Assembly: GCA_002084545.1 (NCBI GenBank)
Contig: NBLJ01000002.1
Span: 1-64,000 of the forward strand
From: Desulfobacteraceae bacterium 4572_123
GTDB lineage: Bacteria > Desulfobacterota > Desulfobacteria > Desulfobacterales > 4572-123
Reading direction: 5' to 3'
DNA: 64,000 nt
Shown: piece by piece, positions 1-64,000 of the stretch
Layout: each line of letters starts with the position of its first letter
How positions within the stretch are numbered: position 1 is the first letter of the stretch
The notes under the pieces: model-generated
Told to the model about the DNA's origin: nothing
Databases searched by the model: none
Seen by the model: only the letters and a program-made list of their open reading frames with translations
Made by a program: the position numbers and the translations under genes

Positions 1-37
1 GTAGTTTTTCAAATATACATTGCGCCCGGATGCTTTT

Positions 38-1077
38 TCATCTGAATGCCTGAAGATTAAAATCATTTACAATATCATCAATAATCCCCTGCAGCCACAA
101 GGTACCGTTGTTTGCATCCAGGGGATCGATTTTTTTAATTACATCGATATAATCCGTACCTTCCAGTTGAATAACTCTTTCAATTGCAGAGATAAAACTA
201 TCTCTGATTCGCAGGTCTCCGGCATAAAAATATGTTTTTTTAAAACCTTTTTCAAATTCAGACAATATGTTGCAGGCAGTGCCGCTTTCTTTGTTTTTTC
301 CCGCCCCTGCTTTTTGAATAAATACCGTCAGACGTTTTATTCTTTCGCTGATCCCCATTTGAAGTTTTTCCCTGAGACCTGACAGCAGGGTGACGGGAAA
401 ATCATTTGAAATAAACAGAGATCGAATATTAACATACCATTGCATCAACGCCCAGAGGTTTGCGATATAAAAAATGTTATTGGTTACAATACGATTTATC
501 CCGGTATATCGGCCGGTTTTAAACGGAATATTGATATTGGATTTAGTATTTTCGACAATCAGACGTCCCGGGCGCAGTTCATCCCTGCGACAGATCGATC
601 CGGCTGCCGCAACTGTTCCGAAAGCCAGACGGCAGGGTCCGACAAGCCCGCCCTGCCCTCCTAAAAATACTGGCGATTGATTCAGCATCACGCCCCGGGG
701 ATGGTCTGTTTCAGGCCTACACTGTGGGCCCCGCCGGCCTGTTCTTCAAGAATTGTACCCTCTCTGACATGTGCGCAGGATCCCATGGAGGCATCTTTTA
801 AAAAAACGGCGTCTTTAAAAAAACCACCTTTTAGCTGAACCCCCGGTCCGATCTGGCAGTTTTCAACAGTGACAGGTCCTTCAAAGCCCAGTTTTGCTTT
901 GCGCAGAATCAGAGTCGATTCTCCATACAGCCGGCATCCCGGATAAATTATTGTCTGTTCGCCTGAAATTCTATCCGGATTAACGGTTGAATCGATATGG
1001 ACATTGTCGGGATCCGTGAATGTAACACCTTTTTTTATCAGAATTTCAACTATTGCGCGGTTACTTTTTTTTACCAA
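38..1077 (-). pseudogene. UDP-GlcNAc pyrophosphorylase-like / hexapeptide-repeat protein, broken by internal deletion
   Basis: Two abutting reading frames make one gene. The upstream part (1077-688, 129 aa) has left-handed beta-helix character (repeated I/V/G-x-x pattern) and ends right after SVGLKQTI. The downstream part (691-38, 217 aa) begins PRGVMLNQSPVFLGGQGG in the other frame and ends in a helical C-terminal domain. In the family as I remember it, about 54 residues lie between these two motifs, so a deletion that is not a multiple of three has joined and frameshifted the halves at about 688-700. The two frames overlap at GTGA, so coupled translation of two fragments is conceivable, but the missing core makes activity doubtful. 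The next gene upstream on the same strand is the ComEA-like gene. An assembly error is the main alternative. The family call is moderate; the exact substrate is unknown. Confidence 0.6.
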
Positions 1078-1142
1078 ATATAGCCTCGTATACCTATTAT
1101 TTTTTTACATAAATACGCACACCGTCAAATATAAATGATGTG

Positions 1143-1718
1143 TTAATAAGTCTCAATATAGTACCGAATTGCATTAAACATCCCCTGCCCTATGCCCTTT
1201 ACTTTTTTAATTTCTTCGATGGTATCAAATCGACGATGCTTTTTCCGGTATTCAAGAATTTTTACAGCAAGAGAAGGCCCTATATGGGGCAGTGTTACAA
1301 GTTCGGTCAGCTTAGCCCTGTTGATATTAATAGGTTTCGGCGATTCATTTTGCAAATTTTTTTTCAAATATCTGTTATACTGCTTTTGCAGAATTTTATC
1401 GGCGACGTTCCTGTTTTTAGAATCTATCCAATGTTCTTCAGAGAGTGTGCCAAGAACGTAAATTAACTGCTGTGCATCAAGCTTGCCGTTGGTATCCAGG
1501 TAGGGGCAGTGTCTTATTTTGCTGCCGTCTTTTGCGGTTTCTATCACTGCAAAAGATGAGTCAGGTAACAAACGGACGGATAGTTCCGTCCATTCCTGGC
1601 CACGAGCTGTTTGGATAGAACAAAGTATCTGCATGAAAAAAAGAAAAGCTCCTGTCGTGACAAGAACTTTTTTTATCCATACGACGGCGTTTAACGGTAA
1701 TCCTGTTTTTATATTCAT
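1143..1718 (-). CDS. ComEA-like helix-hairpin-helix protein with N-terminal signal/anchor
   Basis: 191 aa. An N-terminal hydrophobic stretch (about residues 12-36) suggests a signal peptide or membrane anchor. The C-terminal third carries a typical ComEA helix-hairpin-helix unit: ININRAKLTELVTLPHIG, then an IEEIKKVKGIG turn. HhH units of this kind bind DNA backbone without sequence specificity. The middle region is not recognised. An AGGTGG ribosome-binding site lies about 9 nt before the ATG. In competent bacteria ComEA binds DNA for uptake, but many short HhH proteins in this phylum have no proven role, so only extracytoplasmic DNA binding is inferred. Confidence 0.7.
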   Translation of the reverse strand: MNIKTGLPLNAVVWIKKVLVTTGAFLFFMQILCSIQTARGQEWTELSVRLLPDSSFAVIETAKDGSKIRHCPYLDTNGKLDAQQLIYVLGTLSEEHWIDSKNRNVADKILQKQYNRYLKKNLQNESPKPININRAKLTELVTLPHIGPSLAVKILEYRKKHRRFDTIEEIKKVKGIGQGMFNAIRYYIETY

Positions 1719-2118
1719 TATTTTTTTCCACCTAAAATTATAACGATTTGCGAATAAATGCTATCAAAGGATTAACGTCCGATTAGAGTAAAATTCTTTT
1801 AAATTGTACCACAGTAGAAATTTTTTAGAACAAAAAATATTATAATAGATAGCAATGATCCTGATTCCAAATCAGCAATCCAGTTAATATACTGAATTTA
1901 TTATATTTGAGATAAAAAAATATTACTGATAATTCTTCTATGAAGTATAAAGAAACGGATATATAGTGTCAAGCAATAGTTCAACGAACGATATGGTGTG
2001 TAACCTGCTATAATCATATTCCAACCTTGATGATAGCTTTGTAAATATTCCTTGACAAGCAAATTTTTATGAGTTCTACTTTATGCCATCTAATAGAAAA
2101 CTAAATTAGGTACTTAAC
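1719..2118. other. AT-rich divergent intergenic region
   Basis: About 400 bp between the divergent ComEA-like gene and the MerR-cyclase gene. No plausible ORF or RNA gene was seen. It contains the promoter-like sequence described separately and otherwise only low-complexity A+T-rich DNA. Confidence 0.6.
2052..2080 (+). promoter_or_regulatory. candidate sigma-70 promoter for the MerR-cyclase gene
   Basis: TTGACA at 2052-2057, a 17-nt spacer, then TCTACT at 2075-2080 (four of six matches to the -10 consensus). It sits 39 nt before the ATG at 2119. The -35 box is perfect; the -10 box is only fair. Confidence 0.4.
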
Positions 2119-3681
2119 ATGGTTGATGCCTTTGCTGAAAATCGGACTCCCGATAAGAAGATACTTCCCCGTGCAAGTATTTCAAGGCAGATCCTTGAAG
2201 ATTGTATAAAAAGAAAAATTTTGCCAAAGCCGATTCTGAGGGAATCTCAATCAGATAAAACATCAGGCGCAAAAGCCGGAAAAAAGAGTTGGTATTTTCC
2301 GGAAGGGGCCGTAAAACGAATCGAATTGATTAAGCGCTGGAAGGATAAAGGCTACTCAATGGAAGAAATAGCACAAAAATTTAAGAAAAATTCTCCCGTT
2401 CTTGAAATTTTTCCGGAAAGACGTTCCGAAAACGATACCCCCGAACCGGATAAGGAGATGGAGATACCTCCCGATATTGACACTTCCAGCATCAGTGACT
2501 CTTCACTCACGCTGACCATCGACGATATTGACGCTCCGGCTTATCTGATAAACCATAGTTTTGAAATCGAGTGGATCAACTCCGATGCCGAGCAACTGAT
2601 CTTTAAAAATAATATAAGCGCCATTAACAAACTTGATTCAAGAAATATTTTCAAGCTTCTCTTCAGCTGGGAGTGTCACCAATATCTTCGCAACTGGGAA
2701 GAAGTAATTGCATTTCATATGCGTTTTTTTAAGGGCAGCTACAATCGAGACCATGTCGGCAGCCTTTACAGCGGCATTACCGAAAGTGAAATATCATTTC
2801 TGACCGGTAAATATGACGAGGAAGATTCATGGCAAAAAGAAGCCGTAAATAATTCTCCTCTAAATTTTGTACTTCAGGACGGTACCGTAATTTCATATCG
2901 GGTATATACCATGTTTTTTCGCGAAGGACTATTTTTCGTCTATCTTCCTTCCGAACGTACGGATGATGATATTATGGATTTTCTTTCCCAGAGAAAAAAA
3001 ATCATAAACGAACTGCTTTCCCAGAGAATGCCGTCCCTGGTTTCATTATGTGTGCTGGTTGCCGACCTGCAGGATTCGGTTAAAATCAGTTCGGAACTGA
3101 TGCCGGAAGAATATTTTGAATTAATAAACCAGCTCTGGAAAACACTGGGTGCTTCTTTTGAGAAGTATTTCGGCATTCACGGCAAGCATGCCGGCGACGG
3201 AATGCTGTACTATTTCATTCAGAAACCGGGCCGCAACTATATTTCCGATGCCGTCAACTGTTCTCTGGAAATCAAGGAAAAAATGATTCAATTCAGCAGT
3301 GAATGGAAAATACGCAAGAGATGGCGCAATGAACTGTATCTTAACATCGGCATTAATGAGGGACAGGAATTTTTCGGCACCATCAAATCAGCGGGCAACA
3401 TAATATTTACCGCTCTGGGAGACAGCATCAATTATGCGGGAAGATTATCCGACTTTGCCCGCTACGGTGCAATCTGGGCAACAAAAAACATCATCAGCAA
3501 AATACCACCCGAAGATATGAAAAAAATCAATTTCGGGGTTCAGCGTCAAGAGCATGACCGCAATATCTTTATCCAGAACTCTTTTTCACGCATTCTGGAT
3601 ATGATGGATGAAAAAAAACGCGATTATTCCAAATTCAAAGATATTGCAACTCTGCCGATAACGGAAATTTTTCGATCATAG
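2119..3681 (+). CDS. MerR-type HTH - PAS-like - class III nucleotide cyclase fusion
   Basis: 520 aa. Residues about 15-92 resemble a MerR-type winged helix (SWYFPEGAVKRIELIKRWKDKG, then YSMEEIAQKFK). Residues about 137-275 look like a PAS-type sensor (AYLINHSFEIEWIN). Residues about 305-460 are a class III adenylate/guanylate cyclase domain, with metal-binding Asp candidates D316 (VADLQDS) and D360 (HAGDGM) and the transition-state Asn/Arg pair in SINYAGR (N438, R442). No membrane segment is seen, so the protein should be cytoplasmic and may link DNA binding to cyclic nucleotide synthesis. Whether it makes cAMP or cGMP cannot be told. It starts with ATG and only a weak Shine-Dalgarno. Its convergent neighbour is an unknown gene followed by a diguanylate cyclase. 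Confidence 0.75.
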   Translation: MVDAFAENRTPDKKILPRASISRQILEDCIKRKILPKPILRESQSDKTSGAKAGKKSWYFPEGAVKRIELIKRWKDKGYSMEEIAQKFKKNSPVLEIFPERRSENDTPEPDKEMEIPPDIDTSSISDSSLTLTIDDIDAPAYLINHSFEIEWINSDAEQLIFKNNISAINKLDSRNIFKLLFSWECHQYLRNWEEVIAFHMRFFKGSYNRDHVGSLYSGITESEISFLTGKYDEEDSWQKEAVNNSPLNFVLQDGTVISYRVYTMFFREGLFFVYLPSERTDDDIMDFLSQRKKIINELLSQRMPSLVSLCVLVADLQDSVKISSELMPEEYFELINQLWKTLGASFEKYFGIHGKHAGDGMLYYFIQKPGRNYISDAVNCSLEIKEKMIQFSSEWKIRKRWRNELYLNIGINEGQEFFGTIKSAGNIIFTALGDSINYAGRLSDFARYGAIWATKNIISKIPPEDMKKINFGVQRQEHDRNIFIQNSFSRILDMMDEKKRDYSKFKDIATLPITEIFRS

Positions 3682-3690
3682 CAGACTTCC

Positions 3691-4194
3691 CTACTTTCCG
3701 TTTATCTCCGAAATCATCGATGCTATTTTGTTTGCCATTTGGGAAATGTTTTTTTTCGGATCAAGATTCGGGTCTACAGCAGCAGATCCCTCGGAATTTT
3801 CAAATGGCAACAGGTCGTAAGCCGTAATCTCTTCCCTGCCCTTCTGCGATTCCGCAGCTATATCACTTTTAAAATCATGTGAAGATGTTTTTTTTTCACT
3901 GTCTGCACTCATTTCGCCTGCCGGTGTCAATGCAAGGTGATTTCCCCTCCTGTCAAAAACAATCGAAAGCGGAACCATGGCTTTGATATCAAGCTTGTAG
4001 GCCACTTGCTTATCAACAACAACAATATCCCCCTGGCGGGTTCCGATTGCCTTGAGCATATCGAGATGATACCGCTGTTTAAAAATTTTTCTGATCGTAC
4101 TCCAGTCAAAGCCCTTGCATAGTTCACTGATAAAATGCTTTTCGCTGTTTTTAATACAATTCGAACTATTGACTTTCACTTTTATTCCCCCCAC
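3691..4194 (-). CDS. conserved hypothetical protein downstream of a REC-GGDEF gene
   Basis: 167 aa, no family recognised with confidence. The N-terminal ~90 residues look folded (GTRQGDIVVVDKQVAYKL, then VPLSIVFDRRGN), while the C-terminal half is polar and probably disordered. The longest frame starts at GTG 4194, but a GGGGGA stretch lies 6 nt before another GTG at 4179, which is the likelier start (162 aa). It follows the response-regulator/GGDEF gene by 10 nt and is probably co-transcribed, so a role in the same signalling output is possible but not shown. Confidence 0.6.
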   Translation of the reverse strand: MGGIKVKVNSSNCIKNSEKHFISELCKGFDWSTIRKIFKQRYHLDMLKAIGTRQGDIVVVDKQVAYKLDIKAMVPLSIVFDRRGNHLALTPAGEMSADSEKKTSSHDFKSDIAAESQKGREEITAYDLLPFENSEGSAAVDPNLDPKKNISQMANKIASMISEINGK

Positions 4195-4204
4195 AATATC
4201 AGTA

Positions 4205-5143
4205 TTAATGTTGATCCGGTTCCATGGTTGTCCTGTTTCTGCCGTCCTGCTTTGATTTATAAAGTAATTTATCGGCGTGTTTGATTATTTCATCCGTTGT
4301 AATAATCATATCGCCGGTTAAAGGTAGATAACAACTGATACCGAAACTTGCCGTAATGCAAATCGACACATCATTAATGATAGTTTTCTGTCGGGCAACT
4401 TTTCGACGTATTCTCTCCGCCAGTTCATAGGCTCCCGCTTTTTCTGTTTCAGGTAAAACAAAAAGAAATTCTTCTCCGCCGTAACGTACGACCCAGTCTA
4501 TTTTTTTGCGTACGGATTGCATCAGACAGGACGAGAAATTTTTCAGTACCTCATCACCCGCCAGATGTCCGAAGGTATCATTGACCTTTTTAAAATGATC
4601 AATATCACACATGATAACCGACAGTGCGCGATTGTATCTTTTTGATCTTGATATTTCAACAGGCAGGTGTTTGTTGAGATACCATTTGTTGTAACAACCG
4701 GTCAGAGAATCTGTTACAGACATCCGTTTTATTTTTTCATTGGCACGATGCAGGGATTTTTCCAGTTCCAGAATACGGATACCGGTGTTGATCCGGGCAA
4801 TCAATTCAGCGTGGAGAAATGGTTTGCTCAGATAATCATCCGCACCTGCTTCCAGGCCGGCAATAATGTCATCCTTTGAATCCCGGGCAGTCAGCAGGAT
4901 GATAAAGACATATCCGGGCAGTTGCTTCTTTCTAAGAGCCCTGCAAAGATCCAGGCCGTTCATGCCCGGCATCATCCAGTCCGTAAGAACAATAGGAAAG
5001 AATTCATCGCTGAACAGGTTCAGCGCTTTTAAACCGTCTTCAGCCGCGACAACTTTATGTCCGGATTTCACCAGGGTATTTTCAAGAAGTTTTCTGCCGA
5101 TCGGATCATCATCGGCTATCAATATGGGGAATCTGTTTTTCAT
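4205..5143 (-). CDS. response regulator with GGDEF diguanylate cyclase domain
   Basis: 312 aa. An N-terminal receiver domain (1-120) has the acidic pocket DDD at 11-13, phosphoacceptor D55 in LTDWMMPG and Lys in LSKPF. A C-terminal GGDEF domain follows (about 140-305) with active-site GGEEF at 222-226. It should make c-di-GMP from two GTP when phosphorylated (PleD/WspR-like). The product-inhibition I-site RxxD is degenerate: before GGEEF the sequence reads RKKIDWVVRY, so the Arg is one position off. No cognate kinase is adjacent. The hypothetical gene downstream probably shares the transcript. Confidence 0.9.
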   Translation of the reverse strand: MKNRFPILIADDDPIGRKLLENTLVKSGHKVVAAEDGLKALNLFSDEFFPIVLTDWMMPGMNGLDLCRALRKKQLPGYVFIILLTARDSKDDIIAGLEAGADDYLSKPFLHAELIARINTGIRILELEKSLHRANEKIKRMSVTDSLTGCYNKWYLNKHLPVEISRSKRYNRALSVIMCDIDHFKKVNDTFGHLAGDEVLKNFSSCLMQSVRKKIDWVVRYGGEEFLFVLPETEKAGAYELAERIRRKVARQKTIINDVSICITASFGISCYLPLTGDMIITTDEIIKHADKLLYKSKQDGRNRTTMEPDQH

Positions 5144-5487
5144 TTTATTTTGTCAAAGGTATATCCATTTAAGTGCATTCCGTTATTCATAACACAAAAT
5201 AAGATAAATTTAAATATATGGATATTTTATTTTGTGTGTACTTTCGTTCCTTAGACAACCGTTATTTCTAAATGCCGAAAATTAAAAAAATTGCAGCATG
5301 AGTTTTTATTGACATTACAATTAATATATTTTATCGACTAAAAACAATTGATCGGCATCCTTGATAAATTCGACTTTTTACGAATTTATCAAGGATGCCG
5401 ATTAAATTTCAGCTTTTTGAAGCCTATCTTGATAAACTCTACGGTATATAAATTTTCAACTTACCAAACTATAAGGATTGCCATCCA
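5144..5487. other. intergenic region containing a perfect long hairpin
   Basis: 344 bp between the divergent REC-GGDEF gene and a small ORF. It is A+T-rich, with a TTGACA at 5309-5314 but no convincing partner -10. The main structure is the 22-bp inverted repeat described separately; no other gene was seen. Confidence 0.6.
5351..5402. repeat. perfect 22-bp inverted repeat with 8-nt loop
   Basis: Left arm 5351-5372 (starts ATCGGCATCCTTGATAAA), loop ACTTTTTA at 5373-5380, right arm 5381-5402, with perfect complementarity over 22 bp. The centre (5366-5391) matches 25 of 26 bases of 43173-43198 beside the dnaG palindrome, so it belongs to a dispersed repeat. There is no U-tract after either arm, so a simple intrinsic terminator is unlikely. 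Confidence 0.8.
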
Positions 5488-5709
5488 ATGAATAAATCTT
5501 CAGATACGATCACCATCAATGCTGTTGTTGAGATGCCTGCCGCGGCCCTTCAGGATATTGTTAAAACGGCAAAACAACTGACCGGGCGGGATGAAAAAGG
5601 TGCTTACCGCGTGGATACCGCGGATGTGGTCGGCGGGATGATATCAATGTTTTTAGTAGAAAAAGATTTTGAAACATATGTTAAAGATGTAAAAAACTAC
5701 AACCTTTGA
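5488..5709 (+). CDS. small hypothetical protein
   Basis: 73 aa, not recognised. It begins MNKSSDTITINAVVEMP and has a helical core (AAALQDIVKTAKQLTG); no Cys, signal or membrane segment is present. AAGGA sits 8-10 nt before the ATG, supporting translation. It precedes the enoyl-CoA hydratase gene by about 60 nt and lies in the same direction, so it may be the first gene of that small operon. Confidence 0.6.
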   Translation: MNKSSDTITINAVVEMPAAALQDIVKTAKQLTGRDEKGAYRVDTADVVGGMISMFLVEKDFETYVKDVKNYNL

Positions 5710-5771
5710 GGATTTTGCAAAAATAATATCGAAATTTTCTTTTAAACTGTCGCCGGCCAGGGGGAATGATT

Positions 5772-6536
5772 ATGGAATATGAATGCATTATTTATGAAAA
5801 AACTGAACAAATTGCTGTTATCTATCTGAATCGACCACATGTTTTGAACGCAATGAATAAACAGTTATGGCTTGACATGCAAAACGCTTTGGAAGATGCA
5901 AAAAACAGCCTGGAAATAAAAGTATTAATCATAACCGGCAAAGGCCGGGCATTTTCCACTGGTGCCGATCTAAAGGAATCCAAGAACAGAAACCTTGAGG
6001 ACTATCGTGATTATCTGATAGAACTGCAAGAAGCCTCAAGAAAAATAATCCGTTTTGAAAAACCCACCATTGCAGCGATTAACGGGTATGCACTGGGTTC
6101 AGGCTATGAGCTTGCTCTGGCATGTGATATACGGCTGGCGGCCGAAGATGCAAAAATCGGTTCCCCCGAGGCCAGGGTAACCTCCTCGGTCACCGGAGGT
6201 GCCATGCGACTGGTTCAAAACCTGATCGGTCCGGGCAAAGCCAGGGAGCTTCTTTTTACCGCTGAATACATTGACGGCAGGGAAGCCGCAAGAATAGGAC
6301 TGATCAACAAAGCTGTAAAGCCCGGGCAATTAATGAACGAAGCCCTGCAAATGGCTGAAAGAATTTCCGTCAATTCAGCCTTTTCCCTGAAGATGATCAA
6401 AAAAGGGCTGAACATGGCCCAGGGTGAGGTAAGTCTCGAAGCCCTTATGGAATATGAAGTTGAAGCCTGCCTTGCCTGCGTGGCAACAAAGGAAAGAGGC
6501 GAATCGTTGAATAAATTTGAAAACCGCAAACGTTAA
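5772..6536 (+). CDS. enoyl-CoA hydratase/isomerase family protein
   Basis: 254 aa, normal crotonase length. It has the oxyanion-hole segment FSTGADLKES and the second conserved block NGYALGSGYELALACDIRLAA followed by SPEARVTSS. The usual reaction is hydration of trans-2-enoyl-CoA, but crotonases are diverse and the substrate is not fixed by sequence. An in-frame ATG exists at 5766, but AGGGGG at 5759-5764 is correctly spaced only for the ATG at 5772. It is followed 14 nt later by the acyl-CoA synthetase gene, suggesting joint acyl-CoA metabolism. Confidence 0.85.
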   Translation: MEYECIIYEKTEQIAVIYLNRPHVLNAMNKQLWLDMQNALEDAKNSLEIKVLIITGKGRAFSTGADLKESKNRNLEDYRDYLIELQEASRKIIRFEKPTIAAINGYALGSGYELALACDIRLAAEDAKIGSPEARVTSSVTGGAMRLVQNLIGPGKARELLFTAEYIDGREAARIGLINKAVKPGQLMNEALQMAERISVNSAFSLKMIKKGLNMAQGEVSLEALMEYEVEACLACVATKERGESLNKFENRKR

Positions 6537-6550
6537 AATGAGGGATTACC

Positions 6551-8701
6551 ATGCTATCTCATGTTCTTGATGCCGATTCGGTTGCCATTGTAGGGGCTTC
6601 CAGAAATGAAACTAAAAGAGGATTTCAAGCCATCCGGACTTTGACCGAAGAAAAATATGAAGGCCGGATTTATCCGATCAACCCTAAAGAAACATCCGTT
6701 CTTGGTTTTAAATGCTATAAAAAAATCACGGATATTAAAGATACCGTGGATCTGGCACTTATTACGACACCTGCATCCACGCTTCCCGCCATCCTGGAAG
6801 ATTGTGGGGCCAAGGGTGTACATGGAGCGGTTATTATTGCAGGCGGGTTTGGGGAAACAGGCGCAAAGGGAAAAAAGTTTGAAGATGAAATCATCCGCAT
6901 CGCCAAGGAAAAAAACATCCGTCTCATCGGCCCCAACACTTCCGGAATGATGAATCTGACTAAAAAATTAAATCTTGTGGGTTTAAGGGATGCGCCCGTG
7001 GGTGATATTGCCCTGCTGACTCAAAGCGGCAACATGGCGCTGACGTTGATTACCGAAGCAAAATTGAAAAGCCGCAAGGGTTTTTCTTATTATGTCGGAG
7101 TGGGCAATGAAGCCGATATTAAATTTCATGAATACCTGGAATTTTTCCGAAAAAACCCAAAAACAAAAGCAATTCTGATGTACGTTGAAGGCATGCGCCA
7201 GGGACGTCAGTTTCTACAACAGGCTTATAAAACAACCATTGAAAAACCGGTTGTTTTACTTAAGAGCGGACGCTCCTCCACCGGGCAAAAATCCGCGGGT
7301 TCCCATACCGGTGCATTGGCAGGTATGTCTGAAGTGGCACGTTCAGCCTTTGAGAGGGCCGGAATTATAGTCATCGATAATCCGGATGAACTCTTTCCGG
7401 CAGCCGAAGCTCTGTCGAGCCTGCCGCCCATAAAAAACAACAGCATTGCTATCCTTGCCGACGGCGGTGGCCATGCCACGATTGCAGCCGACCTTTTAAC
7501 CGACCTGGGTGTCAATATCCCTGAATTGAAAGACAAAACCAAGGCTCGTCTAAAAAAAATCCTGCCCGGCGCCGCAAGTGTTGTGAATCCTGTTGATGTT
7601 GCCGGAGGCACTGACTCGGATCCGGCTGTTTTTGCCGATTGTGCCCAGGTGATGTTAAATGACCCCGGCGTCGGCGGACTATTGATCGTGGGGCTTTTCG
7701 GAGGTTACGGCATCCGCTTTGCCGAAAGTCTGGCCATGATTGAGGAGGACGCGGCCCACCGTATGGGCAAAATGGTAAAAAACGGCAACAAGCCCATAGT
7801 GCTGCACAGCCTCTACAGTTCAGTTAATCCTCATTCTCTGCAGCTCCTGAAGTATTATAACATACCGGTATATGATTCGCTCAATATCTCCTGTAAATGC
7901 ATCGGCGTACTGGCCCAGCGGGGTTATTTCCTTAATTCCTATCATGCCAAAACCAACTTTGTGTTTAACTGGGGCGGCAAAGCCACCTCCGAAGGCGTGC
8001 GGATAATAAAAGACTGCGCCCGGGAAGGCCGGCGCAATCTACTGGAAACCGAAGCCAAAAGACTGCTTCAACTGCACGGTGTGCCCGTACTTTTCGATCG
8101 CCTGGCCGAAACAGCGGATGAGGCCGTTAAATTCGCAGCCCAAATTGATGGAGATGTGGTTCTCAAGATTGTATCTCCCGACATCCTGCATAAAAGCGAT
8201 GCCGGGGGCGTTTGTACGGGGCTGAACAATGAATCCCAGGTACGGACGGCATTTAAAAAAATCATGAAAAATGCTCTGGCTTTCAATAAAAACGCGGACA
8301 TAAGAGGCGTTCTGGTATCTCCCATGGCCGGCAAGGGCGTTGAGGTAATCATCGGTACCAAAATAGATGACCAGTTTGGGCCTATTATCATGTATGGACT
8401 TGGCGGGATACTGGTTGAAATTTTAAAAGATGTCAGTTTCAGGGTGCTGCCCATCTCGGCCTTGAACGCCAAGAAGATGATCGAGGAAACCAAATCATTT
8501 CCGATTCTGAAGGGAATCCGGGGTCAGCGTGCAAGTGACATCAAAGCTGTTAAAACGTTGCTGCTTAAATGTTCGGAAATAATTGAATCCTATCCTGAAA
8601 TACAGGAAATGGACTTAAACCCGGTTATTGTGCATGAAAAAGGAATCAGCCTGGTGGATGCCCGTATCATATTGAAAAATGATACTGCCTCCTCCCTGTA
8701 G
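6551..8701 (+). CDS. acetate/acyl-CoA ligase, NDP-forming (fused alpha and beta subunits)
   Basis: 716 aa. Order: CoA-binding Rossmann domain (VAIVGASRNETKRG, about 10-130), succinyl-CoA-ligase-like domain with the phosphohistidine segment (SAGSHTGALAGMSEVA), then the ATP-grasp beta part (about 490-710: VLKIVSPDILHKSDAGGV, YGLGGILVE). The family interconverts acyl-CoA + ADP + Pi with acid + CoA + ATP, conserving energy in fermenters and other anaerobes. GAGGG lies just upstream of the ATG. It is co-oriented with the enoyl-CoA hydratase gene and ends 32 bp from the convergent tyrA. Confidence 0.92.
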   Translation: MLSHVLDADSVAIVGASRNETKRGFQAIRTLTEEKYEGRIYPINPKETSVLGFKCYKKITDIKDTVDLALITTPASTLPAILEDCGAKGVHGAVIIAGGFGETGAKGKKFEDEIIRIAKEKNIRLIGPNTSGMMNLTKKLNLVGLRDAPVGDIALLTQSGNMALTLITEAKLKSRKGFSYYVGVGNEADIKFHEYLEFFRKNPKTKAILMYVEGMRQGRQFLQQAYKTTIEKPVVLLKSGRSSTGQKSAGSHTGALAGMSEVARSAFERAGIIVIDNPDELFPAAEALSSLPPIKNNSIAILADGGGHATIAADLLTDLGVNIPELKDKTKARLKKILPGAASVVNPVDVAGGTDSDPAVFADCAQVMLNDPGVGGLLIVGLFGGYGIRFAESLAMIEEDAAHRMGKMVKNGNKPIVLHSLYSSVNPHSLQLLKYYNIPVYDSLNISCKCIGVLAQRGYFLNSYHAKTNFVFNWGGKATSEGVRIIKDCAREGRRNLLETEAKRLLQLHGVPVLFDRLAETADEAVKFAAQIDGDVVLKIVSPDILHKSDAGGVCTGLNNESQVRTAFKKIMKNALAFNKNADIRGVLVSPMAGKGVEVIIGTKIDDQFGPIIMYGLGGILVEILKDVSFRVLPISALNAKKMIEETKSFPILKGIRGQRASDIKAVKTLLLKCSEIIESYPEIQEMDLNPVIVHEKGISLVDARIILKNDTASSL

Positions 8702-8733
8702 CCTTGTGCAATGTAATATGTGACTGTCTGTAA

Positions 8734-9468
8734 CTATTCAACCTGTTTTACAAGCTGGGCATCGATTTTTTTCATTGCATCCATGAATTTGCGCCGATTT
8801 TGGCGGGCGTATGGATTATATCTGTTCATATCAAGAAAAAGCTGCCAGGTATCGTGCTCGACTACTCCCAGAATGTGCAGCAGCCGCTTGTAACCCTCAG
8901 TATCTATATCCAGAGGACAGGCACCGAATTCTTCAAGCCCCCGGCCGATAAAATGGGTAAGGGCAAGACTGACTGCAATCTGGCTATCATGTTTTTCCGG
9001 TGTTCCCTCAATCAGAATCAATCCCAGAGAGTGCAGATAATTTTTTACCTTTTCATATCCGGCCTTATCAATTCTGGTATTATTTAGAAAAATTTTGCAC
9101 CCCTGTAGAGACTTGGATGCGCTGTCCGGACCGAACATGGGGTGAGTGGCCAAAATAGAGACGGTTTCAGGCAGCAGGGATTCCATCCAACGTATGGGTG
9201 CCTCCTTTACCGAACACACATCCACGACGATCGCATTTTTATTGATAATCGGTGCGATATCCATTAACACATTTTTTAAAGTCGAAATAGGGACACAAAG
9301 AATAATGTATTTCTGAGCGCAAACCTTTTCCAGGGAGGCCGGAATTCCGCCAAGTGTCTTGACCGCAGATGAGTTGCCCTTCCGGTTTGCTACGTTCACT
9401 TTAAAATCCCGGGCCAGATATCTGGTCGTCAAACGGCCGAAACGCCCAAAACCTATAATGCCGATCAT
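8734..9468 (-). CDS. tyrA: prephenate/arogenate dehydrogenase
   Basis: 244 aa, a short TyrA. The N-terminal NAD(P) fold has IIGFGRFGRLT; then ILCVPISTL, VVDVCSVKEAP, and the TyrA-typical ATHPMFGPDSASKSLQG block. It oxidatively decarboxylates prephenate or arogenate toward tyrosine. There is no chorismate mutase or ACT domain. AGAGG is 4 nt before the ATG. It is the last gene of the aro operon, about 130 bp after aroC, with a tandem palindromic repeat in the gap. Its place in an operon led by a Tyr-rich leader peptide fits tyrosine-controlled expression. Confidence 0.88.
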   Translation of the reverse strand: MIGIIGFGRFGRLTTRYLARDFKVNVANRKGNSSAVKTLGGIPASLEKVCAQKYIILCVPISTLKNVLMDIAPIINKNAIVVDVCSVKEAPIRWMESLLPETVSILATHPMFGPDSASKSLQGCKIFLNNTRIDKAGYEKVKNYLHSLGLILIEGTPEKHDSQIAVSLALTHFIGRGLEEFGACPLDIDTEGYKRLLHILGVVEHDTWQLFLDMNRYNPYARQNRRKFMDAMKKIDAQLVKQVE

Positions 9469-9557
9469 AATGCCTCTTTTATTTCCTCAAATTTTCGATT
9501 AACTGTTTTATGAATTTGTAATTTCATATAAAAATATTGCGATATCAATGCGGTAAA

Positions 9558-9594
9558 AGGGCAGCCACAAGGGCTGCCACAAGGGCTGCCCCTA
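9558..9594. repeat. tandem palindromic GC-rich repeat between aroC and tyrA
   Basis: Three copies of a gggc(t/a)gcc core separated by ACAA (GGGCTGCCACAA units), able to form a strong hairpin. The style resembles dispersed extragenic palindromes of this phylum. It lies in the transcribed gap of the aro operon, so it could act as a stabilising or processing hairpin; no U-tract supports termination. Confidence 0.6.
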
Positions 9595-9599
9595 CATTT

Positions 9600-10676
9600 T
9601 TAATTTTTCACAATCTGACATAGCGCCAGGTCTGCAAGAACAAGGGCGGTCATGGCTTCCACAATCGGTACGGCTCTTGGAACCACGCAGGGATCATGAC
9701 GTCCCTTTGCATTCAGGATTGCATCATTGCCGTCATAATCCACCGTGTTTTGGGCTTTGCCGATGGTTGCCGGCGGCTTGAAAGCCACTTTGAATAAAAT
9801 CGGCTCACCATTTGTAATTCCTCCCTGAATACCTCCGCTGAAATTAGTACGGGTACCCAGATGATCGTCCCTTTTTATAAACAGATCATTATGCGTTGAA
9901 CCCTGCATGGCAGCGCCTGCAAATCCGGAACCGATCTCAAAGCCCTTGGACGCGGGAATGGATAGCATGGCCTGGGCCAACCGGGCTTCGGTTTTGTCAA
10001 AAACCGGTTCCCCGAGTCCGGCCGGCATATTTTTACAGATACAGGTAATAATGCCGCCGATTGAATCCGAATCTTCACGTGCCCTCATAATCTGTTTTTT
10101 TATCTGCCTTGCAGTTTCCGGGTCAGGACATCGGGTTGATGTTTTTTCAACCTGTCTTCGGGAAACATCGTGCCCCATTTCCGGGGCAGTTGCACTACCT
10201 GCGGCACTTACCCATGCCACGATCCTGATGCCATGGGTTTCAAATAAAAATTTTTCGGCAATGGCACCTGCCGCCACCCTGGCGGCGGTTTCCCGGGCAC
10301 TGGCCCGCCCTCCCCCGCTGGCGGCGTTAATGCCGTACTTCATCCGGTATGTATAATCCGCATGGGAAGGCCGCGGGATATCGAGAGTATTACCATAATC
10401 AACCGGGCGGTGATCCCTGTTGTCAATCAGCAGGGCAATGGGGGTGCCCAGGGTCTGTCCGTTTTCCACACCCGACAATATACGAACAAGGTCCTTTTCG
10501 TTTCTGCCGGTTGTCAGATCGCTCTGCCCCGGACGCCGGCGATCCAGTTGAATCTGAATATCGGACTCATTCAGACGGATACGAGGTGGACATCCGTCGA
10601 TCACGGCGCCAATGCTTTTTCCATGGCTTTCACCAAAAGTGGTTACCTTAAATAAGATTCCGGTTGTGCTTGACAT
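9600..10676 (-). CDS. aroC: chorismate synthase
   Basis: About 358 aa from ATG 10676 ([19 protein letters not shown]), a normal length. An upstream in-frame Met would add 19 residues that overlap aroK, so it was rejected; AAAGG precedes the chosen start. Signature blocks seen: [42 protein letters not shown] and GGITNG. The enzyme converts EPSP to chorismate and needs reduced FMN. It lies between aroK (13 nt upstream) and tyrA. Confidence 0.95.
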
Positions 10677-10689
10677 TATATCCAGCCTT

Positions 10690-11214
10690 TCATTTTTGAG
10701 AAATTTTTTCAATAATAAGGTTACATATTTCATCTATTGATCTTGAATCGGTGTCAATTGTTAAATTAGCTGCTTCTGTATAATATTGTTTTCTATTTTT
10801 AATAGTTATTTCGATCTCTTCAAGTAAACCTTTAGATGTAAGAGAGGGCCGCTGGTTCTTTGTATTCAGATCTTGGACCATCCTTTTCCGGGTGGTTTCA
10901 GCATCGGCGCGCAACCATACAAGAATACCGTTTTTTTTCATTTCCGCAACATTGGCAGCATCCAGGACAACCCCTCCTCCTGTAGCTACAACCTGAGATT
11001 TTTCCATGCATATCTGTTTTATGATCTGCTTTTCCAATTTGCGAAAATATTGCCAGCCCCGATCTTCCACTATTTCGGCAATGGATTCATCGAAAGTTTC
11101 GACTATCATGCAATCACTGTCAAGAAAGCTCTTTTTCATCCGTTGAGCCAGTTTCCGTCCAACAGTAGTTTTACCGCTGCATCGAAACCCTATTAAAAAA
11201 ATATTCATTTCCAC
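10690..11214 (-). CDS. aroK: shikimate kinase
   Basis: 174 aa. P-loop [11 protein letters not shown] at the N-terminus, shikimate-binding DSD and GGGVVLD ([11 protein letters not shown]), and a lid-like KNQRPSL region. It phosphorylates shikimate at the 3-OH with ATP. The frame starts at GTG 11214; an ATG two codons later (11208) is equally possible. It is the third gene of the aro operon, separated from aroA by a hairpin-containing 51-bp gap. Confidence 0.93.
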
Positions 11215-11229
11215 ACCAGGTAGTGATTT

Positions 11230-11260
11230 AAACTCAGGATCACAAAAAAATCCTGAGTTT
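11230..11260. repeat. intra-operon stem-loop between aroA and aroK
   Basis: AAACTCAGGAT (11230-11240) pairs perfectly with ATCCTGAGTTT (11250-11260) around a 9-nt A-rich loop (U-rich in the minus-strand transcript). It begins only a few bases after the aroA stop region's upstream neighbour and just before aroA in map order. No U-tract follows the stem on the transcribed strand, so mRNA processing or stability is likelier than termination. Confidence 0.55.
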
Positions 11261-11265
11261 ATATA

Positions 11266-12534
11266 TTATACTTCAATTCCCATTTGGTTGAAAACATTCC
11301 AGAATTGGGGGAAAGATTTTTCAACACACCTTTCATTGCAAATAAAAATACCTGGAATATTTAATCCTGCCAGTGCAAAACTCATGGCAATCCGGTGATC
11401 ATCATAGGTTTTAATTTTTGCGCCATGGGGTATCCCGCCATGAATCTCCATTCCATCATCACGGCAAAGAGCCTTGATTCCCATTTTTTCAAGTTCGTTA
11501 ACCACCGCACCAATGCGATCACTCTCCTTGACCCTTAAATGAGCTACATTGCGGATTCGCGTTGTGCCTTTTGCAAAAGCTGCAACTACCGCCAGTGTCG
11601 GAACCAGATCGGGCATGTCTCCCATATCAACATCAACGCCTGCAAGCAGGGGCGGGCCGACAACCTTTATACCGTCATTTCTTTTAATTACCGAACAGCC
11701 CATTTTTTCCAGCAGTTCCACAAATCTTATGTCACCCTGGCGGGAATCGGCATTAATTCCACGGACGGTGACAGATGCACCGGTTATGGCCGCAGCGGCC
11801 CAGAAATAACCCGCCTGGGAGCAATCCGGTTCAACAGCATACCGGCCGGCTCGAAATACCTGGCCGCCCTTAACGGCAAATAAGTCGTACCCGCTGCGCT
11901 GCACTTCAATCCCCATTCGCTGCATGACGTCCACAGTCATGTCAATATAAGGCTTTGAAACCGGGCCATTTGTAACTTTGATTTCAATACCCCGTATTGT
12001 GTAAGGAGCGATCAGCAGCAACGCGGAAAGATACTGACTGCTGGTGCCGCAGTTCAACTCAATTTTTCCGCCGGTCACACGCATTCCGGTAACTTTGACC
12101 GGGGGACAGCCATTTTGGTTGACCGATATTGCGTTGACCTCGATCTGATGCAATCCATCCAGCAGATCCTGCAATGGCCTCTCATGCATCCTCTTGGTGC
12201 CGGACAGGAGATATTCACCTTGCCCGATGGCTGCCAAGGCAGTAATCAAGCGCATGGATGTTCCGGAATTTCCCAGAAACAACGGCGCACGGCAGCTTTC
12301 CAGACATCCGTTGGTACCGGATACGACAAACCGATCCTGCAGGTTCTCGATTTGCGTTCCCATCTTTTTCAATGCATTCAGAGTCAGGAGAGTGTCGTCA
12401 CTGACAAGACCGTTTTCTATGGTACTGATACCGTCTGCCAGGGCGGCGGCAACCAGAATCCTGTGTGTATAACTTTTAGATCCGGGTACTATTGCCGCAT
12501 ATCTTTCAATTTTTTTCGGTTTAATTTCAATCAT
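11266..12534 (-). CDS. aroA: 3-phosphoshikimate 1-carboxyvinyltransferase (EPSP synthase)
   Basis: 422 aa from ATG 12534 (MIEIKPKKIERYAAIVPGSK), preceded by AGAGGTTACC. The open frame extends 43 residues upstream into aroE but has no family similarity there. Signatures: PGSKSYTHR (PEP/S3P binding), LFLGNSGTSMR, LNCGTSSQYLSALLL, HLRVKESDRI and DDHRIAMSFALAG. It transfers enolpyruvyl from PEP to shikimate 3-phosphate. The LGNSGTSMR loop has Gly-Asn-Ser-Gly-Thr rather than the common GNAGTA, which resembles class II-type variants. It starts 22 nt after the aroE stop. Confidence 0.94.
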   Translation of the reverse strand: MIEIKPKKIERYAAIVPGSKSYTHRILVAAALADGISTIENGLVSDDTLLTLNALKKMGTQIENLQDRFVVSGTNGCLESCRAPLFLGNSGTSMRLITALAAIGQGEYLLSGTKRMHERPLQDLLDGLHQIEVNAISVNQNGCPPVKVTGMRVTGGKIELNCGTSSQYLSALLLIAPYTIRGIEIKVTNGPVSKPYIDMTVDVMQRMGIEVQRSGYDLFAVKGGQVFRAGRYAVEPDCSQAGYFWAAAAITGASVTVRGINADSRQGDIRFVELLEKMGCSVIKRNDGIKVVGPPLLAGVDVDMGDMPDLVPTLAVVAAFAKGTTRIRNVAHLRVKESDRIGAVVNELEKMGIKALCRDDGMEIHGGIPHGAKIKTYDDHRIAMSFALAGLNIPGIFICNERCVEKSFPQFWNVFNQMGIEV

Positions 12535-12556
12535 GGTAACCTCTAAAAAAATCGGT

Positions 12557-13372
12557 TTAATCAATAGCCGACCGGCGGTGTTTTTGTAATGCCCCGCGAA
12601 CGATCCGAGCCATAACATCAAGGGGTGCTTTTTGGCCGGTCCACAGTTCAAACTGCCGGGCACCCTGATTTACAAACATGGAAACACCGTCTATTGTGGT
12701 ACAGCCCTTTTTTCCGGCCTCAATAAGCAGACGGGTATTCAATGGATTGTAAACAATGTCCATGATAACCATATTTTTTTCAAACCAGGTGGCTTTTACC
12801 GGCATGGCTTCTGTGTTCGGTGCCATACCCACGGAAGTTGTATTGATCATTATTTCCCATTGCGGTTTTCGATATTCAGCAACGGGTATAAATTCCCCTC
12901 CCAGATCGGCCGCAAGTTTCTCACCTCTTTTATGTGTGCGATTGGCAATCGTAAGCTTGCCGCCTTCTGAATTAATGCCGAAACCAATGGCACGGGCCGC
13001 TCCGCCTGCTCCTATTATAAGTATTTTTTTTCCGGCTATCGAAGTTTTCTCCTTCAGAGCATTCATTGCTCCGATCCAGTCGGAGTTAAATCCTTTTAAA
13101 AATCCGCCCCTGTTAAGTACTGTATTTACGGCACCGATTCGCAAGGCCATCTCATCGATTTCATCCAGATATTTCATGATTTCAATCTTATGGGGAATGG
13201 TGATACTGGCCCCTCTGACACCCAGAGCCCTGATACCAGTCACGGCCCCCCGGATGTTTTTTACGTTCATTGCGACATAAATACCGTTATAACCGGTTTC
13301 GGCAAAGGCCCGGTTATGCATGACGGGACTCAGGCTGTGTGCCACGGGATCACCGATTACGCCAAAAAGCAA
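12557..13372 (-). CDS. aroE: shikimate dehydrogenase
   Basis: 271 aa from TTG 13372 (LLFGVIGDPVAHSLSP). Substrate site SLSPVMHN, catalytic Lys in ITIPHK, NADP loop GAGGAARA with following NRT, and GVSMFVNQGARQFELWTG at the C-terminus. It reduces 3-dehydroshikimate to shikimate. It is the first structural gene of the operon. The start is odd: a perfect AAGGAGG (13396-13402) lies 23 nt before the TTG but exactly 8 nt before an in-frame ATC at 13385-13387, so translation may begin at ATC (five extra residues), or a former ATG was mutated. The attenuator-like leader lies directly upstream. Confidence 0.93.
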   Translation of the reverse strand: MLFGVIGDPVAHSLSPVMHNRAFAETGYNGIYVAMNVKNIRGAVTGIRALGVRGASITIPHKIEIMKYLDEIDEMALRIGAVNTVLNRGGFLKGFNSDWIGAMNALKEKTSIAGKKILIIGAGGAARAIGFGINSEGGKLTIANRTHKRGEKLAADLGGEFIPVAEYRKPQWEIMINTTSVGMAPNTEAMPVKATWFEKNMVIMDIVYNPLNTRLLIEAGKKGCTTIDGVSMFVNQGARQFELWTGQKAPLDVMARIVRGALQKHRRSAID

Positions 13373-13433
13373 AGTATCTGAATCGATTTTGTCTGCCTCC
13401 TTTTTAATACCCCTGTTCCTGTTAAGCAGACGG

Positions 13434-13465
13434 CACGATAAAAGCCGCGGCAGCTTTTATCGTGT
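13434..13465 (-). promoter_or_regulatory. second leader hairpin before aroE
   Basis: Arms 13434-13443 and 13456-13465 (CACGATAAAA / TTTTATCGTG) pair perfectly; the inner part holds GCCGCGGC, which is complementary to the GCCGCGG cores of the terminator arms. It lies between the terminator hairpin and the aroE Shine-Dalgarno, so it may take part in alternative folding or affect mRNA stability. Confidence 0.55.
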
Positions 13466-13476
13466 CCCGCCTTTTG

Positions 13477-13519
13477 TTAAATAAAAAAGCCGCGGGCTTT
13501 TGGTCTGCCCGCGGCTTTT
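13477..13519 (-). terminator. intrinsic terminator of the aro leader (attenuator)
   Basis: On the minus strand the 13-nt arms AAAAGCCGCGGGC (13519-13507) and GCCCGCGGCTTTT (13498-13486) form a perfect GC-rich stem with an 8-nt loop, immediately followed by TTTTTTATTT. It lies 27 nt after the leader-peptide stop and about 110 nt before aroE, which is the place expected of an attenuator terminator. Confidence 0.85.
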
Positions 13520-13546
13520 GGTGTATTTGAATAAGTTAAAGCTTCC

Positions 13547-13627
13547 TCAACGCACCCCGGCCGGGCCGGTGCCATAATAATAGTACCGGCAGTAACCAAA
13601 ATAGAAGTTAAATTTATTGGATGTCAT
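13547..13627 (-). CDS. Tyr/Phe-rich leader peptide of the aro operon (attenuator peptide)
   Basis: ATG at 13627-13625, stop TGA at 13549-13547, 26 codons. It starts MTSNKFNFYFGYCR and continues with four consecutive Tyr codons; in all 9 of 26 residues are aromatic (6 Tyr, 3 Phe) and none is Trp. Its last codons form a GC-rich hairpin (13552-13573), and it is followed by a strong intrinsic terminator. This is the classical layout of ribosome-mediated attenuation: stalling at Tyr/Phe codons when charged tRNA is scarce would favour read-through into aroE-aroA-aroK-aroC-tyrA. A GCCCG segment in the peptide's end can pair with CGGGC of the terminator's 5' arm as a possible antiterminator. The Shine-Dalgarno is weak. 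A TATAAT on the minus strand lies at 13666-13661. Confidence 0.8.
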   Translation of the reverse strand: MTSNKFNFYFGYCRYYYYGTGPAGVR

Positions 13628-13785
13628 TTTGATTGGAAGTCTTTGTAACGTGAATTTTTAATTATAGATAGTAAGTAAAAACTAATGTAACTAATGTCAA
13701 GCTTTATTTCCCCGGCACTGCAAGCCGGTTGTTGCGAATATTATTGCCGCCACTTCATCTCGTGGAGGTTATAAGTTTATATTTC

Positions 13786-13814
13786 TTGACACTTTAGTGG
13801 ATTTTTTTTATCTT
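13786..13814 (+). promoter_or_regulatory. candidate sigma-70 promoter for the cyclase/HD-GYP gene
   Basis: TTGACA at 13786-13791, 17-nt spacer, TATCTT at 13809-13814. It lies about 70 nt before the preferred GTG start at 13882 and supports that start over the in-frame GTG at 13819, which would leave almost no untranslated leader. Confidence 0.5.
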
Positions 13815-13881
13815 TCGCGTGTCTGGGATAGTTCCCGCCGGCAACCTGTTCAAGCTAACGATTATCCGACAGAGAGGTTGT

Positions 13882-15834
13882 GTGAAAAAAATAAAAACGT
13901 TTGTATTGAATAATTTTGAAATGATCGCCATTGCAGTCATTCTGGCAACTTTCTTTTTTTTCAATTACCACATTCGCACTCAAACCACCTTTTTATATTT
14001 TTATTTTTTACCGGTTATGATGGCCGGCTATTTTCTGGGACCTCGCAGCACTATTACGATATCCCTTTTATGTGTAGCAGTAGTTGTTTTATACAGCATC
14101 TGGTCACCCGGCCTTGATACGATAGTTAACAGCAGAATGAATTTTTATCTGCATATCATGATATGGGCCGGGTTCCTGATTCTTGCAGGTTTTGCCATCA
14201 GCAAAACCGGTCATTTCAAACAACAGCTCCTGCTGCACCGAAAAAAGCTGGCCCGGGCCGACAACATAATAGGAGATTACAAAAAAAAATTCGACGATAA
14301 ACTCAAAAAACGCACCGAAGAGCTTGAAAAATCAAGCCAATCCATTAAATCGCTGAAACTCAAGTTAGAAAAAACACTCTATTCGACCATGGATGCCGAA
14401 GTAGCAAAACTGTTAATCGACGGTCGCCTGCGCAATGAAAAACGTAAAATAAGTGTCATGTTTTCCGATCTTGTCGGTTTTACCGGTTATTCGGAGGATC
14501 GCAGCCCCGAAATTGTTGTCCAGGATCTAAACAACTATTTAAGCTGTATGGAACCGGTCATGCTTGATTATCACGCACACATCGACAAATATCTCGGGGA
14601 TGGCATCATGTGCGAATTCGGAGCCCCCCTGGATTATGAAAACTACAAACTGCTTGCCGTTATGGCGGCAATCAAAATGCAGGAAAAACTCATCCGCCTT
14701 GATTTTCCCTGGCAAATGCGCATCGGCATTGCATCCGGCCCCGTGATCATGGGGATCATCGGCTCCCGTCGTCAGGCCTACACGACCATTGGCGATGTGG
14801 TCAACCTGGCCTCGCGTATTGAAAAAACATGTTCCCCGGGATCGGTTTTGATTGATGAGTTTACCCGCCAAGGCGTTGACCGCTTTATTGATGTCCGCCT
14901 TAAAAAGGATATATCTCAGTTTGAAAATCTTGATGAAAAAGTTGAGGCCCGCCTTGATGAAATGCACCGCAAACTTAATCTCGCCACAAACGCGGATGCG
15001 CGGGCAGATCTCTTCCATGAAATCGGCCGACTGCACATGTCTTTAAACGAGCCTCACGATGCCATGCATTATTTTGAACAGGCACTGCTCATGAGGCCGG
15101 AAAACATAGAACTTAAAGTAGCTTTTGCCGAAGCCACCATAAAACGGGATGAAACCGACAGAATCAAGGTCAGGGGGCGAAAAAAACGAATAGGCGCATA
15201 TGAGGTGATCGGCATCAAGGATGTCCTGCTGGATCATGAAAAATTCCCAGCCTCCTTTCTGGGCAGGTATCCCCATGTGGAAGAACTTATTGAAATGCCG
15301 CTGGACATCATCATGCCGGTGGAGGCTCTGGATGGATGTATCGGGCATTCCAAGGTTGTCGCTCTGCTCTCCTATGCTGTTGCAACCGAACTGGGAATAT
15401 CCGAAAAAGAAAAAAAAGAGATTCTAAACAGCGGTTTTGTAGCGGATATCGGGAAAAAACACATCCCCCATCATCTTCTCAATCGTATGGGCAGTCTTAA
15501 CTCTGATCAGATTAAAATAGTGCAGGGGCACTCCACCGAAGGCGTCAAAATACTTGAAGATCTGGGCTATACTTCGAAACTGATGCTGAAAATCATACGC
15601 CACAGTCATGAGAACTATAATGGTTCCGGATATCCGGATGGACTGCGGAAAGATGATATACCGCTGGGATCAAGAATTATTGCGGTGGTAGACACATATG
15701 ATGCATTGTCATCATGGCGTCCTTACCGCGAGAAATGGGACCGGCATGCGACACTGGAAGAATTGCTGAAATGCGTGGACAAAGGACTTTTTGATCCCAG
15801 AGTTGTAAATGCCCTTGTCAAGGTAATGGAGTGA
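13882..15834 (+). CDS. membrane-anchored class III cyclase with TPR and degenerate HD-GYP domain
   Basis: 650 aa from GTG 13882 (AGAGAGG 4 nt upstream); a longer frame begins at 13819. About four N-terminal membrane helices (residues ~13-106), a coiled coil (~115-168), then a cyclase domain with D196 and D240 (KYLGDG) and N308/R312 (DVVNLASRIE). A short TPR-like stretch (FHEIGRLHMSLNEPHDAMHYFEQALLM region) follows, then an HD-GYP-type domain. The latter keeps NGSGYPDG and VVDTYDAL, but the HD dyad reads ADIGK and the HHE motif reads SHE, so metal binding and c-di-GMP phosphodiesterase activity are probably lost. It may instead bind a nucleotide as a sensor. Confidence 0.8.
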   Translation: MKKIKTFVLNNFEMIAIAVILATFFFFNYHIRTQTTFLYFYFLPVMMAGYFLGPRSTITISLLCVAVVVLYSIWSPGLDTIVNSRMNFYLHIMIWAGFLILAGFAISKTGHFKQQLLLHRKKLARADNIIGDYKKKFDDKLKKRTEELEKSSQSIKSLKLKLEKTLYSTMDAEVAKLLIDGRLRNEKRKISVMFSDLVGFTGYSEDRSPEIVVQDLNNYLSCMEPVMLDYHAHIDKYLGDGIMCEFGAPLDYENYKLLAVMAAIKMQEKLIRLDFPWQMRIGIASGPVIMGIIGSRRQAYTTIGDVVNLASRIEKTCSPGSVLIDEFTRQGVDRFIDVRLKKDISQFENLDEKVEARLDEMHRKLNLATNADARADLFHEIGRLHMSLNEPHDAMHYFEQALLMRPENIELKVAFAEATIKRDETDRIKVRGRKKRIGAYEVIGIKDVLLDHEKFPASFLGRYPHVEELIEMPLDIIMPVEALDGCIGHSKVVALLSYAVATELGISEKEKKEILNSGFVADIGKKHIPHHLLNRMGSLNSDQIKIVQGHSTEGVKILEDLGYTSKLMLKIIRHSHENYNGSGYPDGLRKDDIPLGSRIIAVVDTYDALSSWRPYREKWDRHATLEELLKCVDKGLFDPRVVNALVKVME

Positions 15835-15864
15835 TCATTAACCCGCTCTTATCCGGAGGTTAAA

Positions 15865-17484
15865 ATGCAGCCAGAAAAACTCCCGGCCTGGAAACAACTA
15901 TCAAGGCATGCCGAGATTATTGCCCGTCCTGAAAATCATCTAAAACACCTTATCCTGGGAGATAGCCGTATAAAAAAATTTTCAGCCGCCGGCGCGGGCG
16001 TTTTTTTTGACTATTCCCGTCAGCGGCTTGATTCAAAGGCCCTTTCTCTCCTGTTTGAACTGGCAAAAGAAGCAGAACCGTTAAAAAAATTCAATGATAT
16101 GGTTGCAGGGCGGAATGTAAATAATACGGAAAACAGAGCCGCTCTGCACACGGCCGCTCGATCTTTTGCCGAAACATCCGTGTTTGTGGACGGCAGGGAT
16201 GTGATGCCGGAAATTAAGGCTGTGCGTGAAAAAATTAAAAATTTTACATCCAGGGTCCTTTCAGGCGAAATCACCGGATCAAGCGGAAAGCCTTTTAAGC
16301 ATGCGGTGGTTATCGGAATCGGAGGTTCTTGTCTTGGTGCTGAATTTGTTTCCACGGCAATGCGGGAACTGGCACTGAATAAGATTGATCTGCATTATCT
16401 TTCCAACGTGGATATTCATAATTTCGGAGCTATAGCGGAGGCCATTGATCCTGAAACTACTCTCTGGATTGTTATTTCCAAAAGTTTTACAACCGCTGAA
16501 ACCATGGCCAATGCTTCCCAGGCCCGTGCGTTTATGCAAAAGCAGGGCCTCGATCCCGCCGGGCATTTTATAAGTGTTACCGGTAAAGGCAGCCCCGGGG
16601 ATGATCCCAAAGCTCCGGTACTTGAATCATTTCACATGTTTGATTTTATCGGCGGCCGGTACAGCGTCACTTCGGCCGTCGGCGGCGTGCCTTTAAGCCT
16701 CTATCTGGGCTATGAAAACTTTGAGGAATTTCTCAAGGGAGCCCAGGAGATGGATATCCATGCCGCTACGGCAAAACCGGAAACAAATCTACCTCTCACA
16801 GCGGCCCTTATCTCGGTATGGAATAATAATTTTCTAAATTATCCGGTCCAGGCAATCATCCCTTATGCCGCACCCCTGGCCAGGCTGGCCGCCCATATCC
16901 AGCAGCTTAACATGGAAAGCAACGGTAAATATGTCGACCGTGAGGGGAATTTTCTAGAAAAAAATTCCGGCGTTATTGTCTTCGGAGAGCCCGGCACCAA
17001 TGCCCAGCATTCTTTTTTTCAACTGGCTCATCAGGGTCGGGGGTTTCCCATTGACTTTATCGGTGTTGTAACTCCGGGCTACCCGCAATATCAGAATCAA
17101 TCCCAGGGCGTCACCAATCACCAGGAACTCTGGAGCAACCTGATTGCACAGCCCATGGCCCTGGCAAAGGGGAAAGACGACAGCGTCAGGGCAAAGTATT
17201 TTCCCGGCAACCGGCCTTCATCAACAATTATTATAAACGATCTCGGGCCGCGAAACATCGGCAGATTGTTGTCTTTTTATGAAGCCCGCACCGTATTCGA
17301 GGCATTTATATGGGAGATCAACCCCTTTGATCAGTTTGGTGTTGAACTTGGTAAAACCATGGCGTCAAAAATCCGCAACACCATGGCCGCCCGCAACGGG
17401 GGTGACGATTACCACTGCGAAAAGCTTGATATATTAGATGAATTTTATCTTGATATGTTGTTTTCCGGCAAAATTCCCGAATAA
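15865..17484 (+). CDS. pgi: glucose-6-phosphate isomerase
   Basis: 539 aa, full length. Recognised by VVIGIGGSCLGAEFV (phosphate loop), ISKSFTTAETM, GGRYSVTSAVGGVPL, MESNGKYVDREG with FGEPGTNAQHSFFQL, and the C-terminal WEINPFDQFGVELGK. It interconverts glucose 6-phosphate and fructose 6-phosphate in glycolysis/gluconeogenesis. CGGAGG lies 7 nt before the ATG. It follows the cyclase gene by 30 nt and converges with fabH. Confidence 0.96.
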   Translation: MQPEKLPAWKQLSRHAEIIARPENHLKHLILGDSRIKKFSAAGAGVFFDYSRQRLDSKALSLLFELAKEAEPLKKFNDMVAGRNVNNTENRAALHTAARSFAETSVFVDGRDVMPEIKAVREKIKNFTSRVLSGEITGSSGKPFKHAVVIGIGGSCLGAEFVSTAMRELALNKIDLHYLSNVDIHNFGAIAEAIDPETTLWIVISKSFTTAETMANASQARAFMQKQGLDPAGHFISVTGKGSPGDDPKAPVLESFHMFDFIGGRYSVTSAVGGVPLSLYLGYENFEEFLKGAQEMDIHAATAKPETNLPLTAALISVWNNNFLNYPVQAIIPYAAPLARLAAHIQQLNMESNGKYVDREGNFLEKNSGVIVFGEPGTNAQHSFFQLAHQGRGFPIDFIGVVTPGYPQYQNQSQGVTNHQELWSNLIAQPMALAKGKDDSVRAKYFPGNRPSSTIIINDLGPRNIGRLLSFYEARTVFEAFIWEINPFDQFGVELGKTMASKIRNTMAARNGGDDYHCEKLDILDEFYLDMLFSGKIPE

Positions 17485-17503
17485 ACCCCGAACCGTTACC
17501 TTT

Positions 17504-18514
17504 TTATCCCGCAAATCGATAAATAACCGCACCCCAGGTCACTCCCGCCCCCAGACCCAGAAAAAGAAGGGTGCTCCCCTTGCCGATCAGTTTCATTTCA
17601 AGAGCTTCGTCCATGGCCAGCGGAATGGTGGCAGCGGTTGTGTTGCCGTAACGTTGAATGTTATGGAAAACCTTGCCTTTCGGAATATTCATTGTCTTCT
17701 GGTAAAACTGGTTAATGCGCATATTGGCCTGATGCGGAATAAAAAGATCGATATCATCCAGGTTAAGACCCGCTTTTTCAAGTACCTCAATGGTTACTTC
17801 GGGAAGTTTTTTAAGCGCCATTTTAAAAATAAGCTTACCGTCCATTTCAGGATAATGACGTCCCTCATCCAGTATTTTTTCGCTAATTCGGGGATTCAGC
17901 ATAGATGCAGGGGCTTCCAGCCAGAGACTTTTGGCAAATTCACCCTGAGCGTGCAAAGATGATGCGAGCACACCCACCTGTTCGTCGGATTCAATCCCTT
18001 CTATGCATACTGCGGCGGCACCGTCACCGAATATAACGGTAACATCCCGGCCCCTGGTTGTAATATCAAGACCAGTGCTGTGAACTTCCGCGCCTACCAG
18101 CAGGATCTTATTGTAAAGTCCACTGCGGATAAAGGCGTCGGCGGTGCTCAGGCCGTATAGAAAACCGGTGCACTGCTGGCGGATATCAAGAGCCGGCGTT
18201 GATTCTAATCCAAGTTTGTACTGCAGCAGACAGCCCGAACCCGGAAAATTAACATCCGGGCTTAAAGTTGCAAAAATAATCAGATCAATATCCCCGGCAG
18301 TCCAACCTGCCCGTTTCATGGCGATGAGTGAGGCTTCAAGGCCCAGGTCCGCAGGGCCCGTGCCGCCCTCTTCCTCAACCCAGTGTCTTTGCTCAATTCC
18401 GGTACGTTTCTGTATCCATTCACTGGAGGTATCCATCCACTTTGTAAGATCATTATTGGTTACGATTCGTGGAGGAAGATAACGGCCGGTTCCGGTAATC
18501 ATGGTTTTTTTCAT
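17504..18514 (-). CDS. fabH: 3-oxoacyl-ACP synthase III
   Basis: 336 aa. Catalytic triad C115 (DIRQQCTGFLYG), H261 (FIPHQANMRI) and N291 (YGNTTAATIP); C-terminal GLGAGVTWGAVIYRF. It condenses acetyl- or another acyl-CoA with malonyl-ACP to begin fatty acid synthesis. It stands alone, not in a fab cluster, upstream-adjacent to manA on the same strand (66-bp gap), so it may be a second copy or serve a special starter unit; this cannot be decided here. Confidence 0.92.
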   Translation of the reverse strand: MKKTMITGTGRYLPPRIVTNNDLTKWMDTSSEWIQKRTGIEQRHWVEEEGGTGPADLGLEASLIAMKRAGWTAGDIDLIIFATLSPDVNFPGSGCLLQYKLGLESTPALDIRQQCTGFLYGLSTADAFIRSGLYNKILLVGAEVHSTGLDITTRGRDVTVIFGDGAAAVCIEGIESDEQVGVLASSLHAQGEFAKSLWLEAPASMLNPRISEKILDEGRHYPEMDGKLIFKMALKKLPEVTIEVLEKAGLNLDDIDLFIPHQANMRINQFYQKTMNIPKGKVFHNIQRYGNTTAATIPLAMDEALEMKLIGKGSTLLFLGLGAGVTWGAVIYRFAG

Positions 18515-18580
18515 ATTACTTCCTTTTTCTGTAATTCAGTCAGATATATCGGATCGTATAACACAGTTCATGGGTATATT

Positions 18581-19783
18581 TCAAACAGGTACTGCCGCTT
18601 TATATAATAACAGTTCCCCCTTTATCGTATATTTTTGTACAATCGCGGGAATCATTACAGATATCCCCTTTTTCAGTTTAATTGCCCGATTTTTCAAATT
18701 CTGTATATATCCTTCTCCTTTGATACACAGGATGATCTCAAGACTCCTGTCAGCAGGGCCCTGGTAAATCTTCGAGCCATCAAGACGAATTACGGATAGT
18801 ACAAACTCTTCCACCGGGCAGGGATAGATACTTTCCAATGAATTTTTCGCAAATGGCACAAGAATTTCAGGTTTTTTCCCCTTAAAAGAAAGTATCCTGA
18901 CAAGTTCCGGCACATCCATATATTTGGGCGTCAGCCCGCCTCTTAATACATTGTCCGAACTGGCCATGATTTCCATGCCCATGCCTTCGAGATAGGCGTG
19001 CAGCTCACCGGCCTTAATAAACATGGCCTGACCCGGTTCCAAACAAATCAAATTTAAAATGACCGGTGCGAAAATACCCACATCCCCGGGATATTCATTG
19101 TGAAGTCTGACCATCCATTTAAAAACCGGATCATCTCCTGAAAACTTTGCAGCATTTTGAATCGCTTTAGTTACGACATTTTTTTTTATATCCGCATGCA
19201 GGTTCATTAAGTTCTTAAAAAACCGCTGGAGTCCTTTTGGGTCGGGCATATTCTCAAGATGGTCAATTTCCTTTGATAATTCATGGCCGCACACCTTCCT
19301 CATTCCGGAAACAATATCGGGTACCATGCGAAATCCGTTTAATGCCCAGAACCGAGTCAAGGCACAGATACATTCAGGTTTGTGGTTGATATCCCTGTAA
19401 TTCCGGTTAAAGGCATCTATCGGGATTTTCATGGAATTTTCCCTTGAAAATCCCCTGCGGGCCTGTTCCGAATCAGGATGTGCCTGAATTGAAAGCGGAC
19501 TGGCTATCGCAAGTACCTTAAAAAGATATGGTAATTGGTCGTTAAATTTTTTGGAAATGGCCTTGCCGAGCATTTCAACCGGATTGTCTCTGATCAATTC
19601 CGGCAGAGATACACACCTGTTGCCACACACGACCCGGGAAGGAGCTTTAGGGTGGGCTCCCATCCAGAGCTCTGCCTGGGGCTTTTTCGATGGTAGTGCC
19701 TGACCGGTAAGATCGGCAATAGCCGTATGCGAGCCCCATGCATATTCCTGAATGCTGTTTTTTAATATGGCTATTTTTATCAT
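18581..19783 (-). CDS. manA: mannose-6-phosphate isomerase, class I
   Basis: 400 aa, normal for type I enzymes. Zinc-site blocks are visible: QAHPDSEQAR, HKPECICALT and AGELHAYLEGMGMEIM followed by SSDNVLRGGLTPKY. N-terminal YAWGSHTAIADL is typical. It interconverts mannose 6-phosphate and fructose 6-phosphate, feeding GDP-mannose for surface polysaccharides or mannose use. It is divergent from plsC (39 bp). Confidence 0.94.
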   Translation of the reverse strand: MIKIAILKNSIQEYAWGSHTAIADLTGQALPSKKPQAELWMGAHPKAPSRVVCGNRCVSLPELIRDNPVEMLGKAISKKFNDQLPYLFKVLAIASPLSIQAHPDSEQARRGFSRENSMKIPIDAFNRNYRDINHKPECICALTRFWALNGFRMVPDIVSGMRKVCGHELSKEIDHLENMPDPKGLQRFFKNLMNLHADIKKNVVTKAIQNAAKFSGDDPVFKWMVRLHNEYPGDVGIFAPVILNLICLEPGQAMFIKAGELHAYLEGMGMEIMASSDNVLRGGLTPKYMDVPELVRILSFKGKKPEILVPFAKNSLESIYPCPVEEFVLSVIRLDGSKIYQGPADRSLEIILCIKGEGYIQNLKNRAIKLKKGISVMIPAIVQKYTIKGELLLYKAAVPV

Positions 19784-19822
19784 ATTCTGATAAACTTTTA
19801 TAAAATTATCTATGGATTTAAC

Positions 19823-20563
19823 ATGCGAAATCGTATTATTTCACTTAGTATATTATTTTTCATCGGCACCACGTCGGTTCTTTTTTTTATAATAGCCCTT
19901 GTAATATGGGCTTTTACAGTCCTGTTCGACCGGCGGCTGGTTATTTTGCATCGTTTTACATCATTATGGGCTTCCATTTATCTGTGGGTCGTTCCCGCCT
20001 GGTCGGTTTCCATTAAAGGGCGGGATAAAATTAAAAAAGATAGAACCTATCTGGTCGTATCCAACCATCAGTCCCAACTTGATATTCTTGCTGCCTTCAG
20101 ACTTTTTTTCCATTTCAAATGGGTGTCCAAAGCTGAAATTTTTAAAGTGCCCCTGATTGGCTGGAACATGGTTTTAAATCGGTATATCAAACTGAAACGG
20201 GGGGTCGGTAAAAGCGTTAAAACAATGATGCTTCAATGTGAAAAAACTCTGGCACAAGGCAGTTCGGTATATTTTTTCCCCGAGGGCACCCGTTCCAAAA
20301 CCGGCCTTTTAAAACAGTTTAAAACCGGCGCTTTTATTCTGGCGCATAAAACAAAATCACCTATTCTTCCAATTGTTATTAACGGAACAAAAAACGCTCT
20401 GCCCAAACACAGCATAAACTTCCATGGCCGACATTCTATAAGCGTCGAGGTCCTGGATGAAATTCCATATAAATATTATTCACACTTTTCCGTGGAGGAA
20501 ACCGCTGAATTTATTCGTCACAAAATAATTAAACACGTTGATGAACACAAGCTTATACACTAA
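19823..20563 (+). CDS. 1-acyl-sn-glycerol-3-phosphate acyltransferase (PlsC family)
   Basis: 246 aa. A hydrophobic N-terminus (about 6-35) anchors it in the inner membrane. HX4D motif NHQSQLD (H82, D87) and FPEGTRS (152-158) define the LPLAT family. It transfers an acyl chain to lysophosphatidic acid to form phosphatidic acid; other lysophospholipid acceptors are possible. It is a single-gene unit converging with efp. Confidence 0.9.
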   Translation: MRNRIISLSILFFIGTTSVLFFIIALVIWAFTVLFDRRLVILHRFTSLWASIYLWVVPAWSVSIKGRDKIKKDRTYLVVSNHQSQLDILAAFRLFFHFKWVSKAEIFKVPLIGWNMVLNRYIKLKRGVGKSVKTMMLQCEKTLAQGSSVYFFPEGTRSKTGLLKQFKTGAFILAHKTKSPILPIVINGTKNALPKHSINFHGRHSISVEVLDEIPYKYYSHFSVEETAEFIRHKIIKHVDEHKLIH

Positions 20564-20628
20564 AACAGGTAATCTATCAGCAACTATATGATTGCTCATG
20601 GCAGTTGATATTTTCGTTAATTACAAAA

Positions 20629-21192
20629 TTACTCCTTGACACGTTCAACATACTGACCGGTTCTTGTATCAATTTTTATCAGCGAGCCCTCATCGACAAA
20701 GGGTGGAACCTGAAGAACAAGGCCGGTTTCGAGCGTAGCAGGTTTTGAATCGCCCGAGGCGGTATCTCCCTTGACCCATGGATCGGTTTTTTCAATGCGT
20801 AGTTCAACAAAATTCGGCAGAGTGATGCCTATGGGGCTTCCGCCAAATAAAAGGGCGCTGCAGACAGTGTTTTCCTTAAGGAGGTCTTTAGCCTCGCTGA
20901 TCTGATCTTCTGTCAGGAATTCCTGTTCGTAGTTGGTGGTATTCATGAAACAGTAACTGCCCCCGTCATAATAAAGATACTCCATCTCAACTTCTTCCAG
21001 GTCGGCTTCCTTGAACTTTTCCCCGGATCGATACGTTCTGTCAAATTGGCTGCCTGTAATCATATTTTTTAATCTGCATTTGTAGAGGGCCTGCCCCTTG
21101 CCGGGTTTTACGAATTCAAACTGGACAATCACATACGGATCGCCATCGATTTCGATTTTCAGACCTTTTCTAAGATCGCCGCTTTCATACAT
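20629..21192 (-). CDS. efp: elongation factor P
   Basis: 187 aa, normal length with three beta-barrel domains. Begins MYESGDLRKGLKIEIDGDPY; the modifiable Lys is K32 in VKPGKGQA. It relieves ribosome stalling at polyproline. The Lys-type tip suggests a lysylation-type modification, but no modification gene is in the window. It is divergent from guaA (197 bp). Confidence 0.95.
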   Translation of the reverse strand: MYESGDLRKGLKIEIDGDPYVIVQFEFVKPGKGQALYKCRLKNMITGSQFDRTYRSGEKFKEADLEEVEMEYLYYDGGSYCFMNTTNYEQEFLTEDQISEAKDLLKENTVCSALLFGGSPIGITLPNFVELRIEKTDPWVKGDTASGDSKPATLETGLVLQVPPFVDEGSLIKIDTRTGQYVERVKE

Positions 21193-21389
21193 CTTTTTTA
21201 TTCCTCCTGAAATTACTTATTAAATAAAGTTGACTTTTTCCAAGTTCTCTAACATATTCACTTTGTTTTCGCAATTTGTTTAACCGCCCTGATGAAGTTA
21301 AAAAACAATAAATTGCATGACGAATTAATCAACAATCAAATTTTCCATAAATCAAGGATTGATGGTCAGCAACCTGTTGCGAGGTTTTT

Positions 21390-22919
21390 ATGATACTTGT
21401 TATTGATTTTGGTTCACAGTACAATCAACTAATTGCCCGCAGGGTCAGAGAGGCGCATGTCTTTTGCCAGATCGAACCACCCTCCATCAGCATGGATGCC
21501 ATCCGCAAACTTAATCCCGACGGCATTATTCTGTCGGGTGGACCGGCAAGTATTTATGACAAAAACAGTCCGAAAATCGATCGGGCCGTTCTGGATTTAA
21601 AAATTCCGATTCTTGGTATCTGCTACGGAATGCAGTTTATGGTTGACGCCTTGGGCGGCAATGTAGAACACGCCGGGAAGCGCGAATATGGTTTTGCCGA
21701 ATTTGAGGTCAAAAAACAGGAAGACATTTTTCAAAATGTCGATAAAAAAACAAAATGCTGGATGAGTCATGGCGATTCCATTGTAAAACTGCCCCGGGGA
21801 TTTTCCATCGCAGGATCCACGACAAATACCCGGATTGCGGCAGTGACCAACAAGAAAAAAAACCTTTACGGGCTTCAATTTCACCCCGAGGTCGAACATA
21901 CGGTTCAGGGGCAAACCATGCTGCGCAACTTTCTGTTTACTGTATGCGGATGCAAGCGCAACTGGAGCATGAAATCATTTGCCAAAGATGCGATCTCCCA
22001 GATCCGGGAAACAGTGCAGGATAAAAAAGTGATCCTGGGATTAAGCGGAGGGGTCGATTCATCAGTCAGCGCTGTTTTAATCAACGAGGCTATCGGTAAA
22101 AATCTTACATGCATTTTTGTGGATAACGGACTGTTACGAAAGGACGAAGCTGCAAAGCTCAAAAAGACACTTCGGCAGCACTTGAAAATTAAAATTCGAT
22201 TTGTCGCCGCCCGCAACCTTTTTCTAAATGCTCTGTCTAAAGTTACCGAGCCAGAAAAAAAGAGAAAAATTATCGGCAAAGTTTTTATGGATGTATTTGA
22301 AAAGGAAGCTAAAAAAATAACAGGGGCTGAATTCTTGGCCCAGGGGACGCTTTATCCCGATGTTATTGAATCGGTATCGGCATTTGGGGGACCATCCGCA
22401 GTTATCAAATCACACCATAATGTCGGGGGGCTGCCCGGCAAAATGAAACTCAAGCTTGTCGAACCCTTGAAATTTCTTTTTAAAGATGAGGTTCGCCTGT
22501 TGGGTGCGGAACTGGGAATGCCTGATGATCTTATCTGGCGCCAGCCGTTTCCCGGACCGGGCCTTGCCATCCGGATCATCGGAGAGATTACCCGCAAACG
22601 GCTGGCAATCCTGAGAGAAGCGGATGCACTTTTGCTTGAAGAAATAAGAGCAAGCGGGTATTATAAAAAGTTGTGGCAGTCGTTTGGTGTATTGCTGCCC
22701 ATAAAAAGCGTTGGTGTCATGGGCGATCAGAGAACCTATGAAAATATTCTTGCGATACGGGCCGTCACAAGCAGGGATGCCATGACGGCTGACTGGGCCA
22801 AACTGCCGCATAAACTTTTGGGAAAGATATCAAATCGAATGATTAACGAAGTAAAAGGAATAAACCGGGTCGTGTATGATATCAGTTCAAAACCGCCCGG
22901 AACTATTGAATGGGAATAA
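21390..22919 (+). CDS. guaA: GMP synthase (glutamine-hydrolysing)
   Basis: 509 aa. Class I glutamine amidotransferase domain (1-190) with C78 in GICYGMQ and the FHPEVEHT block; ATP pyrophosphatase domain with GLSGGVDSSV, and a GuaA C-terminal dimerisation domain ending KPPGTIEWE. It converts XMP to GMP. A possible small GCAAC/GTTGC hairpin lies just before the start codon. It is followed after 6 nt by the coiled-coil membrane protein. Confidence 0.97.
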   Translation: MILVIDFGSQYNQLIARRVREAHVFCQIEPPSISMDAIRKLNPDGIILSGGPASIYDKNSPKIDRAVLDLKIPILGICYGMQFMVDALGGNVEHAGKREYGFAEFEVKKQEDIFQNVDKKTKCWMSHGDSIVKLPRGFSIAGSTTNTRIAAVTNKKKNLYGLQFHPEVEHTVQGQTMLRNFLFTVCGCKRNWSMKSFAKDAISQIRETVQDKKVILGLSGGVDSSVSAVLINEAIGKNLTCIFVDNGLLRKDEAAKLKKTLRQHLKIKIRFVAARNLFLNALSKVTEPEKKRKIIGKVFMDVFEKEAKKITGAEFLAQGTLYPDVIESVSAFGGPSAVIKSHHNVGGLPGKMKLKLVEPLKFLFKDEVRLLGAELGMPDDLIWRQPFPGPGLAIRIIGEITRKRLAILREADALLLEEIRASGYYKKLWQSFGVLLPIKSVGVMGDQRTYENILAIRAVTSRDAMTADWAKLPHKLLGKISNRMINEVKGINRVVYDISSKPPGTIEWE

Positions 22920-22925
22920 GCTGCC

Positions 22926-23897
22926 ATGAATGAGAAATACAAATCCGATTTTAAAATTCGTATCGACGAGGATGAACCCGCTCGCTCCTTCCTTCATTCC
23001 GAAGTTGAAAATCAGCAAATAAACAAGCTTCGTAAACGAGTTACTTTTATGTCGGTTTTTACACTCTGTCTGCTTGCCCTTGCGCTCACTTTCGCATATA
23101 TCGAAATAAAAAAACAGATGGGTAGTTTTCATGTCAGCGGTTCCAACGGGTTTGAGACCCTTTCCCGGGACGTTGAGTCCAGATTTTCTTCGTTATCGGT
23201 GAAATATGCTGAAGTCGAAGCCAGGTTTTCAGAAAAAATAATCGCCATGGAAAAGTCCGTGACATCTGTAAAAACCAGTCTTGACAAAACCGCCGCATCC
23301 CTGAATAAATCCGTTGCATCCCTGAATAAATCCGTTGCGTTCCTGAATAAATCCGTTGTATCCGTAGAAAAAACATTAAAAAAAATCCAATCGTCCAAGA
23401 TCGATAAAAAAGCGCTTTCCAGTCTGAAAAAAGATGTATCCGCAAAGGTCATCACACTTCAAAAGGAGATGGAAAATCTTTCCTCCATGCTCCAAAATAC
23501 GGATAGTGAACACGCTGGAGAACTGGCGGAATTACGCCAGGAGCTTAAATCGATAAGCAGGAATATGGTTGATTTACAGGATTCCCTTTCCGATCTGGCC
23601 GCCGTTTCAATTCATAGTGTTACAAAAAAAGAGATGAAAGCAAACCTTCATGTTCAGTCCCTTGGTTTTCAAAACCAGGTGGATGAATTGACTACCCTGT
23701 TGAACAGAAATGACGACAAAATAGAAATCCTCATCAGCCGAATCGAGAATCTGAAAAAAGATTTTATTGAAATTGCAGGCATTGCACCTGACCAGCCTGC
23801 GCCGGCCCCCAAACAAATTCCTGAATCATCTGAAAACAAATTGACCGATGATTCCGCCATTATCGATGGCGGTGTAAAAGAGCAGAATATTCAATAA
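22926..23897 (+). CDS. single-pass membrane protein with long coiled coil
   Basis: 323 aa, no family recognised. A cytoplasmic N-terminus, one membrane helix (about 39-57: VFTLCLLALALTFAYIEI) and a long periplasmic-side coiled coil to about residue 285, then a Pro-rich tail. It contains heptad-like SLNKSVA repeats encoded by a 21-bp tandem repeat. It starts 6 nt after guaA and is probably co-transcribed, but no functional link is evident. Structural or scaffold roles are possible. Confidence 0.7.
   Translation: MNEKYKSDFKIRIDEDEPARSFLHSEVENQQINKLRKRVTFMSVFTLCLLALALTFAYIEIKKQMGSFHVSGSNGFETLSRDVESRFSSLSVKYAEVEARFSEKIIAMEKSVTSVKTSLDKTAASLNKSVASLNKSVAFLNKSVVSVEKTLKKIQSSKIDKKALSSLKKDVSAKVITLQKEMENLSSMLQNTDSEHAGELAELRQELKSISRNMVDLQDSLSDLAAVSIHSVTKKEMKANLHVQSLGFQNQVDELTTLLNRNDDKIEILISRIENLKKDFIEIAGIAPDQPAPAPKQIPESSENKLTDDSAIIDGGVKEQNIQ
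23295..23357 (+). repeat. 21-bp tandem repeat, three copies, in the coiled-coil gene
   Basis: Copies at 23295-23315, 23316-23336 (identical) and 23337-23357 (two to three changes), with a decayed fourth. Each encodes one seven-residue unit ending in LNKSV, so slippage changes coiled-coil length by whole heptads without frameshift. Confidence 0.9.
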
Positions 23898-24014
23898 TTA
23901 GAGATGCCGCATAACCAAAAGGCGGTACTTGCGAATTAATTCTTCCCGGCATTGATTAAAAAAATAGAATTTGCCAAGCATGGACTGCTGAAGCTGAAAA
24001 TCGTATAAAAGCCG

Positions 24015-25388
24015 CTAATGAAGGTAAGGCAGGCCGTGATAAACTTTTTGGCGGGCTTCCGAGGCTTTTAGCAGGGGAGGTACTTTGACATCCACGTAAT
24101 CAAAAACCCGGGCCTGTTTTTTCCCGGTAGTCGGCCGCAGAACTCTTCCAAGATATTGTATGACACGTCCGCTGAAACGAATGGGTGTTGCGAGAAACAG
24201 GGTAGACAGGTCACGGCAGTCAAAGCCTTCGCCTATCAATTGACCGGTGGCGATCAAAATTTTTACCATGCCCTGATCGAGTCTTTCCTTCACGCTTTTT
24301 CTCTGAATACCGGTTAGATCCCCGGTCAACAGATCCGCATTAATGTTAAACTTGTACTGCAAAATTGTACGCAAATTTTCGCAATGTTTTTTCCGGTCGG
24401 AAAGTACCAGGCAGACACCGGGGCTGGTTTGAATCTCATGTGCCACATCCGAAGCAATCAAGTGGTTGCGTCTGTCATCGGCGGTGAGCTCGGAGAGCAT
24501 TTTGCTGTATTCGTTAACCGGATCGTAATATGGTTTAAAATCCGTATTTCTTGTGAATATTTCAGCGTGCAGTATATGACCATTTTCAACCAGAACCGAC
24601 GGATCCACCTCATGATGTACATCCCCTAAATGCCAGAATATCAGCTGCGACAGCTTGTCGCGGCGCCAGGGCGTTGCTGAAAGGCCCAGCATATACCTGG
24701 AATCAAAACAGGTTACGGCTTCTGTAAATGTGCGGCTGGGACAGCGATGGCATTCATCGACAATTAAATAACCGATAAAGGGCGCCACCTCGTTTGCACA
24801 CTTATAAAGGCTCTGGACCAGAGCAACGGTAATTTTTTTTCCGATTTTTTTCCTGCCGCTGCCGATCAATCCAACTTCATCGACCGGAATGTTTAAAAAA
24901 GATTCTATCCGGTCGATCCATTGAAAGGCCAGATCCTTTGTGTGAACAACAATCAGGGCAGGCTGGCGCCTTATTGCTATCATATAAAGAGCGATAATCG
25001 TCTTGCCTGAACCGGTGGGTGAAGTCAGTGTGCCGAAATCCTTTTTCAGCATTACGGACGCAGCCTGCTGTTGAAACGATTTCAAACGTCCGCCAAATAA
25101 GATTTTTGTTTCCGCCATTTCGCGCCGCTGATCCATGATTTCATAGGGAACATCATGTTTCCGGCACAGAAGAATCAGATGGCGCATATAGCCACGGGGA
25201 ATTATCAGGCCGCTGTTTGCGCTTTTTTCATAAAACCGCAAAGATTTCGGCGTCCCCCTGTTCCATCTTCCCATCCGATTGTTTTCAAGCCATTTGGGGT
25301 TGGGAATTTTTAATTTTGCCGTAAGACTGCTTTTAATTTCAAAAGGGATATCCTGGAGGTGAAGATTATTTTTAATATATATTTTCAA
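24015..25388 (-). CDS. DEAD/DEAH-box (SF2, XPB/RadD-like) helicase
   Basis: 457 aa. Walker A SPTGSGKTI, DEAH-type box VDECHR, motif III GLSATPWR, and the helicase C domain ending with QYLGRVLRP and VFDYVDVKVP. It begins at TTG 25388 with AGGAT upstream. Such compact SF2 proteins unwind or translocate on DNA in repair; the closest bacterial analogues are RadD/YejH-like or XPB-like. There is no nuclease domain. It is isolated between the coiled-coil gene and a divergent HD protein. The substrate is not predictable. Confidence 0.82.
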   Translation of the reverse strand: MKIYIKNNLHLQDIPFEIKSSLTAKLKIPNPKWLENNRMGRWNRGTPKSLRFYEKSANSGLIIPRGYMRHLILLCRKHDVPYEIMDQRREMAETKILFGGRLKSFQQQAASVMLKKDFGTLTSPTGSGKTIIALYMIAIRRQPALIVVHTKDLAFQWIDRIESFLNIPVDEVGLIGSGRKKIGKKITVALVQSLYKCANEVAPFIGYLIVDECHRCPSRTFTEAVTCFDSRYMLGLSATPWRRDKLSQLIFWHLGDVHHEVDPSVLVENGHILHAEIFTRNTDFKPYYDPVNEYSKMLSELTADDRRNHLIASDVAHEIQTSPGVCLVLSDRKKHCENLRTILQYKFNINADLLTGDLTGIQRKSVKERLDQGMVKILIATGQLIGEGFDCRDLSTLFLATPIRFSGRVIQYLGRVLRPTTGKKQARVFDYVDVKVPPLLKASEARQKVYHGLPYLH

Positions 25389-25527
25389 ACCGTTATCCTG
25401 TTAACTCCAAGGGCTGGTTTCGAATTTCAGGTTCCAAATAATCCGTATCAAGCGCAATTGCAAGAGTTAATGTCATTTTCAGTACCTTGCCGCTTGCGCA
25501 TATTATTCGTGAAAAACAGTCTGTTTT

Positions 25528-26085
25528 ATGATAGAAGATACCATGCGGATACCTTCACAAAAACAATGCCGGCAGCTTATTCATAAAATGAAAATGATGG
25601 ACCATATTGTTGATCACAGTTGTCAGGTATGCCGGGTGGCACTTTTTCTGGCAGATCATTTAATAATACAAGGAATCGACCTAAACCGTGAACTGATACA
25701 TGCCGCGGCCATTCTGCACGATATCACCAAGTCCCGCAGTTTTGAAACCGGTGAAGATCATGCCGTGACAGGGGGCCGGTTGCTCACTGAAATGGGCTTC
25801 CCGGAAGTCGGCGACATTATCAGACAGCATGTGGTACTGGATTCAAACGTCAATGACCGGCCGCCTGGTGAAGCTGAAATCGTCAATTATGCCGATAAGC
25901 GCGTGCGTCATGACAAAATCGTCTCTTTAGAAAAGCGGATGATTTACATATTGCAGCGTTACGGCAAGTCGCCCGAACATTGTGTAAGAATTAAAAAACT
26001 CTGGCGGGAATCAGCATATATGGAAAAGAAACTTTTCGATTTACTGCCGTTTCAACCCGAGGATTGTTGTAAAATCAACCCTTAA
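25528..26085 (+). CDS. HD-domain phosphohydrolase
   Basis: 185 aa. The HD signature is complete: H in DHSCQV, the AAILHDITKS dyad, then DHAVTGG and ADKRVRHDK. It is a small one-domain HD protein; substrates could be nucleotides, cyclic nucleotides or tRNA ends. The start may be at 25528 or at ATG 25543 (MRIPSQKQ). Its 3' end overlaps the convergent mtaB by 11 bp. Confidence 0.85.
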   Translation: MIEDTMRIPSQKQCRQLIHKMKMMDHIVDHSCQVCRVALFLADHLIIQGIDLNRELIHAAAILHDITKSRSFETGEDHAVTGGRLLTEMGFPEVGDIIRQHVVLDSNVNDRPPGEAEIVNYADKRVRHDKIVSLEKRMIYILQRYGKSPEHCVRIKKLWRESAYMEKKLFDLLPFQPEDCCKINP

Positions 26086-27394
26086 AAAGTAGGCCGCATA
26101 CCCTGCCCTGCTCTGAAACGGATTCAATCCTTACATTTACAATGCTCTCCTTGAGATAATCCTCTCCTTGAAGCAGAATTGGGATATAGTTGTGGGTCGT
26201 GCCTTTTAAATGGCCCGTATCCCTGTCCCTTTTGCCCTCAATAAGAACTTTTGATATTTTTCCAATATTTTTTTTATAAAACAGTTTTTTTTTGGCAATG
26301 CCAAGTTCGCGCATTCGGCGGCATCGAGTTTTGACGACATCATGTTCTACCTGATCCGGAAATCCTGCCGCGGGCGTTCCCGATCTGGAGGAAAATGGAA
26401 ATACATGCAGGTACGTTACCGGCATTTCATTGATTAAATTATATGTATTTTCAAAAGCATCATCGGTTTCGCCGGGAAATCCAACCAGTATATCAGCACC
26501 TATTGCAGCATCCGGAAGCAAACCATGTATCTTTTGCACGAGTTCCTTGAAAAAAGCGCCGCTGTAGGGACGATGCATTCTTTGTAAAATGCTGTCATCT
26601 CCGCTTTGCAGAGGAATATGAAAATGATGGCAAAAGACCCCGGAAGAGGCCACCAGACAGATCATTTCCTCAGTGATCTCGTGGGGCTCGATGGAACTGA
26701 GCCGTACACGATCCATGGGCCTTGTTTCGTGAATTTGTCTCAGCATTTCAACCAGAGAGCTCGGGGGTGCAAAATCAAGTCCGTAATATCCCAGATGAAT
26801 GCCGGTCAACACGACTTCCTTAAATCCAGCGGTTTGCAGAGTATTTATATTATGCAGCACTTCGCCGGCAGGCATGCTGCGGCTTCGTCCCCGGGCATAG
26901 GGAACAATGCAGTATGTGCAAAAATTATTACAACCGTCCTGAATCTTGAGAAATGCCCTTGTTCTGCCGCCCCTGCCGGGGCAGGGGAAATTGGCGAATT
27001 TTTTTTCACCGGCAATATCATGACAAATCGTGACCGGATGCGAATTTTTATGTTCTGCAATTTTTGAAAGCATGGATGGAATTTTGTGCTTATCCGAGTG
27101 CCCGATGACATAATCGACGCCGGTGATTTTTTCCAGTTCCGACGGTTCGGTCTGGGCATAGCATCCGGTTACGATAATACACGCTTCGGGGTTTTTTCTT
27201 ACAGCCTTTCGGATGGCCTGCCTGGATTGCATGGAGGCCTTTTGAGTAACGGTACAGGTATTGATAATGCAAAGATCTGTACAAGTTTCATCGGCATTTG
27301 AATGCCACCCGGATTTTCTCAAATATTGTGACAATCCATCGGACTCATATTGATTGACCTTGCAGCCCAGCGTCATGACTTTAAATTTTTTCAT
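26075..27394 (-). CDS. mtaB: tRNA t6A37 methylthiotransferase
   Basis: 439 aa. Begins MKKFKVMTLGCKVNQYES, the MtaB hallmark. UPF0004 domain cysteines C11, C47 and C78, the radical SAM CNNFCTYC cluster, and a C-terminal TRAM domain (KVLIEGKRDRDTG region). It adds a methylthio group to t6A37 of tRNAs reading ANN codons, using two [4Fe-4S] clusters. It is the third gene of a run with NIL-ferredoxin and mnmA (47-bp gap to mnmA), suggesting a tRNA-sulfuration operon. Confidence 0.94.
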   Translation of the reverse strand: MKKFKVMTLGCKVNQYESDGLSQYLRKSGWHSNADETCTDLCIINTCTVTQKASMQSRQAIRKAVRKNPEACIIVTGCYAQTEPSELEKITGVDYVIGHSDKHKIPSMLSKIAEHKNSHPVTICHDIAGEKKFANFPCPGRGGRTRAFLKIQDGCNNFCTYCIVPYARGRSRSMPAGEVLHNINTLQTAGFKEVVLTGIHLGYYGLDFAPPSSLVEMLRQIHETRPMDRVRLSSIEPHEITEEMICLVASSGVFCHHFHIPLQSGDDSILQRMHRPYSGAFFKELVQKIHGLLPDAAIGADILVGFPGETDDAFENTYNLINEMPVTYLHVFPFSSRSGTPAAGFPDQVEHDVVKTRCRRMRELGIAKKKLFYKKNIGKISKVLIEGKRDRDTGHLKGTTHNYIPILLQGEDYLKESIVNVRIESVSEQGRVCGLLFKG

Positions 27395-27440
27395 AATCCC
27401 GCTAAGCCTTAGTCGCTTTCATTAAATAATAAGTTATCTC

Positions 27441-28541
27441 TTACTTTATCCAGCCTCCGCCAAGCACTTCATCATTTTTATAAAAAACAGCCCCCTGGCC
27501 CGGCGTAACAGCTTCCTGGAGATCAGCAAACCTGATTTCAGCACAATTATCAGTCATGCGGTAGAGCATGGCTGAGACTGCCTTGTGACGATAGCGCAGA
27601 CGGACTTGAATCTCAACGGGTTTTTTGGGCCGGTTATCGATCCAGTTGATGTTTTCAACGTAACATTCTTTTGCCAGCGTCTCTTTTTTTCGGCCTACTA
27701 TAAGACGATTTCGTTGCCGATCAAGCCGGACGACATAGTAGGGTTCGGCCGAGGGGCAGTTTATTCCCCTCCTCTGGCCTATTGTAAAAAGATGTAAGCC
27801 CTTGTGCCGTCCCAGGACTGTTCCCATGGTATCTTCGATCAAACCGGGCCGGGGCTTGAATTCAGGCCGGTTATCTAAAAATGCGCCATACTTTTTGCTT
27901 TTAATAAAACAGATATCCTGACTTTCATCTTTATCTGCTGGAAGCAATTTGTTTTTCCTTGCCAGTTTCACGACATCTGTTTTTAGCATGCCGCCCAGAG
28001 GAAAACAGGCCCGTGCCAACTGTTCCTGGGAAAGCATGGCCAGAAAATAAGACTGTTCCTTGAGCGGATCAACACCTTTATAAAGATGAAACCGCCCCAT
28101 TGAATCTTTTTTTATCAGTGCATAATGTCCTGTAGCCAGCCGGGATGCTCCACGTTCCATGGCAGCTTCAAGCAGCATACCGAATTTAATATTCGGATTG
28201 CAGAAAAGACATGGATTTGGTGTTTTGCCGTTGCGGTAGGTAGTGATAAAATAGTCGACGACAGTTGATTGAAATTGTTTACGGCAGTCAACTATATCTA
28301 TTTTGATATCAAGACGATCGGCTATGGGTGCAAGTTTTTTTAAAGCACTTGTTTTGAAATATTCAAAGGATTCAATAGTGCCAGCGGGCAATGGCACGCC
28401 GGCCCGGGTACAATCGGTATCGGTTTCATAACCGGTGATGAAATGTAATCCAATAATTCTATGATTCTGTTTTTGCAAAAGGCCGGCGGCAACCAGAGAA
28501 TCGATTCCGCCGCTTAGTGCAACCGCGGTTAAATGCTTCAT
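27441..28541 (-). CDS. mnmA: tRNA-specific 2-thiouridylase
   Basis: 366 aa. PP-loop SGGIDS (10-15), catalytic cysteines in TPNPCLFCNPNIKFG (C111, C114) and ESQDICFI (C211), IGQRRG block, and C-terminal beta-barrel. It installs 2-thiouridine at wobble U34. The CxxC plus later Cys is the pattern associated with Fe-S-dependent thiolases of this family. The NIL-ferredoxin stop directly abuts its start (28542/28541), so the two are surely co-translated. No TusE-type relay is in view, fitting use of sulfide or ferredoxin in an anaerobe (inference). Confidence 0.94.
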   Translation of the reverse strand: MKHLTAVALSGGIDSLVAAGLLQKQNHRIIGLHFITGYETDTDCTRAGVPLPAGTIESFEYFKTSALKKLAPIADRLDIKIDIVDCRKQFQSTVVDYFITTYRNGKTPNPCLFCNPNIKFGMLLEAAMERGASRLATGHYALIKKDSMGRFHLYKGVDPLKEQSYFLAMLSQEQLARACFPLGGMLKTDVVKLARKNKLLPADKDESQDICFIKSKKYGAFLDNRPEFKPRPGLIEDTMGTVLGRHKGLHLFTIGQRRGINCPSAEPYYVVRLDRQRNRLIVGRKKETLAKECYVENINWIDNRPKKPVEIQVRLRYRHKAVSAMLYRMTDNCAEIRFADLQEAVTPGQGAVFYKNDEVLGGGWIK

Positions 28542-28967
28542 TTATAAAAAAACAGGCGGAGTTGATCGAATTTCCATTGCCCGAGCGGGGCAGGCCGGTA
28601 TGCAAAGTTCGCAGACACTGCACTTTTTCTGGTCAAATTCCACTGCCATTTCAGGACGTTGAACAAAAAGAGCACCCGTGGGACAGACTGCGGTACACGC
28701 CCCGCAGTGGGTACATTTTTTCTTGTCGCGTTGAATCTCCTGATCGGCATTTTGAACCTTCAGTCCCTGGTTTTTGAGAAATTTAACGCCGTCCTTGAAA
28801 TTTTTTATGGAACCGGAAAGCTCGAGCACCATCATTCCTTCCTTGCGGGGAAGGACCGTTGCATTTAGAATATTAAAAATAAGATCGTACTCTCTGGCAA
28901 GCATGCATACAATCGGATTTTGCACCACGGTCTTGGGAAATCTAAGAATAAGTATTTTTGAATACAC
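28542..28967 (-). CDS. NIL-domain 2x[4Fe-4S] ferredoxin
   Basis: 141 aa. An N-terminal NIL domain (about 1-75, KILILRFPKTVVQNPIV) is followed by two ferredoxin cluster motifs: C85/88/91 with C95 and C116/119/122 with C126. Cytoplasmic. Homologues in anaerobes accompany sulfur-transfer enzymes such as those making homocysteine or thiolated tRNA. Here it is the first gene before mnmA and mtaB, with zero spacing to mnmA, which suggests it passes electrons or sulfide to tRNA thiolation (inference). Confidence 0.85.
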   Translation of the reverse strand: MYSKILILRFPKTVVQNPIVCMLAREYDLIFNILNATVLPRKEGMMVLELSGSIKNFKDGVKFLKNQGLKVQNADQEIQRDKKKCTHCGACTAVCPTGALFVQRPEMAVEFDQKKCSVCELCIPACPARAMEIRSTPPVFL

Positions 28968-29418
28968 AGAATTTCTCCGAAAAATCTTAATTTTTTGCCT
29001 GTTTTATAATATATATTATAACTGAATTGCATATAAATGTAAAAACTATTCGGTCTGATGTCAATAACAACATTTTGTCTGAATTCATTGAAATTCGGAG
29101 AATTTGTCGGAGATATAAGAAAAAAATGAATGTCGGGGCCGACAGGACTATATCATTGCCCGGTTAAACATCTGAATTTTGAGATTCGTGTTTTTTATGT
29201 CAGAAAATAAAACGATAGGTGACTGATATAATTGAAAAGTAAATAGTGAAAATTGAATAATGAAGGAATGCTATCGATTTTATTAAAAAAGAAAGAGCGA
29301 CCCGCCCGCCTCGCCTGAGGCAAAGCCGATGGCGGGCGGGCGGGAGCGATACCACAAGTTTTCAATTCTCACCTTTCAATATTCACTTTGGTTCCGGCTT
29401 TGCCAGGTCAGGAGTTTA
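28968..29418. other. non-coding region with a palindromic element
   Basis: About 450 bp. No ORF with coding character. It is A+T-rich, with the palindromic GC-stem element at 29231-29390 described separately. Confidence 0.6.
29231..29390. repeat. imperfect palindromic extragenic element with GC-rich core
   Basis: Core arms CCCGCCCGCC (29301-29310) and GGCGGGCGGG (29331-29340). Outer A+T-rich arms are imperfectly inverted: AGTGAAAATTGA near 29245 versus the complement of TCAATATTCACT near 29376 (11 of 12). It looks like a dispersed MITE or REP-like element. On the minus strand the GC stem is followed by TCGCTCTTTCTTTTTT, so it may also end transcription of the small gene at 29419-29739. Confidence 0.55.
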
Positions 29419-29739
29419 TCAACTTTTGACTTGCACTATTTCCGTGTCCAGTTTTTCGGACAGCTCAATCGACGCATTCAATGCATCATTAATATTAAAC
29501 ATTTGTACTTTAAGGGTCTTCAGAGCGCCCGAGGTGGCTTTGATGGATTCATTGCCTGACAATAAATCTTGCAGTTTTTTTGCTTTTGCGCTGAGATCGT
29601 CCAGCCTGCTGACGAATATTCCAACTTCAGCAGCCCATTGTTTTCGGTTGTCTCCATTAAATCTGCCCTTCTCCGTTCCCATCCCCTCCACCAGAGCTTC
29701 TATGCCGTAATTTTCCGGATTAAGTGTAATTTCATACAT
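29419..29739 (-). CDS. small hypothetical coiled-coil protein
   Basis: 106 aa from ATG 29739 (MYEITLNPENYG), preceded by GGAGG with 7-nt spacing; the longer frame from 29757 starts inside that ribosome-binding site. After a short N-terminal segment it is mostly amphipathic helix (SRLDDLSAKAKKLQDLLSG). No Cys, membrane segment or known motif. It stands alone between two non-coding regions, so nothing links it to a pathway. Confidence 0.6.
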   Translation of the reverse strand: MYEITLNPENYGIEALVEGMGTEKGRFNGDNRKQWAAEVGIFVSRLDDLSAKAKKLQDLLSGNESIKATSGALKTLKVQMFNINDALNASIELSEKLDTEIVQVKS

Positions 29740-30222
29740 ATCCGTGCCTCCTTTCATTATATCGCAGTTATTATTTACCGATCTATATAAACAGCAGCTT
29801 TAGGCACCGGACAGCGTTCTCACTCATTTTCAATCCTTACAATGGTTCGTACTGTTACCAGATGCTTTTACATAAGTATATGAGCTAAAAGCAATATCCG
29901 GGCCAGTAAATAATTTTATTAGCAACCATTTGAAAAATAAAGAAATTTAAATCAAATAAATACTTGCAATACCATTGAAGGAGTTGAAAAATGTACATTG
30001 AATGCCTATATTGCCGACACTGGAGGTACAATTTCCATTCATGCTCTATAATCCGAATCAAGGCTTCATAAAGCCCGGATGCATTTTAAAAACAGATAAA
30101 AGTCTTGAAATTAATAAGATTCTGACGTAGCCTATAGAGTGATAAATTCGTCCATGAACAAACCTGATTGAAGGTGGTTGGCGAAATATTGCTAAAAAAA
30201 TGGGAAAGGGAGGAATTATATC
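29740..30222. other. non-coding region upstream of a membrane coiled-coil gene
   Basis: About 480 bp, A+T-rich. It holds one possible 26-codon ORF (29991-30071, listed separately). No promoter of convincing quality or RNA gene was found. Confidence 0.5.
29991..30071 (+). CDS. candidate small ORF, 26 aa, cysteine-containing
   Basis: ATG at 29991 with a perfect AAGGAG (29978-29983) at 7 nt, stop at 30069-30071. It encodes MYIECLYCRHWRYNFHSC followed by eight residues, with C5, C8 and C18 (CxxC plus one). It is too short for codon statistics. It may be a real small metal-binding peptide, a leader, or the truncated start of a lost gene. Confidence 0.3.
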   Translation: MYIECLYCRHWRYNFHSCSIIRIKAS

Positions 30223-31011
30223 ATGTCATGGTGGGACTCTATTGATACTGTTTCCCGATTTAATAACTGGATGCAGTTTGCGGTAATTATATTTGCATTT
30301 TTAACAGCCATAAGTGGTTTTTTTGTCTGGTTTTCCGGCAACAGGATTTCACTGCATCAGACAAAATCAACCGCACTGGCTCAAAAAAAAATTAAAACCT
30401 ATGAAAACACTTCTTTAAGTGTTCACAAGGAGCTTGTTGCACTCCAGCAGAAACAGTTTGAAACAGAGCAGTTACTCAAGGTTGCAAACAGCAACCTGGC
30501 CAGATTGCACAAGCAATTGAAACAATCTCAAAAAAAACAGTTTGAAGCAGAGGAGGCACTTGGCAGGATAAAAGCCGGCAGGGATCGGATATCTCACCAA
30601 CCCGAGATACCGCCTACCCCGAAACAGCCTTCATTATCTCCTGAATTTAAAAAACAATTTCTTGATATCCTGAAACAGGGACCTGAAGGAATTATTGACC
30701 TATACGCGGTTCAGGGCGATTCCGACTCAAAAAAACTTGCATTCCAATTTGATACATTGTTTAACCAGGCCGGATGGACAACAAACGGTGTGGCCCAAAG
30801 CACCTTTTCCCCCAAAGTAGAAGGACTTGTTCTGGCCTTTAACAGCAAAGAAACCGCACCCTCTTATGCATCTTTTTTATTACACGCCTTTAACAAACTG
30901 GGCATTTCAGTTTCTACCCGTGTTAACAGCAAATACCCTGAATGGTCTCTGTCACTTATTATATCCGACTTCCCGGTCCCAGCATCGGGCATCAAAAAGG
31001 AATCACCATAG
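30223..31011 (+). CDS. membrane-anchored coiled-coil protein of unknown function
   Basis: 262 aa, not recognised. One membrane helix (about 17-37: MQFAVIIFAFLTAISGFFVW), a coiled coil (~45-122, repeated KKQFEAE and LQQKQFETE), and a globular C-terminal domain (~145-255) containing FNQAGWTTNGVAQSTFSP and FNKLGISVSTR. GGGAGG precedes the ATG. Similar coiled-coil plus C-terminal domain proteins are common and poorly characterised. It is first of a co-directional run with the PfkB kinase and ABC exporter. Confidence 0.65.
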   Translation: MSWWDSIDTVSRFNNWMQFAVIIFAFLTAISGFFVWFSGNRISLHQTKSTALAQKKIKTYENTSLSVHKELVALQQKQFETEQLLKVANSNLARLHKQLKQSQKKQFEAEEALGRIKAGRDRISHQPEIPPTPKQPSLSPEFKKQFLDILKQGPEGIIDLYAVQGDSDSKKLAFQFDTLFNQAGWTTNGVAQSTFSPKVEGLVLAFNSKETAPSYASFLLHAFNKLGISVSTRVNSKYPEWSLSLIISDFPVPASGIKKESP

Positions 31012-31055
31012 ACCGACCTTCCATGAGGACCCTGTAAAATACAAAGAGAGAATAT

Positions 31056-31985
31056 ATGAAGATACTGATATCCGGTTCACTTGCCTATGACAGGATAATG
31101 AATTTTCCCGGAAAATTTAAAGACCATATACTTGCAGACAAAATCCATACTCTTAATATCTGCTTTACAGTTAACGGGCTTGCGGAAAAATTCGGCGGAA
31201 CCGCCGGAAATATAGCCTACAACCTGGCATTATTGGATGAGCAGCCACTTATTCTGGCAACTGCCGGGAAAGATTTTACCAATTATAAAAAATGGCTTGA
31301 ACAACATGGCCTGTCTCTTTCCAGCATCCGTATCATTCCACAGGAATTTACAGCCGGTGCCTTTATCACAACCGACGAATCAAACAACCAGATTACAAAT
31401 TTTAATCCGGGAGCCATGGGGTATTCCTCCGAGTATGATTTTAGTGAAATAATTCCTCTTGACACCCTTGCCATCATTTCTCCCGGTAATCTTGAAGATA
31501 TGCTGGCTTATAGTCGAAAATATAAAAAACTGAATATTCCCTACATTTTTGATCCCGGGCAGTCCATTCCCGTATTAGATAAAAATCAAATGCTTGAAAT
31601 GATTGACGGATCGGCAGTGTTAATCAGCAACGAATATGAACTGGAAATGATCAAGGCTGCTTCAGGGATGGATAACAATGAAATTTTGCGGTATACAAAA
31701 ATAATCATAACTACACTGGGTGAAAAGGGTTCCGTCCTATTGTCAAAGGATGGAAAAGTCTCAATTCCTCCCGCCCTTCCTCTTTGCGTTTCCGATCCTA
31801 CCGGTGCCGGAGATGCATTTCGCTCCGGACTTATCAAGGGCATGGTTATGGGAAAGGATATGATTGAATCTGCCAGGATGGGTTCAACCTGTGCCAGTTT
31901 TGCTGTAGAAAATCATGGGACCCAGGAGCATTGCTTTACAAAAAATCAATTCTGGACCCGCCATAAAAACAATTGCAATTCTTGA
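31056..31985 (+). CDS. PfkB-family carbohydrate/nucleoside kinase
   Basis: 309 aa. N-terminal SGSLAYDRIMNFPGKF, a FGGTAGNIAYNLALL substrate-site block, and the C-terminal DPTGAGDAFRSG with catalytic Asp. The overall look is of the adenosine-kinase-like PfkB branch, but ribokinase-like sugars cannot be excluded. AGAGAG precedes the ATG. It is followed by an ABC exporter and a LOG-like gene, so nucleoside substrates are an attractive inference. Confidence 0.85.
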   Translation: MKILISGSLAYDRIMNFPGKFKDHILADKIHTLNICFTVNGLAEKFGGTAGNIAYNLALLDEQPLILATAGKDFTNYKKWLEQHGLSLSSIRIIPQEFTAGAFITTDESNNQITNFNPGAMGYSSEYDFSEIIPLDTLAIISPGNLEDMLAYSRKYKKLNIPYIFDPGQSIPVLDKNQMLEMIDGSAVLISNEYELEMIKAASGMDNNEILRYTKIIITTLGEKGSVLLSKDGKVSIPPALPLCVSDPTGAGDAFRSGLIKGMVMGKDMIESARMGSTCASFAVENHGTQEHCFTKNQFWTRHKNNCNS

Positions 31986-32027
31986 TTTATAAGAGGAACT
32001 CACATTATTACTACGAATAATTCAAAG

Positions 32028-32939
32028 ATGGCTCCGGCACTCGAAGTACGGGACCTTGTAAAGCACTATCCCGGGGTAATGGCCGTGGATGGAATCAGTT
32101 TTGCAATACCTCAGGGCATCTGTTTTGGCCTTATCGGCCCAAATGGCGCTGGTAAAACAACAACCATTGAAATTATTGAAGGTATTATTCCACATTATTC
32201 CGGTAAAGTATTATATAACGGTTCATCTAAAACTTCATCTTTTCAGGAAGAGGTTGGAATCCAGTTTCAAGCCACTTCTCTTTTTTCATTTCTGACTGTA
32301 CAAGAAAGCCTTGAAACGTTTCACAACCTTTACCGGGAACCAATGCCTCTTGGGAAAGTTATCCGTTTATGCCGCCTGGAAGATATCTTAAGCCGCAGGA
32401 ATAATAAGTTGTCGGGCGGACAAAAACAGCGGTTGATGCTGGCCATCGCCCTTGTAAATGACCCAAACCTTCTTTTCCTGGATGAACCCACAACCGGCCT
32501 TGATCCTCAGGCCCGGCGGCATCTCTGGGAAATCGTGGAAACAATCAAGGCGCAGGGCAAAACAGTCGTTTTAACAACCCATTATATGGAAGAGGCGCAA
32601 ATCCTCTGTGAAGAAATCGCTATTATCGACCAGGGCAGAATAATTGCTCAAGGCTCGCCCGATGACCTTGTTAGAAATCATTGCTCCGGTGTTATCTTAA
32701 GTTTTCCAAAGAATGGATGCGCCATCAGCCATAAATTGTTTTCGGAAAAAATCAGGCTGATTTGTCCTGATATGAAGATAATAGATGCGCCCAATCGTTA
32801 TGAAATCATGATCACTGAAGTCAATCTCTGCATCGAGGCACTCCTGCGGGACGGAATAGACCTCTCACTCATTACAATCAGGCCCCAGACACTTGAAGAC
32901 CTTTTCCTTAAACTCACCGGCAGACAACTGAGACAATAA
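32028..32939 (+). CDS. ABC transporter ATP-binding protein (ABC-2 type exporter)
   Basis: 303 aa. Walker A GPNGAGKTTT, Q-loop FQAT, signature LSGGQKQR, Walker B LLFLDEPTTGLD and switch His (TTHYMEEA); a C-terminal extension is typical of drug or polysaccharide exporters. The ATG at 32028 lacks a good Shine-Dalgarno, while AAGAGGA (31991-31997) is 6 nt before an in-frame ATT at 32004, so translation may start there. It pairs with the permease 12 nt downstream. The cargo is unknown. Confidence 0.93.
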   Translation: MAPALEVRDLVKHYPGVMAVDGISFAIPQGICFGLIGPNGAGKTTTIEIIEGIIPHYSGKVLYNGSSKTSSFQEEVGIQFQATSLFSFLTVQESLETFHNLYREPMPLGKVIRLCRLEDILSRRNNKLSGGQKQRLMLAIALVNDPNLLFLDEPTTGLDPQARRHLWEIVETIKAQGKTVVLTTHYMEEAQILCEEIAIIDQGRIIAQGSPDDLVRNHCSGVILSFPKNGCAISHKLFSEKIRLICPDMKIIDAPNRYEIMITEVNLCIEALLRDGIDLSLITIRPQTLEDLFLKLTGRQLRQ

Positions 32940-32951
32940 AGATAACAGATC

Positions 32952-33947
32952 ATGAACAATATATTTAAACGCTTCTATTCTATTTTCATTGCACGTAACA
33001 AAGAGTATTTCCGTGACCGGGCCGCCTTTGGCTGGAATTTTCTTTTTCCTTTTTTGATTATTCTCGGCTTTACCATTATTTTTCAAAATAAAGGTCAAAC
33101 CGAATACAAAATCGGAATCATTCCTCCCAAAATGCCCGCAGCGCAGGTGCAGGTGCTTCCGCTTGAACTTAACCAACTGAAATTGGCAAGGATACTTGAG
33201 TTTAATGATCGAAAGACCGGCTTTAACAAACTCAAGCATCATAAAATCGACCTGCTTATTGAAAAAGGTTCACTGCCTCTCCACTACTGGCTCAACCAGA
33301 GTTCTCCCAAAGGTAACATTGCCGAGTCACTTCTTTTAAGAGCCCTCTACTCTTCTGAAAACCATCTTGACATGGTTGCTAAATCCTTTGTACATGGCCC
33401 TCGAATTCATTATATTAACTGGCTTTTCCCTGGAATTATTGCCATGAGCATGATGTTCAGCGCTCTTTACGGGGTAGGCTACACCATTGTCCGATACAGG
33501 AAAAACGGTGTACTAAAACGACTGCAGGCCACGCCCCTGACTGCATTTGAATATCTGTCAGCCCAGGTGGTTTCCCGCCTTTTCCTGATTTTGATCAGCA
33601 ATTTTATTCTTTATACCGGCTGTGCTTTCATTTTTAAATTCAAATGCGCCGGTTCCTACCTGGATCTGATTTTAATTTTTGCACTCGGCAGCATCTGTAT
33701 CATCTCAATAAGTCTGCTCGTAGCAGCCAAAATCAGCAGCGAGGAACTTGCCAACGGAATCCTGAATCTGATTTCCTGGCCCATGATGTTTTTGTCCGAG
33801 GTCTGGTTTTCATTGGAGGGAAGTGGCCACTGGGTTAAATTTGTTTCAAATTTTTTTCCGTTAAAGCATATAACCGAAGCCATGCGGCTCATCATCAATG
33901 AAGGCGTCGGGCTTTATGAGGACGGAGACCTGATTGTGGGAATATGA
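32952..33947 (+). CDS. ABC-2 type transporter permease
   Basis: 331 aa. One N-terminal membrane helix (about 27-45), a soluble loop (to ~150), then about five more helices (LFPGIIAMSMMFSALYG, a helix with LILISNFILYTGCAF, LILIFALGSICIISISLLVA, ISWPMMFLSEVWF). This is the ABC2_membrane layout with an extracytoplasmic domain after the first helix. It forms an exporter with the upstream ATPase. Its last codons overlap the LOG-like gene by 4 nt (ATGA). Confidence 0.9.
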   Translation: MNNIFKRFYSIFIARNKEYFRDRAAFGWNFLFPFLIILGFTIIFQNKGQTEYKIGIIPPKMPAAQVQVLPLELNQLKLARILEFNDRKTGFNKLKHHKIDLLIEKGSLPLHYWLNQSSPKGNIAESLLLRALYSSENHLDMVAKSFVHGPRIHYINWLFPGIIAMSMMFSALYGVGYTIVRYRKNGVLKRLQATPLTAFEYLSAQVVSRLFLILISNFILYTGCAFIFKFKCAGSYLDLILIFALGSICIISISLLVAAKISSEELANGILNLISWPMMFLSEVWFSLEGSGHWVKFVSNFFPLKHITEAMRLIINEGVGLYEDGDLIVGI

Positions 33948-34453
33948 AAAAATCATTAATTATAGGGGTTATGGGCGGGGGCACTGCAACGGTCGAAGAT
34001 ACTGTCTCCGCCTACGAATTGGGTCGCCTGATTGCCGGACAGGGATGGGTATTGCTCAATGGCGGAAGAAATTCGGGGATCATGGAAGCTTCGGCAAAAG
34101 GTGCATATGAGCATGGTGGTGTAACGGTGGGCATTCTGCCGGATAAAGATCATCACCGGGCTTCTGAATATATTGCCATACCCGTTATTACAGGCATGGG
34201 AAGCGCCCGCAACAGCATCAACATTCTGTCCAGTGATGTGGTTGTCGCCTGCCCCGGCGGTCCGGGCACGCTTTCGGAAACAGCGCTGGCCCTGAAATAC
34301 GATAAGCCCTTGATTTTTTTTAATTTCAAAGCAGGTTACAAACTTGCCGGGCCCGGCAAACCAGGGCGGGTACACTATACTGAAACAGCAGAACAGGTGA
34401 TTGAATTAATTGAAATCCTGACCCGCAAACGTCGGGATCAAATTAAATCCTAA
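33944..34453 (+). CDS. TIGR00725/LOG-like (SLOG-fold) protein
   Basis: 169 aa. IGVMGGGTATVEDT, then LNGGRNSGIMEASAKGA, and the PGGPGTLSETALAL block, which corresponds to the PGGxGTxxE nucleotide-binding motif of LOG/YvdD proteins. Related proteins hydrolyse nucleoside monophosphates to base and ribose 5-phosphate or bind nucleotides. It is translationally coupled (ATGA) to the ABC permease and 3'-overlaps ispD by 4 bp. Grouped with a PfkB kinase, it hints at nucleotide-related chemistry; enzyme activity is not shown. Confidence 0.8.
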   Translation: MKKSLIIGVMGGGTATVEDTVSAYELGRLIAGQGWVLLNGGRNSGIMEASAKGAYEHGGVTVGILPDKDHHRASEYIAIPVITGMGSARNSINILSSDVVVACPGGPGTLSETALALKYDKPLIFFNFKAGYKLAGPGKPGRVHYTETAEQVIELIEILTRKRRDQIKS

Positions 34454-35151
34454 ATGCCCGAGATCGAATGCAGGGCGCGGGCAAGCACAAGATCCTGCCG
34501 GGTCGTTATCTTGATATTATTTCCGCTGCCCCTGATTACTTTGACAGCCTGCCCGGTCAATTCCACCAACTGGGCATCGTCTGTGCCCGTGAAACCTTTT
34601 TGACGAGCTTTTTCATGTGCTCTCTTGATCAAATCACATTGAAAAGCCTGGGGGGTTTGAGCCATCCATACGCGGTTTCTTGAAAGCGTTTTAGTGACAC
34701 ATCCCCTGGAATTTACGCTTTTAAGCGTATCGGTGGCAGGAATGCCGAGGATGCATGCTCCGTCCGATGCAGCCCATTTGATGCATTCGGTGATATCACC
34801 AGCTTTAATAAAAGGACGCACCCCGTCATGGATAACAATTATTCCGTTTTTGCGCATATCACAGTCGATTGCCATAATCCCGTTGTAAACTGATTCCTGA
34901 CGGTGAGCCCCTCCAGGTACAAGAATAATCTTTTTCGGAAAATCAAGATGAGTCAGAATATTGGAACGACAAAAATCAAAATCCTGTTCCGGGATGCATA
35001 AACTTATATGGTTTATTTCACGGCAGGATTCGAACGTCTTCAGGCTGTACCACAGGATCGGCCGGCCGCCAAGCAGCAGGTATTGCTTACGGATATCGCC
35101 TCTCATCCTGTTGCCTTTTCCGGCTGCAACAATAACGGCGGCGGCATTCAT
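34450..35151 (-). CDS. ispD: 2-C-methyl-D-erythritol 4-phosphate cytidylyltransferase
   Basis: 233 aa. AAGKGNRMRGDIRKQYLLLGG (CTP loop), VIHDGVRPF, and ATDTLK with the QTPQAFQ and TGTDDAQLVE blocks. It makes CDP-ME in the MEP isoprenoid pathway. It is the end gene of the sufC-sufB-HPr-like run, starting 8 nt after the HPr-domain gene. Its 3' end overlaps the LOG-like gene by 4 bp. Confidence 0.95.
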   Translation of the reverse strand: MNAAAVIVAAGKGNRMRGDIRKQYLLLGGRPILWYSLKTFESCREINHISLCIPEQDFDFCRSNILTHLDFPKKIILVPGGAHRQESVYNGIMAIDCDMRKNGIIVIHDGVRPFIKAGDITECIKWAASDGACILGIPATDTLKSVNSRGCVTKTLSRNRVWMAQTPQAFQCDLIKRAHEKARQKGFTGTDDAQLVELTGQAVKVIRGSGNNIKITTRQDLVLARALHSISGI

Positions 35152-35159
35152 TTGGATAG

Positions 35160-36482
35160 CTATCTTCCCTGGCGCAGGTAGTTAAGTTCGCGGGGTAACG
35201 GGATGCCTTTTCCCATACTGTCTTCACCGTAATTGACCCCGGCCAGAATCTCAATATCCTTGAGAGTCCGGCTGTCACCTTCAAAAACGACCTTGTCCAG
35301 TTTCTCTTTGTTGATTTTCCCTCCAGCCCATTGGAGATCCAGAACGCTGCCTGCATCAAATCGGTCCGAATCGATGCATAGTTCAACCTGGCCTCCATAA
35401 TGCTGTACAATTTTTGCAACCAGCAGACTCGGGCGGCTGTGAAACCCCAGCTTTACCGGTATGCCTACCGTAATCCGGCTGCGCTCAATATTTTCATTGA
35501 GGATTTCCTGGGCCAGTTTTTTACCATTGTTCAAAAAATGGCAGACATAAAACAACCCGTAATTAAGGGTACGGTCCAGCAGCATTCGAGGGGGTACCAG
35601 CTCTGCAAGTTGAACCTGAACTCTTTTGTATATATTTTTATAGCCGGCCTCGTGCAGGTGCCTTTCATAAAAATGCAGCAGTTTCCCCATCATCTGCAGC
35701 AAGTGGAATACCACCGAAAAACATCCGCGCAAAGCCTTCAGTTTCCGATTGCCGAACCGGTATCCGCCATGGATAACATATGTATCAAAAGAAGATTGCA
35801 GATTGTGCACCAGCATTTCAAACCGTCGAATTTCCACTTCATTAATCTGCTCTGGAACAATTGAGAGCATTTCATCAAAATTATACGGCTTATAAAATCT
35901 CAGGTGATCAAAATTAGCAGCTATTCCCAGAAATTCGCTGGCAATTTTTACAATTTCTTTTTTTTGCTGGTCCTTGTTTTTATCATCAATATTATACTTT
36001 AATATCTCGCTTGTCGTAACAGCGGGGAAATCGGAATATTTAAAGGGTTTGTCGGGTAAAGGGATATTAAGACGCCGGGCTTCATCAATAATTACAGGTG
36101 CCAGCTTTTTAATCGTTGACATAAAAAAAGTCAGGGTAGTATCACCCTCTTTTTTAAAATCACCTGCATCCTCAATCAAATAATAACCAAGCCGGTTGGA
36201 TATGTGCTTTTGAGAATAACTTGCAACATTCAAATGTCTGGCGGAAGCTGCCAGTTCACGATAAAAATACCAGTCCTCATTGTTTTTGGCGCCGTGAAAA
36301 TCAAGAAAATCTTCCAAAAGCTGGGAAGCGCATATCATTGTGGAATGAAGTTTTTTAGTAAAAGAATACTCGTGCATGTCCACATCGGCAATGAAACCGC
36401 AGCATTTCAGATAGTCATGGGAAAAAATCCCGACCTTTTCGGAAAAAGAGATATTACAGGATTTACCTTCAATGATATTCAT
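35160..36482 (-). CDS. large protein with C-terminal HPr-like domain
   Basis: 440 aa. Residues about 337-420 match the HPr phosphocarrier fold: GIPVKLGFHSRPSLLVAKIV with the conserved active-site His (H348), followed by RFDAGSVLDLQWAGG where HPr has its regulatory Ser region. The regulatory Ser is not evident. Residues 1-330 are mostly helical and not recognised (GFDAGxxxx-type motifs absent). It has no partner PTS enzyme I or EIIA nearby, so the HPr domain may be regulatory. It sits between sufB (3 nt) and ispD (8 nt) in a tight operon. Confidence 0.7.
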   Translation of the reverse strand: MNIIEGKSCNISFSEKVGIFSHDYLKCCGFIADVDMHEYSFTKKLHSTMICASQLLEDFLDFHGAKNNEDWYFYRELAASARHLNVASYSQKHISNRLGYYLIEDAGDFKKEGDTTLTFFMSTIKKLAPVIIDEARRLNIPLPDKPFKYSDFPAVTTSEILKYNIDDKNKDQQKKEIVKIASEFLGIAANFDHLRFYKPYNFDEMLSIVPEQINEVEIRRFEMLVHNLQSSFDTYVIHGGYRFGNRKLKALRGCFSVVFHLLQMMGKLLHFYERHLHEAGYKNIYKRVQVQLAELVPPRMLLDRTLNYGLFYVCHFLNNGKKLAQEILNENIERSRITVGIPVKLGFHSRPSLLVAKIVQHYGGQVELCIDSDRFDAGSVLDLQWAGGKINKEKLDKVVFEGDSRTLKDIEILAGVNYGEDSMGKGIPLPRELNYLRQGR

Positions 36483-36485
36483 CGC

Positions 36486-37670
36486 TTACATCATATCCTT
36501 CTGGGATTCAGTAATAGCCTTGTCCAGCCGGGCTGCCAGTCCCTGGGGGAGTCCTTCTATATCCACATTTAAAAAACCCCTTACAATGGTGGAAACCGCC
36601 TCATCCTCATCCAGCCCCCTGGCCATCAGGTATTCTATTTCTCGCTGATCAATCTTACCCACGGCCGCTTCATGAGACATTTCGACTCCGGGCAGATATC
36701 CCCGCAGTTCAGGGATGGCATGCATGAGCCCGTCCTGGAGAATGAGCCCTTTACATTCCAGATGGGCCTTTATTCCGTTAGCTTTACCCACTAAATCTCC
36801 GCGTGCTATAATGGTCCCTCCGGCGGCTATCCCCCGTGAAATGATTTCAGCCCTTGTTTGCGGGGCGTTGAGTATGATCCGTGATCCGACATCAAGATGA
36901 TCGCCCTTCCCCGCCACCAGTATACTGTTAAATCGGGCCACGGCCCCTTTGCCGTCAAGATAGGTTGTGGGAAACATCTCAAGCGACCCCACCGGTTTAA
37001 GAGAAATATAGTTGGAAATCAGCGTCCCGCCTTCCTCAACATGAGTCACACTGCGCGGTCGAACATTTATATTTTCTCCCCAGTCGTGAATCATGGTAAA
37101 GGTTAATTTGGCGCCTTTTTTTACATAAAACTCGGAAACGCCTATGTGTAATCCTGAATTTAAATGATCCGCGGTTGCACATCCGGTAATAATGTGAACT
37201 TCGGAATTTTCCTCGGCGATAACAATATTATGAACATTCTGTGAAAATCCTTCACTGGAAATGTACAGACAGGACTGCACTGGATCTTTCAGCTTGACTC
37301 CCGGCAAAGCTCTGATGAAATATCCCTCATGGGGTGATTTATTAACATTTTCAGTAAACCGATCCTTATCCGGTGCAATACTTTTCCACATATAATCCAA
37401 AAGCCAGGGATGTGTGTCACGGGCTTTTGTAATTCCCATTACTTCCACACCCGCCTGAGTACTGTTGCAGTGAATAACTGATTGATCTTTTTGAATAAAG
37501 GTCCCGGCTCGGGCTTTTTCATTTGTATCTACGCCTACATTTAAAAACTGCGCGGAATCCTGTGGCTTGATTGTGGAAAGCTGTTCAATATAGGAATATT
37601 TCCGGGCATCACCCATGTAATCTCCGGGGTTTACGTTATCGTTTTTGTTTATATGGCACATCTGACACAC
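36486..37670 (-). CDS. SufB/SufD-family Fe-S cluster scaffold
   Basis: 394 aa, shorter than typical SufB. N-terminal portion is divergent; the SufBD core is clear: [36 protein letters not shown], and [27 protein letters not shown]. It is a scaffold for Fe-S assembly with SufC. The gene overlaps sufC by 22 bp. No sufS, sufU, sufD or sufE is adjacent, so this is a two-gene system like the minimal SmsCB type described in anaerobes (family knowledge, not checked). Confidence 0.9.
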
Positions 37671-38407
37671 TCCTTATAACCGTATTCGCGAATCCATTTC
37701 AGAAGTTCTCTTGCATTTCTTGAACAGCATAAAACACCGTCAATAAGTACCTGCCCTTTGTCGGCGGTTATATAGTCCAGAATATGTCCGGTATGGGTAA
37801 TGACCAGTGCTGATTTTGCATTGGCCTCAATAATGTTTTTGTGCGGTATTTCACGAATACATCGAACACCCCGATTCAAAAGCTTGTTGATGGTTTCCCC
37901 CAGAAGAATGATACTCTCGAGATCCACACCCGATTCAGGTTCATCCAGCAAAACAAGGTCGGGCTGCTGTGCCGTTAGCTGAAGCAGCTCGGAACGTTTT
38001 ATCTCCCCGCCGGAAAAATCCTGATTAACATCCCGCTCCAAAAAATTAGAAAATCGTAAATCCTGGGCCAGATCCTCAACATCAATCCGTCTGCCGTTTC
38101 CGCATATTTCAACGATATCCCTGGTTTTCAGACCATTTATCGTCGGGGGCCTCTGAAACATCACGCCTATTCCGAGCCGGGCCCGCTCATGAACAGGCAT
38201 ATAGGTGATATCCTCACCCTTGAATGTAATTTTCCCATGGGTAACGCGATACCCGGAAAATCCCATCAGAGTCATCATCAGGCTTGTCTTGCCCGATCCG
38301 TTGGGACCAAAGAGGACATGGGTTTCCCCTTTAGGGATTTCCATATTGATATTTTTTAATATCGGTTTTCCACCGACTTCAACTTTGAGTTCTTCAATTT
38401 GAAGCAT
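37649..38407 (-). CDS. sufC: SufC Fe-S assembly ATPase
   Basis: 252 aa. Walker [11 protein letters not shown], signature [10 protein letters not shown], Walker [13 protein letters not shown]. The extended SGGEIKR signature and absence of membrane partners identify SufC. It energises SufB for cluster assembly. It is first of the run sufC-sufB-HPr-like-ispD, transcribed away from rnpB in the same direction, with about 70 bp for a promoter. Confidence 0.93.
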
Positions 38408-38477
38408 TTATTCAACTCCATGACATATCAGGTTATGGGTCATTTGTTGTACGATTTATACTAAAAGGGGAGAAAAT

Positions 38478-38913
<436 letters not shown>

Positions 38914-38918
38914 AAATT

Positions 38919-39647
38919 TTAATTTTCAGTTTCAAGGCTCAAATTTCCCTGCCAATAAATAATCCGGTCACAATGAGGGCAGAATTTCAAGCTGTCGCAA
39001 CGCTGAATTTCATTATATGCCTGTGGCGGAATATTCATGTGGCATCCCTGACATACGGCATTATTTACCGGAACAATGGCGGCCCCGAAAACTTTTCCGT
39101 TGACCTTTAAAAATTTTTTCAAAATATCAGGTTCTATTCCCTCGCAGCCGCCTTGCCAGTCTTGCCGCAAATTGACAAGTTTTTCATTATCCATGGAGGC
39201 TTGACTCTGGATCTTTTCTTTTTCGGCCTTTATCTCTTCGCCGATCAGCATGAAGTCCTTTTTTTGGTCATTAATACCTTTTTCCAATTCATCAATTTGT
39301 TCAAGACTGTCAAGCATCTGTTCTTCGGTTTTGGAAATTTTTAACTTCAATTCATCGATTTCTTTCAGCATGCTCCTGTATTCACGATTTGTTTTGACCA
39401 CTTTCATTTTTTCCTGGCTTTTATTTATCATGGATTGACTGGTCTGTATCTCCACGTCATATTCACGATATTCCTTTTTTTTGATTTCCAGGGCGGCTGA
39501 ATCTTCTTCAATTTTTTTTTCATGAAATTCAAACTGTTTATCGAGTTCCTTGAGTTTTTTTTTAACATCATCCAGTCTGTGGGTTATTTCACTAATCCGG
39601 GCTTCAATCGTTTGAAGTTTTACTAAGCGCTTTATCTGATCCTTCAT
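38919..39647 (-). CDS. coiled-coil protein with C4-type zinc ribbon
   Basis: 242 aa from ATG 39647 (MKDQIKRLVKLQ); a GTG two codons further is also possible. A long coiled coil (about 5-165) precedes a zinc-ribbon: CQGC then CPHC with the family's MNIPPQAYNEI. Such proteins are conserved near rnpB and nif3-like genes in many Desulfobacterota, with no defined function. The gene stops 6 nt before rnpB and lies about 130 bp after the nif3-like gene. Confidence 0.85.
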   Translation of the reverse strand: MKDQIKRLVKLQTIEARISEITHRLDDVKKKLKELDKQFEFHEKKIEEDSAALEIKKKEYREYDVEIQTSQSMINKSQEKMKVVKTNREYRSMLKEIDELKLKISKTEEQMLDSLEQIDELEKGINDQKKDFMLIGEEIKAEKEKIQSQASMDNEKLVNLRQDWQGGCEGIEPDILKKFLKVNGKVFGAAIVPVNNAVCQGCHMNIPPQAYNEIQRCDSLKFCPHCDRIIYWQGNLSLETEN

Positions 39648-39777
39648 ACTTACCACTCACCACCTGTTTATTAATGGTTAAATAAAATGTTTATACAATA
39701 GTGAATCAATCGCTTTATCTAAAAAGCATAATACCTGACATAGCATAATGCAAGTTCACGGTTATTTTTTCTCGGCA

Positions 39778-40626
39778 TTATCTTTTTTTTAAAATCCTTA
39801 ATATCGAATCATCAAAATTCCAGAATGGATCTTGTTCAATCATGCAGGCTTCGACACCTATATCCATTCTATTGTCAACAGTCATCTTGCGCAGCCGTTT
39901 TACAACGGTATCTATGATTAAATGCTCTGATGCAAAATGCCCTATATCTATTAGCCCCAGATTAGCGGATTCAACATCCCTGGCATTATGATATCCTAAA
40001 TCCCCGCTTATATAAACCTGGGCCCCGGAGGAAAAAAAATGATTCATCAGTCCTGAGCCGCTGCCGCCGCAGACTGCCGCTTTAAAAACACGCAGATCCG
40101 GATTTCCGGCAATCCTGATATTTTCAAGACCAAGTTTTTCCCTTACAATCCCACTGAAATCCTTGAGAGACATCTCCTCTTCAAGCTCGCCGATTCGTCC
40201 CAGTCCACGGCGGCTTTCCGAGTTTTTTCCCCCGGCGGTTTCCTCAAGTATAGATGTGTTTTTCAATCCGATTCGCGCGGCCAGCACATCATTTACACCT
40301 CCCGATACGGCATCAAGATTTGTGTGTGCTGTAAATATCGCGATTTTGTTTTGGATCGCCCTGCGGATAATACTGCCGACGGCAGTATTTAAATCAATTG
40401 ATTTCAGCGGTTTAAAGATAAGAGGGTGATGTGTAACTATAAGATCCACATCGCTATCGCAGGCAGCGGCCATCACTTGTGGGGCAGGATCAAGTGCAAT
40501 CCAGATTTTGTGCACATTCCATTCAGTCAATCCTACCTGCAACCCGACATTATCCCAGTTTTCGGCAAGATCAGGCGGGGCGATCGTGTCCATCATGGTA
40601 ATGATATCGGCGACATTGGCTTTCAT
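39778..40626 (-). CDS. Nif3-like dinuclear metal center protein
   Basis: 282 aa from ATG 40626 (MKANVADIITMMD), with AGGAAAG upstream; the longer frame adds 12 unsupported residues. Metal ligands of the Nif3/YqfO family are visible: VTHHPLIF, AHTNLDA and the C-terminal IDIGHFASEH. GTP cyclohydrolase I type 2-like activity is not established for bacterial members. It is upstream of the zinc-ribbon gene and rnpB; tRNA(CAU) lies upstream. Confidence 0.9.
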   Translation of the reverse strand: MKANVADIITMMDTIAPPDLAENWDNVGLQVGLTEWNVHKIWIALDPAPQVMAAACDSDVDLIVTHHPLIFKPLKSIDLNTAVGSIIRRAIQNKIAIFTAHTNLDAVSGGVNDVLAARIGLKNTSILEETAGGKNSESRRGLGRIGELEEEMSLKDFSGIVREKLGLENIRIAGNPDLRVFKAAVCGGSGSGLMNHFFSSGAQVYISGDLGYHNARDVESANLGLIDIGHFASEHLIIDTVVKRLRKMTVDNRMDIGVEACMIEQDPFWNFDDSILRILKKR

Positions 40627-40710
40627 GGCAAATTCTTTCCTGTCGGCATGGATGGATAGCAAAAAAAGTCTTGAAGCAAATCATACTTTGCCGGGCTTCG
40701 GATGAAATTT

Positions 40711-40750
40711 AAAAAAAAAGCGTGGTGTATTGTGATCACCACGCCTTTTC
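40711..40750 (-). terminator. intrinsic terminator after tRNA(CAU)
   Basis: Stem GCGTGGTG/CACCACGC (40720-40727 with 40737-40744) followed on the minus strand by TTTTTTTTT. It ends transcription coming from the tRNA gene. Confidence 0.8.
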
Positions 40751-40840
40751 AGCTTTATATTCAAAACAGTAAAACAGCCTCATTTTCCACCTTTCTCAAT
40801 ATTGCATATTTGATTTCCGCCTGTTTGAAAAATTAGGATA

Positions 40841-40913
40841 TGGGCCCACCTGGAATCGAACCAGGGACCTACCGGTTATGAGCCGGTGGCTCTGCCAGCT
40901 GAGCTATAGGCCC
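40841..40913 (-). tRNA. tRNA with anticodon CAU (Ile2 or elongator Met)
   Basis: 73 nt cloverleaf: acceptor GGGCCTA/TGGGCCC, D-arm GCTCAG..., anticodon arm CACCGG CTCATAA CCGGTA with anticodon CAT, and TpsiC arm CCTGGTTCGATTCCAGG. Discriminator A; CCA is not encoded. The anticodon-stem context matches tRNA-Ile2 of some bacteria, but tRNA-Met cannot be excluded from sequence alone; a lysidine-synthase recognition check would decide. Confidence 0.93.
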
Positions 40914-41064
40914 ATACGACAAACTAGCGCTAAGTCGAAAGTTTAAAAAATATCGAGCAATAGTTATTTTGTTCGCTCAAGGTTCGTGGAGCAAATAACT
41001 TGGATTTCTTACTAACTTCAGAAAATTCTTTTGTCAAGTATTATAGTCGTTGTAATTCGATTTT

Positions 41065-43002
41065 TCAAATTTCAATAAAACTTTTTAATTTACGACTACG
41101 CGTCGGATGCCTCAGTTTTCTCAATGCCTTGGCTTCAATCTGCCTTATCCGTTCACGGGTAACAGCGAAATCCTGTCCCACCTCTTCAAGGGTATGGTCT
41201 GCTTTTTCCCCGATACCGAAACGCATCCGAAGTACTTTTTCTTCGCGGGGAGTCAGTGTCGCAAGAACTTTTCGTGTCTGTTCGGCCAGATTCAGGCTGA
41301 CCGCGGCATCCGAGGGCAGTACAAATTTTTTGTCTTCGATAAAGTCTCCCAGATGACTGTCCTCTTCCTCTCCGATCGGTGTTTCCAGGGAAATAGGTTC
41401 TCTGGCTATTTTTAATACCTTGCGAACCTTTTCCAGTGGGATTTCCATTTTCTCGGCAATTTCGGCGGGCTTTGGTTCTCTCCCAAGTTCCTGTACCAGA
41501 TAGCGGGAAGTCCGGATCAATTTATTAATGGTTTCAATCATATGAACCGGAATACGTATGGTTCTGGCCTGGTCCGCAATGGCGCGTGTAATGGCCTGAC
41601 GTATCCACCAGGTTGCATAGGTGCTGAATTTATATCCCCTGCGATATTCAAACTTATCAACCGCCTTCATCAACCCGATGTTGCCTTCTTGAATCAGATC
41701 CAGAAACTGCAATCCCCTGTTGGTATATTTTTTGGCAATACTGACAACAAGCCGCAGATTGGCCTTAATCAATTCACTTTTAGCCAGCTTAGCCTTCCAC
41801 CTGCCATCGTCGACACCGGAGATAATTCGTTTTAAGCTCCGGCTGTTGGCTTTTATTAAATTTTCTTTTTCATCCTGCTCTTCCTGGATTCTTTTCAAAT
41901 CGCAAAAAATTAAAGCCCGGTCTTCTTTTTCCAAATCACAGCGGGGTCCGGACCATTTTAAAAATATATCTTCCGATTTCAAATTTTCCCGAAGTTCGGT
42001 AACAGATACGCCCAAACTTTCCGCACACATGCTTACCAGCTTATTTCTGGTATCAAACCACTCAATATGCTCCCTGATATTTTTCTCTATCTTATCGATC
42101 ATACTGCTTTCCAGGCGCCATCCCTGCAAGGCCTCGAATATCTTGGTGCACCGCCGCGCTATACATCTTCGAATTCTGCGCTGTTCATCGGAAGCATAAT
42201 TATTTGAAAACAGTTTGTATCGATACTCCCTGTTTTCCGCATCTATATTTCGAATAACATTGATGGTATTCAGGAAGCTTTCTATCTGCAGGATTTCATC
42301 AACATAAGTATCGCCCTCATCAATATCTCTCAATACATGCTTGGGACGCAGTTCTCCTTTTTCAATATGATCCGCCAGATCAAAGATACATTTAACGCCG
42401 ATCGTTGTTTCAAGCAAGGATTTCAGAACATTCTGTTCACCGGCTTCGATTTTTTTGGCTATCTCCACCTCTCCTTCACGGCTTAAGAGTGTCACCATTC
42501 CCATCTCACGCAGATACATCTTGACCGGATCAGTGACTGCACTGAATTCATTGACCGAAGCGCTTTTGCTCTTGGCGGTTTTTGCCGCGGTCTTCTTTTT
42601 GACCGTTAAAATACTTTGTTTTTCCTCGTCCACGATCTTTACATTCAGTTTATCAAAAAGAATCAGGGTATCATCTATCTGTTCCGCGGAAAGCATATCT
42701 TCCGGAAGTGCTTTATTAATTTCGTTATAAGACAAATAACCCTGGTCTTGACCTTTCAGAACCAATTCATGTATCGCCTTTTTATTGATCACGATTTTAT
42801 CACCCTGCTTTTGAACCGCATTTTTCCGGGTACGTTTTTTTTTAATTTTTCCTTTTTTCTCTTTAGATTGCGCCCTGCCGCTTTTAGAACCGGATTTAGC
42901 GGGTTTCTTTTTTGCATCTTGATTTGTCCCTGTGCTTTTTTGGGCAGCCATTTTTGTTTCCTTTAGTGACTCATTTACTTTTTCAACGGATTTTCCGGCC
43001 AT
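41065..43002 (-). CDS. rpoD: RNA polymerase primary sigma factor
   Basis: 645 aa. Lys-rich N-terminal extension (1-65), region 1.2 ([21 protein letters not shown]), region 2 ([37 protein letters not shown]), regions 3-4 with [20 protein letters not shown]. It directs housekeeping promoters. It lies downstream of dnaG on the same strand, the macromolecular synthesis arrangement, with the palindromic element (43047-43171) in between. The N-terminus may begin at the later Met in MAAQKSTG. Confidence 0.96.
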
Positions 43003-43046
43003 AGATTAAAGCCTCCTGCAACACCGACAAATTTTGGGTAATGATT

Positions 43047-43171
43047 GACGGTCCCGTAAAAAGTCCAACTTCTTCGTTGCGCTGCATTTCGTAATCATTC
43101 AACGTACGCTAAGTACGCCTCATGATTACAAAATTTGCACGCCTTGAATTTGAACCTTTTACGAGACCGTC
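43047..43171. repeat. MITE-like palindromic element at the dnaG 3' end
   Basis: 125 bp. Terminal inverted repeats of about 22 bp: left 43047-43068 (starts GACGGTCCCGTAAAAAG) and right 43150-43171 (complement starts GACGGTCTCGTAAAAGG), 19 of 22 matching. The inside is an extended palindrome (GTAATCAT...ATGATTAC near 43090 and 43121). A shared 26-bp stretch follows at 43173-43198, also found at 5366-5391. The last bases form the dnaG stop codon. No transposase is present. Confidence 0.75.
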
Positions 43172-45057
43172 TAAATTCGACTTTTTACGAGTTTATCATG
43201 ATTAACTTTTGTATTTTTTACCAAATATTTTTTTCGTGCCTGAATCTGTTTTTGTTTCAGTAATTGCAAAAGCAATGCATGATCATTATTATTTTCAGCC
43301 GCTCTTATTTCCTTAAGCAAGTCATTATCACCACGCTTGCAACTGTTTTCGAACTGTGTCAGCAGTTTATTACAGCCGCTTTGATCCCAGTCGACATCCT
43401 CGATTATAAGTGAAATCACCGTGCTTCGTATTTCCGGTTCGCTTATTGATGAGAGGATATCCGCAATGCGTCCGGAATTGTTTCTTTCCGATCCGGATAT
43501 TTTTTTTTCACCCGCAGCCGTATTTTTTAGGATAATCATTTTTCCGATGGATCGCAAATTTTTATCTTCAAAATGATCAATTACATTACGTTTGATGATT
43601 TCCGGTACAATCTCGGGAAACTGAAGAAGCATGGCAATAATTTGTTTTTCCAGGCGTATGCCTTTCCCCCCGCTGGATTTTTTATCGACCGGGCCGTTCT
43701 TCCCGTGTACTTCGAGTACCTGTAATTTATTTTTTTCCGACTTTGAAATTTTCCTGACTTTTTCTATAATCGCAACCTCGTCAACACCAATGCGTTCTGC
43801 AAGGTCTTTTATGTAGAGTGAGCGCTCCACATCGTCCCCAATGGCAGCAAGGGTATCCAGAAGGTCCGCAATAATTCTGATTTTGCCTTCGATGGAAAGG
43901 CCATGTTTCTTTACGGCCGAATCGATCAGAAACGGTATGATACCCAGTGCATGTCCGGCAAGTTCGACAAATCGTTCGGAGCCGAATTCAAGCAGGTATG
44001 AATCAGGATCATGACCGGTTGGCAGTACCATGATGCGGGCATCAACATACTCTTTCTTAAACAGTTCAATACTTCGCCGGGCCGCCTTGATTCCGGCCGC
44101 ATCGGAATCATAAACAAGAATTACCTGACCTTGTTTGCCGATAATTCCTTTTAATATGCGTACATGCTCCGCGGTCATTGATGTTCCCAGGGTTGCAACA
44201 GCATTGGCTATCCGGTGCTGATGAAGAGCCAGAACATCAAAATACCCTTCTGCTATATATATTTTTTTATCGACTCTGGCAGGACGCCGGGCAGCATGAA
44301 GACCGTACAGGGAACGACTCTTGTTGTAGACCGGGGTTTCCGGCGAATTAAGGTACTTCGGCAGGGAATCATCCATGACCCGGCCGCCGAATCCGATAAT
44401 CTGCATGCTGGAATTGAAAATAGGAAAAATAATACGGTCTCTGAAACGATCCCAGGTTCTGTTGCTGTTTTCTTTTGTAACAATCATGCCGGATTTTTGA
44501 ATCAGGGTTTGAGGCATTTTGTTTTTTGAAAAAACTTTAACCAGGCTGTCCCAGCTCCCGGGCGCATAGCCTAATTTAAAAGATTCAATAATCCGGTCCG
44601 TCATACCCCGCCGGTTCAGATATTTTCTGGCTTTATCCCCTTTGGTACTTTTCATCAGCATATGCTGATAAAATTCCATGATCCGGCGATTTAATGCATA
44701 AAGGTTCTCTTTTTCCGAAATCCGTCTTTTCTGGGCCGGCGCCATTTGGGGCGTGGGGATCTCAATCCCGCAGCGCCTTGCCAGCATCCGGACCGCATCC
44801 GGGAAACTCATGCCGTCTTGCTTCATTAAAAAATTAAAAATATTTCCACCGACGCCGCATCCGAAGCAGTGGAATATCTGTTTATCAGGGTTGACCGTAA
44901 ACGATGGGGTTTTTTCCGAATGAAACGGGCAGAGCCCAACATAATTTTTGCCGGCTTTTTTTAATACCACCGATTCGGAAACAATCTCGATGATATCAGC
45001 GGCATTTTCTATGGTTCGAATTGTTTCTTCGGGAATAAAATTCGCCAATGCACCCAC
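43171..45057 (-). CDS. dnaG: DNA primase
   Basis: 628 aa. CHC2 zinc finger (CPFHSEKTPSFTVNPDKQIFHCFGCG), TOPRIM core (IAEGYFDVLALH, then VLVYDSDAAGIKAARR), and a C-terminal helicase-interaction region. It makes RNA primers for replication. Its last nine residues (HDKLVKSRI) and the TAG stop are encoded by the dispersed repeat at 43171-43198, so the natural C-terminus has probably been replaced by repeat sequence. rpoD follows on the same strand. Confidence 0.95.
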   Translation of the reverse strand: MGALANFIPEETIRTIENAADIIEIVSESVVLKKAGKNYVGLCPFHSEKTPSFTVNPDKQIFHCFGCGVGGNIFNFLMKQDGMSFPDAVRMLARRCGIEIPTPQMAPAQKRRISEKENLYALNRRIMEFYQHMLMKSTKGDKARKYLNRRGMTDRIIESFKLGYAPGSWDSLVKVFSKNKMPQTLIQKSGMIVTKENSNRTWDRFRDRIIFPIFNSSMQIIGFGGRVMDDSLPKYLNSPETPVYNKSRSLYGLHAARRPARVDKKIYIAEGYFDVLALHQHRIANAVATLGTSMTAEHVRILKGIIGKQGQVILVYDSDAAGIKAARRSIELFKKEYVDARIMVLPTGHDPDSYLLEFGSERFVELAGHALGIIPFLIDSAVKKHGLSIEGKIRIIADLLDTLAAIGDDVERSLYIKDLAERIGVDEVAIIEKVRKISKSEKNKLQVLEVHGKNGPVDKKSSGGKGIRLEKQIIAMLLQFPEIVPEIIKRNVIDHFEDKNLRSIGKMIILKNTAAGEKKISGSERNNSGRIADILSSISEPEIRSTVISLIIEDVDWDQSGCNKLLTQFENSCKRGDNDLLKEIRAAENNNDHALLLQLLKQKQIQARKKYLVKNTKVNHDKLVKSRI

Positions 45058-45147
45058 CCTTTATTAACCGGGAAAGATAAGTACTGAACTTATCTCTGTC
45101 AATAGGATTTTGCGCCGCTGATAATTCAGGTTAAATGACAGAAGTGG

Positions 45148-45747
45148 CTATCTGCCGGCCAGAGGGCTTTTCTCAAACAGTTCTTCAAGTCCCGCAACAG
45201 CCATCTGACCGGCCGTAATCCACTTTCCACCTCTTTTTAGAAACTTTTTTAAATTCAAAAAATTTTTATCAAGAGATCTCTGAGTTTCATCAAATTTCCC
45301 GCTCCATATGATGCGGCCGCTGTCAGCCCTGATAATATGAATATCAAATGTAACCGCGGCCGGGTCTTTTACTGAATAGTTTCGGCCAAGTCTTTCTTCA
45401 AATCGATATATATGCCCGGTTACTACCATATCGGCGTCAAGAATACGCCCGGTTTCCACAATCAGTTTTTTTTCCGACATTGTTTTTTGGCTTGAGTGTG
45501 TCAATTTTGAAATTACCCCAAGCGCGTTCATGTAGACTTTTCCATCCAAAGGGCAGCGAACACTCACATTGTCGCCGTAAACAGCCGCCATGTTTTTAAA
45601 AGGCAAAACAAGGACCGCTTCCATGTGTAATGATTCAGGGGAAGTTGTCAATGTACCGACCGTACTTTTACAACCATTTCCAAAAACACAAATCGTGACT
45701 CCAAGTATTATGTAACAGATAACTTTATATATTGCTGTTTTCGGCAT
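45148..45747 (-). CDS. putative lipoprotein, LpoB/CsgG-like fold
   Basis: 199 aa. N-terminal hydrophobic segment with lipobox-like FGNGC (Cys at about 26), so it is likely an outer- or inner-membrane lipoprotein. The rest has the pattern of CsgG/LpoB-like proteins (VLPFKNMAAV, VTGHIYRFEERLGRNYSV, FDIHIIRADSGRIIWSG). The role is not clear; envelope assembly is a common theme. It lies between hisB (29 bp) and dnaG (90 bp) on the same strand. Confidence 0.65.
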   Translation of the reverse strand: MPKTAIYKVICYIILGVTICVFGNGCKSTVGTLTTSPESLHMEAVLVLPFKNMAAVYGDNVSVRCPLDGKVYMNALGVISKLTHSSQKTMSEKKLIVETGRILDADMVVTGHIYRFEERLGRNYSVKDPAAVTFDIHIIRADSGRIIWSGKFDETQRSLDKNFLNLKKFLKRGGKWITAGQMAVAGLEELFEKSPLAGR

Positions 45748-45776
45748 ATGGGCAGACCGTGGATAAATTGAATGTT

Positions 45777-46391
45777 TTATAATATTCCTTTTGAGGAACG
45801 AACATCGGCAAGGCGCTTGTCAAAGGAGACGGCATGATCAAGGGATCGCCCGAGTGCCTTGAAAACCGCTTCCATGACATGGTGGTCGTTTTCACCGTAT
45901 TTAACGTTAATATGAAGATTCAGCCCCCCTTTTACGGACAGGGATCTGAAAAATTCCTTGGCCAGGGCAGGGTCAAAAACAGTGCCTGCATTCATGGCGT
46001 CAGGAATATGGTAAACAAGAAAAGGGCGATTTGACAAATCAACGGTCACCTCCGCAAGCGCGTCATCCATGGGTGTAACCGCATGCCCGAACCGGTTGAT
46101 TCTCTTGCGATCCCCCAACGCTTTATCAAAGACGCTGCCTAAAACAAGCCCGACATCCTCAACCGTATGATGGAAATCAACATCCAGGTCACCCCGGGCC
46201 CTGATAAGAAGATCAAAAAAACCGTGGACCGAGAATAATGTAAGCATGTGATCAAAGAAAGGGATTCCCGTATTCACATCGGCCTTTCCACTGCCGTCCA
46301 GGTTTAATTCGACCCTGATGTTTGTTTCATTTGTCTCGCGGTCAATAGATGCCTGCCGTCGTTTAGATTGCTTTACCGGTATATTCTCCAC
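45777..46391 (-). CDS. hisB: imidazoleglycerol-phosphate dehydratase
   Basis: 204 aa. Metal-binding motifs FFDHMLTLFSVHG, DVDFHHTVEDVGL, and NDHHVMEAVFKALGRSL. It dehydrates imidazole-glycerol phosphate in histidine biosynthesis. It is monofunctional, without a phosphatase domain, and separated from other his genes in this window. It follows the HD-GYP regulator gene by 28 bp. Confidence 0.96.
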   Translation of the reverse strand: MENIPVKQSKRRQASIDRETNETNIRVELNLDGSGKADVNTGIPFFDHMLTLFSVHGFFDLLIRARGDLDVDFHHTVEDVGLVLGSVFDKALGDRKRINRFGHAVTPMDDALAEVTVDLSNRPFLVYHIPDAMNAGTVFDPALAKEFFRSLSVKGGLNLHINVKYGENDHHVMEAVFKALGRSLDHAVSFDKRLADVRSSKGIL

Positions 46392-46419
46392 AATTCACTC
46401 CATTGATATTTACAGTTAA

Positions 46420-47991
46420 TTAAACCACGGGCTCCGCCCTTTTATAATATCTCATAAAAGCATCCACTACCGTCGGATCAAACTGGCTGCCGGCACCATC
46501 GCGAATTATCCGCAAGACTTCTTTTTTGTCCATTTTTTTCCGGTACGCCCGATCAGAATTAAGGGCATCATAGACATCCGCCACCGACAATATCCGGGCC
46601 GGCAAAGGAATCTTATCACCTTTCAGTCCATCAGGATAGCCGTTGCCGTCAAACCGCTCATGGTGACAGCGGATGATCTCCTGCTCCCTCTCCCAAAGTC
46701 CCATCTGACTCACAATATCGGCACCCATGACCGGATGCTCTTTTATGATTTCGTACTCTTCGTCGGTCAGTCTGCCCGGCTTGAGCAAAATCTCATCCCT
46801 GATTCCAATCTTACCGATGTCATGCAGGCGGCCGGCCACATTCAGGATATCGATTTCCTCGCCATTGCATCCCATTTCTCCGGCAATGGCAATGGCGACA
46901 TCCGTTACCCGGTCTGAATGCTGCTGGGTATAGGGATCCTTGACTTCGATGGCCTTTACAAATCCGTAAAGAGTTGAAAAAAGATTTTCATATATATTCT
47001 CATACAGCGCCAGATTTTCAATGGCCGAAGCTGCTTTTTGAAGCATAAAGGATAGATAGTACAGATCTTTTTTTGAAAATTCATTGTCGCCCCGCCTGAT
47101 AAGTGCGGTCAAAACGCCAAAAATATCATTCCTTATATTCATGGGAACCACTATCATGGAGCCAATTGTTTCCGGCAATCTCTGAACGCCCATGTTTGTC
47201 GGGATCAAAAGCGGAAGATCATCTGCCGCGGTTTCCATAATCAGTGTTTCAACGGCATTATTTTCATGCAAATCCAAGGGGGCGATAAGGTCGGTTCCAA
47301 ATACAGTGCCTTCTTTTGTGCCATGATATTCGGATGTTTCGTGTAAGGCTGCCGAAGAGACTGCAATTTCAAACGGGCGGCTTACCTTACTGTTCAGGAC
47401 ATAAAATCGCGATTCATCCGCCGGAGTCATTTCATTTGTAATGTCAACAATTCGTTTGAATATCAGTGAACTCGAACTCAATGTGGTAAAATCACTCATA
47501 ATCGTATTCATGATACCCAGATCATGAATTCTGGATAAAAGTTCATTATTCAACTTTTCAAGCCGCTCTTTTCCCTCTATCTCTTTTTTGAGAATAATAT
47601 TTTCGACAAACAGTTTTCGCTCGCGAAAAACTCTTTTCAAACAGATTTCCATCTGGTTCAGGTTGACAGGTTTAATCAGAAAATCCACGACTCCATTTTG
47701 CATGGTTCGAATCGTATTTTCCAGCGAAGGGTAGCCCGTCATGATCACGACAGGTATGGTATTATCATTTATATATATATATTCGGCAAGCTCGATACCA
47801 TCCATCTCAGGCATGTTAATATCCGTAAAACAGCAATCGATTCTTTCTTTTTCCAATATCGAAATCGCCTGTTTGCCATTACATGCCGTAAAAATCCGGT
47901 ATCCCTTGAATTTAAAAAATTCAGACGCAATGTCTAAAATAGTTTCCTCGTCATCTACAAAAAGAATTGTTTCTTTTATTTCAGTGCTCAT
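46420..47991 (-). CDS. response regulator with GAF-like and HD-GYP domains
   Basis: 523 aa. Receiver domain with D57 (FTDINMPEMDG) and K in LIKP; a coiled segment; a GAF-like middle (~170-330); and a C-terminal HD-GYP domain with the intact LHDIGKIGI and CHHERFDGNGYPDGL motifs plus SVADVYDAL. It should degrade c-di-GMP, in contrast with the degenerate HD-GYP of 13882-15834. It follows the HMG-CoA-lyase-like gene by 25 bp. Confidence 0.9.
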   Translation of the reverse strand: MSTEIKETILFVDDEETILDIASEFFKFKGYRIFTACNGKQAISILEKERIDCCFTDINMPEMDGIELAEYIYINDNTIPVVIMTGYPSLENTIRTMQNGVVDFLIKPVNLNQMEICLKRVFRERKLFVENIILKKEIEGKERLEKLNNELLSRIHDLGIMNTIMSDFTTLSSSSLIFKRIVDITNEMTPADESRFYVLNSKVSRPFEIAVSSAALHETSEYHGTKEGTVFGTDLIAPLDLHENNAVETLIMETAADDLPLLIPTNMGVQRLPETIGSMIVVPMNIRNDIFGVLTALIRRGDNEFSKKDLYYLSFMLQKAASAIENLALYENIYENLFSTLYGFVKAIEVKDPYTQQHSDRVTDVAIAIAGEMGCNGEEIDILNVAGRLHDIGKIGIRDEILLKPGRLTDEEYEIIKEHPVMGADIVSQMGLWEREQEIIRCHHERFDGNGYPDGLKGDKIPLPARILSVADVYDALNSDRAYRKKMDKKEVLRIIRDGAGSQFDPTVVDAFMRYYKRAEPVV

Positions 47992-48016
47992 AATATCAAG
48001 TTTGATTACTTTTTTA

Positions 48017-48940
48017 TTAGTCGGTCTTCATTTGAAACCTTGAATTTTCTAACAGGTAGATTTTCCCGGGAAACTGCTTATTGAGATATTCACCCATCAT
48101 CAGAGAGCATCGTGCCACGCATGGAATATCAATACCGGTATTGATATTCATTGATTCTATAAGATAAGCCGTATCCTCGGTAGCAATATTACCGGTGGCC
48201 CCCGGAATAAAAGGACATCCCCCCATGCCGCCGAGAGCCGTATCAAAATTATTTATACCGCACTCTATGCCGGCCATGACATTTACAAGGCCCAATCCCC
48301 GGGTATCGTGCAGGTGAAGAGCAAGGGGAGTATTGCCGATTGCAGCCTTTACCTCATTGACCAGGCTTTTAATTTTCAGTGGATTGGCCATTCCGGTAGT
48401 ATCGGCCAGACCAAGCATGTCAATACCGGCAGCAGTCAGTGCGCGCGCTGTTTCAACTACACGGCTTTCAATTATCGCACCTTCAAAAACACATCCGAAA
48501 GCACACTGAATGCTTGCCATGGTCTGCATTTTATGGCTTCGAGCACGGGCAATCATACGGATACCCTGTTTAAGTGCCTGGTCAATAGACATACCTGTAT
48601 TTCTGCGGCTGTGGGTATCACTGCATGAAATGGAAATTTCAACAGACCCCAAGCCGGCCGAGTATGCCCGTTCCAATCCGGTCATATTCAGAACAAGCCC
48701 GTAATAATCAACTCCATCTTTTTGCGGCAGTCTTGCGATCAATGTTTCGGCATCGGCCAGTTGTGGTACACGCTCAGGCAGTACGAACGAAGTCACCTGT
48801 ATTTTTTTCAAGCCGGCATCGACGAGTCCCGCAATGATATCAAGTTTAAGATCAATGGGAATCAGCTTTTTTTCAAACTGGAATCCATCCCTGGGGCCGA
48901 CCTCACTTAAAAGTATATAATCCGGAAAGTTATGCCTCAT
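48017..48940 (-). CDS. hydroxymethylglutaryl-CoA lyase family protein
   Basis: 307 aa. SEVGPRDGFQFEKK, LHLHDTRGLGLVN, and the catalytic-loop GGMGGCPFIPGATGN are HMG-CoA lyase signatures of the TIM-barrel aldolase family. The usual reaction cleaves HMG-CoA to acetyl-CoA and acetoacetate, as in leucine degradation, but related enzymes cleave other 3-hydroxyacyl-CoAs. It is first of the minus-strand run ending at ispD; the neighbours give no pathway. Confidence 0.85.
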   Translation of the reverse strand: MRHNFPDYILLSEVGPRDGFQFEKKLIPIDLKLDIIAGLVDAGLKKIQVTSFVLPERVPQLADAETLIARLPQKDGVDYYGLVLNMTGLERAYSAGLGSVEISISCSDTHSRRNTGMSIDQALKQGIRMIARARSHKMQTMASIQCAFGCVFEGAIIESRVVETARALTAAGIDMLGLADTTGMANPLKIKSLVNEVKAAIGNTPLALHLHDTRGLGLVNVMAGIECGINNFDTALGGMGGCPFIPGATGNIATEDTAYLIESMNINTGIDIPCVARCSLMMGEYLNKQFPGKIYLLENSRFQMKTD

Positions 48941-49190
48941 TATTTATTGTCTCGCCTGAAAGCATATTCCCTTAAAACCAAAAGTTAATAAAATATTTTA
49001 AAGCATTATATAGAATCCAACAAAATTAACAAGGATCAATTTTATATTGTAAATATTTGAATTCCATAAAAACCGTTATTGCGCTCCTCATACAGCCATA
49101 TGGTTTAATAGATAGAAATAACTTGACTGGCAGCACAATCGGGCTGTATTTGAATCACAAACAAAATACCGATAAAATCTGGAGCAACCT

Positions 49191-50444
49191 ATGCCGCCAC
49201 ATATTTCCCGCCCTCTGCGAATCTGTCTTTTAAGCTACCGCAGCAACCCTCATTGCGGGGGCCAGGGAGTATATCTGAAAAATCTGAGCCGGGCCATCAA
49301 GGATCTGGGCCACATGGTAGAAGTTGTTTGCGGCCCGCCCGATCCGCTTCTTGATAAAGATATTCGAGCGCACCGTATTCCCTGTCTGGATCTTTATAAC
49401 CCCAAAGACCCTTTTCGGATTCCAACGCTTACCGAACTAAATAATCCCATCAACCTCATTGAATGGCTGGGCATATCAACCATGGGATTTCCCGAACCTT
49501 TTACCTTCGGGTTACGGGCATATCAGTTTATGAGAAACAGATTCCACGGTTATGATATCCTGCACGACAACCAGAGCCTTGGTTACGGAATTCAACTGAT
49601 AGGCCGGTTCATCCCCACGATTGCCACGATTCACCATCCTATTACGGTAGACCGCGATATCGATATAAAAGCGGTCAGACCCTTTTGGAAAAAATTGAAA
49701 TATCTGCGCTGGTATTCATTTATCGGGATGCAAAAAACAGTGGCGCGCTCCCTTTTAAAAATAATAACTGTTTCAGAATGTGCCAGGCAGGATATAAGCC
49801 GTGATTTTACTATACCTCCCCATCGTTTCAGTATTGTTCCCAACGGGATTAATACCAATCTTTTTTATCCTCTTCCGGAAATCAGTCGGGAGCCGGGCCG
49901 TATCATCGTAACCACCAGTGCCGACACGCCTTTAAAGGGGCTCTATTATCTTCTGCATGCAGTTGCCGATATCACAAAGGCCCGAAAAATCAAGCTTGTT
50001 GTAATCGGTACGCCCAAAAAAGAGGGTGGAATCGTCAGGTTGATACGAAAACTGGACATAGCAAGATACATCACCTTCACCGGACATATCAGCGATAAAA
50101 AGTTTGTTCGTGAATATGCCAGGGCAAGTCTTGCGGTGGTGCCATCCGTATATGAAGGTTTTGGTCTGCCTGTTGGTGAGGCCATGGCCTGTGGTGTACC
50201 GGTGATCAGTACCACCGGAGGGGCACTGCCCGAAGTTGTGGGCAATGCCGGCATTCTGGTTCCACCGGCCGATTCCAATGCCCTTGAAAAAGCCATTGTC
50301 AATCTGCTGGATCATCCCGGGTATGCGGCAAAGCTTGGCATGGCGGGATACAACCGGGTACGGAATCATTTTACCTGGAAAAAGGCCGCAGAAAAAACCG
50401 TTGCAGTCTATCAGGAGGCAATACGTGATTACCGTAAATTTTAA
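49191..50444 (+). CDS. GT4-family glycosyltransferase
   Basis: 417 aa. GT-B fold: N-terminal NPHCGGQGVYLKNLSRAI, C-terminal PSVYEGFGLPVGEAMACGVPVISTTGGALPEVVG with the EX7E motif (E in YEGFGLPVGE). It transfers a sugar from a nucleotide sugar in cell-surface glycan synthesis. Its 3' end overlaps the methyltransferase gene by 20 bp. The acceptor is unknown. Confidence 0.9.
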   Translation: MPPHISRPLRICLLSYRSNPHCGGQGVYLKNLSRAIKDLGHMVEVVCGPPDPLLDKDIRAHRIPCLDLYNPKDPFRIPTLTELNNPINLIEWLGISTMGFPEPFTFGLRAYQFMRNRFHGYDILHDNQSLGYGIQLIGRFIPTIATIHHPITVDRDIDIKAVRPFWKKLKYLRWYSFIGMQKTVARSLLKIITVSECARQDISRDFTIPPHRFSIVPNGINTNLFYPLPEISREPGRIIVTTSADTPLKGLYYLLHAVADITKARKIKLVVIGTPKKEGGIVRLIRKLDIARYITFTGHISDKKFVREYARASLAVVPSVYEGFGLPVGEAMACGVPVISTTGGALPEVVGNAGILVPPADSNALEKAIVNLLDHPGYAAKLGMAGYNRVRNHFTWKKAAEKTVAVYQEAIRDYRKF

Positions 50445-51144
50445 GCGACTTAACATCAAACCCGGTGCCCGCATACTCGATATCGGATGCGGGCCGGGCC
50501 GTCATACCTGTGCTGCCTATGGGTTGCAAAAAGTTACGGCAATCGCAGCCGACCGAAATTTCAACGATCTTATAGAAGCTAGAAAAAGGCTGCGGTACCA
50601 CGATGAACTGGGGGAGCATGGCCAGGGAAGCTGGGCAGTGTCGTGCGCCGATATTCTTGACCTTCCCTTTAAAACCGAATATTTTGATCTTGTTATCTGC
50701 TCGGAAGTCATGGAGCATATCATAGAGCATCGCAGGGCTGCACTGGAACTGGTCCGGGTACTGAAACCGAATTGCCCCCTTGTCGTCAGCGTGCCCCGCT
50801 TTTTGCCGGAAAAAATCTGTTGGGCCCTTTCGGACGAATATTTCAATGCAAACCAGGGGCATGTTCGGATTTACAAAAAAAAAGAATTGGTAGACCTGCT
50901 CCAATCTTCGGGCGTTTTAATACGCGGGCATCACTTTGCCCACAGCCTGCATTCCCCCTATTGGTGGCTCAAGTGCCTTGTGGGCCCGGCACGAAAAAAT
51001 TCCCCTTTGGTAAATCTGTATCATCGCTTCCTGGTCTGGGACATGATGAAAAAACCGCTGATCACCCGTATGCTTGATGCTGCCCTCAACCCGATCATGG
51101 GAAAAAGTATCGTTCTTTATTTTACTAAACGCCCGCATTCATAA
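50425..51144 (+). CDS. class I SAM-dependent methyltransferase
   Basis: 239 aa from GTG 50425; AGGAGG lies at 50413-50418, 6 nt upstream, and the GTG is inside the 3' end of the glycosyltransferase gene. The longer frame back to 50236 is only the other-frame shadow of that gene. Motif I ILDIGCGPGRHT, then LVICSEVMEHIIEHRRAA and a C-terminal PRFLPE block. Together with the GT4 gene it may methylate a glycan or lipid precursor (inference). Confidence 0.85.
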   Translation: MITVNFKRLNIKPGARILDIGCGPGRHTCAAYGLQKVTAIAADRNFNDLIEARKRLRYHDELGEHGQGSWAVSCADILDLPFKTEYFDLVICSEVMEHIIEHRRAALELVRVLKPNCPLVVSVPRFLPEKICWALSDEYFNANQGHVRIYKKKELVDLLQSSGVLIRGHHFAHSLHSPYWWLKCLVGPARKNSPLVNLYHRFLVWDMMKKPLITRMLDAALNPIMGKSIVLYFTKRPHS

Positions 51145-51767
51145 CGCTGCAGAACCCCAAGGGTTTGAGTTGTGGGAAGTTTCTTGAAAAGACCGGAAGC
51201 CATGGCAAGTTTATACACGTCATAGGGGGCCTGGCCTCCGTCGGCGGGATTCGGAAAAATATCGTGAATCAGGAGGTATCCCCCGTGCACGATATGGCGG
51301 GCCCAGACATTGTAATCGGTAAAAGCGGTTTCAAAACTGTGACCCCCGTCGATAAATACCAGCCCCAGCGGTGTGGACCACTTGCGTGCCGCCACTTCGG
51401 ACCGGCACACAAGAGGCACGACCGTGTCTTCCAGAGCTGCATTTTTCAGGGTTTTTCTGAACTGTTTGAATGTATCGACACAACCGCTGTCAGGATCAAA
51501 AAGTTCCGGATCAAAATATTCCTCACCGGGCTGCTGTTCCTCAGACCCCATGTGGTGATCAATGGAAAAAAGAATATTTTTATTTTTTTTACATCCTGTC
51601 CCAAGATAGATTGTGGATTTGCCGCAATAACTGCCTATTTCAAGACATGCTCCCAGTGAAGATGCAGCGGCAGCCATATCCCGCAGACGCAGTCCTTCCG
51701 CATGATCCAGAAATCCTTTGGTTTGATTGACCAGTTCATAATCGACATCCATCCTAACTTTCCTCAT
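51117..51767 (-). CDS. class I methyltransferase (Methyltransf_24-like)
   Basis: 216 aa. LEIGSYCGKSTIYLG (motif I), LFSIDHHMG, and VFIDGGHSFETAFTDY are typical of the CmcI/Methyltransf_24 group. It begins at ATG 51767 (or 51752, MDVDYEL) inside the last codons of ftsK, so they are coupled. Its 3' end overlaps the plus-strand methyltransferase by 28 bp, an unusual convergent overlap of coding sequences. Confidence 0.82.
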   Translation of the reverse strand: MRKVRMDVDYELVNQTKGFLDHAEGLRLRDMAAAASSLGACLEIGSYCGKSTIYLGTGCKKNKNILFSIDHHMGSEEQQPGEEYFDPELFDPDSGCVDTFKQFRKTLKNAALEDTVVPLVCRSEVAARKWSTPLGLVFIDGGHSFETAFTDYNVWARHIVHGGYLLIHDIFPNPADGGQAPYDVYKLAMASGLFKKLPTTQTLGVLQRYECGRLVK

Positions 51768-53934
51768 ATCCCCTTACCAGGACTTCTCTGGGTTTGGCGC
51801 CGTCCGCCGGGCCGACCACACCTTCTTTTTCCATCACTTCAATGATCCGGGCCGCACGGTTATACCCTATGCGCAGATACCGCTGTACCATGGATATGGA
51901 TGCCTGCCGGGTTTTCGAAACCAGGGCTACGGCTTCATCGTATTTTTCATCATATTCCTGTTCACCGCCCTCGGAGGCTTCCTTCACCGGTGCACTGGTG
52001 ACATCTTTGTTATACTCGGGTTTTTGCTGAGATTTTAAAAATTCGGTAATCCGGGCAATTTCAGATTCGGCAATATAGGCCCCGTGAATACGCTGCAGTT
52101 TTGCCGTACCGGGCGGCAAAAAGAGCATATCGCCGTTTCCCAGTAAATTTTCGGCACCATTGGCATCAATAATCGTTCTTGAATCTGTTTTGGAAGAAAC
52201 CTGAAACGTTAGCCGGGTGGGGAAATTAGCCTTGATAATCCCGGTCAGCACGTCCACCGAGGGACGCTGGGTTGCGAGAATAAGATGTATGCCGGCGGCC
52301 CGGGCCATCTGGGCCAGGCGCGTTAAGGCCACCTCCACATCCCGGGATGCAACCATCATCAAATCAGCAAGCTCATCGATGATGATGACAATAAAGGGCA
52401 GTTTTTCCTCTGTGATTGTTTCATCGCTTTTTTTCAGTTTTTCAATTTTTCGATTGTACCCGTAGATATTTTTGGTCTTTTTTTGCGCCAGCAATTCATA
52501 TCTTTTTTCCATCTCCTTGACTGCCCAGAACAAAGCATTGGTGGCCTTTTTGACGTCCGTTACAACAGGGGTAATCAAATGAGGAATACCGTCATAAGTG
52601 GAAAGCTCAATCCGCTTGGGGTCAACCATGATAAATTTTACATCAGCAGGAGAGGCCTTGTATAAAAAGCTGCAGATCATGGTATTTAATGCCACGCTTT
52701 TACCGGCACCGGTGGCGCCGGCGATCAGCAGATGAGGCATTTGTTCGAGTTCAGCAGCCACCGGAACCCCGACGATATCCTTTCCCAGACAGATGGTCAG
52801 CTTGGATTTTGATTTTTCAAAGGCCGGGGACGCCACGATTTCCTTGAACCGGACCACTTCACGGGTGGCATTCGGGATTTCGATACCAATAACGGCCTTT
52901 CCCGGAATCGGGGCAACAATACGGATACTGATGGCCCTTAAGGCCAGGGCCAGATCATCGGTGAGATTGACGACCTTGTTTATCTTGACTCCCGGTGCGG
53001 GAGCATACTCAAAAGTTGTAATGACCGGGCCCGGCGAAACAGTTACGACTTTTCCGTTTACACCAAAATCCTCTAATTTTTTTTCAAGCAGTTTGGATTG
53101 CATGCGAAGGTTTTCATGGTCCGCTGTAGCTGCCCTGATTTCAGGATTTTCCAGCAGATTAAAAGAGGGCAGCTCTATCCCCTGCTTATCACGCATAAAA
53201 TCAAATACCGCCTGTTTCGGAACCGGAGTCGGCATGACGGGTCCCGGTTTTGCCGCTTTAATTTTTATTTTTCGCTCTTTTTCCGCTTTTCTTTTTTTCA
53301 GTGCCGCAGATCGTTTTTTAGCTTTTTCTTTCCTCTCTTTGTACCCGGACCAGAGGGAACCGATGTATCCCCTGACAATGCCCGCCCACCGCCGGCAGTT
53401 TTTGAAAAATACAATGAAGGAAAAACCAGTGGCCAGGATCAGTCCGATCATCCATAAAATAATCAGGATCAGCGCACCTCCGGTTATGTTTGAATAACGC
53501 ACAAGAAATGCTTTAAGGGGAATTCCGATAATACCGCCTGCTGAAAATTTATGGCCGAAAATAAGATAATGATTTTGTTTGAGCGCCAGAAGTGCACCGG
53601 ATGTAATCAGCAGCAGCAATCCCCCGGCCGCAGTCAGTATGATTACGGTCTTTGGAGAATTGCCGAAAAAATGAATACTGATAAGCAGCATCAGTATCGG
53701 AAACCAGAATGCTCCCAGTCCGAAAAGACCGATAAGGATACCCGCTATCTGGGCGCCGAGCGCCCCGAACATGTTGTGGATATCACCTGCTGTTTTAGCA
53801 TTGTTGATTGATGGATCCGCGGGATTGTATGACAGGAGACTGACCAGTGTAAACACAACAAGAAAAAAAAGCAGGATTCCAATAATTTCTTTACGCATGA
53901 TTTTATATTTTAACTGTTTCCGGTCAAACTTCAA
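51754..53934 (-). CDS. ftsK: DNA translocase FtsK/SpoIIIE
   Basis: 726 aa. Four N-terminal membrane helices (~15-170), a short linker, then the FtsK motor with Walker A GATGAGKSVALN, Walker B IVIIIDELADLMM, and C-terminal gamma domain (YDEAVALVSKTRQASISMVQRYLRIGYNRAARI region). It segregates chromosome termini at the septum. The start at 53934 overlaps rnj by 11 bp; an in-frame Met at 53898 (MRKEIIG) is a more usual start. The downstream methyltransferase gene overlaps its end. Confidence 0.95.
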   Translation of the reverse strand: MKFDRKQLKYKIMRKEIIGILLFFLVVFTLVSLLSYNPADPSINNAKTAGDIHNMFGALGAQIAGILIGLFGLGAFWFPILMLLISIHFFGNSPKTVIILTAAGGLLLLITSGALLALKQNHYLIFGHKFSAGGIIGIPLKAFLVRYSNITGGALILIILWMIGLILATGFSFIVFFKNCRRWAGIVRGYIGSLWSGYKERKEKAKKRSAALKKRKAEKERKIKIKAAKPGPVMPTPVPKQAVFDFMRDKQGIELPSFNLLENPEIRAATADHENLRMQSKLLEKKLEDFGVNGKVVTVSPGPVITTFEYAPAPGVKINKVVNLTDDLALALRAISIRIVAPIPGKAVIGIEIPNATREVVRFKEIVASPAFEKSKSKLTICLGKDIVGVPVAAELEQMPHLLIAGATGAGKSVALNTMICSFLYKASPADVKFIMVDPKRIELSTYDGIPHLITPVVTDVKKATNALFWAVKEMEKRYELLAQKKTKNIYGYNRKIEKLKKSDETITEEKLPFIVIIIDELADLMMVASRDVEVALTRLAQMARAAGIHLILATQRPSVDVLTGIIKANFPTRLTFQVSSKTDSRTIIDANGAENLLGNGDMLFLPPGTAKLQRIHGAYIAESEIARITEFLKSQQKPEYNKDVTSAPVKEASEGGEQEYDEKYDEAVALVSKTRQASISMVQRYLRIGYNRAARIIEVMEKEGVVGPADGAKPREVLVRGYEES

Positions 53935-55573
53935 TAATAAATGGAATTATTACAGGGCGCCTGCCGATAGTAAAGAAAAAATATTGTTTCAGGGCCGTGC
54001 GCACCTTTGAACGAATAAGATCGACCCGGTTCGGAATATCCGTGCCTATTTCTTCGACAATCTCCAGCACCACGCACTGTGCATCCTCAACAAGATGGCC
54101 GGTGTCGTGTTCAAATACAAATCCGCGGGAAGTCACATCAGGTCCATAAATAACAACCCCGGTCTCTTCATCAAAAGCCATTGTAACCGCAACCAGTCCA
54201 TGCTCGGACAAAGCCCGTCTTTCTTTCAGAACGCTTCGGCCCACATCCCCTATACCTTTGCCGTCCACAAGCACCCTGCCGGTCTGAACACGACCATTAA
54301 CCTTTGCTCTGTTCTTAGTAAATTCAATAATATGGCCGTCCTCGGCCAGCAATATCCTGTCATCCCTGATACCCACCTCCTTAGCAAGGCGCGCATGCAG
54401 GATCAAGTGCCTGTATTCGCCGTGAATGGGAATGAAATACTTTGGCCGGGTCAAATTCATCATCAATTTGAGTTCTTCCTTGAAGGCATGACCCGACACA
54501 TGAATGGCGGATATTTTTTCATAAATAACATCGGCCCCGCGCTTGTAGAGCCGGTTGATAATATTTGCAATAGCCTTTTCATTGCCGGGAATAAACTTGG
54601 AAGAAAGAATTACCGTATCTTCCTCCTTGATTTTGATATGCCTGTGAGTACCGGCAGCCATCCGGGCCAGGGCCGACATGGGTTCTCCCTGACTTCCGGT
54701 GGTTATCATCATAATTTCGCTGTCCGGATGATTCCCCACCTGGCCGATATCAATCTCCATTTCCACGGGAATATCCAGATATTTAAGATCTTTGGCAATA
54801 TTAACGCTGGTCTCTATGCTGCGGCCGTTTATAAGAATTTTTCTTTTTCGGGCCCTGGCAATATTGACAACCTGCTGAATCCTGACGACATTGGATGCAA
54901 ACAGGGCAACAATCACACGGCCGGTGCTTTTGGCAATAATTTTATCAAGCGTTTCACAAATTTCCTGGGCATTGATGGTATATCCCTCTTTTTCCACGTT
55001 GGTAGAATCAGATAAAAGGGCCAGAACGCCTTTTTCACCATAACGGGCGAAACGGTTGACATCCGTTATCATCTCGTTGCCCGCGCTGTGGGAGATCTTG
55101 AAATCACCGGTATGCACAACAACACCCACGGGCGTCTTGACCGCTATGCCGACACCGTCAATGACACTGTGGCCTACCCGGATAAATTCGAGCTCGAAAA
55201 CCCCCAGTCTCAGCTTTTCACCCGGAAGAATTTCGTAAAGCCGGGCATTTTCAAGCAGATTATGTTCCTCAAGCTTATGCCGGACAAGTCCCAGGGTAAA
55301 CGGAGTCCCGAATACAGGCATATTTTTTTCGCGCAGGAGATAGGGCAATGCGCCGATATGATCTTCATGACCGTGAGTTAATATGATCCCTCCGATTTTC
55401 GATCGATTCTGCCGGATGTAAGTCATATCAGGAATAACATAATCAATACCGAGCATGTAATCCTCGGGAAACATGAGTCCCGCATCCACGATAAACATGG
55501 AGTCCTCATACTCGAATACCATCATATTCAGACCGATTTCACCCAACCCGCCCAAAGGAATTATTTTTAACAT
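53924..55573 (-). CDS. rnj: ribonuclease J
   Basis: 549 aa. Metallo-beta-lactamase core LTHGHEDHIGALPYL, then VHTGDFKIS, LSDSTNVEKEG, and beta-CASP region SGHAFKEELKLMMNL with HGEYRHL. RNase J has 5'-exo and endonuclease activity in mRNA decay and rRNA maturation. It is upstream of ftsK on the same strand with overlapping ends, so they are probably co-transcribed. Confidence 0.94.
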   Translation of the reverse strand: MLKIIPLGGLGEIGLNMMVFEYEDSMFIVDAGLMFPEDYMLGIDYVIPDMTYIRQNRSKIGGIILTHGHEDHIGALPYLLREKNMPVFGTPFTLGLVRHKLEEHNLLENARLYEILPGEKLRLGVFELEFIRVGHSVIDGVGIAVKTPVGVVVHTGDFKISHSAGNEMITDVNRFARYGEKGVLALLSDSTNVEKEGYTINAQEICETLDKIIAKSTGRVIVALFASNVVRIQQVVNIARARKRKILINGRSIETSVNIAKDLKYLDIPVEMEIDIGQVGNHPDSEIMMITTGSQGEPMSALARMAAGTHRHIKIKEEDTVILSSKFIPGNEKAIANIINRLYKRGADVIYEKISAIHVSGHAFKEELKLMMNLTRPKYFIPIHGEYRHLILHARLAKEVGIRDDRILLAEDGHIIEFTKNRAKVNGRVQTGRVLVDGKGIGDVGRSVLKERRALSEHGLVAVTMAFDEETGVVIYGPDVTSRGFVFEHDTGHLVEDAQCVVLEIVEEIGTDIPNRVDLIRSKVRTALKQYFFFTIGRRPVIIPFIIEV

Positions 55574-55650
55574 ATTATGCAGCCAATATTTATTCCGATC
55601 ATTTATATCCCGTTTGAAGCAAAAAAATGACCGGTCACTTAATTTATCGG

Positions 55651-55983
55651 TTATATTTTTATATCAAGCTCGTCCAGCATGATGTCGGTCTTGCGAACCA
55701 GCCAGAGAAACTGTTCATCCGTAGCATAACCCATGCAGTCACATCTCACCGAATTGCGTGTACGAACCAGAAGTTCACAGGAGATTCTGGTCGGCTCAAG
55801 TTCCATGACAAAATAAAAAGGCCGGCATTTTAAATGTCCGGCCTGAGTTTTATTCAATACGGCAGGATCAAGAGCAAGCCAGTAAACTCCATCGATCGCA
55901 CAGGAGTCGAATTTTTTATCAAAATAGGCCCGAATTTTTTCATAATCTTCAAATCTTATTTCATCAATCACATACTGTTTCAT
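55651..55983 (-). CDS. conserved hypothetical protein
   Basis: 110 aa from ATG 55983 (MKQYVIDEIRFEDYEKIRAY). No known motif; compact alpha/beta look with ALDPAVLNKTQ and ELLVRTRNSVRCDCMGYA. Near 55814-55850 the coding DNA forms a strong hairpin (AGGCCGG... with CCGGCCT). It is co-oriented with rnj (77 bp) but otherwise unlinked. Confidence 0.6.
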   Translation of the reverse strand: MKQYVIDEIRFEDYEKIRAYFDKKFDSCAIDGVYWLALDPAVLNKTQAGHLKCRPFYFVMELEPTRISCELLVRTRNSVRCDCMGYATDEQFLWLVRKTDIMLDELDIKI

Positions 55984-56176
55984 AATTTTAAAAATTATCA
56001 TAATATGCTATAGTGTGCAAGATTTATATGCTGCGGCCCCATGCTTTTGTCGATACACTCTTGACTGATTTTAAGCTCTGAATTAAGATTCTCAGTTGAT
56101 TTATATTAATTTTAAGGTGGCTTTTTTCTTAAACGCAATTTGCTTGTAAATAAAAAAATAGAGACGAGATATAATT

Positions 56177-57955
56177 ATGCAGGATTACAAGGCCAAAGTC
56201 AAAGAAACCGCCGCCTTTCTTAAAAAACGCCTTAATCGGCCGCCCTCTATCGGGATCATTGCCGGAACCGGTCTCGGAGAAAGTGTTGAAGCCCTGAATG
56301 TATCGGAAGTATTCAACTACCGTGACCTGCCTCATTTCCCGGTTTCAACCGTTGAAGGGCATCATGGCCGGTTGCTGTGCGGCACTCTTGCCCGCCGGCA
56401 GGTCGTCGTCCTGCAGGGAAGGTTTCATCTTTACGAGGGATACATTCCCCTTGAAGTAACCTTTCCGGTACGGGTCCTCCAGGCCCTCGGAGTCCGGTCA
56501 CTTATCGTTACCAATGCCGCCGGAGGCTTGAACCCCGCCTTTACACCCGGGGAGATTATGTTGATTACCGACCACATAAACCTTAGCGGCGCCAACCCCC
56601 TGGTCGGCCCCAATTACGACGACTGGGGAGTCCGCTTTCCGGATATGAGTCAAACCTATGACGTGCATCTTTCCGCCCTGGTCCTGCAGGCGGCCGATGC
56701 GTCCGGCATTGATCTGCAACAGGGTATTTACGCGGGGCTGCTCGGGCCTTCCCTTGAAACACCGGCTGAGATCAGATTTCTCAAAACCATTGGAGCCGAT
56801 GCAGTGGGCCTGTCCACCATTCAGGAGGTCATTGCCGCGATTCATGGCGGCATGCGCGTTCTTGGACTCTCGATCCTTACCAATATTAACGATCCCGACA
56901 ATCCCCGCCCCGCGGTAATAGAGGATATAATTACCGTCGCCAAAAAAGCCGCGTATGAAAAAGTGTATGCCGGAACCGATCTGGCATGTGCGGAGATGAT
57001 CCTGTCGGGGACTACCTGTTTCTGTGACATGTATCTTTTTGAAGAAGCTGTTGCCGATGCGGCAGTTCATGCCGGCATGCGGGCTGTTGTTGGAGAGGTT
57101 CTTTACGATTTTCCTTCGCCCAATTACGGGCCCGTCGAGAAGGGATTTGCCTATACTGAAAATCTCATGGCTAAATTTTGTGATAACCCTTTGATTACCG
57201 TGGCCGTGGAACCGCATTCTCCCTATCTGTGTTCTCCGGATCTTCTTTGCCGTGCCGCGGCCCTTTCTCGGGACCATGGGGTCCCTCTGGTTATACATCT
57301 GTCCGAAACCGTGAACGAGGTGGCCCAAATCCGGAAAAAATACGGCCGCACCCCCGTGGAACATCTGGCCGACCTGGGAGCTCTCTCCCCAAGGCTGCTT
57401 GCCTGCCACTGTACCGTGCTCTCTACCGAGGATATTGCCCTTCTTGAAAAATTCGACGTCAAGGTTTCCCACAATCCTGAAAGCAATATGAAACTGGCTT
57501 CGGGAATCGCACCGGTTCCGGAACTTCTCAAGTCCGGCGTATGTGTCGGGCTCGGCACGGACGGATGCGCAAGCAACAATGATCTGGATCTTTTTCTGGA
57601 GATGGACACAGCTGCAAAACTGCACAAGGTCAATACTCTGGATCCCACTGCCGCCGATGCTCTGACAATACTGAAAATGGCCACACATAAAGGTGCGGAG
57701 GCGCTTGGACTGGAAAAGATCACAGGCTCCCTGGAGCCCGGCAAAAAAGCCGATATTATCGTCATCAATATGTGCAAACCGCATTTAACGCCCATGTACA
57801 ACCCTGTCTCACATCTTGTTTATGCAGTCCGGGGCAGCGATGTCAGCGATTCCATCATTAACGGCCGGGTTGTTTTGGAAAACCGGAAATTGCAATCCCT
57901 GGACCTTGCCGCAGTCATGGATAGAGCATCGGGTATTGCAAGGGATATAAGATAA
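56177..57955 (+). CDS. purine nucleoside phosphorylase fused to truncated MtaD-type amidohydrolase
   Basis: 592 aa. Residues 1-262 are a class I purine nucleoside (or methylthioadenosine) phosphorylase: GTGLG, GRFHLYEGY, VTNAAGGLNP, and LETPAEIR. Residues 263-592 match the MTA/SAH deaminase MtaD: VYAGTDLACAEMILSGTT, EPHSPYLCS (H347), IHLSET (H374), HNPESN, GTDGCASNN (D462). The join is at about 56963. Missing are the last dozen residues of PNP and about 100-110 N-terminal residues of MtaD, including its HxH zinc ligands. So deamination is probably lost while phosphorolysis may remain. It is in frame, unlike the broken gene at 38-1077. mtnA follows after 10 nt, completing an MTA salvage locus. 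Confidence 0.85.
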   Translation: MQDYKAKVKETAAFLKKRLNRPPSIGIIAGTGLGESVEALNVSEVFNYRDLPHFPVSTVEGHHGRLLCGTLARRQVVVLQGRFHLYEGYIPLEVTFPVRVLQALGVRSLIVTNAAGGLNPAFTPGEIMLITDHINLSGANPLVGPNYDDWGVRFPDMSQTYDVHLSALVLQAADASGIDLQQGIYAGLLGPSLETPAEIRFLKTIGADAVGLSTIQEVIAAIHGGMRVLGLSILTNINDPDNPRPAVIEDIITVAKKAAYEKVYAGTDLACAEMILSGTTCFCDMYLFEEAVADAAVHAGMRAVVGEVLYDFPSPNYGPVEKGFAYTENLMAKFCDNPLITVAVEPHSPYLCSPDLLCRAAALSRDHGVPLVIHLSETVNEVAQIRKKYGRTPVEHLADLGALSPRLLACHCTVLSTEDIALLEKFDVKVSHNPESNMKLASGIAPVPELLKSGVCVGLGTDGCASNNDLDLFLEMDTAAKLHKVNTLDPTAADALTILKMATHKGAEALGLEKITGSLEPGKKADIIVINMCKPHLTPMYNPVSHLVYAVRGSDVSDSIINGRVVLENRKLQSLDLAAVMDRASGIARDIR

Positions 57956-57965
57956 GGGAAATTCC

Positions 57966-59069
57966 ATGAAAATCGACACTGAAATTATTCGACCCATCCG
58001 ACTGGATGATGATTTAAAAACCGTTAAAATTATCGACCAGCGCCGATTGCCCCACGAGTTCGTTACCGTTGATCTGAAAACCATGGACGACGCCGTCATG
58101 GCCATCATCGAAATGTATGTCAGGGGGGCGCCGCTTATCGGCGTTACCGCCGCCTATGGTGTATTTCTGGCAGCCCTGAACTGCGCCGGAAATCAGTTGC
58201 CGGACGATTATATTGTTGCTGAATGCCGGCGTTTGAAAGCAGCCCGGCCCACGGCCGTGAACTTGAGCTGGGCCGTCGATTGGATGCTGAATAAAATTCT
58301 CACAGTTGACGGAAAAGAAGAAAAGATCAAAATCGCCCGCCGGGCGGCCGGGGATCTGGCGGATTATGAGGCTGAAAACTGTCGCAGCATAGGCAAATAT
58401 GGTCTGGGCCTGATCGAAAAAATCAGGGATAAAAAAAATGGGCGGACCGTTAACCTGCTGACCCACTGCAATGCCGGCTGGCTTGCCTGTATTGAATACG
58501 GCACCGCCACGGCTCCCATGTATGCGGCCCTTGAAAAAGGGATCGATATTCATGTGTGGGTGGATGAGACCCGCCCCCTGAACCAGGGATCGCGCCTGAC
58601 CGCATGGGAACTCGGCAAACGAGGGATAAAACATACGGTCATCACCGATAACGCCGGCGGTCACCTGATGCAGCACGGCATGGTGGACCTGGTGATAGTG
58701 GGCACTGACAGAACAAGCTCCACAGGTGATGTGGCAAACAAAATCGGTACCTATTTAAAGGCTCTGGCGGCCCGGGACAACGATGTCCCTTTTTATGTGG
58801 CCCTTCCCTCCAGTACTTTTGACTGGCGGATCAAAAACGGTGTAAAGGAGATTCCCATAGAAAAGCGCGATCCTGATGAAGTCAGATTTGTTCAGGGACT
58901 GTACAACGATTCCGTATGCAGTGTCCTGGTGCCTCCGGAGACCAGTCCGGCAGCCAATTTTGCCTTTGATGTGACACCTGCCCGCCTGGTCACGGGTTTT
59001 ATCACCGAACGCGGTATCTGCCGGGCAGAAGAGAGCGATATTAAACGGCTGTTTCCGGAAAATTATTGA
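57966..59069 (+). CDS. mtnA: S-methyl-5-thioribose-1-phosphate isomerase
   Basis: 367 aa. RGAPLIGVTAAYG, NLLTHCNAGWLA (catalytic Cys), DNAGGHLM and VIVGTDRTSSTGDVANKIGTY are MtnA hallmarks. It converts methylthioribose 1-phosphate to methylthioribulose 1-phosphate. It uses the product of MTA phosphorolysis and lies 10 nt after the PNP-MtaD fusion, so the pathway order is clear. Aldehyde-releasing downstream steps are not in the window. Confidence 0.95.
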   Translation: MKIDTEIIRPIRLDDDLKTVKIIDQRRLPHEFVTVDLKTMDDAVMAIIEMYVRGAPLIGVTAAYGVFLAALNCAGNQLPDDYIVAECRRLKAARPTAVNLSWAVDWMLNKILTVDGKEEKIKIARRAAGDLADYEAENCRSIGKYGLGLIEKIRDKKNGRTVNLLTHCNAGWLACIEYGTATAPMYAALEKGIDIHVWVDETRPLNQGSRLTAWELGKRGIKHTVITDNAGGHLMQHGMVDLVIVGTDRTSSTGDVANKIGTYLKALAARDNDVPFYVALPSSTFDWRIKNGVKEIPIEKRDPDEVRFVQGLYNDSVCSVLVPPETSPAANFAFDVTPARLVTGFITERGICRAEESDIKRLFPENY

Positions 59070-59166
59070 CTTTCGAATTACTATCTTTTATTTTCCCATT
59101 TTTTCATAAAAATTATGTTTTCCATATGCTGCACTTAATTTCAGGTTTATCCGGCCGAGGCTTCCC

Positions 59167-59634
59167 ATGATTACAGACATTGAAAAAAAAATTATCGCCT
59201 CCATTCAGGAAGACATGGATATCTGCCAACGGCCCTATCTTAAAATTGCAAAAAAACTCGATATTTCCGAGTCACAGCTTCTATCATCCATTAAAGACCT
59301 TGTACAACGCGGTATCATTCGTCGTTTCGGGGCTACCATCCGGCACCAGAAATCCGGGTTTGAAGCCAATGCCATGGTGGCCTGGCAGGTTGATGAAGAC
59401 AGGGTGGAACTGGTCGGCGAAAAGCTGGCCTGCCTGGCTCAGGTTTCCCACTGCTACCGCCGCAACCCATCGGATCAGTGGCCATACAATCTGTACACCA
59501 TGATCCATGCCGCTGATGAAGCATCCTGTCGACAGATGGCCGGGGAGATGGCCATGAATACCGGAGTTGATGTCTACACCATACTTTTCAGCCGCAGGGA
59601 ATTGAAAAAAACTTCAATGAAATACTTTCCCTAA
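59167..59634 (+). CDS. ahbB: siroheme decarboxylase subunit (AhbB-like)
   Basis: 155 aa. Lrp/AsnC-type N-terminal HTH (LKIAKKLDISESQLLSSIKDL), then the AhbA/B signature RRFGATIRHQKSGFEANAM and VSHCYRRN with PYNLYTMIHA. AhbA/B remove two acetates of siroheme to give didecarboxysiroheme, the alternative haem pathway of sulfate reducers. AhbA is not adjacent here. It is translationally coupled (TAATG) to the radical SAM gene. Confidence 0.88.
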   Translation: MITDIEKKIIASIQEDMDICQRPYLKIAKKLDISESQLLSSIKDLVQRGIIRRFGATIRHQKSGFEANAMVAWQVDEDRVELVGEKLACLAQVSHCYRRNPSDQWPYNLYTMIHAADEASCRQMAGEMAMNTGVDVYTILFSRRELKKTSMKYFP

Positions 59635-60989
59635 TGACACTCTCCCCTCATATCCTTTTAATCAATCCCTGGATTCACGATTTTGCCGCCTATGATTTCT
59701 GGGCCAAGCCTTTAGGGCTTTTAATCCTGGCCGGCATCCTGCGGCAGCACGGTTTTAAAATTTCCTATATCGACTGCCTGGACCGGTTTCATCCCAATGC
59801 CGCGTCTGTTGCCATGCATGCCCGTAACGGAAGGGGCCCCTATCTGAAAACAAAAATACCCAACCCCGATGGACTGGAAGATATTCAGCGCACTTATTCC
59901 AGATACGGTATCCCGCCGGAATGGTTTTGTGAAGATCTGAAAGCCCTTGCCCGGCCTGACCTCATTCTGGTGACATCTCTGATGACATACTGGTATCCCG
60001 GTGTTCAGGAAACAATTAAAACCATAAAAAAAGTATTTCCCAACATTCCCGTTGTCCTGGGCGGTATCTATGCGACCCTGTGCCATGATCACGCCGTGCT
60101 CCATTCAGGCGCTGATCAGGTCATTGCCGGACCCGGAATCGAATCCATTCTTGATTTGGCGGCAGCTTATACGGGGTATTCCCCTTTGCCGGCGTATGAT
60201 CCCGGGAATCTCGATACCGTGGCCTTTCCCGCCCTTGACCTGCAGCATGAAATCAACTACGCGCCCTTGCTTACATCCCGGGGGTGCCCGTTTTCCTGTA
60301 CCTACTGCGCTTCTAATATCCTGGATCCCAAAAGAATGCAGCGCAGTCCCGCTTCGGTGGTGAAGGAAATTCTGCACTGGCACAAAAACTACAATGTGAT
60401 CGATTTTGCTTTTTATGATGATGCGCTGCTGATCAACGCCGGCACCCACATTATTCCCATACTTGAAAATCTGATCAGAATAGGCCTCAAGGTTCGCTTT
60501 CATACCCCCAATGCGGTTCATATCCGCGAAATTACACAACAGACCGCCGGGCTGATGTTTGCGGCAGGATTTAAAACCATCCGTATGGGACTTGAAACCA
60601 CGGCTTTTGATAAACGCAATGATCTGGATAACAAGGTAAGTGCCCATGAATTCAACCGGGCTATCACCTGCCTCAAGCAGGCGGGTTTCAGCCAAAACCA
60701 GATTGGAGCCTACCTGCTCATAGGATTGCCCGATCAAGACCCTGCAGCCATTGAGGCGTCTATCAAAGTAGTCAAACAGGCCGGGATAACTCCCGTGCTT
60801 GCTCATTATTCGCCTATCCCCCATACACAACTCTGGCGTCATGCCGTCGCTTCATCCCGCTATGACCTGGAATCAGATCCGATTTTCACCAACAATGCCC
60901 TTTTCCCCTGTCATCGGGAAACCTTCTCATGGAAGGCACTGACCCGCTTGAAACAACTGACCGAAAAAACCAAATTGAATAATAAATGA
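59634..60989 (+). CDS. B12-binding domain / radical SAM protein
   Basis: 451 aa. N-terminal cobalamin-binding-like half (about 1-190: INPWIHDFAAYDFWAKPLGLL, VTSLMTYWYPG, GGIYATLCHDHAVL) and a radical SAM barrel with SRGCPFSCTYCAS, then FYDDALLI and MGLETTAF. Related proteins do methylations or ring modifications. It overlaps ahbB by one base (TAATG), so a role with haem or siroheme derivatives is possible, but the name AhbC/D is not justified: their sequences differ. Function is open. Confidence 0.8.
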   Translation: MTLSPHILLINPWIHDFAAYDFWAKPLGLLILAGILRQHGFKISYIDCLDRFHPNAASVAMHARNGRGPYLKTKIPNPDGLEDIQRTYSRYGIPPEWFCEDLKALARPDLILVTSLMTYWYPGVQETIKTIKKVFPNIPVVLGGIYATLCHDHAVLHSGADQVIAGPGIESILDLAAAYTGYSPLPAYDPGNLDTVAFPALDLQHEINYAPLLTSRGCPFSCTYCASNILDPKRMQRSPASVVKEILHWHKNYNVIDFAFYDDALLINAGTHIIPILENLIRIGLKVRFHTPNAVHIREITQQTAGLMFAAGFKTIRMGLETTAFDKRNDLDNKVSAHEFNRAITCLKQAGFSQNQIGAYLLIGLPDQDPAAIEASIKVVKQAGITPVLAHYSPIPHTQLWRHAVASSRYDLESDPIFTNNALFPCHRETFSWKALTRLKQLTEKTKLNNK

Positions 60990-61002
60990 ATATTTATTCA
61001 TT
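60985..61002. promoter_or_regulatory. FadR/TetR-like palindrome, distal copy
   Basis: AATGAATATTTATTCATT, perfect 8-bp arms around TT, overlapping the stop of the radical SAM gene. It resembles the proximal operator at 61163-61180. Confidence 0.5.
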
Positions 61003-61134
61003 CTCATTTATTGAAATCCGCACTTTACGTAACCCTTAATAGATCCGGTATCCTTATCGACGAATTTTGAATTTTATCTTTTATTTCAACTTGTTAATTA
61101 TTTATATAAAATATCCATTTCACAGATATTTTTC

Positions 61135-61180
61135 TTGACACAATGATGCATGCTTTGATAAGTGAATGAGTATTCATTCA
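61135..61180 (+). promoter_or_regulatory. promoter with FadR/TetR-like operator upstream of the fad gene
   Basis: TTGACA at 61135-61140, then TGATAA at 61156-61161 as a plausible -10, and immediately after it the palindrome TGAATGAGTATTCATTCA at 61163-61180 (7-bp arms, 4-bp spacer). The palindrome matches the operator recalled for the TetR-type FadR of Bacillus, TGAATGAnTAnTCATTCA. Its position at the start site suggests repression of fatty acid oxidation. No TetR gene is in the window. Confidence 0.65.
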
Positions 61181-61253
61181 TGTGCAGCTATAAACCTCGA
61201 TTAAACCGATTTATCGTTTTTGACGTTACCAATCTATTATTCAGGAGGCAATT

Positions 61254-63659
61254 ATGAGCAGAAAGATTAAACAGGCCGCAGTTATCGGTTCAGGTGTGAT
61301 GGGCGGCGGCATTGCAGCACTTCTTGCAAGTGCCGGCATCAAAACACTGTTGCTGGACATCGTTCCCTTTGATCTTACGGACGAAGAAAAAAAGGACCCG
61401 GCAGCCCGAAATAAAATTGTAAAAGCCGGATTCGACACCATCCTCAAGTCAAAACCGTCATTGCTGATGCAGAAAAAAGATGCGGTGCTTATCTCCATCG
61501 GCAACCTTGAAGATGATTTTGACAAACTTGCGGATTGTGACTGGATCGTTGAAGTGGTTGTGGAAAACCTTAAAATCAAACAGGACCTTTTTAAACGCAT
61601 CGAGCCGGTTCGCAAGGCCGGAAGCATTGTTTCATCAAACACCTCCGGCATACCCTTGAAATCGATGTCCGAAGGATTGACTCTTGAATTCAAGCAGCAT
61701 TTTCTCGGGACCCATTTTTTCAACCCGGTCCGTTACATGCACCTTCTGGAAGTCATTAAGGGCGAAGAAACTCTTCCCGAAATCATTTCATTCATCGGTG
61801 ATTTCGGTGAACGCATTCTTGGCAAGGGAATTGTCTGGGCCAAGGACACCCCCAACTTTGTGGGCAACCGGATCGGGGTCCAGGGTATGATCAAAGCCAT
61901 GCAGCTCATGATGGAGCACGGATTGACCATCACGGAGGTTGACGCCCTTTTCGGCCAGGCCATGGGTCGTCCCAAAACAGCCATGTTCAAGACCACGGAC
62001 CTGGTGGGCCTGGACACCATGAGCCACGTCGCCAAAAATACATATGATCTGGTGACCGAAGACGAGGAACGTGATAGTTTTATCATTCCGGAATTTGTCG
62101 AAAAAATGATCGAAAAAAACCTCCTGGGGAAAAAAACAAAGAGCGGTTTTTACAAAACCGACCTGACACCCGAATGGAAACTTATCCGGAAGGTGATCAA
62201 TCCTGAAACCTTTGAATATGAAGAATTCAGCAAACCCGACTTCCCGTGCCTTGCCGCCGCCAAAAAAGCCAAAACCCTGTCCGAAAAAATGAAGGCCATC
62301 GTATATGGTGATGACAAAGGCAGTACCTATGCATGGAAAGCGGTGGCGAGTCAATTAATCTATTCGGCCAACCGGATTCCGGAAATATCCGATACCATTG
62401 TGGAAATCGACAACTCCATGAAGTGGGGCTTTAACTTTGAAATGGGTCCATTTGAAACCTGGGACGCCATTGGTGTTGCTAAATCCACGGCCAAAATGGA
62501 GCAGGACAATCTGGCCGTCCCGGAAAAGGTCAAAAAAATGCTGGCTGCCGGAAATTCTACTTTTTACAAAACTGAAAACGGCAAGACTCTGTTTTATGAT
62601 TTTGCTTCGGAAACCTACAAAGAGGTTGCCGTCAGTAAAACCATTGTTTCCCTTAAGGCCCTGAAAGGTGCGGACAAGCTGATCAAAAGCTGTCCGAGTG
62701 CATCCCTGATTGATCTTGGCGACGGTGTTTTCAACTTGGAATTCCATACCAAAATGAATGCCCTGAACGGCGAAATCCTTGAATTCATGCATAAAACCCT
62801 GGATTATGTGGATGACAACGGCGCAGGATTGGTTATCGGCAATCAGGCCGGTGGAATGCCTGGCGCGTTTTCCGCCGGGGCCGATCTGAAATTCATGGCA
62901 AATCTTGCCAAAGAGAAAAGATATGAAGATATGGACGCCTTTCTGGCCGGGGGGCAGGCAGGTATGCAGCGAGCCCGATACTCATCTTTTCCCGTAGTGG
63001 CCGCGCCCTATGGCATGACCCTTGGCGGCGGATGCGAAATCTGCCTGGGTGCCGACCGCATAGTGGCCCATGCCGAACTTTTCATGGGACTTGTTGAAAT
63101 CGGCGTCGGCCTGCTTCCCGGAGGCGGAGGGTGCCTGAACCTTTACAAAAAGCTCATAGCCGGCATTCCCGATGCCGTCACCGGCCTGGACCTGACGAAA
63201 TTCTTTCTCCCGGCATTCATGTCCATTGCCATGGCCAAGGTATCCATGTCCGCGGCGGAAGCACGGTCAAACGGATTTCTCGGTCCCAAAGACAGGATTG
63301 TTTTCAACCGTGATTACCAGATCGGAGAAGCAAAAAAAGAAGTTCTCAAAATGCTTGACGAGGGGTATGCACCGCCAATAAAACGTCAGATCAAGGTGGT
63401 CGGCAATGCGGCCCAGGGCATGGTAAATGCGGAACTTTTCAATATGCAGAGCGCCAAATATGTCAGCGAATATGATGTGTTCCTGGCAAGACGCATTGCC
63501 TTTGTCATCAGCGGAGGTGACGTTAGCGCCAACAGTATGGTGGACGAAGAGCTTATCCTGCAGCTTGAACGAGATGCATTTGTGGATTTCTGGAAGCAGG
63601 AAAAAACCATAGCCAGGGTAGACCACATGCTGAAGACGGGTAAACCCCTGAGAAACTAG
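61254..63659 (+). CDS. 3-hydroxyacyl-CoA dehydrogenase / enoyl-CoA hydratase fusion
   Basis: 801 aa. N-terminal NAD domain (GSGVMGGGIAALLASAGIK), HAD motif HFLGTHFFNPVRYMHLLEVI, second HAD copy, then a C-terminal crotonase domain (GAFSAGADLKFM, GMTLGGGCEICLGADRI). Domain order is dehydrogenase first, as in FadN-type proteins, opposite to FadB. It performs the middle steps of beta-oxidation. AGGAGG lies 6 nt upstream. A thiolase gene follows after 35 nt, and a FadR-type operator precedes it. Confidence 0.92.
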   Translation: MSRKIKQAAVIGSGVMGGGIAALLASAGIKTLLLDIVPFDLTDEEKKDPAARNKIVKAGFDTILKSKPSLLMQKKDAVLISIGNLEDDFDKLADCDWIVEVVVENLKIKQDLFKRIEPVRKAGSIVSSNTSGIPLKSMSEGLTLEFKQHFLGTHFFNPVRYMHLLEVIKGEETLPEIISFIGDFGERILGKGIVWAKDTPNFVGNRIGVQGMIKAMQLMMEHGLTITEVDALFGQAMGRPKTAMFKTTDLVGLDTMSHVAKNTYDLVTEDEERDSFIIPEFVEKMIEKNLLGKKTKSGFYKTDLTPEWKLIRKVINPETFEYEEFSKPDFPCLAAAKKAKTLSEKMKAIVYGDDKGSTYAWKAVASQLIYSANRIPEISDTIVEIDNSMKWGFNFEMGPFETWDAIGVAKSTAKMEQDNLAVPEKVKKMLAAGNSTFYKTENGKTLFYDFASETYKEVAVSKTIVSLKALKGADKLIKSCPSASLIDLGDGVFNLEFHTKMNALNGEILEFMHKTLDYVDDNGAGLVIGNQAGGMPGAFSAGADLKFMANLAKEKRYEDMDAFLAGGQAGMQRARYSSFPVVAAPYGMTLGGGCEICLGADRIVAHAELFMGLVEIGVGLLPGGGGCLNLYKKLIAGIPDAVTGLDLTKFFLPAFMSIAMAKVSMSAAEARSNGFLGPKDRIVFNRDYQIGEAKKEVLKMLDEGYAPPIKRQIKVVGNAAQGMVNAELFNMQSAKYVSEYDVFLARRIAFVISGGDVSANSMVDEELILQLERDAFVDFWKQEKTIARVDHMLKTGKPLRN

Positions 63660-63694
63660 TCAATACATTATTTAGAACCAAGGAGGAAAGCATT

Positions 63695-64000
63695 ATGAGA
63701 GATGCATATATTGTCACTTCGGTTAGAACACCCGGCTGCAGACGCAATAAGGGGGCCTTTCGCGATACCCGGCCGGAAGATCTTCTATCTTTTATCCTGG
63801 ATGCCGCAGTGAAAAAAACACCGAATCTTGAAAAAAAAGATGTGGATGACATCATGGTCGGCTGCTCTTTTCCCGAAGCGGAACAGGGGATGAATATCGG
63901 CCGTATCGGCGCTCAACTGGCCGGATTCCCGGATGAGGTGTCCGGCGCCACAATCAACCGGTTCTGCTCCTCCGGCCTGGAAGCCATTGCCCAGTCCTCC
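63695..64000 (+). CDS. acetyl-CoA acetyltransferase / 3-ketoacyl-CoA thiolase (partial, runs off the window)
   Basis: First 102 codons only. Begins MRDAYIVTSVRTPGCRRNKG and reaches the active-site Cys block NRFCSSGLEAIAQSS. It cleaves 3-ketoacyl-CoA with CoA in beta-oxidation. AGGAGG at 63681-63686 lies 8 nt before the ATG. It is the second gene of the fad operon. Confidence 0.92.
   Translation, partial: MRDAYIVTSVRTPGCRRNKGAFRDTRPEDLLSFILDAAVKKTPNLEKKDVDDIMVGCSFPEAEQGMNIGRIGAQLAGFPDEVSGATINRFCSSGLEAIAQSS

Follow-up and report, generated by a model that had tools for sequence, protein, structure and literature searches.

What controls transcription of the aroE-aroA-aroK-aroC-tyrA operon in the 64,000-nucleotide stretch of DNA analyzed here (the window)? 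A sequence-only reading had proposed that a leader peptide with Tyr and Phe codons and a terminator ahead of aroE form an attenuator set by the levels of the charged tRNAs. Among aromatic genes, attenuators are chiefly known for Trp and Phe and from a few bacterial groups. The features on which the question turns are the following:

13547–13627, minus strand: leader ORF, MTSNKFNFYFGYCRYYYYGTGPAGVR plus stop, with 6 Tyr and 3 Phe codons; homologous leaders in relatives
13574–13585, minus strand: four consecutive Tyr codons, TAC TAT TAT TAT (codons 15–18), from the sequence and modelled ribosome positions
13565–13590, minus strand: hairpin 1:2, GCCGGU...ACCGGC, −13.7 kcal/mol, spanning the Tyr codons
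13553–13566, minus strand: segment 2, predicted antiterminator 5′ arm within the last leader codons, from family-wide covariation and the window fold
13507–13523, minus strand: segment 3, predicted antiterminator 3′ arm, CACC...GCCGCGGGC, overlapping the terminator 5′ arm
13519–13485 (to 13483 with the U tail), minus strand: intrinsic terminator hairpin 3:4, AAAAGCCGCGGGC-AGACCAAAA-GCCCGCGGCUUUU, 13-bp stem, −24.3 kcal/mol
13434–13464, minus strand: second hairpin, a perfect 14 bp with no U-run, between the terminator and aroE
13396–13400, minus strand: Shine-Dalgarno sequence GGAGG of aroE, from the sequence
12557–13387, minus strand: aroE, shikimate dehydrogenase (Pfam); probable AUC start at 13387, with TTG at 13372 as the first canonical start listed
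11266–12534, minus strand: aroA, EPSP synthase (Pfam); start predicted from the N-terminus MIEIKPKKIERY
10690–11214, minus strand: aroK, shikimate kinase (Pfam)
9600–10676, minus strand: aroC, chorismate synthase (Pfam); predicted start
8734–9468, minus strand: tyrA, prephenate dehydrogenase (Pfam)

The leader ORF has 26 codons and ends in a TGA stop (13549–13547, minus strand). The six Tyr codons (four of them running) and three Phe codons attributed to it match the sequence to the base. Phe and Tyr take up 9 of the 26 codons, the enrichment in end-product codons expected of an attenuator, and none of the codons is for Trp. A first-order Markov model predicts 0.05 short ORFs this rich in Phe and Tyr (12–45 codons, with at least 8 Phe/Tyr within 14 codons) in 64 kb, and the window has two. 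The other one starts with TTG at position 26250 on the plus strand (LIFFQYFFYKTVFFWQCQVRAFGGIEF). The main stall codons of the leader would be the four Tyr codons at 13585–13574. The GC-rich hairpin that had been placed over the end of the ORF is present but sits over the Tyr run (13590–13565) and not strictly over the ORF end; it may act as a pause or protector hairpin. Upstream of the leader, the search for a sigma-70 promoter gave no good candidate, and a strong Shine-Dalgarno sequence is absent ahead of it. The gene upstream (13819–15834, a cyclase/HD protein) is divergent, which places the leader in the intergenic space between divergent units.

Pfam confirmed the gene calls of the operon: aroE, aroA (EPSP synthase), aroK, aroC and tyrA. 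The aroE gene seems to have no canonical start codon. Its GGAGG is followed 8 nt on by AUC (13387–13385), which aligns with the residue directly or nearly after the ATG in many relatives; this codon may be a rare AUC start, or the sequence may contain an error. The span covered by the sequence-only reading also took in the second hairpin (13464–13434), which went unmentioned there; a search of the genome bin with this 14-bp inverted repeat returned only its own reverse match.

The terminator was found as described, with a 13-bp stem, a U-run (UU AUUU) and a first base exactly 27 nt past the leader stop. As in attenuators, it stands between the leader ORF and the first gene (13519–13483), and it covaries in relatives. 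Folding predicted a bulged antiterminator in the window (−20.8 kcal/mol) in which GGUG pairs with CACC and GCCCGGC with GCC..GGGC. Segment 2 of the window has drifted from the family sequence, and the antiterminator pairing there requires the bulge. The simple 2:3 duplex is no better than that of shuffled sequence (z = −0.3), which is the weakest point for the window copy. The region from 13610 to 13400 has a much more stable fold than its shuffled versions (z = −5.9). When the full-length RNA is folded to equilibrium, most copies, the window's among them, favor the terminator, so the attenuator model needs co-transcriptional kinetics, with the order of synthesis deciding between the helices. 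Classical attenuators likewise depend on co-transcriptional kinetics.

When the leader DNA was used to search the window's genome bin, two further copies came up, each before a DAHP synthase gene. Contig C63 carries such a gene with its own attenuator copy. The interpretation of the three bin copies as paralogues was rejected, as contig C14 (locus L005) is probably a contaminant. Its attenuator and DAHP synthase are identical to those of a contig from another family (G007:C58) and close to those of another genome of that family. Part of a second aroE, with 58% identity to the window aroE, is also present on contig C14. The bin is reported to be 88% complete and 7.5% contaminated.

A covariance model (R1) of the three bin copies, with only the terminator paired, was run on 58 genomes of the same order, each from a different family, and matched 51 of them, including 41 of the 45 good ones. 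A second model (R2), built from 50 copies, matched 150 of the order's 194 genomes and 110 of the 122 good ones (completeness of 90% or more, contamination of 5% or less). Matching loci include those of Desulfobacterales bacterium Zod_Metabat.1250, Desulfobacteraceae UBA2156 and S20.Bin143, Desulfobacula sp. S2_67, FCS_Desulfobacterota_01, deltaproteobacterium SG8_13 and Desulfobacterales CG23. Genomes of Desulfobulbus, Desulfoprunum, Desulfurivibrio and Desulfatifera were also tried and gave no match. Judging by these names, the order is probably Desulfobacterales. Across the phylum, matches at E ≤ 1e-4 were found in 66 of 345 genomes and included weaker copies before aroK-aroC. The latter come from other families of the phylum (L169, L177, L183 and L185), with tails such as GLPMD and GLPGD. 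The weak matches L139–L141 are probably false. The genomes searched include no other member of the window's family, so that even the nearest relatives compared belong to other families.

The aligned leaders consist of a Phe/Tyr run, often with one Trp, followed by a TGLPGVR-like tail. In the 50 aligned copies, 57% of the leader frame is aromatic over the 14 codons before segment 2, compared with 23% and 19% in the other frames; 48 of the 50 copies are aromatic-rich in frame. Among the 700 codons, TAT (156) and TTT (153) lead TAC (44), TGG (30) and TTC (16), and both synonymous codons are used in the aromatic run. The sequence-only reading had staked itself on the conservation of the Tyr and Phe codons in relatives. 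The aromatic run is conserved across the order, and non-conservation was not borne out. The alignment refines the reading, suggesting that the signal is Phe and Tyr, plus Trp in many relatives. We also identified loci in two relatives (L137, minus strand, near 2077–1917, and L142, 1442–1632) where a short WWW-containing leader and a terminator precede trpE and are half matched by the aromatic model. These leaders are probable Trp attenuators.

The RNA that encodes the tail has the consensus GGUCUGCC(U/C)GGGGUGCG and is complementary to the terminator 5′ arm and part of the loop (GCCGUGGGCAGACC). We tested this antiterminator on an alignment fitted to the terminator only, which is thus not biased towards it. 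Double changes occurred in 10 of its 13 pairs, and 90% of cells were paired, compared with at most 48% when slid. None of 500 shuffles was as good, although such shuffle figures are not probabilities because the sequences are related. The compensating pairs included UGUCU with GGACA, CUUCC with GGAAG and UGCUCAUGG with CCGUGAGCA. For the terminator, double changes were seen in 7 of 9 pairs and 95% of cells were paired. Segment 3 is common to both helices, so that antiterminator and terminator are mutually exclusive, as in an attenuator (in the window, with the bulged antiterminator). The two checks that had been proposed on the RNA, alternative folds and stem conservation, both came out in favor: the family has an antiterminator in the leader's last codons that excludes the terminator, and both stems covary.

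These conserved elements bear on the possibility that the hairpin serves only as an intrinsic terminator, shielding aroE from transcription that comes from upstream, and that the aromatic ORF arose by chance. Such a role would suit the strength of the terminator and its dominance at equilibrium. Yet the upstream gene is divergent and no other minus-strand gene lies directly upstream, which leaves the terminator with no other obvious client. Furthermore, conservation and covariation of the aromatic run and antiterminator extend across the order, before the same pathway, and the order-wide conservation of the leader frame contradicts a chance ORF. We therefore consider plain insulation very unlikely.

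We rate it as similarly improbable that Tyr, tRNA or chorismate is sensed directly, by a T-box, a riboswitch or an antiterminator that depends on a protein, with the ORF being secondary. Such systems are expected to have the terminator and antiterminator that we found, but the only extra structure beyond the terminator sits inside the ORF, and it is the aromatic codons that are conserved within the run. Nor did the locus match any Rfam T-box or riboswitch family. Indeed, no Rfam 15 family reached threshold here or in five other tested aromatic-leader loci, and Phe_leader, Trp_leader, T-box and riboswitch families gave no match at gathering score. Sub-threshold matches were rejected as chance. 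The trpB motif (RF04312) matched weakly at 13578–13478, with 25.6 bits against a gathering score of 59. This motif, known from Firmicutes and Fusobacteria, is similar in that it forms a two-hairpin leader with a terminator before some amino-acid genes (PMC11109978). A nascent-chain arrest peptide, stalled by its own sequence and not by uncharged tRNA, would account for the strikingly conserved C-terminal TGLPGVR tail but is extremely unlikely, since covariation of the tail-coding RNA with the terminator arm explains that conservation, some copies alter the tail yet keep the pairing (e.g., L103, L115, L126 and L127), and the residues of the aromatic run differ between copies (Phe, Tyr or Trp).

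Ribosome-mediated attenuation makes a further prediction about where a ribosome must stand to free segment 2. We modelled it in 50 copies by cutting the transcript before segment 4 and removing the RNA covered by the ribosome. With the A site 12 codons before the stop, the 2:3 pairing exceeded 0.5 in 47 of the 50 copies. The number fell to 43 at 10 codons, to 10 at 8 codons and to 0 of 50 at 6 codons or fewer. Cutting before segment 4 separated the states, whereas full-length equilibrium folding with a ribosome block separated them poorly. Counted in codons from the stop, the aromatic run spans roughly −9 to −18 (−12 to −9 for the window's four Tyr codons), and a ribosome stalled there would thus free the antiterminator. 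Stalling is thus predicted to free the antiterminator arm and finished translation to mask it, as expected of an attenuator.

We infer a promoter, actual translation of the leader, stalling and a regulatory response that would proceed as follows. RNA polymerase would transcribe the leader ORF with a ribosome following. When charged tRNA-Tyr and tRNA-Phe are plentiful, the ribosome would reach the end of the ORF and cover segment 2, allowing segments 3 and 4 to pair; the terminator would then form and transcription would end before aroE. When these charged tRNAs are scarce, the ribosome would stall on the Phe/Tyr codons and leave segment 2 free to pair with segment 3 once this is made. No terminator would form, and aroE-aroA-aroK-aroC-tyrA would be transcribed. 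The conserved aromatic run, the same-pathway context and the covarying terminator and antiterminator all support the attenuator reading. Hence, the locus is in all likelihood a ribosome-mediated transcription attenuator of the aromatic pathway.

The pathway context is as regular as the leader. The first downstream gene is aromatic in 53 of 57 matches, and the genes that follow the attenuators are nearly always those for ADTH synthase, DAHP synthase, pheA, aroE or trpE. None of the operons examined for gene content contained trpE. The usual arrangement in the order, by NCBIfam families, is attenuator-ADTH synthase-DHQ synthase II-pheA-aroE-aroA-aroK-aroC-tyrA. A variant has aroF-aroB in place of ADTH synthase-DHQ synthase II, and aroB is a later gene in L133. 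By comparison, the window operon appears to have lost the head genes and kept the second half only, so that the attenuator abuts aroE. The aroB and pheA matches of the bin are only on the presumed contaminant C14. The attenuator is thus ahead of an aroE operon in the window, as the sequence-only reading had it, but it is not specific to aroE, the usual first genes being those for ADTH synthase or DAHP synthase. A reading of non-conservation had come from a search of 40 relatives in which no aromatic leader turned up within 700 nt of aroE. It was rejected because the operons of these relatives do not start with aroE.

The mechanism itself is a classical one. The E. coli pheA, trp, his and multivalent ilvGMEDA attenuators likewise combine a leader rich in end-product codons, alternative antiterminator and terminator helices, a U-run and a biosynthetic operon (general knowledge and PMC1183508). 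Unlike them, the window's family would read Phe and Tyr together (Trp too in many relatives) before the common shikimate pathway, and its antiterminator 5′ arm lies within the last leader codons, so that finishing translation would mask the arm directly. A putative attenuator was listed in 2005 before the Desulfovibrio vulgaris aroA′-aroB′-pheA-aroF-tyrA-trp operon (Merino database, PMC1173090, Table 7). This bacterium is from a related group, formerly Deltaproteobacteria, and its operon also has ADTH synthase and DHQ synthase II at the head, but the table entry is a generic putative attenuator with no leader peptide or aromatic codons given. For E. coli aroF-tyrA, Tyr-tRNA-sensing attenuation of a DAHP synthase/tyrA operon was hypothesized (Camakaris, 1980, cited as 'Attenuator sensing tyr-tRNA' in PMC2659441); as cited there, the proposal is alike by description only and concerns other bacteria and another operon. 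The uORFC-13-1 motif before aroF is also alike by description only, having a short ORF with at least one Phe residue and a terminator before a DAHP synthase gene; its 24 copies are from Acholeplasma and unassigned environmental sequences only (PMC8632094). A 2005 survey reported attenuators for phenylalanine genes but assigned the RNA control of tyrosine genes to T-boxes rather than attenuators (PMC1262725). We found no experimental account of aromatic pathway regulation in these sulfate-reducer relatives in the open PMC literature. Within that literature, the order-wide Phe/Tyr-reading family is apparently undescribed, although an earlier description is possible.

It is fairly likely that control of the aromatic pathway across a whole order of Desulfobacterota lies with one RNA family not yet described. 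A single type reading Phe, Tyr and Trp would stand before whichever operon carries the pathway (ADTHS-DHQS2, aroF-aroB, pheA or aroE and, elsewhere in the phylum, aroK-aroC) and stay there through rearrangement. The leader tail would itself be the antiterminator arm, so completion of translation, and not a separate protector hairpin, would be the off signal. The data strongly support an order-wide attenuator that reads Phe and Tyr, and often Trp, at the common shikimate pathway of these sulfate-reducer relatives, and the covariance model, leader consensus and pairing map now make the control of the pathway directly testable.
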